From Dissophora ornata (lineage: Eukaryota; Mortierellomycota; Mortierellomycetes; Mortierellales; Mortierellaceae), in the NCBI GenBank assembly GCA_025201705.1, contig MU616685.1, positions 1-56,167 of the forward strand: 56,167 nucleotides of DNA, given 5' to 3'. Below the pieces are notes generated by a model, which ran no database searches, was not told where the DNA came from, and saw nothing but the letters and a program-made list of their open reading frames with translations. How positions within the stretch are numbered: position 1 is the stretch's first letter; each line of letters starts with the position of its first letter. A program made the position numbers and the translations under genes. Positions 1 through 56,167 of the stretch are shown one piece after another.

Positions 1-224
1 TTTACACACAACCTACACATCGCCCATTCTCCCAGCATCAGATGATGGGCGGGTGGACAAAGTGTAAGAGTAATAAAAAAAATAACAAAAAACAGATAAG
101 CAGAAACTACAAAAAGTACAAAAAAAAACACTACAGCTTGGATACAAAAAAAAAAGAAAGAAAAGAAAAGATGAGTCGTCATAGAGTACAAATTCCCATT
201 GGATGAGAAAATAAAATACACAAA

Positions 225-242
225 GAGAGAGAGAGAGAGAGA
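225..242. repeat. GA dinucleotide microsatellite
   Basis: A run of about nine GA units lies just downstream of the stop codon of the NET-domain gene, probably in its 3' untranslated region. The rest of 1-263 is A-rich and shows no gene. Confidence 0.8.
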
Positions 243-263
243 CCAATGCACTATATCGTCATC

Positions 264-2716
264 TTAGATGCCAACAACATCAATCTCAGCGTCCTCACCA
301 AGCTCCATCTCGTTGTCATCTCCTCCTGCAGCGCGCAACTCGGCCGCCTCCTCAACCGTCGTCGCAGCAACTGCGACTTGATAGTGGCGCTGAGGGTGAT
401 CATTCTGGTGCTGTTGTTGAGGTTGCTGCTGGTATTGCTGAACAATGTCTTTCTGCATCTTGCGACTGGCGCCTGTGCTTGAACGTTTCCGCCTGCCCTT
501 GTAAGGGTGGGTAACAGCCGCTGTTGCACTCCATGACGCGTCCTGTTCAAGATCATCAGCGCTCGTCTCATGCTGAAACGGCATCGTCAAAGGCCCATGA
601 TGGATTCCACCTCCGTTACGCTTCCTGTTCGCGTTGCTCAATCGTCGGCCCTTCGAGGGCGAGGTTGGGAGTGAGGACGGATGCGACGGCGATGATGAGC
701 TCGAAGACGTGTACGAATGGCTAGGTGACAGCTCGGGTGTTCTCTGTCGCGCCAAGGCTTCCATCTCAGCCGCCTTGGCAGCGCGCTCGCGTTGTTCAGC
801 AGCAAGGATTGATCCCATCGTCTGCATGCAACACGTCTCCACATACTGATACACTTCCACTAACATGGTCTCGTCAAGGCAGGACAAATCCACCTCCACA
901 TCGTCGCCTTCGTCCTCATCCTCTTGATCGGCAGTGAGACCCTTCAGGATCCTGATGAGTCCGGGCGTGTGTTCAGGACCCAGGTCGTTACTGATACGGG
1001 CTGCCAGGGACTCTTCCATCCGACGTTTGTTTGGGTCATCAGGCTTTCTCACTGGCAGCGCCTCTGCATCCTCCTGGCCAACGGCATCAGGGTCGGCTTC
1101 GATGGGCGTCACCTCAGCAACGACAGCCAAAGGCGCAGCCTCCGAAGAGATCTTGGTCTCCTCAATCACGTCGTCCCCATCTACATCATCCTCGCTTTCG
1201 TCAGAATCCTCGGCATCGTCCGAGTCTGATCCACTTTCTGAGTAAGAGTCGGTGGAGGGCCCATTAAAGCCATAGAAGCTGGCGAGAGCAAGGTCTTGAT
1301 AGGTGCTGTCATTCGGCATGACCAGCTCAAAGGGCGAGACCGACGATGCCATCGAGTTGGGCCCCACAATCAAGTCTGCGACGTTGACAGTGGCAGGTGT
1401 CTCAAAAGCTGACGGTGAAAGATCAAACACAAATTCGTCGTAGGCCTGGTCTGCAGGGACCAAATCGTTCTCCCAGATAGTCGTGTTTCCGATCAGACCA
1501 TCCATGCCCAGCTGAAAGGGAAGAGCACTGAGGTCGGACGAGAAGGTCTGTGGGTCAAAGGCACTGCATTATCGGTTGGGAAAATAAATAAAAAAACAAT
1601 AATGCGGGGAAAATGGAGATCAAAATTGTGCAGGAGGAGGGAAAAGCAGGGAGGGATGAGTGAGTCTCCCATATGCAGACAGAACAGCGCACATGCACGG
1701 CCACACAACACCATGGAAACGAAGAGGACCACTTTGTGTACCAAAAAGCCAGCCTGCAAACTTACGTGAAATCATCAGCAGCCTGCCAGTCTTCCCAGAC
1801 CTTGGTCTGCAGTGACGGCACCAGATAGTCAGAGATGGAAAAAATAGGCTGAGCAGAGGCGTCAATGGCGCCATTGGTATTGGAAGTGGTTCCGGCTGTA
1901 GCGATTGCTGTTGGAATCTGAGAGCCTGCAAAGTTGAGCAGGTTCAGGTCCTTGAGCAAGCTGGTGTTGTACAGACCGTTGCGGAGTGCATAACTCCCCT
2001 CTGGATCATCAGGGGGATTGTCGGCTATTGTTAATCTAGAGGGAGCACGTATCAAGAATGGCATTGTGGGTGAGAAAAAGAGAGAGAGAGGTTGCAAGCG
2101 AACAGAGCGTCACGAAGGGGGAGTGCGCGCGTGGGAACTCAAAATGCCCCGCAATGTGCTGCAATCTCGCGCGCGTACGTGTCGTGTCGATAATTTTCGT
2201 GCACACGCGAGTGTGGCTCGTCTGTGGTGTTCCACCTGCTGCTCCAGTGACCTCTCTGCGATCACTATTCTGCGTCCTCGTTTTTTCGTCTTGTTTCTCT
2301 GCCACCACAGCGCCCCCCCGCAAAAGGCTAATCAATGACCAAATCAAATCGAAATTGCACCACTCGACCTGACTATTGCTCCCAGCCAACCAACGAACGC
2401 ACAAAGAAATCGCCATCGCATGAGCGCATACACCCAAGTGTACACTCGAGAGCTGGGGGTGCGTTTTGTGGAACGTCTGCATAGAGTGAAAATTTTTTCT
2501 CGCTCCAAAATGTCAACAAACACCCCTTTGTTTCCTCTCTTGCCAGAGCCGAGTCGAGAGATAATCATCACATCGCATTATGACCTTTGCTTCTCTGATC
2601 CAAAGATCAAAACCATGATATGGGAGCGGAAAGACATGGGCGCTGGGAAAGAAACTAATTTTTTTTTCTTGGAAAGAAAAAAAAAAAAGGTGGCGTGCTG
2701 TGACTTACCCTCCCAT
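264..2716 (-). CDS. NET-domain nuclear protein, no bromodomain
   Basis: Predicted 525-residue acidic, low-complexity protein. My model has three exons on the minus strand: 2716-2709 (an 8-nt exon, ATG GGA GG), 2035-1766 and 1563-264. The introns (673 and 202 bp) have GTAAGT and GTAAG donors and TCTAG and GCAG acceptors, and the frame is kept throughout. If the 8-nt exon is wrong, the ATG at 2064 gives an alternative start. The middle holds a NET-like (extra-terminal) module: a basic helix, ISNDLGPEHTPGLIRILKGL, then VEVDLSCLDETMLVEVYQYV, matching the helix-acidic-helix pattern of BET proteins. It is preceded by an Asp/Glu/Ser stretch and followed by Ser-rich, basic (KGRR, RKRN) and Gln/His-rich segments. 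There is no bromodomain. NET domains bind short basic peptides of chromatin regulators, so a transcription or chromatin adaptor role is inferred. Confidence 0.75.
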
Positions 2717-3267
2717 TGAATGAATGAATCTTGGTGGTTTGGATCAAGGTAGAAACGATCTGATGCAGAATATTGCTATCGATTGCGTAAAGGGCAATGG
2801 GTAGCGATAGCGAAGGTATGATCTTGAGGAATCCAATTTGAATAGAGTGGGGATGGTTGAGCACGGGGTTGAGTCAGCTCACACGGTTTGTTCGGTGAGG
2901 CGACTCGAGGCGCTGTTTGGTCTGGGTCGCGGCGTGTGTGAGACCGAGGGAAGGCGCAGAGGGGTTGCAGTGGTAACGCGAAGCGGGTTCTACGACTGGT
3001 GAGTGGAGGAGGGGGCGGTGAAGGAGGATCTAGATCTTTGAGGTCGGTTCGCTTCGAATGAGGAGATGTTTTTGCTTTGCAACGTGGACGCTGTTTCTAC
3101 TGGACAAAGAGTTTCCACAACTCTTTCTTCTTCCTTGAGAAGGCGTTTGCTTTGGAGGGGGAGGAGGAGGGGAAACCGAAAACCAGCGGGGAAGCAACGC
3201 TATTAACAAAAAGCCGTAAACGACAGACAAACAGTCACCATGCGGCACATTTTTTTTTATTGTTTTA
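2717..3267. other. Intergenic, 5' flank of NET gene and 3' flank of ORC4
   Basis: No coding signal found. The stretch is the upstream region of the NET-domain gene and the downstream region of ORC4. It contains an A tract near 2679-2690 and T runs near 3251-3260. Confidence 0.5.
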
Positions 3268-5400
3268 TCACCGCCTCGCTGCCCACCGAGCGACGATGGT
3301 GGGGCAGTCGCGGTGCTTGAGGACCACGTCCGAGATCTGGCTCGAGTCCAGCATCACTCTCATCATTCGGTACTCCTTCGGGCCTTTCCCAGACGAGTCT
3401 GCGGGCCGCAGCAGCTCTGCTTCTACAAGATGCTCAAACGCCTACAAGAAAATATAGATCAAAGGGTGTGATTTGATTTGTCAAACGGTTGTTCGGCTTC
3501 GAATGTTCCGCCATGTATTTAGACTGGCCATATTTACCTTCAGTGCAACAGCCTTTTTGTAGAGTCTTAGGGATACGCTCTCTGTAGTGATGGACCCACC
3601 GCTGCTGATACCCAGCGAGGTGACAGTCGACCCGCGAAGGACAGCCGTGTCCATGAACTCTTTATACTCATCATAAACCATCTCGAAATTAAACGTAACA
3701 GTCTCCCGTTCTACTAAATGCTTGATTGCAATTAGTAACGATAGCTCTAGAAGGGAGATCCCTTTGAGCATCTCAGTCTTGTTGTCCACACGCTGCTGCA
3801 GACCTGATTTGTAAAACTGGGAGGGAAGTAAATAGGGGTGTGTCTCTGATAGTTCAGCGACGGGTCCAAACTGTTCAAAGAGGAAAATACGGGGTGGTGG
3901 ACCATTATTTGATTAGCACATGCAAACAAAAGCTCTCCTTTTTTCTCGTATCATTTACAAACAACGATGTTCTTGAACCGTGCACGTACACAGAGACGGT
4001 AGAACCCTCGGACATCCTTCATAAGGTCAAAGATCCGCTGCACGACCTTTGAAAAGCCACCGTCCTCGAATAGGATCTAGGAACAATAGAAACAAATGGT
4101 CAATCAAACCGACGCCACAAAACCGAAACAAGACGCAGTTCGCACGCGATCCCGCTCCAGTGTCAGGCGAGTGTTTATGGGGCTTATCTCCTTTACCTTT
4201 ACGCGACGATTGAATTCGTTCATGAAGGACTGCTTCTCATCCAGATGCTCGCTCACAGGCATACCATCCTCGAATTGAATATCCAGATCTGCTGGTGAAA
4301 GCAAGAGGGCATTCTGGCAAATCTCGACATAATCGTGGTAGGTGCTGGGTGGGAATGTATAGTAGTGTCGATGGGAAAACCGAGACTTTACGCGTTTCTC
4401 AAGTAGCTCTAGAGCGTCCTATAAAAGGAAGAGCGACAAAATACATTAGTTGACCTATACTTAGCTCAGGCAAGTGATAATCCTCCAGTCCATCACCTTA
4501 CCATCCGGCATGTTATGCCAATGACGGCAATTGGCCACTCTGCGCTTTGGGCCACATCAAACAAGTTGTAGAGGAGAGACTGCTTCGTGTGTTGCGCAAA
4601 GAGATCAAACTCGTCCAGGATAAAGACGATGGGGTATTGTTCCCTCGTACCGGACTTCAAGAACGTGAGCAATGACGGCAGAGAGTCTGAAAATGATGTC
4701 TGAGAGATTCACCAAACACAAGAGATGAGCCGTTAATCTTGAGTGTTGCGGAGGTAACTATTCAAACGAGGAAAGTTGCTGATCCTTACGTTGGTGTTGC
4801 CCATTTCCGACTCACCCTCCCGAGACAGTTGGCGCATGATTTCCTTTAAAGCCATCCTGTCATCCGTCTGGACCATCCCATTCAAGTGAATCACCATGAA
4901 CTCTTTCCGCGTTTCATCAACATTCATGCTTTGATCCAAATCGTCTGTGGCTAGTATCCGGAACTCCTGCTCGACCTCCTGTATTGCCTGACGAACGAGC
5001 TATATTTGATATCGGGGAAACATTCAATCAGCACAGGCGACCTTTGAGTGCAATTGAGGTCGGCAAAGACCACCTGGACGCGAATAGTTCTTACCATTGT
5101 CTTTCCAGTGCCTCGAGGTCCCAGGATCAAACAAGAATTGCTCTCGCCCATCTCTATCGTCCTCCGCATGAGACCATGGACCTTTCTAAAGTGTAGCGGA
5201 TTGCGCACTATATCCATGAGATACCGCACGAACTATCCACCTCAATAAAGTCACTGTACCACTGTAATGTGCAATATTCCATCTGATGGCCATTACTTGT
5301 ATTGTTCGTCGAGACCGATGAGTGCTGATGGCAAGGTACGTTCGGACAGACGTGCCGAGATGGCTGTCTGAGCGAGTGTCACCAAATCTTCGATGGTCAT
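3268..5400 (-). CDS. ORC4: Origin recognition complex subunit 4
   Basis: ORC4, an AAA+ subunit of the origin recognition complex that marks replication origins and loads MCM. Eight exons on the minus strand: 5400-5297, 5185-5095, 4999-4790, 4699-4502, 4418-4197, 4076-3990, 3870-3538 and 3441-3268, all with GT-AG introns of 83-119 bp and frame preserved, giving 472 residues (human ORC4 is about 436). Walker A GPRGTGKT is at about residues 57-64 and Walker B FILDEFD at about 161-167. The stretch [20 protein letters not shown], followed by [10 protein letters not shown], is diagnostic of ORC4. The C-terminal winged-helix region ends in the family pattern AFEHL...DCPT. The first ATG in frame is at 5400; the frame stays open upstream to about 5550 without another ATG, so an unseen 5' exon is possible. 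The neighbouring USP gene is divergent. Confidence 0.93.
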
Positions 5401-5409
5401 GAGTAGTGG

Positions 5410-5415
5410 ACGCGT
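5410..5415. promoter_or_regulatory. Possible MCB (ACGCGT) element next to ORC4
   Basis: The palindrome ACGCGT lies 10 nt upstream of the proposed ORC4 ATG. In fungi this is the MBF-binding core of G1/S genes, which would suit ORC4. A single 6-mer this close to the ATG may be chance or may lie within the transcript. Confidence 0.25.
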
Positions 5416-5829
5416 TTTTTTTTTAATAGTAGCTACTAAATTCCTAGAAGATGGCGTGTAGAAAGTCAATGCTCCAGGGGAGAAAAGCCCAGCCTGCGAA
5501 ATGCGTTGCTGATGTGATCCAGACGAGAGGATTTCCTTGGGTTGTTCCAAGGCGCGAAATTGGTGGCTGACAGACTGTTTTGTCGTAAGAGCAGCTTACG
5601 CCAGTCACTGCACAATTGATTTCAGGAGAGGCCCAACGTGTTGCCGTTGCCTCCGTTATTCCTTAATCTCGTCGAGGCACCCGTTCCGAGCTACCGGGAT
5701 TCTCAAAGGGATAGGATTCGCTACGCACAGCGCGACCTGTAAACACAGGACAGGTCTGACACCTGTCCTTCTTGTATCCGATCAAGGACTGCAGATCTTT
5801 CGGCAGGAGCAAGTCGAGACCTCGGAGTA

Positions 5830-5833
<4 letters not shown>

Positions 5834-5864
<31 letters not shown>
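5834..5864. repeat. Poly-T tract, 31 nt
   Basis: Uninterrupted T run in the ORC4/USP intergenic region. Similar long A/T runs recur in this assembly; length is likely unreliable from sequencing. Confidence 0.85.
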
Positions 5865-6391
5865 CAGTGGCAGTCGGACCTCAGAGACAGGCGTTGGCCT
5901 GCGCGTCAGGGCAGGCATTGTAAAACCGATCTCTTCTTTGCTTCTGCAAGAAAAATGAAGCTCCGCTTAAAAACAGGGCTACAAAAAGCACATAAACTCT
6001 GTCGGGTTTCTGGGCCCGAGGATGGAAGGGCCCAAAATGGAAAGGACACTCTGCCCCAGAGGGCTGTCAGCCTCTACTCGCAAAACGAATGCTGACATGC
6101 GAATGGCCAATTGACGATGGCGGGCGGGGACCGTGTGTTGAATAGGATGCCCACAGTAGTGGCCATTGCGGGTTGCGTAGTCCAGAATTGGCCTCGTTTC
6201 ACAGTGCTTTGTGCGGTGTGCCCTGGCCGCATCTCAGTGCCCGGGTACTAAACACAAAGTGGAATAAAAAACACTGACCCTCCTTTGATTTTCCTCTCTT
6301 TTCTTCCACACCTTTTTACACTTTGCAACACTCGTCCGCACCTCCATCCTCTCTCCAAACGCATTTACTTTCTTCAACCCAAGATCGATCA

Positions 6392-9300
6392 ATGGCTAGT
6401 CAGGTCACTGCGATCACTCCTCCTCCTCCTCCTGCTCCTCCCCTGACCCTGACCTCGGCTCCCTCTCTCTCCTCTACCACAACAACTCCCCTGTCCTCCG
6501 CCGCTGCCTCCCCTACCAACTCGACAACATCTTCTCTCACCACCACAGCCTCCCCCAACTCCACCCATAGTGACCTCGATCCGCGCAAAACAGAGGTGCC
6601 GCTGAAGGAACGATCCAAGAATGGTTATGTTGGCAGGGTTGGGTTCGATACCCTCGATTGCGAGGATACGACGCAGTACGCCTTTACACTCCAGGCAAGA
6701 ACAGACCATTGGAGCAGGACCAAGCACTCCCGGACGTTCCTCGTAGGCACAGATCTGAACGACTACAGTGCCCATGCTCTGAAGTGGGTCATGGAAAGCA
6801 TGGTGGAAGACGGCGATGAGGTAAGAGAGAGAACGAAGGTGGATACTCCCCTCTATTATTTTCAATGCCTCCCCATTCCTTGCTATTCGTTTGCATGATT
6901 CGATGCGCGAATGCATGACGAGGCGTAACACTAGCGTACAAGTGCGCTTTTGGTCTAGGTTTGTGTTGCATATTTGTGGGCGCAAGTCCATTTTCATTTT
7001 TTTTCCCAGTTGCTGGAGGCGTAGGACAATGAACCAAAAGTTTTAAGGCTGTGGCAAGTTGCTTGAGGCGGAGGACAATGAACCAAAAGCTTAAGGCTGT
7101 GGCGAAAAAGTGAATGATGTGCCGTGGACTTTGAAGGGTACAGTCTGTTTGTTCATGCGCTCTTGCATTGGCGCTGATTGGACCATTGGGCAAATGAGCT
7201 GTGCCCGTGAATAACCTGCAGGGGCATTTTTTTTTTTTTATATTGAAGTATCCGCAGCACTAGAAATAGAGCACTTGGATGCCAGGATATGAGGGAGATG
7301 GGGATGAGGAAGAGATTCATTCGTCACCTGGCATGGAGCCAATATCTTCTATTTTGATCTTGTTCTTTCCATTGCCTGGCAAACAAACAAAAAAAAGAGG
7401 GGTGCTAGAAAAAAGGACTGTTAGCAGGGACATGCTTGCACAACAACCCTCCTCTCCGCAGTGAATGAATGCATGGCACATTATCTGTGCCAATATTTGA
7501 ATGTAGCTTAACACTGACCACATTCTTCCTACACTTTTTCCGTCGAGTAGATTGTTGCACTCCGAGTGGTGCCCATGGAACTGCGGGATTCTTGTAAGTT
7601 TTTTTAGAGTTTTTTCATTCAAATGTGCTCCTTTTTTGTCCACAACCTCGAAAAGAAGCTCTTGTTCTTGTGATGGCTTCATGACCACCACGCACAATAT
7701 GGAGCAAAAGAAAGTCGCTCAGCTCAATCAGCAAGGAGTCTGCTTTTGCTGTCGCCTGTCTGTCCCCCCATTCGCTTACTGAACACTCTCACATCGACAC
7801 ACACACTACAATGCAAAAACAACAGCTCACAGACCGGATGAGTTAGTTGATCCTAAATACCATCCCTGCATGAAAGAAGATGAAAGAAAGAAAAAGAAAC
7901 ACGCGGTTGTCTGTAATGGACGTGCATGATTACACAAAAACGGTCAGCATACACTGGCTTGAAAACTACGCAGGAACGCACGGGAAGCAGGGGGGCGGGC
8001 ACCAATCACAGCGCGGACAGAAGCAAAAATCAGATCATGCACGACCGACCTCGGTCGACTCTGTTGCCTGAATCATGCAGAAGCACCTCGACTTGAGCAA
8101 TACCTCCACAGGCGGTTTCTTTTAATGACACAAACCCCAGCTCCACAGGACCGGTCTTGGCGGGAGGGGAAAAGAGGGCACAAAAACGTGGAGACAACTA
8201 CAGGACAACAGGAACGAAACAAAAGACGCATCAACAGAAGCAACAAGCAGCTGCTCTGAGGCACAGAGTATGCGAGCTTCAAAACCATCGCTCTCTGCTC
8301 ACCAGTCCTCTGTTCATCGATCACATCCACTCTCCATGGCATTGCTCGCAAAAGAGAATAAGGGCATAAAGCGCTCTCTTTCCCTCTTGCTCCAGCCCTC
8401 GATGTCGTCATTTGACATTTGGACAAAGACCAGCTCCGCTAACCATTCTGTCACCCAATCCACAACGTGTGAACAATAGTTGCCAAATCCGGAGTTCCAT
8501 CTTTCCAGGGCCAGGAGATTGCGGCTCGCTCTGAGGCAACCAAGATCATGGAGATGATCAGAGAAAAGAACAAGTCGAAGGAGATCAATATCATTGTCGA
8601 GTGTCTTGTCGGCAATGTGCGCGATACAATCCAGCATATGGTAAAAGTGCATCCATTATCAGTGGAGGGGAAGAATGACAAATGACGCGAAACACGTGTT
8701 TCTGTGAGCTGCAAGAAACTAACTTTGCTCTTTGCTCCGTCGCTCCCATTTTTTTTTCTTACAGATCAAGATGTATGAGCCGGCAATGTTGGTGGTTGGG
8801 ACGAGAGGACGCAGCAGCGTAACAGGATTCTTGCTTGGAAGTGTTTCCCGTTATTGCTTGCACCATTCGCCCATCCCCGTCACGGTCGTCCGCCCAGCCA
8901 GCAAGCTGATCAAGTCCAAAACAAAGGCGAAGGGAATCTTTCGTCGACGCTTCTCAGTCCAAACAGACACTGAGGATGAAGTCGATGCTCTGCCCAAAAT
9001 GTTTTACTCTAGCCCACTCTCTCGACAGACATCTCGGTCGTCGGACACTGCAATACAGACACAGGCTATGGAAGAGTTGGAGCGCAAGGAATCTAGAAGT
9101 CCAGAACCTGTCCCTCATCATCATCACCAGCATACCGCCACAGCCGCAGCAAAGGCCTCTGCTGCAAAGCGATCAACCCTCTTCCCAGCAACCTCCACGC
9201 CTTCTTCTGCCTCGTCAGCGTTTGTGCCTCCAAGTCCAGCTGCGTCTATTCATTCGTCGTTGAGCTATGCATCTGCGCTTTTGTCATCTTCACCGCCGGA

Positions 9301-9523
9301 CAACAAGCCGCCACCGCCGCCGGAGGGGATGATCAAGTTGAGAAAGAGTATAACGACGGATGGTACGACTGGCCTGTCTGCAAGCGATAAGAAAGCGGGA
9401 AGCCGTATAAGTTTTGCAAAGCTCTCAGGGTCGATTCTGCTGGGGCCGTTGTCGTTGGGGGGAAGCAAGGATAAAGATAAGGACAAGGAAAAGAAGAAGA
9501 AGCCCTCTTCTTCGCAAGCTTAA
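6392..9523 (+). CDS. Universal stress protein (USP) family protein
   Basis: Predicted 463-residue protein with one USP domain. Exons: 6392-6820, 7551-7593, 8480-8640 and 8765-9523, with introns of 730, 886 and 124 bp. The start at 6392 has a good context (caATGG) and is the first ATG of the frame. Residues 1-75 are Pro/Ser/Thr-rich and disordered. The USP fold runs from GTDLNDYSAHALKWV to HHSPIPVTVVRP, and the ATP-binding signature G-2x-G-9x-G-S is intact (VGTRGRSSVTGFLLGSVS, G223 to S237). The C-terminal 200 residues are low complexity, with a His run, a Pro run and a Lys-rich end. USP proteins of this ATP-binding type act in cytosolic stress signalling; the specific role is unknown. Two introns are unusually long, and the first contains a tandem duplication. 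Confidence 0.87.
7009..7105. repeat. Two-copy tandem repeat (about 48 bp) in USP intron 1
   Basis: Unit 1 (7009-7057) and unit 2 (7058-7105) are head-to-tail copies sharing, among others, the core GGACAATGAACCAAAAG and TTAAGGCTGTGGC, with a few substitutions and one length difference. The repeat lies wholly inside the first intron. Confidence 0.85.
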
Positions 9524-9631
9524 GGAGATTGTTTAGAGTATGCACACCATTCTTTTTGTACAGTAGCGCTTTATTTATGTCAGATAGTAAGCAACTCACA
9601 GCACAGCAGAGCGCAAGCATATCTTCGACAC

Positions 9632-10490
9632 CTAATACACATATCTATATATATCGTCATCACCATCGCCATTTTTTGATGAATGTTGTGAAGGTGTACT
9701 AAACAAGACGTCGCTGTTGTCTAAAAGTGCATGCTGCCCAAGGGTCTTTGCAGCCTCACGTCGGCCTGTGATAAGTGCGCAAAATGTATATTCACCCGCA
9801 AAGAATACCCGTCCAGACACAGGGTCGCCCATGGGCTTTACTGTTGTGTTCTTACACTCCCCGCTACAAAAGCTTCGATGACCTGATCAATCAAGCCATT
9901 GTGTTCGTAATCATTATTCCCGGCCATTTGCTCGTACGTCCTTGCTCCACCAACTGGAACCTTCGAATACCTCGAGAATCCCCAAGGCGAGGCGCCAACA
10001 GGTATGCTGGTGTAAGATCCTCGAGCGAACCTGATTCCAATGGAACATGAATGATACTTTTTGCCATGTAGCCTGTACTGGCGAGGATATCGTACCAGTC
10101 TGCCAATTGAAGTTGTTCCATCCGTTGTGCAGCACGGTTGGTGGCGTGCCCGATCAAGATTGTCTTGTCATAGCAGGGTTAGGCTTTGTGAGTTCTGAGG
10201 GAAAGAAGTTAAGAAAGTGTTTGTCTGGAGGTCAAAAGCAAATCGGGAAGTAGGGGAGGGTCAATCTTCTTCTTGACGTCCTCGCTCAAGTTGCTTGAGG
10301 GCTTTCTCCATATTGTCTACTGTGGTTCTCCATCAAAGCAAGTTCGTCAGACAGGTAAGGAAACAAAGTTCCCACGTCGAAAAGGACGCCAGTATTTGAC
10401 TCTACCGTCAACAGACACGGGGCTATGCTTAACATGTCCCCATCCAAGCCCAAGATTCTGGTTCTCACGGACTGGCTAGTCAACAGAGAA
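9632..10490 (-). pseudogene. Relic of a flavin amine oxidase gene
   Basis: Reading the minus strand from 10,490 to 9,632 gives, in order, pieces in different frames that look like parts of an FAD-dependent amine oxidase: an N-terminal-like FDVGTLF segment, a middle segment (10,157-9,990) ending LEDLTPAYLLAPR, then after a frame change PVGGARTYEQMAG, then stops, then GRVFFAGEYTF followed by TGRREAAKTLG. The last pieces match the family's C-terminal pattern (PVG...R-FAGE-T...GREA) around the FAD site. The whole spans about 850 bp, shorter than a full gene, and is broken by frameshifts and stops that I could not explain with introns. Most likely a decayed copy. The family call rests mainly on FAGEYT and PVGG. 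Confidence 0.5.
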
Positions 10491-10850
10491 TGCAGCTGAG
10501 AAAAGAGAGAGGCACTGACTGGGTGGCAGACGAAAAGTGATCGCCTTGCGACTCACCGCGGAATGTGAAAATTTTTCAGAGTGGGGACTTGCGCTGCATC
10601 GTCGTTGGGGCGGTGCCACAAAAAAAAAAAAAATAGATCGCCAATTGATCGATCCACAGGGGGAAGGGTAGATAATGGACGACTGACTCTCGACTGATTC
10701 TGATTCCTCACCTTTGTTGAATCACTCCCCCCATCCCCCCCATTCCAAGAAGTCGCTCCCTCTTCTTCTGCTTCTTCGTCTCCTTTTCCTCAGTCCTCTC
10801 TATACGCACATATCCCTACCTTACCTCTCTGTCTCCGTTTATTTCGCCCT
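10491..10850. other. Upstream region of the aldo/keto reductase gene
   Basis: No coding signal. It contains a 13-nt A run at about 10,621 and a long C/T-rich leader (10,700-10,850) directly before the ATG, typical of fungal promoters here. Confidence 0.5.
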
Positions 10851-12045
10851 ATGACTGTCCCAGAAAAGCCCCAGGAACAAACTCCTGCCCCAAAAGACGT
10901 CCCTCAGGATCGCATGGGCGTATCTCCCATCGTCTACGGCACCTCCGCATTCGCACAGCTCTACAACCCCATCAAGGCCCACTGGCCAGCCGAGGCTTGC
11001 AAACGAGCCATTGATCTGGGCATCAACACCTTTGACACCTCACCCTACTACGGCAACTCTGAGCACGTTCTCGGCAAGGCCCTGCAATCGATTTCTGAAA
11101 CACATCCTCGATCGACCTACTACCTGTCAACAAAAGTCGGTCGGTACGGACTGAAGAGGGTGGAGTTTGATTACTCAAAGGAGAGAGTGAGGGAGTCGGT
11201 GGAGGAGAGTATGGGGAGGTTGCAAACGGATTACCTGGATATTGTGTATGCGCACGATGTTGAGTTTGTCTCTGTCGAAAGCGCAGTCGAGGCTGTCACA
11301 GAACTCTTTCGTCTCAAGGTAAAAAAAAAAAAAAAAGATAGAGTTTTTGGATTTAGGCTGATTGTCAGCCATGTTTACTTATTCGTTGACCCTGGATCGT
11401 TGTGGTCTTTCCTAGGCTGCGGGCAAGATCAAGTACGTCGGTATCAGTGGTAAGTCTTGCCATGAAATTTGTCCCGCACCTTTTTCCTTACACAAATCTG
11501 ACCGCAATTTCTCTTCATCATTAGGATATCCCCTCCCTTACTTGCTGGCGTTGATCCCAGTCTTGCACGAGCGTGTCGGTCAAAAGCTCGACATCATCAT
11601 GACATACTGCCACTACAATCTCCACAACACCCTCCTTCAGGACTACATTGATAATTTTAAGGATTTGGGCATCCAGAACGTTTGGAGTGCCTCTCCAGTC
11701 TCCATGGGTCTCTTGCGGTCACATACCCCTGCGCCAGCATGGCACCCAGCCCCTCCGAGATTGTTGTCGGCAGTTCAGGATTGTATCGAGATCGTGGATA
11801 AGCAAACGCCGGGCAAGGATCTGGCAGAAGTGGCTGTCAAGTTCGCGATGAGGTGGAAGGGATGCGAAGGGTTGGTGTTGGGAATGTCAAATGCAGAGGA
11901 GGTGGAGCAGAATATTTCGTGGTGGAATCAGTGTCGGTCGGGCGAGAAGGATGAAGCCCAGGAGAGGGATGAAGAGGCGGTGAGGAGGCGGTTGAGAAGT
12001 TTTGAGAAGATGGAGTGGAGTTCTCCACCCATTGACGACTGCTAG
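10851..12045 (+). CDS. ARA2: Aldo/keto reductase, NAD-dependent D-arabinose dehydrogenase type
   Basis: Cytosolic aldo/keto reductase of 340 residues, close in pattern to yeast Ara2, which oxidises D-arabinose to the lactone on the way to erythroascorbate. Exons 10851-11318, 11416-11449 and 11525-12045, introns 97 and 75 bp. The catalytic tetrad is in place: D62 and Y66/67 in FDTSPYYGNSE, K95 in STKVGRYG and H135 in YAHDVEFVS. The run YAHDVEFVSVES and the following AAGKIKYVGISGYPLPYL match the Ara2/L-galactose dehydrogenase branch rather than general AKRs. The C-terminal third (CEGLVLGMSNAEEVEQNI) carries the usual cofactor-end motif. The exact substrate is inferred from family resemblance. 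Confidence 0.85.
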
Positions 12046-12591
12046 CAAGAGAACGACGATACGGTATATAGTAAACGCAATTGAGTGCAGGGGGGTCGAC
12101 GATCCTGTTTTCTGTGCAATTGCACTGTGGAAAATATAAAGCATTTCATCGACGAGGTGGCACTCAATATTACTCAGCGATGTTCAGGTGCCGCGTTGCA
12201 TGTTTGCTCCTCTCAACTCTGATGCAGATTGAGGATAAAAAAAAAACACGAGCGGGGTTTGTTTGTCCGGCCCAACGTTCTCGCAGGCCGCAAACGATGA
12301 CATGTTTGTGCTTTCCGCTACATTGTTTTTGTATGAGAGCAGGAGTGCCATGCCTGCTCGGTGCTCAGTGTCTGTGTCTGTGCCCTCGGTCTCTTCCCTC
12401 TGAACACTTGCTTCTTCCTTTACTTTTCTTCTCTTTTCTTCTCTCATTCTCATCCTCACTTGATTCATTCCCTGCCTCGCAAGGTTGCATGGTTCGCTCC
12501 TACTCCTGACACGTCTGAATTCTACTTTACAAGTTCTTACTACTGCACCTCATCACACCGCGCGCTTCCAACTCCCTCCTCACACACAGTC
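12046..12591. other. Intergenic region upstream of LCB3-like gene
   Basis: No gene seen. The last 250 bp are strongly C/T-rich on the plus strand and lead into the LCB3-like start codon. Confidence 0.5.
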
Positions 12592-15399
12592 ATGACCTCT
12601 TCCCCATCCGAAAAGACGGTGGCGCCCGATGAGGAGTACGACATTGAGATCCCTGCTGGCATTGCCTCAGATGCCTACTACGATTCGCAGCTCACGCCCA
12701 TGCGTGCGGCCCTCCGCCGTTTCTTGCTCCCGTATATTCGCAGCGAGACACCTATCCTCTACTCGATGCAGGTAAAAAAAACAAAAACAGCGCACATTCT
12801 ATGTTACCCTTGCAGGTGTTGGTCCTACTCATTCCATTCCTCCTTCTCCAAGAGAAAGAGTGGAGAAAGGAGAATCAACAGAGCCTAGTGATTCTGAAAG
12901 GGAAACCGGCACGAAACAACCCGCCTTTTTTTTTTCCTTTTCTAACTCGGATACTTTATTTCATGTTTGTTTCACTGTCGTTTTTTTTTAACAGCTGAAA
13001 GTACGACACCCAGTTCTCGATGTGTACTTCACAACGACGGCCTTCTCTGGCAACCACGCCTTCTTCATGATCGCCTTGCCTGTTCTATTCTGGTTCGGCT
13101 TCTCCGAGATTGCTCGCGGGTAAGGTTCTTTTTTTTTGGATGAAGAAAAAGCGCAGCTTCTGTATCAAATATGCAGGAGGGAGTTTTTTCTGTCACTTTA
13201 TGGCTGCTTCCAGTAGAAAAAAAGAACGAGAGAACGCCGCGAAATTGACCATGCAATTGCGCCTTCTTGTTCATTGAATAGATTTACACTGATCGCTGCG
13301 ATGGGTGTATACTGGGCAGGATTCTTCAAGGTATGAGAGACTCGTTACTGCGAGAGAAAGAGAGGAATGTGCAGCATGAAGTGTTCGAAACCATAAAATC
13401 AACTGGGACAATTGGGGGGCGTTGATAATCACAAAGGTCTAGAAGTCATGGGCTGTTCAGGGACAGGAGGAGATTCATCAGGATAGTTGGACAGGAGCGT
13501 GCGTGCGGCCCCACAGGGGATCTGGAGCTTCAACTGAATCAAGTCCGCATAAAAAAAAAGAAATCTAATTTATTTTCGTGGCGGTATGTGAAGAAGGGGG
13601 GGTGCTGCAAGTGAAGCACGTTATTGTTGTTTGTTGCAGGCGTGGTCCTGTTCAGCGCAGCAATACAAAACAATGCACAACACACCAGCGGTCCTTTCCG
13701 TTGGAATGAGATACAATGGGCTTGGGTGACGAGGGAGTTACATGAGTGACGATCGAACGAGTTAGAGGAGTAGGACAAGCTAAGCGATGTAGCTAATGTC
13801 GAGCGGTGTACCCCTAATTGCAACTCAGCCGCGGCTTTCATTTCACATGGCAACGGTCTTCAGCAAGACCCTGTGATTAGAGTTGGCTGTGGAACTTGAT
13901 GCTCTCAATTTTTTTTTTATTGTCTTTGTGTGCTTCCCCGCCGAGCATGAAGAAAACAATAAGACGCACGACAATGGCAAGATCAGCGAGTACCAACAAC
14001 AGTCAACAAATACCATGGCTAATCCCTTTATCCAGCAGGATGTGTACACAGCAGAGAGAGAGAGAAAAAAAACCCCTCACTCGCACTAAGAGCCATGATT
14101 GACCGAAAGACTAACGATTTCTGGCACTTTCTCGCTATTCTCTGCTTTTAGGACTACCTGTGCTTGCCTCGCCCACTCTCACCACCAATCGTCCGTCTCT
14201 CTCGCTCTAAATCAACCTGTCTGGAATACGGTTTCCCTAGCTCACATTCAACCAATGCTGTCTCGGTCGCTCTCTTTCTCTACTGCCACCTCTTGACCAC
14301 AGATCCCGCTTCTTGGAGCCCATATACCCGCGAACTCTCCATCCTGGGACTTATCATTTATGCGGTCTCGATCGTCTATGGTCGTCTCTACTGTGGCATG
14401 CACTCAATCACGGACTGTATTGGAGGGTCACTCATCGGAATCACGATCTGGGGTGTTCACTGGACGTTCAGACACACGATTGAGTATTATATGGTCAGCC
14501 CTGTCTGGTGGGTTCCTCTACTGGTCGTGGCTACCGGCATCTTCTTGGTCTCGATCATCCCCGACCCCGTGGACGACTGCCCTTGCTTTGACGATTGTGT
14601 AGCGTTCATTGCAGTTATAATGGGATTGATCCCCGCCAGCATTCATTTCGCATCGACATCGTATTCTTCCAACTACCCAGTCCCTGCCACGATCCCTTAT
14701 AGCACGGATTTGGGATTGGTCAAGAGTGTGTTGCGTTTGGTCCTTGGAGTTGGCACGCTGTTTGTGTGGCGCTTGATGGCAAAGAAGGCGTTGTATGTGC
14801 TCCTGCCTCCGATCTACAAGCTCTTCAGTCTGCCATACCGACCCCATTTCATCCCTGCCAGCACCTACAACACACTATCGACCTATCCTATTGGCAAAGT
14901 ACCCTCAGTCATTGATCTGCCCAGCATGTCTGGAAATGCAGAGATTGTGGGTCTGCAGTCCACAATGGATGTGCATGAGAAGTTCTCACAGGCTGCTGCA
15001 GCACAGGCACAAGAGCAGGAGGGCGTTACTATGGGATTGAGATCTCGCAAGGGCCCGACGACACATGAGGAGATCAATATGGAGGAGAAGAGTCCTCTTT
15101 TGGATCATCAGCACATTCATCATCATCAGCGTGATTCATCAGTGCTGAGCAATAGCTCAACAGAGTGTGGCAGTGACGAAGGCGGGCAGGAGAAGAACGG
15201 TAGCATGTATGCCAGTCGGTTTGAAGATGAAGCGGAGGCGTTGTTGAGGGTTGAGAGGATGCATCCACCCAAGAGCCGATTTGATGTCGACATTGTGTCG
15301 AAGCTGGTGGTGTATGCTGGTATTGGCGCATTGGCTGTGGACGGAATCCCGATCTTGTTTGCGTTGGTTGGCTTGGCGGCTGAGCCTGTGCGTTTTTAG
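12592..15399 (+). CDS. LCB3: Sphingoid-base phosphate phosphatase (PAP2 family)
   Basis: Integral ER membrane phosphatase that removes phosphate from long-chain base phosphates, as yeast Lcb3/Ysr3 do. Exons 12592-12771, 12995-13119, 13282-13330 and 14152-15399; introns 223, 162 and 821 bp; 533 residues. All three lipid-phosphatase motifs are present: K118 to RP at 125-126 (KDYLCLPRP), PSSHS at 147-151 and GRLYCGMHSITD at 195-206 with H202 and D206. Motif 1 is split by the 821-bp intron exactly after the lysine. Several hydrophobic segments surround and follow the motifs. Residues from about 360 to 490 form a hydrophilic loop with a His-rich patch, before a last hydrophobic segment near the C-terminus. 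No gene was found inside the long intron. Confidence 0.9.
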
Positions 15400-18300
15400 A
15401 GAACCAAAGAAAGAAGAAAAAACGACAAAAAAAAAGTACCGGAATGGCATATTCGTCATTTTGTCATATTAACATAATAAATTAATTATCCTCAAAGACA
15501 TGGGTAACAAGAAGGAGTCGAGGCCCCAGTCCGGCTCCCGTCTCTTGATAGTATTTATTGGCGCTTTGTGAGCAGCAGCAGCTAGTCTGAAAGGTAAAAT
15601 AGTACATATAAATCAGCACGGAGATGCATTGTCGATCGACCAAGCATCAGTGAAAATGAAGGGGGAGAGAAAAATCGGCAATTCGAAAACGCGTTCAAAG
15701 TTGGGACACAGATTAATCGTCCTTGCGCGAAATCAAGCCAAATCTGCAAGCGAATACTGATCAGGATTGAACGCATTTTGATTGTAGTCGCACGATGTTG
15801 CTGCCATTAATTTTTGACCCATTGCCCATCAGAAACCACTATATGGGATATAACTCGTCTGTGTAGTTCAAGAAATGGGTTGCAAGACAGCCGAATTGTG
15901 TTTCACATAATCGAGTCTCTATCCTGTCGGCGATGATCGTCTATTCCTAGAGACAAAGTCTCTCAGAAAGACGCTAGTACTCGTACATCATTTAGAGTGT
16001 TTTGAATGTTTGATCCACTTTGATGAGGCCAATGCGTAACCTTTAGAAGACGTGAAGACAGTAAGACAGTGGAATAGGTCGACAGAATCCCGCTAGGATG
16101 CTCTGTTACTGAAAGTTCAAGTTGCCGTTCGATTTCATCTTTGGTTTTGCTGCCGCATTTACGCACTTGGCTTACGCACCGGCGACGCCAAGACGGTTGC
16201 CGCTGTTTGGGGCCTGCTTAAGTCATGACGAAAACCGTGATCATGATGACGGGTTTCCAGAAGGACGTTATTGGAAACAAAAAATCTACTGCTTCATTAA
16301 CCGAAGAAGAAATAGGGGAAAGAAAACAATACTGCCTTTGGACAATAAACCTGCCGGGATGTAGGGAATGCTAGTGCCCCGAACTTTCCTATGTTTCTTC
16401 CCGACCTATCAAAATTTCATCTCGGCATTAAAAATGGGAATGAATGTAGCGTTGAAGATAATCCAGACGTTTAGACCTTTAGCAAATAAGAGAAAAGAAA
16501 CAAGAATCCAGCAGGCCATGTGTGTTCCAATACGCTCTTACTCGATAAGACCGCGCTAAGTCTTGGACGACATGTCATCAACAGTCAAGTGTCGAACACG
16601 GTCGAAGAAGCAACGCACAACGTTTGCACGATGTAGATGTCGTAAATGTAGGAAGTATGTAACAACAGCGAGGATACTACCAAGGAACCAGCAGGTCGCT
16701 GAAGGGGTGAAAAGACAACATAAAACTGCTTTCTTCTCTTCGCTTTTGACTCCCTTCATATCACCGTTTGCATTCCAACCACCTCAACGAATGACTTTTA
16801 GCTTCTTTACCGGTTTTCGTTAAAGCTCCCTTGTTCCCAATCGCGATTCTCGGACTCCTACAGATCTCGGGGCAAAAAAAACGAGCTATCAGAGCATGTA
16901 TGTACAAAGCCTTTGTCTCTCCATAATAAATGCGTATTGCATTTGCTCACGGTAGGTATTTCTGCCCCAAAATATTATAGATCGTGAACGTTTTCTCCCC
17001 ATCTATCCAATGTAACCCCCCTTCCACGGGCTCATTTCCTTCGTTCAGTCCCCCGGCTCACTTCTTGTAGTACTGCAGTTTCGCGCTTTTTCTTGCCTAT
17101 CTCCTTTCAATTTCCCGCGTTGTATGCAATCAACTGTCAGTCTCTTCAACTAGTGTCATCTCTAGCCTATATTTTAAAATTGACGTCCTATCCAGCAACC
17201 TTCCTCCGTCTCTCTCTCCCTCTCTCCCTATATCTCCTTCCATCTCCTATCTTATACGCTGTATTCTTTTACGTGGTATGATTATATTGTTCTATCCAGC
17301 TGCACATGTGCGCTCAGTCGAGGCTTTTTTTTTGTCCAGTTGGATATACTTGTCTCGTTAATTTGAGTGGTATCCATGCCATCGACCGTGCGGGATAGTT
17401 CTCTCTTATTGTCAACTTTCCCCCGCCCCGGACCCCACGTCTTCCTCCCCGCCATTAACGTCGTTACCTTTCTATTCTCGATTTTACTTCATGCTCATCT
17501 GCGACGGTCTTTATCCGTTTCGTATTACCACTAAAATTCGTTATAAGAGGTCTCCGTGATTACACCCTTTATTTCTATATCTTCTTATCAGTGCCTTGAA
17601 CAAAAAAGAGAAAACGAATCACATAAACCCTTCCCTTCCCTTCTTTTCCATTGTACTCCCCCCATACTATCTATCCTTAAGTCGATCCGTCTCGTCATAC
17701 AAAGAAATCCTTTGTACCCTTCACGAACGGTGCCTCTATTCCCCCCTCATCTTTTTTTTTCTCTCTCGAAAACAATTTCAACTTATTGTATTTGTATCCA
17801 GATCGGTAAATGAATTAAAAAATATGAATCCCGAATACTACAGCCAACACCCACATGCACAGTACTCTTTATCATATTTTTTTTTTTTTTGTCAAGCAAA
17901 ACCGACATTCTCTTCTTTCTTCATTTTTCGTTCTAGCCTTTTTTTTCTTTCTACTTTGGTGTTGTTTAAGAGTGAGAGAGAGTAGAGAGGAGATTTATTT
18001 ATTTTCCAACATGGGGAAGCAAATTCCAACTGATTATGTTGGTGACACAGCGCACAGACCAATGGAGTACAAAGAACGTGATCAAAATGATCAGCACAGC
18101 ACGAATTGCGCGGAATGGAAAATTTCGCGCGTCATACACATTCCATTGCTTTCAACTCAACCATACTGTTCATCATATGCACCATCGTCATCATCGCCAT
18201 CATCATTAGTATCGTCGTCTCTCTTTGTCTCTGTCTTCAGTTTTTGATAATCGACAGGACGGATTCGATCATTTGAAGCGAGGTTGTGATGAAATGCACG

Positions 18301-18509
18301 CGCTAACCTCTTAGACCTTTCCTTTCCTTCTCCTCATTTTCTTTTCATTCACAGACGCAAACTAGCAAAATAAAAAAAGCACCTAAACACCGAAACTTCA
18401 CAAACACATCAACCCCCCACCCTCCTCCTCCTCCCTCTGGAGCTCTACAAGCACATACCACCATTAACTCAAAAACGAAGATACAAAAAAAAACATCTTA
18501 TCAACAGCC
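15400..18509. other. 3.1-kb stretch without a recognised gene
   Basis: Scanned on both strands. Only short, unconvincing reading frames occur (for example on minus near 15,963-16,166 and 16,556-16,759), with no family match and no splice chain I could support. From about 17,030 to 17,990 the plus strand is C/T-rich, and 18,380-18,509 is A/C-rich, so the right part probably belongs to the leader and promoter of the permease gene. Confidence 0.5.
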
Positions 18510-21500
18510 ATGACGGTTCCGCCATCAATGACGAACACTACCCATAGCACAAGTAGCATCGGATCGATATCATCGTCATTACCATTACCATCACATGTTG
18601 CTACTGCTGGTCAGCGCAATGGAGTCACCTCTTCCAAATCATACTCATCAGCAGCGTCAACAAACTCACCCTGTATCTCCTCAGGTTACGGAAATGGTCA
18701 ACCCGCAAGAACGTCAACGGCGACAACAACACAAGCTTCCGCAACTCCTGAGCGAACTATGGGGCTGATGAGCGCTATTCTGATGGTAATGGCGTGGTAC
18801 GACATGTCTGAATGAAAAAATATAATAATAATAGACATGGAAAATATGGTCCCAACGTTCTCAAAGCAAAGATAATACACCATAAACGATTTTTGTCAAG
18901 AAAACTCATATCCATTTTCACGCTTTCCTGTTCACATCGATTCTCTGTCTACATCCTCACACTCACACTCACACACACTCTCTCACACACACAGATCATA
19001 GGAACGCTCATCGGTACTGGAATCTTCGCCTCCCCAGGCCCACTTTTCGACTCTATCAACTGCACTCAAACCAGCTTCATGATCTGGGCATTCGCAGGCA
19101 TCGTCTGTACCATTGGTGCCTTTGCCTATGCAGAACTCGGGACCATGTTCCCCGAATCTGGTGGCGATTTCCAATACCTCGCTCGCGCCTACGGAAAGAA
19201 AATGGCTCTTGTCTTTGGTTGGTCCTTCATCACCATCCTCAATCCAGTCGGTACTGCAGGTATTGCGGGCGTGTTGGGAAGGTATTCCGTTGATGTGATC
19301 AAATATCTCAGGACGGGAACCAGTGTCGGCATCGGAGGTGCAGGCGCTTCTGATTACGAGCGACAGTTCAATGGGTCGAGTGTACTCAATGGTACAGGGT
19401 ATGGCGTCCCACATATTCATTCGCCTTATGTACCCGGTACATCTGCATACGATGCATTTCCAAAAGATCCTTTGGCACGCGATCATACGGGGGCTGTGCT
19501 ACCACATGTGGATGAGATGCCGTGGGTGGTTCGAGCGTTTTCGATATGAGCGATTGTGGTGATGGGTTTGATTAATATCTTCAAGGAAGGAGGAAAGTAT
19601 GCGAGCAATATCCTAGCGATATTTAAGATTTTGGGAATGTTCATGTTGATCGCAATTGGGTCCGTTCAGGCCGTCAAGAACCACGCGCAATCGGAAGCGT
19701 TGAATATTCCGATCAAGGAGTCGAGTCAAGACGTGTTAGATTACGCGAGCGCCTTGTGTTTTGCGTTCTTTGCTGTAAGTCTGCATGTCTTCTGAAATGT
19801 CGTTTTATTTGCGCGGTATGGTGACTGGTATTTTAAAAGATCTCATGATTAACAACATCTGCCCTTCTACTGATAGTACAATGGATTCAATAACATCAAT
19901 CTCGGCCTTGGAGAGCTGCGAGATCCCGAACGGAACCTCAAACGCGCCGTCTGGATCGCTATGCCCTTCGTCACGATCCTCTTCCTCCTCGCCAATTTTG
20001 CCTTTTTCTCCATCCTCTCCTCCTACGACCTCCGTCACGTTCACTCTCTTTCCCTTCATGCCGGCCACACCGTCCTTGGTCAGCCTGGCGGCTTCCTCAT
20101 GGCCGGCACCGTCATCGCCGCTGCTTTAGGATCTATCAACGCTAACATCTGGGCCGGATCCCGTCTCCTCGTCATCATGGCCAAAGATAACGCCATCATC
20201 CCTCTTCCCGTCAGCAAAATCTGGACCCGGACAGGGACCCAGGCACTCGCGATTACGGCCCTGATAGGTCAGGCGACTGTGCATGCGTTGATCAACCTCG
20301 ATTTCAAGACATTTTCAAAGATATATTCTGCTGTGGGCTGGTCTTGGTACGGATTAAGTATTTTAGGGTTACTGTGGTTAAGGAAGAAATCTCCGTCTTA
20401 CCCAAGACCTGTCAAGGTGTTTTGGCCGTTGGCGGCGTTTTTTGTGACAGTGGCGTTCTTTTTGGTGCTTGGCTCGCTCACTTTGGCTTTCATGAGTTCA
20501 AGTCAACAACCGGAGGATGGCGAGGAAGCTGGGCATGGAAGTGGAAGGTATACATCGGTGATTATGTTTGGGATGGCGATCCTGTTCATGCTGGGAGTGG
20601 TACCGGCGTTCTTTTTGACACAGTGCTATAACAAAAGACAAACTCGTAATCACGGCAACGCTGAGAGTACTTCCGGCATCTCGGCCATTGTGGGAGACGA
20701 AAGTGATACCAATTACGACGACAGCGACACGGAAATCAATGGAAGATGTGGTCCAAATGGAGAGGTGATGCCGGGATCAATGGAACGAAAGGGTCATTTA
20801 GAAGTCAGAGACGATCGGAAGTTAATGCGACGACACTCTGGTGCATCCTCTATCACACTCGTGAGCGAGTCTAAGAAAAAGAAGGCTCGATGGGATAAAC
20901 ATCGCCAGGGTCAGTCTCAGCAAGCCGATGGTGCTCAACCTGGAACATCTCGATCACAGAGTCATCAAAGTGGCTACGACGAAGAAAGCGACGAAGAAAT
21001 GAACAGAATCTAAGCTCTGCGCTCAGCTGGCCGTAACAGTTTAGATCAAGTCGAGCTGGGCGCTGCTTCGACTATGGTCACCGATAACAGCAATGCCACC
21101 AACTACCTTTCACCCATAGGCCACAACCTTAGCTTGCGACAATGACTCTGTCCTGGACTGCCCATGCGAATCAGACTCTCATTTCTTAGGCCTGCCTCGT
21201 GACTTCAGATTCGGGTCGCGTTCATCCGAAACTACACTTGGACTCGAAGGAGATTACTTGTATGAAACGGACGACCGAGGGAATGGTTTAGATGCTGCGG
21301 GTGATGTCAGCCGTGAGGACCGCCGAGAGGGCATCGAAGAACTGGAGCCTAGGTTTTACTTCCTGGATATCCCCACCATGGAGGGTTCCATTTCAACGAC
21401 TATGGCAACGTCTTCCTATGTTAGCCATTCTTCTATTTTGAATGGAGAGATCTCAGCAGGTGCAACTGACGAGCAGAGGGTTCATCCCTTAGCATTGCCT

Positions 21501-21524
21501 CCCAGTGTAATGCTGGCCCCATGA
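18510..21524 (+). pseudogene. APC-family amino-acid permease with in-frame stop and broken tail
   Basis: Amino-acid/polyamine/organocation transporter, closest in pattern to L-type (LAT) or methionine-permease members. Exons 18510-18785, 18995-19774 and 19877-21013, introns 209 and 102 bp. After a Ser/Thr-rich N-terminus, transmembrane segment 1 is split by intron 1 just before IIGTLIGTGIFASPG, the substrate-binding unwound helix; about 12 hydrophobic segments follow. Codon 19547-19549 is TGA in the middle of a membrane segment, while reading on both sides remains intact. The frame then ends with TAA at 21011-21013, but coding-like sequence continues in the same frame to 21142 and, after a frame change, to the stop at 21522-21524. 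This pattern fits a young pseudogene; a sequencing error or recoding at the TGA cannot be excluded. Confidence 0.75.
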
Positions 21525-21712
21525 ATAGCGGATAGTATTTTGTCAAGTAGACCCTAGAGCGACCACCATTTATTTTACTCGATGCGTTGTCATATTTCCG
21601 TGTATAGCACTAAAAAAAGGATAAAGAATCGAGCCAACAGAATTCGATTGCAAATGAGCTGGGCAAAAGTCTTTCTTTTTTATGCGTACATAGGGTACAG
21701 AGTAACTACAAC

Positions 21713-23335
21713 TCAGTCGTCCATCAACTCATCGACTTCCTCGTCCTCACCCTGAGAACCTGCGTCTTCGCCTTTTCCCTCTTCCTCTTCCTCCTCTTCC
21801 TCTTCCTCCTCGTCATCTTCCTCCTCGTCATCCTCATCCTCATCCTCATCCTCATCACTGTCTTCGTCCCCCAAATCTTCTTCGTCTGCATCCTCTTCAG
21901 TCTTCCCTCTCTCTCTCGATGCTACGTCCTTCACATCCGCATCACTATCGCTTCCTTCCGCATCCGAATCGTACTCCTCCATAATGTCATCGTCGCTCTC
22001 AGGAGCAAAATCCTGGTCCTCATCATCATCATCGTCATCGTCCAAAGCCTCCCTTTGTTTTTTAGATTTTGTTCCATCCTTCTGCGACGATGATACATTT
22101 TGACCAGCCTCGGATTCATTCTCATCCCCTGATCCGTCCGCAGTCCGTTCCCGTTTCTTGGATGTCGTTGTCGGCGCCTTGTCTTTCGCTTTCAAGTCCT
22201 CACTCAAACTCCGATCCCGAATCCCTGCCTTCTTGATCCACTCTTCCATTCTCGCAAACTCCTTTGTATCGACCATCCCAAAACCAATAGCTCTCTTGCC
22301 CTCCTTGTTCTCCGCTGGAATCCCTTCCAGATCCTCCAGCGTCACAACGTCGGCGTCATTTCTCATGACCACTTCAAAGTCAAAGGTCCTCGACAGGACC
22401 GAATGGATCCCGACAGCCTCCATGGCCTCCGCACGTAAAAACAAGATTGGTTTCCGGAACGCGAACAAGATGCCCGTCGGGAGGAGGTAGATTGTTCCCT
22501 GATTCGATTTCAGATGTGCAGAAAAGTTGGGGAATGCTGGTGTTGGGTTTGGAATAATATCGACTGACGTTGGGTAATCTTTGGGATTGGCCTTTTGGAG
22601 GAAATAGGATAAAATCGAGGTGAGGAGTTGATCGGGTCGTTTATTGGAAGTTGCTGCAGTTGCTGGGGAGACAAATGGGATGGGCGTCTTGACCGCTGAT
22701 GTAGATGATCTCAGGTCCTCAGACAGTCCTGCGAGCAGCTTATGTTGTTCATGAAACTGGAGCGCGAAATCCTTGCCGTCGTCAGCCAGCGGAACCGCCC
22801 AGATCGCGTCCTTCGAGGAGGTACTGATCCCGCCAGAGTGTTTGAAGAACAGAATCAATGCTGTTTGTTTGGTAGTGCGTTCCAGAAAAGGGACGGCGAT
22901 GACTCTGTAAAGGGATTCGTAAGGTGCGCTGCAGACGATCTCGGTTGCGTTTGTGGGAGAGACAAGGGCAATATCCTGTTTGCAGAGAGAGAGGACAAGT
23001 TTTTTGCGGACGGGGTGCAAAAACGAGAGGGGGATGGTTGTATAGATGGAAGGACCGATATCTGCTGCTGTCTTCGCAGCAGTTGTTAACGTTGTTGATG
23101 ATGACTCCATGGTAGCCGATGCTGATGAAGACGAAGCGCCTTTGCTGAAATATTGCGCAATGCCTTGGTCCTGTTTAGGTCGTTTGGCGTCTGTGTGTTT
23201 AGATTTAAAGTAGTTGAGCAGACGGGTCATCACTTCGGCCGCGTCTGGATGAGACGCAACGAGATCCTGCACTGATTTCGCCAGGTCCGGATCATCCTGA
23301 ATGGTGGCCGCAACAAGCTGCGGCGACAGGGTCAT
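21713..23335 (-). CDS. RTT106: Histone chaperone Rtt106
   Basis: Intronless 540-residue protein with the Rtt106 tandem pleckstrin-homology module, which binds H3-H4 carrying H3K56 acetylation and deposits it behind forks and at silenced chromatin. An N-terminal helical region (VQDLVASHPDAAEVMTRLL) is followed by PH1 (from about residue 100, with SFLHPVRKKLVLSL) and PH2 (from about 260, with HLKSNQGTIYLLPTGILFAF and the RTFDFEVV strand). The last 150 residues are an acidic tail with long Asp/Glu runs and KKRER/KSKKQR patches, as in many histone chaperones. The ATG at 23335 is the first of the frame. The two-PH layout separates it from FACT Pob3, which is longer and has an SSRP domain. Confidence 0.85.
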   Translation of the reverse strand: MTLSPQLVAATIQDDPDLAKSVQDLVASHPDAAEVMTRLLNYFKSKHTDAKRPKQDQGIAQYFSKGASSSSASATMESSSTTLTTAAKTAADIGPSIYTTIPLSFLHPVRKKLVLSLCKQDIALVSPTNATEIVCSAPYESLYRVIAVPFLERTTKQTALILFFKHSGGISTSSKDAIWAVPLADDGKDFALQFHEQHKLLAGLSEDLRSSTSAVKTPIPFVSPATAATSNKRPDQLLTSILSYFLQKANPKDYPTSVDIIPNPTPAFPNFSAHLKSNQGTIYLLPTGILFAFRKPILFLRAEAMEAVGIHSVLSRTFDFEVVMRNDADVVTLEDLEGIPAENKEGKRAIGFGMVDTKEFARMEEWIKKAGIRDRSLSEDLKAKDKAPTTTSKKRERTADGSGDENESEAGQNVSSSQKDGTKSKKQREALDDDDDDDEDQDFAPESDDDIMEEYDSDAEGSDSDADVKDVASRERGKTEEDADEEDLGDEDSDEDEDEDEDDEEEDDEEEEEEEEEEEGKGEDAGSQGEDEEVDELMDD

Positions 23336-23759
23336 TACGAGAATCCGTTGGTGTTGGATGAGGGGGGTGTCAAGATTGAGATAATTACAATAAAGCTTTT
23401 TGCCACAAGACGCGGACGGGCCAAGTGAAGAAGTGGCTTTGAACCGCGTCCTTTCTGAAGAAACGCGTTAAAAAATCTGATTGCTTCCTCTGCACAATTT
23501 TCATGCAGCTCTATTCTAATGTAAGACAGACAACACAATCCTGGACACAGAGTCCCTGAACATCGCCTCTCCACTAGTCCTTCGTCTTCCACAACGACTC
23601 GCCCAATAGCGGCCATGTCTTCAGAAGTACGCCCGTCAGAGACCGCAACGACATCGCTGTTGCAACGTTGAGCCCTGTCGCTCCAATTGCTGGCAAGGAT
23701 CCACCTCCAGCTCTCAAAGAGTCTGAGACTACTCACCTGCAGTAGCACTTGTGATATGG

Positions 23760-24150
23760 AATCGCAATACAATAGAAATTGCACATGGGCACTTGGCGAT
23801 ATCGCGTAGATGATATCAACATACGAGAGCAAGCTGCCATTCTCGCATGACACTTCTTTCCATGCCGCAACCTTCATCTTGATGACTTTTGGTAAACGTA
23901 GGCAGTACCGGGATAGCTAGTCACCGCAAAGTGAAAGGAGTATTGCGACTTGAAGAGGAAACGGGGATTTGAGGAACAAAGGCATTGTTTCCCGCGTGGG
24001 TTCTATCTGTTTCAACGACAAGGCGGTGCAAGATAAGACGCATTCCGTTGCAAAGGCCACCTTCAAGTCGAAGGTCCTTTAGGAGCACAATTGGGTCATT
24101 TACGTTCAGCAACAGCTGGTGTGGGAGAGGACAGGATAATGGAGTCATCA
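23760..24150 (-). mobile_element. Helitron/PIF1-like helicase remnant
   Basis: On the minus strand, 24148-23924 reads PLPHQLLLNVNDPIVLLKDL, then GLCNGMRLILHRLV, then NAFVPQIPVSSS and PFTLR. This is the C-terminal signature of Helitron and PIF1-type helicases (hydrophobic strand, MLLRNL, GLCNGTRL, FIPRI, PFTL). A stop then interrupts it. In other frames further on, VLPTFTKSHQ and SPSAHVQFLLY resemble the following family blocks (AMTINKSQGQ and the HGQLYVALSR strand). So about 390 bp of a broken helicase end remains, with stops and frame changes; no Helitron ends (TC...CTRR with hairpin) could be identified. Confidence 0.6.
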
Positions 24151-24422
24151 GAGAAGCAATCCTTGGTAGTCTAACAGTTGGTTGTTAATATCGGCGATGG
24201 CCTACATTTGCATCCAAATTGGGGATACAGAGGTTGTGATGCGGTGGGCCCTGGGAAGTTTCCATTGAGGTCTAGGCTTTCCTCTTTGTATGAATCCTTT
24301 CACTCGCATTTTGTTCGAAAGGTAAGAGTACCATTGCTGGGGATATGAAGCGCCAGAGTCCATCGACTTGCAAAAAGAAACTAAAGGGCATTTGTGGATT
24401 TTTCTTCAAACACGCACACAAG

Positions 24423-24458
<36 letters not shown>

Positions 24459-24468
24459 NNNNNNNNNN

Positions 24469-24501
<33 letters not shown>
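24423..24501. repeat. Poly-A tract with 10-N assembly gap
   Basis: A run (24423-24458), ten N (24459-24468) and A run (24469-24501). The true length is unknown. The gap means the join between the helicase remnant and the Crinkler fragment is not proven by sequence. Confidence 0.95.
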
Positions 24502-24502
<1 letters not shown>

Positions 24503-24571
24503 CGTTAAGAACCACTTCAGAATCAAGGAAATACCAAACCCAACTGAACTGTCTTCACTACACATGTACAC

Positions 24572-25042
24572 ATGACATCTCTTCAGCTCTGGCGGTATAT
24601 AACGATGGAAACGAATTCAAGTAAATTGGAGACAAAGGTGAAGGGGCAGCAGGAGCACGTCCTCCGGCAATTCGCCGAGAGCGTTAAAAGCCGGAAAACC
24701 ACTGTAGCCACCCTTTGTCTCGTCGATGGAGAATTCACCTTGAATGCCTTCCCGGTCAATAACATCCCATCTTTAGACACTGTCGACAACCTCTTTAAGC
24801 TTATCAAGGTTAAATGCACTTACCACCAGTTTAGCAAGTACAGCTTGAAGAGGCTGGCTCAGAAAAAGCCAGAAGAATGCACCTCAGGGAACCAGCACCA
24901 CCTTTTAATCGTTCGTACTGCGACGCTCCTTTCGTCTTTGCAAGTTCGCAAGCAAGAGGGCCAGTACCCGGGCGACAATAAGATGTTTGGTTTGTTTGGC
25001 AGAAGATTATTTTCCACAAACTTCTGTGAAGCGGCACTATGA
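24572..25042 (+). CDS. Crinkler-type N-terminal domain protein, probably truncated
   Basis: Open frame of 156 residues. Residues from about 46 to 80 match the ubiquitin-like N-terminal domain of Crinkler (CRN) proteins: TLCLVDGE, AFPVNNIPSLDTV, DNLFKLIK. In CRN proteins this domain sits at the very N-terminus and precedes the body and effector domains; here it is preceded by about 45 unrelated residues and the expected continuation (a Leu-Trp block) is absent. A possible donor follows LIK at 24810, so an intron could hide the true continuation. CRNs are host-directed or inter-microbial effectors in oomycetes and occur in large numbers in some early-diverging fungi. Most likely a fragment; no effector domain is visible. 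Confidence 0.5.
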   Translation: MTSLQLWRYITMETNSSKLETKVKGQQEHVLRQFAESVKSRKTTVATLCLVDGEFTLNAFPVNNIPSLDTVDNLFKLIKVKCTYHQFSKYSLKRLAQKKPEECTSGNQHHLLIVRTATLLSSLQVRKQEGQYPGDNKMFGLFGRRLFSTNFCEAAL

Positions 25043-25909
25043 GGGCTGTCAGCAGGCACGGTCATATGTGGTTCGTCCCTCTCAATAAAACCAGCTGCCT
25101 CTAGAATCGAGGAACATCGTTTGTGCCCCGATTCCACTGAAGCGGTCCTATTGCCAGTGGCTCAGGATCAGAAGAATGCGAAGAAAGCTCTAGCATGTCT
25201 CTTTTTTCTTTCTTGGGTGAAGGAGCAAATCTCTTCCTGTAATCGCCAGGAGAACCTCCAGGAGGGCTAATAGGAATATGAACATGCTTCGACTGCCTGG
25301 GTTAGTGGATTATATACGAGTCTGAGAGAGAACTCCACCTAGGCTGCTGTGCAACATTATCAGGTCTAGAGATTCTTGGAAGGAGTTTTCTTACTTAAGA
25401 CCTATTGAAGAGATATGGCCGTGTTACTAATATACCAATGCTGCACTTGCAGCGCTATTTGGAGATGTTGTTTAAATCATGTGCCATTCAGGTACTAGCG
25501 TCGCTTTTCATTCGACTGGGAAGGGGGAGGTTGAATTGGACCAAGTCAACTGGCATGCTCCGTTTGTCATCCTCGGCAAAATAGAAAGTTTGCAAAAGGT
25601 AATACATGTGACGGCCATTTAATGTATGAGAGACTTCTTTTTCTGCTTTCGTCGGTTGTCCATCTCGTGTGGCTCACTGTATGCATTGCTTCGCCAGATC
25701 CAGAGAAGCTTCGCCAGTTTGCACTTCGCCAGATCCAGACTATAAATATATCTACGTCGCCAGTTTGCATTGCTTTAATAAATACATCTGGTCAGTGAAC
25801 TTTCCTCCTCTTGCTGGTTTCGTGACGTTCGCCCCGATTGTCGCGCACGCTTCTAATTTCCATCCCTATCCACATTCCCTTCAAGATCCAAGATTGGAGC
25901 CAAAATCGG
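25043..25909. other. Non-coding or decayed stretch
   Basis: No supported gene. Short frames on both strands lack family matches. Contains an interleaved short repeat at 25689-25769. Confidence 0.45.
25689..25769. repeat. Interleaved short repeats (A-B-A-B)
   Basis: Unit A, CTTCGCCAGATCCAGA, occurs at 25689-25704 and 25724-25739; unit B, TCGCCAGTTTGCA, occurs at 25711-25723 and 25757-25769. The arrangement fits a diverged tandem duplication of about 40 bp. Confidence 0.75.
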
Positions 25910-28534
25910 CTAGAGATAGTGCTCGTTCGCGCAATGCTGGCCATGTAGATGTGTCAGCCCCCACATTATCCTGTCCATCTTTTCGTTCAGCTTCTTCATA
26001 CTCTCGCTATGTCGTGCCTCCTTTCTCTGCCTTTCCTTGTCGTCACCCGTGGGCGAAGCTTCATGCTTGTCCACTAGCCGCTCCATCTTCCTCCACGACC
26101 GCTCCATCTGCTCATTCAATAATTTCCGCCTTATCCCTGTAGGCCCCACTTTCCACTGTCTTATCCTGTCTAATGCTGCTGCTTTCCACTTTGACTTTTT
26201 GTCGGCAGCATTATTTTCTTGTCCCTGATTCCCTCTCTTCTGCGTATTTTCCGCCTCCGAAGGGTAGCCCTGGCATGGGCATTGTTGAGGCTCTTGAGGG
26301 ATATCAAACATGGTTGGGGTAACAACGAATTTGCGAGAGCAATGTTTGCAGCTCTTGATGATGGGTTCATTGACGCCTGATCTGGAACGAGGGCCGGGAT
26401 TAGTCCCAGAAGCATCCTGCGAGCGACATTGTCGACTTGAAATATCATCACACCTGGAGCGGGAACCAGGAACAAATCTAGATTTCCCTTGCATGGGATG
26501 TTCTGGCACTGAAATAACATCTCCTGATACCCGATTTTCAGACTGGAGGCTAGGAACAACCGACTCTTTTCTCTCGACCTGACAGATTTCCGACTTGTGA
26601 CTAGTTGATGCCTCGGCTTCTACTTCAGCTTGGGCGAATATCCTCTCCGGCCGCGTAGACGGTGTGGACTTGAGGAGCTCAGGAGGGAGGTAATCGCATG
26701 GGCGCGCCGAGCCGGATCCCGGACTCGCATATGTACGCTCTTCCTCTGCGACTCTTGCTGACTCATCGCCATGCGAAGGAAGAGTATGATATAGGCTAGG
26801 CGTCAGACGTCTATCTGGTCGTTTCGCTTTGATTTGGTCGCCACGATTATTCTCGGACTTGGCCTTTGCATAATGCGCATCTATGGCCGACCAAATGTCC
26901 AATGCCCCACTAATTTTCCTGGCTTCGAATAGGGGGAACCGTTTCCGGACCACAACTTGATCATCTTTTGGTTCTTGTACCTGATCTTTGAGAGTAGGCA
27001 AGGTACCGTGAACAAAGTCGTTCCTGGGCGTATCCACGGTTAGATCTGGTACTTGAGCGGACATATTCTTATTGCACAATGGATCCAACGTGCTCGATTC
27101 CAAATCACGTTGAGGCGGTCGCTGCATCTTTTTCAGTCGCCCCAACCATTTGTGCTCTGCCATCGAGGTATGGCAACAACCTGGTTTCGAGGTCATGGGA
27201 TAGGTGAATCGTCGATGTGGCATCGACACGAAGCGGCGGTGGATGTTCCTGATGATATCACAGGGATGATTTTGGTTCACGGGACGCTGCATGGAGATAG
27301 GATCACCGGGATTAACTGTCGAATCAGATGCTCGGGACTCTGGCAATGCGATAGCGTGGTTATCCGAGCCAGGTCGAAGGGCATCACAATGTATCCTATC
27401 GGTTGACGCTATGACGGAGGATCTGGAGTTTCCTAGCTTGTACAAGGTATGGTTCCATCCATCGTCCGCGCCGTTCGGTGTCTTGCAGACACTGCCGCCA
27501 GTGCCACTCATGTTGTTTACACAGGGTTCAGCTTCATAGGCTGTAGTGACACCATGATGAGAAAGACAAAATCTCGCTTGTACGTCCACTTTGCTTCTTG
27601 ATGGGGCCAAGCCAACGTATCGGAGATACCGAGCCTTGGAAGAAGTTGGCGATGAAGATGGGGAAGTGAAAACTGGTAACGATGATGGCGCCGATTTTCC
27701 TTGTAAATATGGACAGCGTATCTTGCGGTATGCCCGAGTGAAAGGATGGGTTTTCGGTCGTCCTTTCTTTAATGCGTCGGGACTCAAATGGCTGATTTTT
27801 CGTAGTGATTTTGGTGTCAGTATCGAAGGTGATATTGAACCTGGTGTGCGTGAGGATGATATGAATGTGAACACAGGGGTCAACCTCCATTCTACATCAT
27901 AATCGCTGTCTCTATACTGTGATCGAGCCAGACTACAGGGCCACGGGACACACATGAAGATTTTCTTACATCGACGGATCATTTTGCGTTTCTTCCTCTC
28001 CTCCTTCCTCTCCTCCTTCCTCTCCTTCACTTTCTTCTCCTTCCCTTCCTCCGTCTGCTTCACCACGGCTGTGGCGTCTGTGGGTTTTAGAGCCGAGACT
28101 TTCAACGCAACATTAAAATTGACGCGGGCGCTAGCGCTCGTGCTAGTAATCAGAAGCGGAGTTTTGCTCCCGACCGCTTCTATTGCATTCTGAGCCTTAG
28201 GGTTCGGTCGCAGACCTGTGAGGGTGCACTCATTTTGAGACGGATTTGAGTTGTCGTTCGTCACGATTTGAGTGCTTGCCTGGAAAGATATGACTCTGGG
28301 ACCAGTGCCTGCGATGGAACCCCAGCCAGTATCAATGGAACTTAAGGCTAACGACCCGGGCGTCGATGGAAGCGGCGAAAGAGATGGACAGGGCGTAAGC
28401 GAAACTGGCAATTGGATAGTCTCACGTTGGTCGCTTATGATGGACTCCGGCTCCTGGTATTGTGTTGTCGGGAGGAGCGGTCTATGGCTATGTGCCGGCG
28501 TTTGTTCCGCTCTGGGGTTAGAAAATTCTTTCAT
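25910..28534 (-). CDS. Hypothetical 874-residue disordered protein
   Basis: Single exon with ATG at 28534. I do not recognise the family. The protein is rich in Ser, Pro, Arg and Lys and looks mostly disordered. Visible features: a charged Lys/Glu helix around residues 165-195 ending in a basic RRCKK patch; a KHCSRKF...CPCQGYP segment near residue 750 that could bind a metal through four Cys; and a final 100 residues rich in Lys, Glu and Arg with helical character. A frame of this length is very unlikely by chance, yet most real genes here have introns, so it may be a lineage-specific gene of the accessory island. No membrane segment or signal peptide is evident. Confidence 0.55.
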   Translation of the reverse strand: MKEFSNPRAEQTPAHSHRPLLPTTQYQEPESIISDQRETIQLPVSLTPCPSLSPLPSTPGSLALSSIDTGWGSIAGTGPRVISFQASTQIVTNDNSNPSQNECTLTGLRPNPKAQNAIEAVGSKTPLLITSTSASARVNFNVALKVSALKPTDATAVVKQTEEGKEKKVKERKEERKEERKKRKMIRRCKKIFMCVPWPCSLARSQYRDSDYDVEWRLTPVFTFISSSRTPGSISPSILTPKSLRKISHLSPDALKKGRPKTHPFTRAYRKIRCPYLQGKSAPSSLPVFTSPSSSPTSSKARYLRYVGLAPSRSKVDVQARFCLSHHGVTTAYEAEPCVNNMSGTGGSVCKTPNGADDGWNHTLYKLGNSRSSVIASTDRIHCDALRPGSDNHAIALPESRASDSTVNPGDPISMQRPVNQNHPCDIIRNIHRRFVSMPHRRFTYPMTSKPGCCHTSMAEHKWLGRLKKMQRPPQRDLESSTLDPLCNKNMSAQVPDLTVDTPRNDFVHGTLPTLKDQVQEPKDDQVVVRKRFPLFEARKISGALDIWSAIDAHYAKAKSENNRGDQIKAKRPDRRLTPSLYHTLPSHGDESARVAEEERTYASPGSGSARPCDYLPPELLKSTPSTRPERIFAQAEVEAEASTSHKSEICQVERKESVVPSLQSENRVSGDVISVPEHPMQGKSRFVPGSRSRCDDISSRQCRSQDASGTNPGPRSRSGVNEPIIKSCKHCSRKFVVTPTMFDIPQEPQQCPCQGYPSEAENTQKRGNQGQENNAADKKSKWKAAALDRIRQWKVGPTGIRRKLLNEQMERSWRKMERLVDKHEASPTGDDKERQRKEARHSESMKKLNEKMDRIMWGLTHLHGQHCANEHYL

Positions 28535-28904
28535 TGTGTCTAGATATGATACCGACAAGAAAATGAAGGATTATTAGTGTCGGCCCTTCTGTTGTCGTTT
28601 TTATATGCGGTTGAGTTTTTTTTTTCGGTCACTACTCCGTGCAGCACGATATTGATGGAATGCAATTGGTGAGTGAGTCTGAGCAAGGTCATGGACCCTG
28701 AACTGGGTTTGACGGATATGAAGCCAAAAAGGAATGGAGGGATAGACAAAGCAGATATAAAAAGAAGTGATGAACCATGTAAGGAAGGAATGAGCAGCAG
28801 AACCGATAGCTCGTAACAACGACCAACGCCGGACATCACCTTCAACCCAACACCCCCTGCGTGTAAGCAAGAAAGCAAGCAAGCAAAGCAAAATATTTGA
28901 GAAG
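28535..28904. other. Intergenic, probable divergent promoter
   Basis: Lies between the start of the 874-residue gene (-) and the candidate micro-gene (+). No gene seen. Confidence 0.4.
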
Positions 28905-29855
28905 ATGACCGCACAAACCGCAGCTCCCCTTCTATCTACTAATGTAAGCTCTTCCAGTTTCTCTTGTTACCTGAACTGTCGCTCACAAGCTCTTCGCCTT
29001 GTTGATTGGGTCGTTTAGGTTTAGCGATGTCCAAATGGTAGCTGTGAAGATGGAGTAGATCGCAAAAGGGAAAAAAAACAGAGAGGTGGGCTGGAGGGGA
29101 GTGAACTTGGATATATAATGAAAAAGATAGAACGGTGAGGAAAAACAAAACAAAAAGAAATACTTAAGTCGCCATCAAGGAACGACAAAAAAATCGACTC
29201 TCGTCTTTTTTATTCTCATTCTGTATACAAACATGCATGCGAAAATGAAACACACCTGTAATTGCTAGTGGAGGAGACTACATAAACATATTTAGGCATA
29301 CTTGAGCATGAATAAACGGTAAGCTAGACGAGGGTCATGTCAGACCATCAATATGCAAAGTCAACAAAAGGGCATTTCCAGCGATAAGTATTGGCCCTGA
29401 TTTGGCCATGGCAGCAAGACATACAAAGCAAGAGAATCGATTGACGCGTTCTGCAATTAGCGGGAGGGCGAGGATGGTCATCTTCTTTGTCGTTTACGGC
29501 TTTTTCCATTTAGGAGATTGAGATTGCTGATTATGTTCTTGGGTGTGATCCGAAGAGGTCTTTCAGTAGCGAGGTTCCCAGACCATCTCCCCCGTGGCCT
29601 CCCAGGAAGCACGCTCTCGAGAAGCATAGAGTAGCATCCGTCACCTTAGAGCTCTATGATGCATTAATGTGGTGTTCTTAACATCAGCATGTGTACATAC
29701 AACAACACATCGATGCCAATTTCTTTCTCGGATGAATGCAGGCGATGCAATATGTCGTTCGTATGTGAGACACCTTACTAACTCAATGCGCAGGCAACCA
29801 CGCGGTCAAGGCCCAAGGAGCGCGCAAGAACGCTCCTAAGGATATTTTCCACTAA
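28905..29855 (+). CDS. Candidate 39-residue micro-gene with three exons
   Basis: Exons 28905-28943, 29742-29760 and 29794-29855 join in frame to a 39-residue product (MTAQTAAPLLSTN, then AMQYVVR, then NHAVKAQGARKNAPKDIFH). Support: ATG after AGAAG, GTAAGC donor, a second donor GTATGT with a perfect branch site TACTAAC and CAG acceptor. Against: the second intron would be only 33 nt and the first 798 nt. The C-terminal block is basic and well formed, like small fungal mitochondrial or ribosome-associated peptides, but I do not recognise it. Treat as a hypothesis. Confidence 0.35.
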
Positions 29856-29984
29856 TTCTTTATTGATCGATGAAAGCGCAATTCATCCATTTCGAAAATG
29901 ATTAGAGCGATTCACCGCGCCCACGATAATCGTGACAAAACATATTGCCCATTCAAGGAGTGAGAGCTCCGTATACGGAATCCG

Positions 29985-30578
29985 TTAGCCCACCAGGCTT
30001 GTAAAATTGTGGGGCACAAGGAACCATTCACCGCCTCTTTGCAAAGATGCGCATATCCCGTTGTTCCCAAACGTGGCGTTCCTGATCCAGATCTCATCAA
30101 ACTGCGCTGGCGAAGGAAGCTGCGATTCATCGGGCGCAAATAGAGCGACACGCTTTTTGGTTTTAGTCCCAAAGTCCATGATGATGAGGCCTCAAACGAA
30201 GGCTGAACAACATCCATTTTAGTCAGTTTTCATCCTCATTTGGTACAAACAAGGACATAATATGAGTAGGTACTTCACACTTTTGCATATGTGTGCACCT
30301 TCATGTTGATTGAGGTTGGGAACGGTCCAATGGAAGCGACTTACAACGGTGCCGTTGACGTTAAGGTTGACGAGAATCATGTCCGGGTTTAATGAGGCCA
30401 ATGGAGTGAACTGCAAACATGAAAAAAGGCAATAGGACAGGGTTGATGTTTGGCCATGTTACTCTTGACAGTATTTCACAGTTTGCGCACTCATTCATAC
30501 TTGAATTCTTTCCTCCAGCTTGGAAAGCGCACTTGGGACGCGAATGTTTGAAGTAGTGAAAGCGTTTCCAAGAGTCAT
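29985..30578 (-). CDS. POT1-OB1-like single-domain protein, copy A
   Basis: 131 residues, three exons on minus: 30578-30501, 30410-30299 and 30190-29985. Exon 2 (112 nt) begins FTPLASL and carries VNLNVNGTVV; exon 3 carries LIIMDFGT, KKRVALFAPDESQLP, IWIRNATFGNNG and GGEWFLVP. The order FTPL, Gly-Val strand, Asp strand, LF strand, LP, hydrophobic strand and final Trp strand matches the Telo_bind OB fold of POT1. Unlike its paralogues on the plus strand it has no intron after the NAT triplet. The second intron uses weaker sites (GTGCAC donor, TTTGAG acceptor). The only array member on this strand; single-stranded DNA binding is inferred. Confidence 0.6.
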
Positions 30579-31419
30579 GATTGAAGTTCTAGATATGAAA
30601 GATACCACAACGGTGTTTGCAAAGGATGAGTAGTGAAGATAGACATTAGAGTGGTTTGTTTTGTTTTTGAATTTGCTTCGCACGACGACTCATTGTTTTC
30701 CTTTTCGTGTTGCCACTTGTGACTCTCTTGACTATTTCTCCTTATTACCCTTTTTCTAGTGATGCGTTGCTGCTAGGGTATGGTGTCGCATTGAGATTGA
30801 GAAAGGCGGATAGTGGACCAGGCTTATCGAAACTATTTTCGCGTCGTCAGAGTATAATCATGCTTGATACAATAAACCACACGTTTCTGTAAAGTCAAAT
30901 CCTAATGAGCGAATGTTGTCTTGTGCCAAGTAAAAGAATTGACCGTGTAAGTTAAAAGGACGTTAATGGTGGCGGCATTTATAGTCCCTTCGATCAAGGA
31001 TGCGACGCTTGGTTGATAATGCGGAAGCTGGATCATTTAAAACGCTTCACTCTTATAATAATGAATCTATGAATTAATCGCAATAAACGTCTGTAACGAG
31101 GATGGCGTTTCGTTGAAAGCCTTCTTCAAAACCCCGCGTCGTTGGCCATGTCCGAGGGTACACCGCCGTCGGAAATTAAATTCTATCATCGTGACCAACT
31201 GAGGCAGCCCCTTTGACTCTCCATGCATCTTCGCGAAAGGCCAGTCTGCATTCGATCAAACGTTTGTGAACACGAAGGCTTTGCAACCGAAAGCGCATCC
31301 CATTTCTCCTTGAAAATTCAACACGTTAAATATGTGCAGACTGCCTTCGTGATTTCTTTCACGCATTCCCTCTCTGCAACATTTTGTTCTTGATATACTT
31401 CAATCCAGCATACACAAAC
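30579..31419. other. Intergenic between copies A and B
   Basis: Divergent 5' regions of OB-fold copies A (-) and B (+). I looked for a further copy here and found no supported exon. Confidence 0.45.
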
Positions 31420-32088
31420 ATGTCCTTTAATGACCGAGTGTTTAAGACATATGAAGTACCCTCCATGGATGTTTTTGGTGTATGGTACAAAGCATGAAAT
31501 GCCTTTGAAAAAAAAGCACTCCTAAAGCACGATTAAGAGCTCAAGATGAAAGAACTGACGAGTAATATGTATACATTGCTTCCTGTCTCTGATGTATGAA
31601 AAGCCGTCGTCCTTGAAGTACATTTCATTGTCAGTCTTGGACCAGGGAAAGAGCCTCGACAACATTAGTGTCCGCGGTATCGTCTCTCAAATAACTACCG
31701 CTCCATATCGCGTACCTCAGGAGGAGGAAGGTAAATACAAAGCATCATTTGATATTAGAAAAGCCGGTGTGGATTCCGCATGGATTTTACTCACAATTAA
31801 TTTCCAAGTGTACCTGGCCAGCTACGATATCTACAATAAAAGTGGAGCGGAAAAAAGAGTCTTTCTGATGGCACCAAGAATCGAATTATTGCCGAAATGG
31901 CACCTCGGCTATGGCGTGGCGATCACAAACGCAACGGTAACGCAACGCGCGCATTCAGCAGGCCCTTTTGTTTTGGAAATTCTTCCAGATATTCATCTAA
32001 ATTTGAACCCTTCGTATAGTATGATTGCGATCAAGACGTCATTACTGCGTTCCACATAAAAGGCGCTAGGTGGGGGCTCATGGAATAG
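31420..32088 (+). CDS. POT1-OB1-like single-domain protein, copy B
   Basis: 122 residues from four exons: 31420-31479, 31619-31730, 31809-31936 and 32020-32088; intron phases 0, 1, 0. Exon 2 starts YISLSVLDQGKSLDNISVRG (equivalent of FTPL...GxSVxNVxVxG), exon 3 holds VYLASYDIYN, KRVFLMAPRIELLP and GYGVAITNAT, exon 4 starts YDCDQD and ends in the closing Trp strand (ARWGLME). Internal exon lengths 112, 128 and 69 nt are identical to copy E. The unspliced frame stays open across introns 2 and 3, which makes naive gene finding prone to error here. Function inferred as single-stranded nucleic-acid binding through one OB fold. Confidence 0.65.
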
Positions 32089-32164
32089 TCACCGAATAGC
32101 AAAGTCCCTGAGGACCACTACTTGCATTTAGCGCTCTAGTTTCCCTTGGCACAACAAATAAACC

Positions 32165-32810
32165 ATGTGCGTTGAGCTCTTGTACGTGATATGCAAATTG
32201 CCTTCATAGTTTCCTCGCTTGTTATATTCCATATTCCAGATCACTACTTTGTCGTCTTTGCAGTTCACACCGCTGTCGTCCCTACCAGCAGGCAATAGCA
32301 TCCGAAATATCAATGTCCGCGGTGTCATATCTGAACAAGTCTCTGCCCTAAGCCGTGTGCTTCATTTGGAAGGTAAAAAAAACAAAAAAAATAAAGAGAA
32401 GGCTTGTGTTTTTACGCAATGCCAATGTCAGCTTATCATTCCTATTCTTTTTTTGCAGCCTGGTCGACGAGTTTCATCATTTTAGATGCGAATCAAGCGG
32501 AGAAGTTAGTCGTCCTGGTTGCGCCGAAGCGTGAGTTACTGCCAAAGTTGCAGGTTGGAGATGATATTGTTATCAGAAACGCAATGGTAAGGGTGAGAGG
32601 CCGTACACCTAATGCTCCCATAAACTACCTGAAAACGTTCGGATATGACCTTTCTCAGAATTTAACCTTTCTTATTATCGTTATCCATCGCGAAAAAAAA
32701 ATGCAAAAATCCAGTACAGTAGCTCCAAAGACTTCATTGGGGCTTCCGCAGATCAAAGTGCCACTTGGGAAGTCAAGCATTCAAATACAGCAGAATCCCT
32801 TCGCAGATAA
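32165..32810 (+). CDS. POT1-OB1-like single-domain protein, copy C
   Basis: 117 residues in my model: exons 32165-32185, 32264-32372, 32459-32586 and 32715-32810, phases 0, 1, 0. Exon 2 reads FTPLSSLPAGNSIRNINVRG, exon 3 FIILDANQAEKLVVLVAPKR then GDDIVIRNAM (128 nt, as in B and E), exon 4 YSSSKDFIGASADQSATWEV and a short tail. It starts only about 75 bp after the stop of copy B. The first exon is the weak point: seven codons with a GTGATA donor, much shorter than in A, B or E, so the true start may differ. Confidence 0.55.
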
Positions 32811-33400
32811 AAGGCTTCAATGGCAACCGGGTGGAATGCTTCCGAAATAAACATGTCCGTGTCTTCTTTCTGTTTGTTCACACATGAATTGTTAAGATAT
32901 TGTTTTATATTTTGTTCCGCTGTATATTTCTCGCTCTTTTCTTTCCAACTTCCCAAAACACTCCACTCAATCACTTGAAAACATGTACTCCTCAAAGAAT
33001 TAATCTTCCAACAACAGTGCATCAAATGAGCAAACTACGGAGATCGACACTGCGCGCTACATAGGTTTGCCTTCTATTGACCATATCTTCGATCTTAGTG
33101 CTCTCGCGAATTTAACTAAAGCTTCCAACGCGCTGAACACGCCCTTCCCTGGCGACACGAAGTCGCGCTCCGTCTACAAGCTATTAGACCTAAACTTGAG
33201 CGCTTCCAACACCCAACGGCCAAAGGCTTCAAGCATGCCTTCCTCTAATATCTCGATTTCGAAGGTCCCAGACGCACCACTGGATCATGCCAAGTATGAT
33301 GCTGAATTGTGTGTGTGTGGTGGCGATCATTAAAGACCTTGAAGGAGTTTGGATCGAGTGTTTTTAACTATAGTGTCTGGTATCATTCTTGAAGCTGTAG
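32811..33400. other. Region between copies C and D
   Basis: Includes an open stretch at 33061-33333 without a good start; an ATG at 33235 (MPSSNISISKVPDAP) may be the first exon of copy D, but no donor gives the phase 0 that the paralogues use. Confidence 0.35.
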
Positions 33401-33934
33401 TTTACTCCATTGGCAAACAAGGTACCGAGCACCGCCAAGGTGAGTGTGCGTGGCACCGTTTCACACGCAGCCCGCGCGACATATCGAGCACATGGGCTGA
33501 AGAAAGGTAAAATGCGATAATGGACCAGAAGTAACGCGTATATTGCATGGACTTGCCACGCTATGATCTTTATTTTTATTTTATTTTTCTACATCTTGTC
33601 AAGTGCACATGTCCTGTTTTGACATTAAAGATCCGGAAACCGATGTCATAAAACTGGCCGCTTTGATGACTTCGCAACGCAATACGCTACTGGATTATTT
33701 GAGTGTGTCACCCTCGGAGGTGCCAAGGTGATCAGTTTTTTCATTCATTCATAGTTGTAAATACATCGCTCAATGTCTGCCTTCTGTCTTTTCACGAACA
33801 AACAGTATTCAACCCCGGATAGTGAAGGCGCCATAATCTTTTGCTTCCGCTTTCGATGGTGCAACTTGGACAATCGTACCCTAGTAGATCCCTGCTGCAA
33901 CTTTGTCAAGACTTTCATCCTCCTCGCTTTATAG
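33401..33934 (+). pseudogene. POT1-OB1-like copy D, degenerate
   Basis: Exons recognisable by comparison with B, C and E: exon 2 at 33401-33506 (FTPLANKVPSTAKVSVRGTV, ends phase 1), exon 3 from 33604 to about 33719 (VHMSCFDIKDPETD, KLAALMTSQRNTLL) and exon 4 at 33806-33934 (YSTPDSEGA ... RWCN). The segment that in the others carries Gly-Asp and the hydrophobic NAT strand is replaced by an unrelated LSVSPSE, the exon 3 donor is weak (GTGCCA), and no matching first exon was found. Probably a decaying copy, though an altered functional gene is possible. Confidence 0.45.
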
Positions 33935-34179
33935 TTTCGTAGAGTGTGCGCAGTTGCTGCAATAGCCTGTTCGTAATAACAAATAATAAATTCGCTCCAG
34001 CGAAAGATGTGGTTTCCACATTAATTGCTCCTTTGGCTGAACAGGGACAAAATCACATTTGCGGTTGCGAGAAGAAATAAAAGGGTGATACGCGTAGAAT
34101 ATCGTCTTTGCTCCACTTCAACTCACTCGCCTACACACACACACACGCCCCACTGTTTCCAACCTTTACCGCTTGCAAC

Positions 34180-34832
34180 ATGCCCCATAGAAATAATCTG
34201 ACCTCCAGAGCCTCAAACGCACGCTCTGGTCCTGTAGAAATACAGGTATTGAGGCAACCGAGAATTCCATCGAGGGGAAAAAACATCGGAAGAAAAATCC
34301 ATTGTAATGCTAACAACAAACGACTCGAACCTTTGCATCAATTCTCCTGTCCTACAGTTCACTCCATTGTTAAACTTCCGCGTCGGCCAGAGTGTCAAGA
34401 ATGTCAACGTCTGCGGCACGGTCTCTGAAGTCGTCTCTTACCCAGTTCTTTCGTCTCCGGTGCAGAATGGTAAAAAAAAAAAGAAGGGAAAAAGAAAAGG
34501 TGGACCGCTGGCGACTGTACATCGGTGTCCCTGTGCTAACTGTTTGTTTGAAGTATTCATGGCCTGTTATTACCTTGAGGATGTGTACGGGGATGAAAAG
34601 GTGGTCTCTCTATTCGCGTCAAAGCATAGATCTCTGCCAAATTGGGGAGAGGGCGATCAAGTTACCATCACAAATGCAACTGTAAGGCCAAAGCGACGTA
34701 GGTGTTACTGCCCACGATTTTTTATATTAGCTAATATCCACACGTTAATGTCTACACACATAGTACAAAGGTGGCAGCGACGAAATTTGTGCTTCTGAGG
34801 ACAGAGGCAGTAGCTGGAAGCTCCTGTCGTAA
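34180..34832 (+). CDS. POT1-OB1-like single-domain protein, copy E
   Basis: The clearest member: 124 residues, exons 34180-34245, 34358-34469, 34554-34681 and 34764-34832, all GT-AG with phases 0, 1, 0. The domain reads FTPLLNFRVGQSVKNVNVCG, FMACYYLEDVYGDEKVVSLF, LPNWGEGDQVTITNAT, then YKGGSDEICASEDRGSSWKL. Laid against the first OB fold of POT1, the shared points are the [FY]TPL start, the L..G..V.NV.V.G.V strand, the second-strand Asp, LF, LP, GD.V, the Tyr after the last intron and the closing G-S-x strand. No signal peptide, membrane segment or second domain. Likely a small soluble, possibly nuclear, single-stranded nucleic-acid binder (inference). Confidence 0.7.
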
Positions 34833-35198
34833 ACCACAAAATCCACCTCCTGAAATCTTTTGTCGTTGCTTTGATTGAATCGGCTGCGTTCACTGTAAAA
34901 AGAGGCATCCCATGACTTTATTGCAATGCAGAAAGAACACACGTCCGTTATCGACTACTCTCTTTCCGAAATAAAACCAAATCGCACTTCAGCCAGACTG
35001 ATAGAAGATTGTTCAGTCAAAGACTTCCCTATTTGATGGCTTTTGTGCTCAAGAAAGCCTAAGTCTGACCAACAACAAGAGGAAAAACACAGGATAAAAT
35101 ACGTCCATCATTAAACTTGGAGCATTTAAAAGGACCCTTTCATTTTATTTTGTGCTATCCGCGCGCTCCAACTTGCGACACATTTCCATTCAACGACA
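34833..35198. other. Intergenic between copies E and F
   Basis: No coding signal found. Confidence 0.45.
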
Positions 35199-35769
35199 AT
35201 GACAAACCCATCAAACATCTTCACCATTTCAGGCATTGTTTTCTAGGCAGGCTTCCTAGACAGCTCGTGCCAACAATTTCCGTACCGGCCATTACACGAC
35301 TTGATCTAAGGAGAACGTGCTAACCACATCTGTGTTTATGGTAGAGTGCATACTCAATCTGAACCCAGTCATCTGTTACAATGGGATCACAGAAGAAACT
35401 TTCATGATGGAGTCTTTCATCGTTGATTTGAATGTAGGAGCGCCGCAGAAAGCGGTTCTTTTCATGGACGATCATATGCTCTCTCCGATGACTGGTCCAC
35501 TCGACATGATTCCCATTAGAGATGCAAGCTTTATGAACGTCCCGGGTTTGTGCGAAAGGATTTGCGTATCTCATGGCACAGGTCAACCTGGGCCCATTTG
35601 GAATACGGGTTCACAAACCTGGCCTGATAAAAACGACCACACGAGAGAATCTCTTGCAGAGTTAGTCATTTCTCTTCGCGGTGGCACCTTCAATAGCAAC
35701 TTATTGCCACAGAAGCGGTTCTATGCTGTCAAAATAAATCTAATGGGGTTTATTTCTTTGACTCTCTGA
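35199..35769 (+). CDS. Divergent POT1-OB1-like copy F, unresolved model
   Basis: An ATG at 35199 opens a short first-exon-like frame (MTNPSNIFTISGIVF, similar to the first exon of copy A). From 35338 an unbroken frame encodes 143 residues; its middle (ESFIVDLNVGAPQKAVLFMD, then MIPIRDASFMNVPGLCERIC, then GQPGPIWN) follows the second half of the OB domain in the other copies without introns, then extends by about 55 residues ending in LISLTL-like sequence. The first OB strands (FTPL...G) could not be placed between the two parts. Either a rearranged gene with a new C-terminus or a decaying copy. Confidence 0.4.
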
Positions 35770-36377
35770 CAAGCTCTTCTGAGACTACAACATCATCTGC
35801 TCAAGCAGGTGCCTTCTTTTGCCTTCAGGGTATTAGTGCTAGGATATAGTCGATGTTGGATTAGTCGATGCTGATTGACGCTCCGTTCTCGGATGTGACT
35901 GACCGTCGTGACGAATTTCATTTCCACCTTTGGCTCTATTAATCTATCTAACTATTCACCGCCTTATTGATATTTCTGACTCTTGGCACGGTCGCAAGCC
36001 TACCAAAGTGGCGCCGCAAGAGCTTTATGATCATGCGCAGGAAACTCTAGCCGTCGTGGCTGTATTGAACCACGGCAAGCATACCTATGAGAGACTGATA
36101 GAATACTCCGGCTTCAATTACGGTGTCGCGAGAGGCCTTTTGGTCGCGGCGAGCCTACACGTACGTGGTATGCGAAGTGATGATCAACCTTCCAAAGCGC
36201 GTAAAAAAATTCCAATCGGATGGATTCATATTTCCCACGCGGTCTGGTGGTGCGCAGAAAAACCTTAACTCACATCGGTTTCAGTTACTCCTTGCGCCTC
36301 CCAGGAGGGGTGACATCTCTCACTCTCTTTCTTTTTTTTTTCTCACATCAGCAGGGCGGATTTACATTGAATTGTTA
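35770..36377. other. Intergenic upstream of the secreted hydrolase
   Basis: Holds an open frame at about 35,930-36,268 without a usable ATG; its segment around 36,010-36,160 looks protein-like but I found no family. Otherwise presumed promoter of the hydrolase, with a T-rich run near 36,330. Confidence 0.4.
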
Positions 36378-39300
36378 ATGAAGATTCAATCTGCATACGC
36401 ATTGACTGCCCTCATTACTGGCATCACAACAGTTGCCGAGGGGTTGTCACTGCCATTGGCAAAGGACTTTAGCTTACAGCAGCAGCACTACTATCAGCTC
36501 GATACTCAAACCGTCGTGAGGGATGAATTAACCGCTGCCCGAGAGGAGGGCCTAGCTGTTTCAGTGGACAGGACGTGGCAGGTATGAGAGTTTTTACTGC
36601 AGGCATAACACTCCGAAATACTGATTTCTGTGGCTAACATGAATTTCTTGATTAATAGGTGTTAGGACCCTTTCCTACAGGAATGCGTGAACAGGACTTT
36701 GGAGCGGACCCCCTGGAGGCATTTGGTAGAGACGATCTTTTGCGTGGCTGATATGCCTCAAGGTGTCAGTTGTTATTGACAAACATGATTAATGCCTTGT
36801 TCTTATTGTTGAATTTTTAGGGGGGTTCCGGAGCCTCTCCTATGATGCCGAGGCCAACTATCCCTCCGAATTGGCCAAGGATGGTATTGTCCGTTGGCAT
36901 ACAACCGATATGGACAACGAAGGGTGGATTCATGTCCTCTACCCAGAGGTCGAGTAAGTATTTCTTTTGTTTCTCAATTGCCCGTATTCAAACTCAAAAC
37001 ATCAAAGTTCACCACAAACTGAATCTTTTTGGACCTCTGCACTGATTCCCGGTTTTCTACAGCTGGAAGTTTAACCAACAGTTTATGGGCTGGGCATTCA
37101 ACCAGTTTCAAGCTTGGGCTCGATCCTCTTTCACAGTCCCTTCATCTGACTCCTGCCATGACAATAGCCTTGACGGCTTATGCTCTGTAACCATCCAGTG
37201 CGAAAACGTGGGAGATTTTTATATCGACAATGAGCGCCTCTCTGGGGATTGGTACGGATACGGCCTCACTCGACACACATTCCGATTAGCTCCCAACTCT
37301 CGGCATACTATCTCCGTAAGAGTTGTCCATGAAATCCGAATCTTTGGCGGCGTAACCTTGCCACCACCCTCCAAGTTCAGATGCGAACTGAAGGTACCCG
37401 AGGGTCAAGGACGTGCTATGGTTCAAGTGGTAAAGGAGGGATATGGCGGATATGTGACCATGGATGCTGTGGACAACGTCCTTGCAGGAGAATATGTTAG
37501 CGTGGCCCTGCGCAATGTTGGCCCCGAGAGAGTCCTCGTAAAGTCTGTCAGGGTTGCACATGGATCAGATCAGTTCCGGGCAGTGTTGAAGGATCCGTCG
37601 AAGACCATTAGCCTGTTTCCTTCCACCCATCGTCCTCTCGCTATCCGCCTCGAAAAATTCGGTAGACACTCTGGCAGCTTGGATTTCTCTCTTCAGTTTG
37701 ATCTGGAAACAGTTGCCACCAATTCAGAGTCTGTGGCATTGAGGGGAATTTTGGAAACGGATGTGATAAATATCGAGCAGCGGACATGGGGTGAAGTGTA
37801 CAAGTACACGTTCCTGGACTTTGATGGAACTGTCCATTATGCAGCTGCTATTCCTCCCAGTGACCCGTCGTCGCAACCGACAAACTCTGCGCCTGTTCTC
37901 GTTGCTCTTCATGGCGCAGGTAACATCTGGTCACTTGATTAACAAAGGATTTATTCTTTTGGAATGCTGGATAATGAACCCTAACTTTATTCCATAGGTG
38001 TGGAGGTTGCGCAAAGTCCATTCTGGCTGTCGGAATACAAGCAGCGGGAGCGAACTTGGGTAAGGAATTACGCGGAATAATAGCGACACGCACTTTTAAC
38101 ATACTACAGTTATTGAATAAGCTGCCCTATTTCCGATTTGGAAGATTGTTTTGCCAACCGGACGCTCACCCTGGTAAGTAACTGGTCGGAAATGTCGTAT
38201 TGTGGATCCAAGATGTTGCAAGGACTGAGATATCTCATAATAAATGTGGATTTCAGGGGATACGACTGGCACGGAGCGAGCATCAAGAACGTGATGTATG
38301 CCATCCAAAATCTTGCGGACACTTTGCCAGGAGTTCCTGAATCACTCAAGAACTTGCCTGGAATGAAACCTGATCCTGAGCGACTTTTCATGGCTGGTAA
38401 GAAACCCTTGAGAATACAGATTGATCTGCAAGGAAAGGCGCCAGAAGTAACCCTGATACTATTTTTTTTGTATTGTGCGTAGGTCACAGCAACGGAGGTC
38501 AAGGAGCATGGTACTTTGCGACCCATTTCCCAGACAAAGCAATCGCAGGTTAGTTCTCTAAAATACCGATATTGCGCGACTGATTATATGAAAGCGATTG
38601 CGCGGCCTCTCAAATTCTTTTACCCTCAATATCTCTTTTCAGCTACGCCTGCCGCTGGCTATGTCAACATCAAGCAATACGTTCCGTTCTTCGGATGGAT
38701 CAGCAACTCGTACACGGACGCCCATCTGCGTGGTGTGAGTACAGAGAGAAGCGGATGAATATGGGAAGAGAAAAATCGCAACACGTCTAACAAGTTCTAC
38801 CAATACAATCATGCGGAATAGTTGCTCGAATCGTCCATAATCGAGTTTGACAACGATGTGCACATGTCCAACACGGTGAGAGCACAAATGCATTCACCAT
38901 GCCATTCTGAAGCACACAATACGATACCTAACAATTTTTTCATGCTCTTTATCGTTTTTAGGTGGGTATCCCGATCCTGGCGAGGACAGGTGGTGTGGAT
39001 GATAACGTCCCGCCATTCAACTCTCGAAAGATGGTCCGTCTGGGACAAGAGAATGCGCACAACTTGTCCGCGATCAGGTAAATTCCTTTCACAAGCGGAC
39101 AACAAGTCTCTCGGCTTGGTCAGCCTCTTATTGATGGACTTTATCAATTTCATGCTGTTCCAGCTTGTCAGAAATTCCTGGAGGTGGACATTGGTTCGAC
39201 GGTATTTTGAACGACGAGGCCATGCAGACATTCCTGAAGCAACATTTGCATGACGATACGATCTCCAGGACGGATGGTATCTCTGTGATGCGCGAGCGCG

Positions 39301-40762
39301 TGAAAGCAGCTGTCCATCCACAGTTCCCAAGGACATTTGACATTACGCTGACCAGTCCGGCCGGTATGGGTTCCAAGGGCGGCATCCAAATCGAACAACT
39401 TCGCGTTCCCTTTAGGTAATATGCTTTGTCGATTTAAAAAGTCTATCACATCATTCGCTTTACTAGCTCGGCGTCTCATGGCCATTAATTTCCCCATACA
39501 GAAAAGCAACAATCAAGGTGTACATTCAAGATATCCGTCAAGATAATGACGATGATGTTGCTTCGACAGCGTGGGTTTTGCGGGCGACCAACATTCGCCG
39601 ATTCCGGTTCCTGGATTCTCCTTCTCTACGCGCTCGACGTGGCAATATCTCAAGGCTGGTCATTGACGGAGCGACATTCAATCTCAGTGGGATTTCTGAA
39701 AAGAACCTGTCCTTGGGCACTTTTATACGAGTAGATGCATCGAAAGGAAGTAGCCAATGGGAGGTATGTGAGAGTATTTGAACGCGTCTACCGAGAATCT
39801 CTGTCGTTGTTGATGCTCAATACAGATGCAACTTTGGGTTTTTAGTTCGCGTCGTCAAACGAGTGGGTAGTCACGGAGCGTCATCGTGAGACTTATGGGC
39901 CATCGATCCAGGTCCTTGAGAAACGCGTGGTGGTCGTTTTGGGTACCCGTTTCGCCAACTCTATGAAACTGTCAAATGCGGCGGACAGAATTGCAAAACT
40001 AGTTGCTCATGATATTTATCTCTATGGACGCGGAGACGTTGAGGTCCTCACCGACGAAGAATATCTGGAACAGATCAACGGCTTCGAGTTAAGAGAGCAC
40101 TGTGATAGAATGAACCTCGTGTTGATTGGTGATAGTCACCAGAACAGCGTCACGAAGCGCGTTCTCGCGCAGACAGATCAGGAAGGTAAATTAGTATTGC
40201 TAAACAAGAGAGATGAACAACACTATTTTTTCACACCAGAAAAGCACCTCGCTCTAACTCCTCTTCCTTGTTTGCAGTGGTTATCGACAGCCAAGAAGGA
40301 GTTGTGTCGATACAGCCAACGTCTGATATGGGCATGGCGACAGAATTCCGTGAGCCAGGCACTGGTTTGCTCATGATTCGGCCTTGGGGTTCTTCCAATT
40401 TGGCCATGGTCATCGCGGGGCTAGATGCCCAAGGCTTAGAGACTGCAGCAAGATTGTTCCCTAAGCGAACTGGCCTTCTTGTGCCTGAATGGGGTAAGGC
40501 GATCCCTTGTCATTCGAAAGTCGCATAGAAAAATGCACAGACAAGTTCTAATCGCAATATTGTGGTAATTTTTACAGTTGTGACAGGACCTGAGATGCCC
40601 TGGAAAGGTGCAGGCGGAATTCTCGCAGCCGGGTAAAAGAGTCGCTCACTTTTTTAGTTGTCATCGTCACTTTGAAGGGCTGCCATTTCTCATTGTTTAT
40701 TGTTTTAACATAATAGGTACTGGGGCAATCACTGGGAGTACCAACCTCTCATGTCAGCGTAA
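36378..40762 (+). CDS. Secreted serine hydrolase, S9/alpha-beta hydrolase type
   Basis: 996-residue protein from 17 exons (36378-36581, 36659-36725, 36821-36953, 37063-37919, 37998-38059, 38145-38173, 38257-38396, 38483-38548, 38643-38734, 38822-38875, 38962-39077, 39164-39415, 39502-39763, 39846-40185, 40278-40493, 40578-40632, 40717-40762); every junction keeps frame. Residues 1-22 form a signal peptide (hydrophobic core ALTALITGITTVAEG). The alpha/beta hydrolase core starts at VLVALHGAG and continues through PTGRSPWGYDWHG. The likely triad is S500 in GHSNGGQG, D581 or D582 in GGVDDNVPP, and H616 in PGGGHWFDG. Large N-terminal beta-rich and C-terminal domains surround it. Probably an extracellular or vacuolar peptidase or esterase; substrate unknown. 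Confidence 0.82.
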
Positions 40763-41580
40763 ACTAAACATGTCTGTCGCAGACGTGAACAAGGGTAACA
40801 AGGGAACCGTAGACTATGTTTAGAACCTTTGTCCCTGTGCCACATTTAAAGGTTTTTTGTGCAAGGATCATATAATGTAGCATGAAAAATAAAACAGTGG
40901 AAAAACTATGAATGCACCTTACCCCGTCCTGAACTGAACAAGAATTTGATTGTGAGCAAAAGTAAACAGAACTATGCATCCCAACTGGAACGAGCAGAAG
41001 AAGAAGACACAGAATGAATGAAAAAAGGTACTGCACACTCTCTTGTGCTCTTGTGAGTACAACGCGAATTTCCCCTCGTCCCATATGCACAATCACAAAT
41101 AAGAAATGCACGACCATTACACACGGTCGTTGAGCATCAACACTGGAGAGAACAGATGCGTAGCAAGACGTGAGGGATGTGGGTGATGAGCACTTTGGCT
41201 TTAGACTGTGGGGCAAACGGGCGGAGGAAGGTGGAAGCAGAGGAGTTACTCTTGCGAGACGCGGGAATGCGCATACCCTGACTGCCGTTGAAAGAGGCCC
41301 CTCCCCCCTCCCCCCTTCTTTTTCTTTTCTCTTCAGGCACACCCTTTGACACATCTTGACTGCATCACACCGCATCGCCCCTGCCTCCAACTCCTCGACC
41401 CCTCATCAACCTTAGCGCATTCATCTGCATTCACTACTTCCATTTCCATTCCTTCACCAAAAGGTAGCATACATATTCCTGGAAATACAAGAGCGGTAGA
41501 AATTTTACTCCACCACAACCTCCCCCAATTGCACGTCTAACTCAGTTAACGTTCTAAACACCCCCAGCAGAAACGATACC
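40763..41580. other. Intergenic; promoter of the GPI-anchored protein gene
   Basis: No gene supported. A 208-codon minus frame here has no family features and is judged spurious. The last 200 bp are C/A/T-rich, typical of a strong promoter leader. Confidence 0.5.
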
Positions 41581-42500
41581 ATGAAGACTCCTATCAATGC
41601 TTTGTTCCTCGTCAGCTTGACTTGCATGCAGTACCTGTCTGGCGCTCAGGCTCAGGGAGACATTCTCGCTATTACGACCGGCAGCACCACCGCCACTACC
41701 CTATCCACAACTACGACCACAACCGGAGCAACTGCTACAACCTCTACCTCTGCGGGAGTAGCGACGCCTTCACCTGCGTTTCAGAACACCCCTGGACTGC
41801 AGGTGTCTTCGCCCTTTAACGGCATGTCCGTTACTCAAAATACGGTGTTGTCCATCTCCGCCAGTTTGCTGGACCAGCAACCCATCAGTAAGTGACAAGT
41901 AACAAGAGCCTTCTGAGAGACATGAGGAAGTGTCTCCTTTGAGAGTTCTCCCAGAACTTGCATATACTGACATGTTTTTGATTTTCTCGTTGTGTCTGGA
42001 TGGGTGTAGGCTCGATTGACATTTCGGTCGCAAAGAGTGACGGAACTTCCAACACCACGATCGTCAACATCCCCTCTGGCGCAAGTGTGAGCGCTTCTCA
42101 GATCTGGAATGTCACCGCTGCCCAGTACCCCGTCGGCGACTACCTTGTAAGCCCCTAGCCCCTCTCAATCACCTTATTTGGACGCAGCGGAAAAAAAATC
42201 GGACTAACATTCCTTGACTATTTTGTTTGCTTTTCTTAGCTTAACATGATCATCACCCCAAACACGACTGCAGGTTCCACCACCACTACTGTCGCCAGCA
42301 CCACCACTGTTTCTGCTGCACCCGCTAGTAGCGTGGTCCCTGTGTACTACTGGCAGGCCATCATTCACGTGATTGCCCCTTCGAACACGACAACAACTGT
42401 TCCCACCTCTGCCGCCTCTGGATTGAACGGTGTCAGTGGTGTCATGACCATGTTCATGGCCGCCGGAGTTGCCGTTCTTGGGTCGCTCCTCGTGCTCTAA
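41581..42500 (+). CDS. Ser/Thr-rich GPI-anchored cell-surface protein (Kre9/Knh1-like)
   Basis: 234 residues; exons 41581-41887, 42010-42146 and 42240-42500. Signal peptide at 1-24 (LFLVSLTCMQYLSGAQA). A Thr-rich stretch (about 32-60) leads into a beta-sandwich domain (GLQVSSPFNGMSVTQNTVLS to QYPVGDYLLNMIITPN) of the kind found in fungal Ser-Thr-rich GPI-anchored and Kre9/Knh1 wall proteins, with NTT, NVT and NTT glycosylation sites. A second Thr-rich linker follows, and the protein ends with a hydrophobic tail (VMTMFMAAGVAVLGSLLVL) after a Ser/Gly-rich site fit for GPI attachment. Likely a plasma-membrane or wall protein; no catalytic features. Confidence 0.75.
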
Positions 42501-42648
42501 ACGACATCCCCTCTTCACCCCTGCTTTTTTTTTAATCATGAGAACAGAATAATAATAATAACATCATTTTCATGCTTCTGGCACATCTCAAAAATTGTAT
42601 TTATTGTCGCTATGTGCTCTTCTCATAATTACAAGCAGGATATAACTT

Positions 42649-43796
42649 TTATGCCTTAGCCTTGACCAACGTACCACCATCAACTGGGATGACAGCGCCC
42701 GTCGTGTAAGCACCAGCTCTTGAAGCCAGATAGATTGCTGTCGCAGCCACATCCTCAGGCTGTCCGATACGACCCAATGGCACATTACCCACAATCATAT
42801 CTCCAAATTTCTTCAACGTCGCAGCCATCATCTTGCTCTCGAATGGGCCTGGTGCGATGGCATTGCAGGTGATATGGCGAGAACCCAAGTGGCCGGCCAG
42901 GACACGGGTCATTTGGTGCAACGCAGCCTTCGAGGCGGAGTAAGCATAGGTCTCCTGCGTAGGGACATGGAAACCGTCCACAGAACCAATGTTGATGATC
43001 GATGCAGGGATCTTCTCAGTGGCAGCAGCGTCAAGGAGAGGGAGCATGGTCTGAGTAAGAGAGAATACACGCTTGAGGTTGAGGTTCATGACCTTCTCGA
43101 AAGCCTCGTCGGGGTAGGTCGCGATAGTTTCACCCCACTAGTTGCATGGCAGGCAAAAAAAATGTGGGATATAATTATTAGAGATGTAGAATCCTCCAGC
43201 AGGAAAGAAAGAGACTGAGCCACGTTGTCGAAGAGTGAGTAGAGAAGTAACTTACAGTTGCGCCGGCGTTGTTGACGAGAACGTGAACCTCTGTTCTTAA
43301 TTGAAGAAATACGTATTAGAACAGCGCTGCAGATTTAAGAGAGCAGTCTCAAATCTCAGATATGGTCTCCTTTATACTTACTCGATTCATGCTTGGCAAT
43401 CTCGGCGACCAATCTCTTGACCTCGTCCAAGCTCTGGAGATCCGCAGGGATGGAGATGCACTTGCCAGGTCCGACCTTGGTCAACTCCTCCGCCACCTGG
43501 TCGCAGACCTTGGCAGATCGAGACGAAATGTAGACCTTGGCGCCGTTGGCCACGAAACCATGGGCAATCATCAAACCGATTCTGTTGAAGGATAGAAAGA
43601 AGTGAATGGAGGGCGTGGAGGGTCAGTGCTCAGGTCAGGCCAATTGAGCATGGAGAGTGCGTGTGTGTATTGTGGGGTGTGATGGGATCCTGCCCCTTGG
43701 CATTGAATAACAATCTATTTACCCTCGGCTTCCTCCAGTGACGAGGACGACCTTGTCCTTGACGTTGAAGAGCGAGGAGTTGTGCATGGAAGACAT
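42649..43796 (-). CDS. Short-chain dehydrogenase/reductase (classical SDR)
   Basis: 265 residues; exons on minus 43796-43723, 43581-43382, 43290-43256 and 43137-42649. Rossmann cofactor motif TGGSRGIG at about 20-27, NNAGA at 98-102, and catalytic S155, Y169 and K173 (YSASK). It ends with GAVIPVDGGTLVKAKA, the usual SDR C-terminus, but without a peroxisomal signal. R24 in the cofactor loop and the SSRSA after the second strand suggest NADP(H). Resembles the fungal 3-oxoacyl-ACP-reductase-like/rhamnolipid-type SDRs (SSRSAKVCDQVAEEL); the substrate cannot be told. Next upstream gene is acyl-CoA oxidase on the same strand, but they are separately transcribed. Confidence 0.88.
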
Positions 43797-44281
43797 CTTT
43801 ATGATTTGTTCTGGGTGTTGTAAGGAATGTGTGTGTGTGGACGATGTGGAGGTGAACAGAGTGGGGAGAGTGTTGGAGAAGAAGAAGCAGAACCATCGAT
43901 CCGTTTGGTGTTATTTTAATTTATCCACTCGCCGACACTCCACTCGTCTCCGGGCAACTCAAAAAAAAAAAGCTCGCGAGTCGAGTGCGTGACTGCCGAT
44001 CACTTTTTTTTGTACACTGCTTGTTTCCTCTCCACAGTGCAGCCCAATGAGTGGCCACGCCGCAATTCGGGAAGGGTATTGCCGTCGCGCTGTGTCGGTA
44101 CGGATGCAAGTCTGGGACGAGACACTACCAAATACCTGCACACCAAGGACCTACTACAAGAGTTATCCGTTTATGTTCTTTCACCGGTTTCTTTTATCTA
44201 CAGACATATATACTTCTTACTGAAAGTACGTCAACCACTCTATGTGCGGCTACGCTATCCAACCCCCACAAACACAAACGC
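43797..44281. other. Intergenic, promoter of SDR gene
   Basis: About 480 bp between the SDR start and the acyl-CoA oxidase stop. No gene seen; A run near 43,960-43,970. Confidence 0.5.
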
Positions 44282-46779
44282 CTAGCACTTGCAGCCCTTC
44301 TTCTCATCGCCAGGGCGAGGAGCATTGACCAGGGGCGAAGCATACTTGTGCCAGTATGCCGGAGGGTCAAACGACTTCTGAGCCGCATTAACCGTGGCGA
44401 AATAGGCTGGGTAGATGTTACCATCATATTTGCCGATAGGCGCCTTCAAGACAAAGTCAGGGATCACCCAAGCGTCGACCAATGCCACAGCATCCTTACG
44501 CAATGCCTTGCATTGATCCAAGAACAGCTGGCGCACATGCTTGGCATGAGATCCGTCAAAGTATCCCTCCTCTAAGAACAAGTCCAAGTGCTTGCGGATG
44601 GCAAACGTGCTCATCAACTGTCCCATCTGGCGGAGCTGAGGATACACAGGCTTGCTCTTCTCGCGATCGATACCACGCTGGTACAAGATCAAAAAGTATC
44701 TCCAAGCATGGACGTCTGCAAGGCGGACCAGCTCGGTCTGGTTGGCGTTCCAGGCCTGGTCAAAGTTGGCCTTGCCAGCCTCAGCCAGGATAGCAGCCAG
44801 ATCCGTCGCCTTCTTGGCGCACGCCCAAGTGAGGGCATCAATCACAAACTCGTGGCTGAGGAGATCGCGGGGGTCCTGGAAAGTGGTCTTGGGGGTTGAG
44901 AGAATCTTTTTGTAGTCGTTAAAGTAGCTAACCGATCCAACGAGCTCCTGGCCTTCTTGGGCCCACTTCAAGGTCGTGATCAGGTAACGAGCCGACTGTT
45001 GCATCAGTACGACGTTATCTCCACCTCCGGTTGTGACGACGCCAAAGTCGCCAATCAAACCGGCAATCGAGTTGTAGGCAGAGTAAGCGTGACCACCACA
45101 AGCACGACGGCAGGACTCAAGAACCTCAGTGACATACCAAGCCAGAGCGCCCTTGAAACCGGCAGAGACTCCGTGTTGATCGGGGATCTCGCGCATGAAC
45201 GCGCCAGCATCCGTCTGGGCGTACTCTGCCACCTCGTCCCACTTATCAAACAGCTCACGGTCGACAATGTTCAACATGTAGATGAGCGCAACACCGGGCA
45301 TTAAGCTGGTGTAGTGGGTCTGGTAGTCCAAAATCTGCTCATCGTGGTTGCCCTGGCGACGGACGGCACCATAGCGGACGGCGATGGTCAAGGTCTGGGC
45401 CAACACAACCTGCGATCCGCCCAAGATCGTGAAACGCTCGGGAATCAGAGTGGCGTAGGAAAGAACAGGGTTGGGCGAAGGAGTGAACTCGCCTTCGGGG
45501 CTCATCGAAGCCCACTTCATCAACATGTTCTCGCGGGGAATACGGACAGACGTGAACTGGATCCAGCCATTATCGAGTCCCTGCCGCGAGGACTTGTGGC
45601 CGATATCACCGCACGTGACACCGGGCAGCAACCTCCCGGTCTTGGGGTCACGGAGAGGAACAATGAACCAGTTGATGCCGTGGTTCTCGCCATCGACAAC
45701 AGTCTGGCAAATAGCGACTATGGAAGGAGACGCGCCGTATGGAAGGGGGGGTTAGTGAAATGATGGTAGATGGCGGTGTTGTGGAGCACAATAAGGTTGT
45801 CACTTTAAACAGCAGGGCGCAATGCCTTTTCAAGAACGAACACGAAAAATGTGCAGTCCCCAAGGGAACATGGTGCTTACCAGTGTGGGTGGCAGTCTCG
45901 CCAGACATTCCGATCCACCACTTGGTGGCGGTCAAGGTGGGCGAGTGGATGACGAACTCGTTGGTGGCGCGGTCGTAGGTCGAGGTGGTCTCCAATCCAC
46001 GCAAGTTGGACGAGTGTCCCAACTCAGTCTACGTTGTTCACGATATCTCTTGGTCAGTTATGTCCACCGCACAGCAGTATTCCAACTCAGAGAACGATAT
46101 TTAGTAGCAACATACCATGGCAAAGCATCCGATGACTCTCCAGCTCTCAATATCATCCATCCACTTGTCCTGCTGTTCAGCGGTTCCGAAGAGCATCAGT
46201 GCCTGCTTGAACAACATGTCGTGAACATACATTCTCATTGAGAACGACTCGGAGTAGAATGCCATGGCCATGAACAGCGCCTGGCGAAGGCGAGGGTCCT
46301 TGATCTGCTTCTTCAATTCGATCGTGCGTGTAATCTGACGCATCGTCTGCTCACGGTCCTCAGCCCTGGTTAAGTCGTAATGGTGACCCTCACGCATGCG
46401 GAGATCGGGATCACGCTGGATGAGCTGGTACGCAAGGCTCTAAGCAGGTATTAATGGTGCACGTTTTTTTGAGCATGGGATGTCAGAGGATGCTTGTTCG
46501 TAGGATAAAAGTACTTGCATTAATTGGCGTGCATCAACAGGGATGCCGAATAGGCGCATTGTCGGTACATACAAGGGCTTCGACGTTTTCCTTGCCGCGA
46601 AGAATGACCTCGGTCATGTCCTCGACCTTGAACGAGGCGTTGGCGCGCTCACGGGCCAGATCTTCCGGGCCGGTAGGCTTGTCTTTATGGATGGCATACC
46701 GCTGGAAGCAGGGCTGGACGGTGAGGTGATTCTGGACAGCGGCAAGACGAGCTACAGCCGAGGTTGACGAGGGCTCCAT
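44282..46779 (-). CDS. POX1: Peroxisomal acyl-CoA oxidase
   Basis: First enzyme of peroxisomal beta-oxidation: oxidises acyl-CoA to trans-2-enoyl-CoA using FAD and makes H2O2. 704 residues; exons on minus 46779-46573, 46439-46116, 46028-45881 and 45717-44282. Characteristic blocks: the helical N-terminal domain, [19 protein letters not shown] (flavin/substrate loop), [33 protein letters not shown], and [16 protein letters not shown] near the active site. The final residues are KKGCKC, not an SKL-like PTS1, and no clear N-terminal PTS2 is visible. Several fungal acyl-CoA oxidases lack PTS1 and enter by a non-canonical Pex5 interface, so the location is from family knowledge. Confidence 0.93.
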
Positions 46780-47799
46780 TGTGAGTATGTATTCGGGTTA
46801 TAGGGGAATTAGGATGGGGAATGGCAGAGAGAGGATTGAGATGATTCAAGAGCAGATTCGGCAGTGAAGAGTGATCTCTTTTAAAAACGAAAAGAGCATG
46901 TCGGTTACACGAGGGTTCAAGGTGCAGTTCCCCGCGTTTGTCACTCCCTTCCGAGAAGTGTCACTTTCGCGGCTCACTCGACACTCTTTGCTTCTCGAAG
47001 CGGCCAGTGTGAATCCTCGCGCTGTCACATCGATGCAGCTGGGCGTCATACTCGCCCTGTCCCCATCGAAGCGAGCATCTACCTACGCGACAGCCATACG
47101 TGATCTTGTTGCTATTGCTCCTTGCTTCTCACGAACCAACCACCTGACATGTAGACACCCGGACAGAGCAGAAATCCATCTGGATAGTTCTATACACTTG
47201 ATACAGGATCTGTTGATGCCATTCGCTCGGCACAAGGAATTGTTGTCACTTTTTCGCAGAGTAGGCACACACCTTGACCACTCCTCGATCCCCATCATTC
47301 ATTCACCGCGCTCATCGAAGCTTAAGCTTTGAAAGATTAACGTTAACACACCTTTCCACTTTCTCCACAAGTAGATGGCGAGAGCTTGTTGTTCTAGGCA
47401 GGCGCGAGTAGACGGATCAACGGATGCCCTGTAAACAAGCTGACGGATTCACAATAGATCATATCGTAGGCGCACAAGGCATCCAAGGCCAGAACGCGTA
47501 AACAAAAACCACGTAGCGCGCTTTCTGTGCTACTGAAAGATTTGCGCATTCGTCTCCATTGATACCAAGACAAGTCCTTGACCTCTCAAATGACGGTAAA
47601 AGAAGCATTGATGAAATATGTATTTTTTTCCGCGGTTTGTTTAAGATGGGGTTGTATTTGATAATACTTGTATCAATTTATGAAAACGAAATCGTTGTTT
47701 GAACAAAAAAGAGTAGGGTTGAATCGTGTCGAACATGGCAGGGAGAGATTGAATTCTTTATAGAGATGATGGGAGGGTGGGCGGGAGTCTGTCGATAAT
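46780..47799. other. Intergenic between acyl-CoA oxidase and ATP2
   Basis: Roughly the first 500 bp are the acyl-CoA oxidase promoter; the rest is downstream of ATP2. An open plus frame at 46,871-47,332 has no family features. No RNA gene recognised. Confidence 0.5.
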
Positions 47800-50202
<2,403 letters not shown>

Positions 50203-51094
50203 GGCTAATCCACGGGGCGGGGGGAATGAGGGGAGAGGGGAAGAAGATGGATTAGTTTCGAAAAAGAGCGGAAGGCTCGCGGTCTTATTATTTTGTTCGC
50301 TGTTTACTCGCTGGGATAGCCGCTACGATCCAAATGGCTCGGCGACGTCATCAGTGCGGCCGCGGAGCGGGTCTCTAATTGAACGCACCCTCCTTTTCTG
50401 AACGCGTCCTCTGGCAACTCCAGTCTGGGTAGAACCATCTCTGGAAGAAGTCCCTCTCCCTTCGCTCCTGTCAAGGCCTTAGCCATTCATGTCTTTGTTG
50501 CAGCAGAAGGCCATTCTTATTGATACACCATATCCACATGATTGCTGCAATCAGTGATACAGAGAGGACTCGACCAGTGCCCTGACCGCCGATCGCGACA
50601 CAGGTTGTCCATGTCGTCCTTCAATCTTCATATTCATACGTTCTGCAAACAGCTCAAGCAGTGAATGTACATACTAAGGTTGGAAAATGAAGCCATAGGT
50701 TGCGACGAGGTGGAAACGAGAGTGAGCAGACATCTCGCTAGAGTTCATGGCATGGAAGACCTCCATAGGCAATTAAAGGGAGTGATATCAACGCGAAAAT
50801 AGACCAGTTCATAAGATAAATGAGTTCAGGAGCATGCAAGGAATGGATCTATAGAGGTCCCATTCCGGCTCAAAATAGACAAAACTAATTCTTGTCTCCT
50901 TGGCTTTAACTACCCCCAAAACTTTTTAACAGGACCGAGAAGTAACGCGCCGTACAAGGAATTTTTTAGACACTTCTTTTCCAAAATAAAAAAATAAAAA
51001 AAAAAATATTTAAAATGTTTAAAATGTTTAAAATGAAAAATGCTATTCATAATAAATCGGTCGACAGCGGTCTGCCGCCCATGAACAGGGAAAC
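50203..51094. other. ATP2 promoter region and CCDC124 3' flank
   Basis: No gene seen. Contains an A/T-rich block at about 50,985-51,050 with a three-unit direct repeat. Confidence 0.5.
51009..51035. repeat. Three-unit direct repeat TTTAAAATG
   Basis: Three perfect 9-nt units at 51009-51017, 51018-51026 and 51027-51035, about 60 bp downstream of the CCDC124 stop codon, so likely in its 3' untranslated region or terminator area. Confidence 0.85.
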
Positions 51095-52228
51095 CTAGGC
51101 CTTCAAGCGGTTGGCAATATCCTGCTTGCGAGTCTCAATGTGCTCACGCTCCTCTTGCTTATTGGCATCATAGGCAATAACGTTGGTCTGGTTGAAGGGG
51201 TTCTCGGGCGACTTTTGGAATTGCTTGTAAAGGATATCGTGCATTTGGTTCTGTCTCAATCCTGGGTGATCTTTCTTCAAATTTGGCATCTCACGCTCCT
51301 TGTATGCCTCAAATGCAGCCTACATAACAACAACAGACCAGACCGTAAAGTTCAGTCCGTAATCCTTGCCGTTCAATTGTGGCATTGTTTTTTCTAAATC
51401 CAAGAGCAAGTAGAATGGTGGCGATAAATACCTTAAAGCGACGCTCTGGATGACGGTCAACATCCTTGCCCTTGCCAGTTGTAATAGGAGCTTGTCCAGA
51501 ACCACCAGTCGAAGATCCAGTGAGCGTTAAGAGATCGAGCGCATCGTCAATGTTGGAAGCAGAAAACTCCTCCACCACCTTAACCTCGCTAGCGAAGGCC
51601 TCAACCTTCTGAGTCTTCTTAACTGCCTTTTTCTAATTCATGCCGCAACAACAGCAGGTAGTGAAATAATGTTAGAGATTCAGGTCGCTTTTGAACCTGT
51701 GCAGGATCTGATATGTCAATAGTTGGCCTCCAATACCTCCTCTCCCTTGACGGGCTTGGCTGGCTTGCTCTTAAGAGTCTTCTCCTCTTCCTCGAGGACA
51801 CGCTGGGCCTCGCGCTTCTTGGCCAATTGCTCTTGCTGTTGGTAAGAGAATTCACGTTTGGTCATAATTTAGATTGGGCAGAAAACTGAACGTAGGTCGC
51901 CGCAGCAATGTCACCATACACTCATATCTTAAAAAAATGAGGCCTTACCCTCTTCTGCTCCTCAGCCTCCTTCTTGTTGCCCTTGGCTCCCTTGGACCAC
52001 TCGCTAGCCTCGGTGGCCTCTTGCTCAGCAGCCTTCTTGGCGTTCTTTACGTTTGCGCTGGCAGCCTTGCGTTCGTTGGCAGCCGCGACTAAATCGAAAT
52101 AGAAGACGCCACCGATAAAGTAAAACTGAGATCAGTTTTCTGAAGTAGGGAAGTAGAGCTATAAGGTTGAGATCTGAGAAAACAAGATCTAATGTCGTAC
52201 CCTTGCTGTTCTCTTTCTTGGGTGCCAT
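51095..52228 (-). CDS. CCDC124: CCDC124 homologue, ribosome-associated coiled-coil protein
   Basis: 230 residues; exons on minus 52228-52201, 52088-51949, 51835-51737, 51632-51432 and 51319-51095. The N-terminal half is a Lys/Glu/Ala-rich helix (AAANERKAASANVKNAKKAA onward), as in CCDC124 and the shorter yeast Lso2 that bind idle ribosomes across the subunit interface. The C-terminal half has the family block DRHPERRFKAAFEAYKE followed by MPNLKKDHPGLRQNQ and QKSPENPFNQTNV. Total length is close to the human protein (about 223). Role in ribosome hibernation and recovery is from family knowledge. Divergent to the eL18 gene, about 0.8 kb away. Confidence 0.9.
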
Positions 52229-53020
52229 GTTGTGTGTGAGTATGAGGAGTGGGATGAATGGAAAGAGAAAACAGTTCGAATGAGAAGATCAAGTCAGCAC
52301 CGGCTGGACTTGAACTTGATTTTGGTTGAATCGCTCAAAGCCACCGCACTTGGGCACAGTCGCAACGCGAAAATGGCAAGGAATGAGTTCACTTTTGCTT
52401 AGGAAGGGTTTATTACAATACTCTATGGTAGGATGTGCGATCCCTCTTCAACACCATGCCTTTCCTCATGGCATGGTCCATACCCAATGCGCGCGACAGT
52501 GACTGAACACTTCCGAAGCAACGCATTAGAGATCGAGATTTGATTTTTGCTCAACTTATACGTAGTCATGAAAACGATATTCATGGGTACACCTGAAGGA
52601 GCATTGTGTGTGTTGTGAAAGATGGGGAGGCAAGGACGTGAACGAAGACGACAAAACTGCTGATCATGGCAATAAACAACGTGCCGATTTGCTGTAACCC
52701 AATAAACATAAAACTTTTTATTACAACAAAGGCAACGAAGTCAACGGTCGAGCAGCGTAACAAGGATGAAAGAATGTGGGAAGCCTAGGAGGGATCTTGA
52801 AAATCAAAATTGGTTGATCTGATCACAAAGGCAATGTCGCTGATAGAGAGTTGATGAAAGGATTTCATCAATGGGCGGTGTAATGAACAAAGCGGATCTT
52901 AAGGGGTTTTCCCTCCCCTTCTTCGCACTGGACTCCTTTCGCCCTGAACACAAACGGATATCTTGTTCTGTGCAGTCAGCAGCAGTTGGAACTCCCTCTT
53001 TGCTTTAAATCTTTACAAAA
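52229..53020. other. Divergent promoter between CCDC124 and eL18 genes
   Basis: No supported gene. A short minus frame at 52,581-52,763 encodes a hydrophobic peptide with no family match. Both flanking genes are translation-related, so a shared promoter is plausible. Confidence 0.45.
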
Positions 53021-54716
53021 ATGGTTAGCAGTCACGCTGAGAGGGAGACACCTTTGCATCCAAGGAGGGTTACCAGCAATCCCACATCCAACGCAAACAG
53101 CCGGAAAAATGATCCATCGATCGACATATCGACGCACATACTCGTCAATCGCTCCGTTATTCAGGAACAAGGATCATTTTTCATCTGACCCAGCATACTT
53201 CCTTCAATTACTTGGATATGGCGCTTCTCCGGCGATAATCACATCAGACCCATCGCAAAATCTTCCACACCTTGATGTGCGGCGGAAATGCCAATCTAAG
53301 TGGGGCCTGTGCCAGGATTCGCGACATAAGAATTAGAAGAGCGGTCGTGGAGATGAATGCGATTCATAACAAATATCGATTGCACTTTCCGACTCTTCCA
53401 GTGCTGCACTTTGCGTGTGCTTCAATACAGCGGATGAAAGAGATGATCTGATGGACAGTGTCAACAATTGATCGGCCTCAGCAATGAATTCACTCTTGGC
53501 ATCAACTGAGGCGCCAGGAATCAAGGAACATGGAACATCAACGGACTTCAGTAATGGGGAACCTTTGATCTTGCATACTAATCAACCGTGTGTGTCATAT
53601 ATTATCAAATAGGGTATTGACATTAAGAAGCACCACGTTCGCAACAAGAACCGTCAGGCTCCCAAGTCCGAGGATGTCTACCTGCTGTTGCTTGTCAAGG
53701 TATGCATGGATCTCTGGATATCAATAATGAGCGGGAGCTGGTAGTTGAAAAGAGCCACACTATTTTGAAACAATGGAGCAATATCGGAAGGGGAGCAACT
53801 GTCGTCTATCAGAGCCACTCAGCAACGGCTGCTGGTCACTTCACTGCTTCCGTAATGTGCGGCTGTCAGTGACTTGAGCCCTTATCGCCTAACGATCTAC
53901 TACGCTGGTGCCTGCACCTCAGTAAGCAGCCACCAGGCGTTCCCTGGTGAAGACGACACTGCATCTGAAAGGACCATAAAAGGGAAGGAGCCGTCAACAC
54001 CGCAGCACACAAGGCTCGAGGAATGAGTGCTAGGAATCACGGCATTCAACAACCGAGCAACAACTTTGACTTTTGGCAGCATTCAGATTTCTGGATGAGA
54101 TTGCTCTCGGGACAAACATTCCTACTGTTTCATTAAAAGGAGCTGTCTTTTCAGGATATGAAAGTCGAAGAGAACCGTGCCGTCAGGTATTCTCGAAGTC
54201 AGCTGTAGACTCACCTCCTATCTCTATCGCTCTATATCGATCCCATGTCAATAGCTCTACAGATTCCTCGCCCGCCGTACGGACTCGTCCTTCAACAAGG
54301 TCGTCTTGAAGCGCCTCTTTATGTCGCGCGTCAACCGCCCCCCTATGTCGATCTCCCGTGTTGCCCGCAACATGGCCGGCAAGGATGGCAAGACCGCTGT
54401 CGTCGTCGGCTCCGTCACCGATGACGTCCGTTTCCTCGAGGTCCCCAAGTTGACGATTGCCTGCTTGCGTATCACCAAGACTGCCAAGGCCCGTGTCTTG
54501 AAGGCCGGTGGTGAGGTCATCACCTTTGACCAGCTTGCTGTCCGTGCCCCCACTGGTGCTAACACCGTCTTGCTCCGCGGCAAGAAGAACACCCGTGAGG
54601 CCGTTAAGCACTTCGGTATGGGCCCCGGCAAGCACGCCAAGCCCTATGTCCAGAGCAAGGGTCGCAAGTTCGAGAAGGCCCGTGGTCGCCGTGCCTCCCG
54701 CGGCTTCAAGGCTTAA
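53021..54716 (+). CDS. RPL18: 60S ribosomal protein eL18
   Basis: eL18 of the large ribosomal subunit, 183 residues (yeast 186). Exons 53613-53699 and 54255-54716 are certain: [20 protein letters not shown], then [80 protein letters not shown] and the basic tail. The first exon would be only the start codon: ATG at 53021-53023 followed by a GTTAGC donor, with the acceptor before GGT ATT GAC. A different upstream ATG at an exon end would work equally, so the 5' end is tentative. Introns are 589 and 555 bp, long for a ribosomal protein gene; no clear snoRNA was found in them. Confidence 0.92.
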
Positions 54717-55107
54717 ACACAAAATATGGTCCTCTTGTTGTAATCATGTGTTTTATGGCGGTGGTACATGTCAATCATTCCTGCAAACCTGTGAAAATGT
54801 CCGAAATAAAGACCAGCTTTCGGTTATTATGGTTTTTGCGGCGCAACAAGGGAGCTCGCTTATATGACGGATATTCAGGTTTTTTTTTTACAGTTACGGC
54901 GCTGACAAGCAGTACAAATAACGATGCGGTCGAAAATTTGAGGACCAACAACAGATTATTATTATTACTATACATTTAAAGCAACGAAGCGATTACAGAA
55001 ACCAGACACAAAACGAAGACTATTAACAACTTTTTTTGAAGGATGGCAATGTGGGTGGAGAAGGATCTATCTGCATAGACATTTCGAAAGGCGTAAGAGA
55101 CGGGCTG
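54717..55107. other. Intergenic between convergent eL18 and dioxygenase genes
   Basis: 3' flanks of two convergent genes. AATAAA-like sequence (GAAATAAAG near 54,802) downstream of eL18 may serve polyadenylation. No gene seen. Confidence 0.45.
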
Positions 55108-55952
55108 CTATTGTTCGCGATTGTACCATCGCGAGTAGACCTCTGGATGGCATCGTTGCACGGTTTCAAAGACGTGTGCGCCGCTACTCCAGCCATCCTT
55201 GGGCCGTGATGGTTCAATGTTAGATATACCAAGACCAAGCACCGACCCTTCAGCTGGATTCTCCTCTTCCTCATCACTCTTTTCGATCGCAGTTGATGCG
55301 AAGTCCAGTTGTGCGCTCATGTCCAAGTTATCGATCGTATAAGGGATTCTTGCGTTCAAGGCCGGGTCAAAGAAGAATGGGATGCTATACCGGTCCTGAC
55401 CTGAGGTGTTGTTCAACACCCTATGGATGGTCGCATGGTATAACCCATCGGTCATCTTCTCGATCGCCTCCCCCATAGTCACGATAAACGTGTCTGGCAC
55501 CGGCTTGGTGTCCATCCATTCACCCGTCCCGGGGTCCTGACCCTGCAAACCACCGACCATGTCTTGGAAGAGAACCGTCATGAATCCTGTGTCCTTGTGA
55601 GCACCGCAGCCGATCGTGGCAGCCTCTTTCACAGAAGGATACTTGGCGCACTTGAGGCGATAATAAGGGTTTTTACCAAAGAGATCACGAAAGTATGAGC
55701 TTCTCAATCCGAGAGAAAGAGCCACAGCATCCATCAATCGTTGAGACAGAGTCTCGAGTTGATCCATAAAATCAAGGATGCAGGGCTGGAATCCGGGAAG
55801 GAGGGCCACCGTCGAAACGGGCCATTGATTGGGACCTTGAAGACCCTCGTAATCTGGGGAGATTGAAGGTTGGAAGGAGTCGATGGGGGCCTGCTCGGGA
55901 CCGAACTGGAGTTGCTCGCGGTGATCAACTTGGTTGTTCGTGAACTCCTCGC
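55108..55952 (-). CDS. 2-oxoglutarate/Fe(II) dioxygenase, isopenicillin-N-synthase-like (5' part outside)
   Basis: Last exon (55952-55108, 280 codons) of a gene that continues past the right edge. It begins after an AACAG acceptor with EEFTNNQVDHREQLQFGPEQ, the usual junction between the DIOX_N and catalytic domains. The jelly-roll core has the iron triad: H and D in GAHKDTGFMTVLFQ and the distal His in ATIHRVLNN; the 2-oxoglutarate-binding R-x-S follows in DRYSIPFFFDP. After the core a Glu-rich insertion (DEEEENPAEG) precedes the C-terminal HVFETVQRCHPEVYSRW. Substrate cannot be predicted. The N-terminal domain (about 90 residues) is missing from the window; 55953-56167 seems to be intron or 5' sequence. 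Confidence 0.82.
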
Positions 55953-56167
55953 CTGTTGATTTGGTAATTGTGAATTAGGGTTATTCGTCGCAACTAAGGA
56001 AACGTGTGGGTTTAGCAACCAATGATCAAGACAACGGTAATCAACGCAAGAGGTACATTATGGAGAGCGAGTGCGAGAGATCGGGAAGAGCTGCAAGGGG
56101 GCCAGGAAGCCGACATAATTGATATTGTGTGTATTCTGTGTGTATTATGTATGTTGTTGTTGTTGGG

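Follow-up and report, generated by a model that had tools for sequence, protein, structure and literature searches.

Why should a fungal contig carry a row of small genes, each resembling only the first OB fold (OB1) of POT1? In human POT1, according to excerpts of PMC7617103, TTAGGG is held by OB1 and TTAG by OB2, and the 5' phosphate of the C-strand, at the junction of double-strand and single-strand DNA, is likewise bound by OB1. Both OB folds are present in human and in fission-yeast POT1 (PDB entries and parts of the published papers). The window analysed here is the whole stretch of 56,167 nucleotides, contig C124 (MU616685.1) of the genome of the soil fungus Dissophora ornata (Mortierellaceae; 31.4 Mb in 968 contigs). 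A preliminary description of it, made by eye, had proposed a local array of six related units with one POT1-OB1-like OB fold each.

Gene structure of the array

The six-unit array is real. It occupies 29985-35769 of the window, from the stop of copy A to the stop of copy F, and we rebuilt the spliced gene models in it by hand (Table 1). The positions first given for the six units proved right, but only four of them (A, B, C and E) are intact single-OB genes, with reading frames open from ATG to stop and all introns of the GT..AG type, while 2 of the 6 (D and F) are degenerate. The intact copies of the array share a common layout, in which a short exon 1 is followed by an exon that starts with FTPL (YISL in B) and by an exon with the LP turn, and the stop lies 4 to 13 residues after the Trp; in A the third intron is absent. 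In copy D, exons 1-3 match the family and are followed by an in-frame stop ahead of the closing Trp motif. In copy F the TPL strand was not found in frame, a 154-aa frame fits the remainder of the domain and the C-terminal tail is unrelated. The array shows only short weak repeats at the DNA level, so the copies are too diverged to be seen there as repeats. Rfam and tRNA scans of the window gave no match. Elsewhere in the window, a 491-aa open frame at 47770-49245 (+) lies opposite a long frame at 47800-49461 (-), which we take to be mitochondrial ATP synthase beta; the 491-aa frame is probably a codon-usage shadow.

Table 1. Copies of the OB1-type family in D. ornata, with the matches of the G/H/I profile (A to F: window positions)
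Copy	State	Location	Strand	Exons	Length (aa)	Intron phases	Profile matches (E)
A	intact	29985..30578	-	30578-30501, 30410-30299, 30190-29985	131	0,1	7.4e-8 and 0.024
B	intact	31420..32088	+	31420-31455, 31619-31730, 31809-31936, 32020-32088	114	0,1,0	0.07 and 0.21
C	intact	32165..32810	+	32165-32185, 32264-32372, 32459-32586, 32715-32810	117	0,1,0	2.6e-7 and 1.5
D	degenerate	33235..33934	+	33235-33312, 33401-33506, 33604-33727		0,1	1.5 (weak)
E	intact	34180..34832	+	34180-34245, 34358-34469, 34554-34681, 34764-34832	124	0,1,0	0.0032, plus one of the five weak ones (0.07-1.5)
F	degenerate or strongly altered	35341..35769	+	single open frame, fits the later part of the OB fold			9.4e-6 (35353-35589)
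G		C895:3074-3746			191	0	
H		C392, OB part 22470-22932	-		133	0,1	
I		C654:3596-4568			164	0,1,0	

The array against chance

We built a test profile from copies G, H and I only, without any copy of the window, and ran it on the window's 1751 six-frame ORFs of at least 20 aa. It turned out that the 10 best matches all fall inside the array (30012-35589), the first match outside having E 3.3. Three of the 10 reach an E below 1e-5, another 2 stay under 0.05, and the other five (B twice, E, C and D; 0.07-1.5) are individually weak. In 20 Markov shuffles the best score was 9.1 bits; 6 of the 10 array matches lie above it (29.0 to 9.7 bits) and 4, all among the five weak ones, do not.

A wider family in D. 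ornata

The family is wider than the local array first described. Searches of the own genome with seven copies (E, G, H, C, I, A and F) at E<=10, whose match lists are lower bounds, gave at least 3 further loci (G, H and I), all on other contigs. Intron positions and phases are common to these and the array copies. All hand models of the family, of 114-191 aa, are single-domain, with neither OB2 nor OB3. Pairwise identity among the seven intact copies is 21-48%, and copy F as query gave, apart from itself, a match to G alone (E 0.18). In an unrooted FastTree tree, G, H and I form a group (0.93), which A joins (0.87), and B pairs with C (0.87). The low identity, the tandem arrangement and the two degenerate units together suggest birth-and-death evolution, that is, local duplication, divergence and decay.

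A protein search found four deposited family proteins, all from D. ornata and all named "hypothetical protein". The deposited model of H is identical to our hand model, that of G differs by one residue, and that of I shares the OB exons. Under the locus-tag prefix BGZ58, which seems to mark another assembly of D. ornata, H is found identical and G with one residue changed. The deposited P0001 (327 aa; window 31420-34832) merges B, part of C, part of D, and E. It uses exons 2-3 of B and leaves out the core exon of C; residues 106-218 of the model have pLDDT under 50, and the merger is probably an annotation error. A shallow search (2815 candidates), which needs shared 5-residue words, gave no relatives of the mini-genes from species other than D. 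ornata.

Homology to the first OB fold of POT1

AlphaFold predicts an OB fold both for H and for copy E of the window, in the latter at high confidence. For H, Foldseek gave 15 PDB matches at E<=1e-3, and places 1-13 all go to the first OB fold of human POT1 or Oxytricha TEBP-alpha. For E, the structure comparison ranks human POT1 OB1 first, with an alignment over residues 6-115 of human POT1. On these predicted models the two copies are OB barrels with POT1 and TEBP-alpha OB1 as their closest solved relatives, in agreement with the fold proposed by eye. The lead is narrow: in VIA-align Z, POT1 and TEBP-alpha OB1 are ahead of other OB folds by only about 1, and RPA and SSB are close to the POT1-type rows. 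No row named TEN1 is among the matches listed (50 for each of two structure comparisons), which excludes nothing. TEBP-alpha is one multi-OB protein, and its first OB fold has about 15% identity to the Dissophora domain.

At the profile level the proposed homology found a more divided answer. Comparison of the family with human POT1 OB1 by hhalign gave probability 81 and score 37.1 over 73 columns, with the [FY]TPL lead-in, the V.G strand and the LP turn in register, while 200 column permutations reached at most 17.0 and the reversed profile 14.7. Against the N-terminal 190 residues of eight Mortierellaceae POT1s the score was at most 18.4, and human OB1 was preferred over OB2 in the profile-profile comparison. 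Since 37.1 stands well above both the controls and the POT1 N-termini, the domain is of OB1 type and not a copy of OB2. On the other side, none of the 6 copies scanned (A, B, C, E, F and G) matched any Pfam model at E<=10, PF02765 (the POT1 OB1 model) included. When the family profile was run on PDB sequences, a SusD-like, unrelated chain came first (E 0.059), followed by human POT1 in the right register (E 0.19, 0.21 and 0.36) and archaeal RPA (0.42). The PF02765 search of the own genome had no match, which is uninformative, as 14 control genomes gave none either. A search of the same genome with human POT1 OB1 had C127:49303-49578 (E 1.1) as its sole match; its frame adjoins a long frame, presumably coproporphyrinogen oxidase, and we judged the match spurious.

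In the family alignment, B, G, H and I have an aromatic residue where human POT1 has Y36, as do A, E and G at the place of F62; we take both human residues to contact DNA. Compared with the OB1 of human POT1 and S. pombe Pot1, then, the Dissophora domain shares the fold and the motifs but stands alone, is multi-copy and lies below Pfam detection. The likeness first read by eye is supported, and the homology largely holds.

POT1 in Dissophora and other Mortierellaceae

A genome-wide search, proposed in the preliminary description, found the true POT1 of D. ornata as well as the further copies; that this POT1 is without OB1 had not been foreseen and is new here. The gene has a PF16686 match at C11:110592-110807 (5e-13 for the rebuilt first two exons). 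Two protein searches gave a set of 12 POT1 proteins (P0005-P0016), one of them D. ornata's own and three carrying the UniRef name "Protection of telomeres". The second search, in which only the candidates sharing most words were scored, added three POT1s and reached no other phyla. The genera checked, all Mortierellaceae, are Mortierella, Modicella, Lunasporangiospora, Linnemannia, Podila and Dissophora.

PF16686 is over the cut-off in 11 of the 12 proteins, the exception being the D. ornata model P0005, whose start lies behind OB2, and PF02765 is found in none of the 12. In 10 of them the motif that opens OB2 is found at residue 19-66, so these proteins begin at OB2; the remaining two are truncated models (P0005, and P0012, which is labelled partial). 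A profile of nine POT1s (A6) had four matches in PDB at E<=0.1, all to the OB2 part of S. pombe Pot1 (204-338 of 7cuh and Pot1pC constructs), with nothing in OB1. In the 9 kb around D. ornata POT1, which contain no N, there is no family-like frame (best 4.0 bits). Judging from the annotation of the ten proteins and from this DNA, OB1 is absent from Mortierellaceae POT1 and thus detached from it in this lineage; what POT1 retains is OB2 and an OB3 region resembling a zinc ribbon. The copies do not have OB1, OB2 and a C-terminal OB3/HJRL in one chain; OB2 and OB3-like parts are in the C11 gene.

The POT1 intron between the OB2 and linker exons holds an inverted repeat (L017:5340-5484, on C11), with 45-nt arms, 93% complementary and 55 nt apart. 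The deposited P0005 begins just after this repeat and is thus without OB2.

Possible function and alternatives

We propose that the mini-genes are stand-alone genes of POT1-OB1 type, most plausibly coding for telomeric ssDNA binders that act in trans beside POT1, a reading to which we give about an even chance. Small and made of one domain, the mini-proteins would bind G-rich telomeric ssDNA. Alongside a POT1 of OB2-OB3 they would provide the contact for which human and fission-yeast POT1 use the OB1 of the same chain. That the copies are expressed, bind ssDNA, sit at telomeres and cooperate with POT1 is what we infer in this proposal. As core member we would guess copy G, whose loop is the most POT1-like and whose tail is the longest. 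A four-fold TTAGGG had no match, and TTAGGGTTAGGGTTAGGGTTAGGG does not occur in the whole assembly, which is uninformative for an assembly so fragmented; the telomere repeat of D. ornata is either missing from it or different in sequence.

The closest precedent is C. elegans, in which POT1 OB folds are likewise spread over separate single-OB proteins. According to excerpts of PMC9881156, its POT1 homologues with a single OB fold are monomers that bind telomeric DNA tightly. Excerpts of PMC3564990 describe one OB1-type protein (POT-1) and three of OB2 type, and state that POT-1 and the OB2-type POT-2 may act together as a pair resembling POT1. It is by this analogy that the Dissophora mini-proteins may act as a detached OB1 beside POT1. 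In the nematode it is OB2 that is multi-copy, whereas in Dissophora it is OB1, partly in tandem, and POT1 keeps OB2-OB3. The open-licence literature gave nothing on Mortierella POT1 and telomeres, on POT1 OB1 as a separate gene by fission, on the OB folds of Arabidopsis POT1c and POT1a, or on POT1 contact residues, and no mention of "Mortierell" was found in that on Mucoromycota POT1 and telomeres.

Descent from POT1 OB1 could also go together with work away from telomeres, on ssDNA of replication and repair or on foreign ssDNA. This would suit the fast divergence (21-48% identity), the multiple copies, the loss of some DNA-contact positions and a family found, in the shallow protein search, in one species only; yet the detached OB1 coincides with a POT1 without OB1, and this points to the division of an old function more than to a new one, and we consider an off-telomere role unlikely. 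Rather less probable is a nursery-like array, made up of partial duplicates of an ancestral OB1 that are in decay and have little function today, with one copy elsewhere (e.g. G) doing the work. The early stop of D, the missing first strand of F and the low identities point that way, but the seven copies A, B, C, E, G, H and I have kept an open frame across 2-4 exons and agree in their splice phases, and the apparent second assembly keeps H unchanged and G nearly so.

The two last alternatives seem to us quite improbable. That B to E form one multi-OB protein is what the deposited prediction P0001 implies, but every intact copy starts with an ATG exon of its own and ends in a separate stop behind the closing Trp, against a P0001 model that passes over the core exon of C and has a low-confidence middle part. 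As for generic RPA/SSB-like OB folds that came to resemble POT1 OB1 by convergence, the closeness of RPA and SSB in Z and the archaeal RPA among the weak profile matches are to be set against the first thirteen Foldseek places of H and the hhalign match in register.

In conclusion, OB1-type domains form in Dissophora a fast-evolving gene family of their own, partly in a tandem array, whose proteins carry the name "hypothetical protein" in the annotation and several of whose array copies are merged there in one model. Returning to binding in trans beside POT1, a bolder form of it, which we hold only tentatively, is a split telomere cap, in which Mortierellaceae POT1 would have lost OB1 and the rapidly diversifying Dissophora multigene family would supply it in trans, with OB1 variants exchangeable on a single POT1 (OB2-OB3) at chromosome ends. 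Dispersed POT1 OB folds are already known, while an OB1 both detached and multiplied is new. It would be a second origin of such dispersal beside C. elegans, with the multiplied fold reversed, and a POT1 without OB1 together with separate multi-copy OB1-type genes offers a natural test of whether both OB folds must share one chain.
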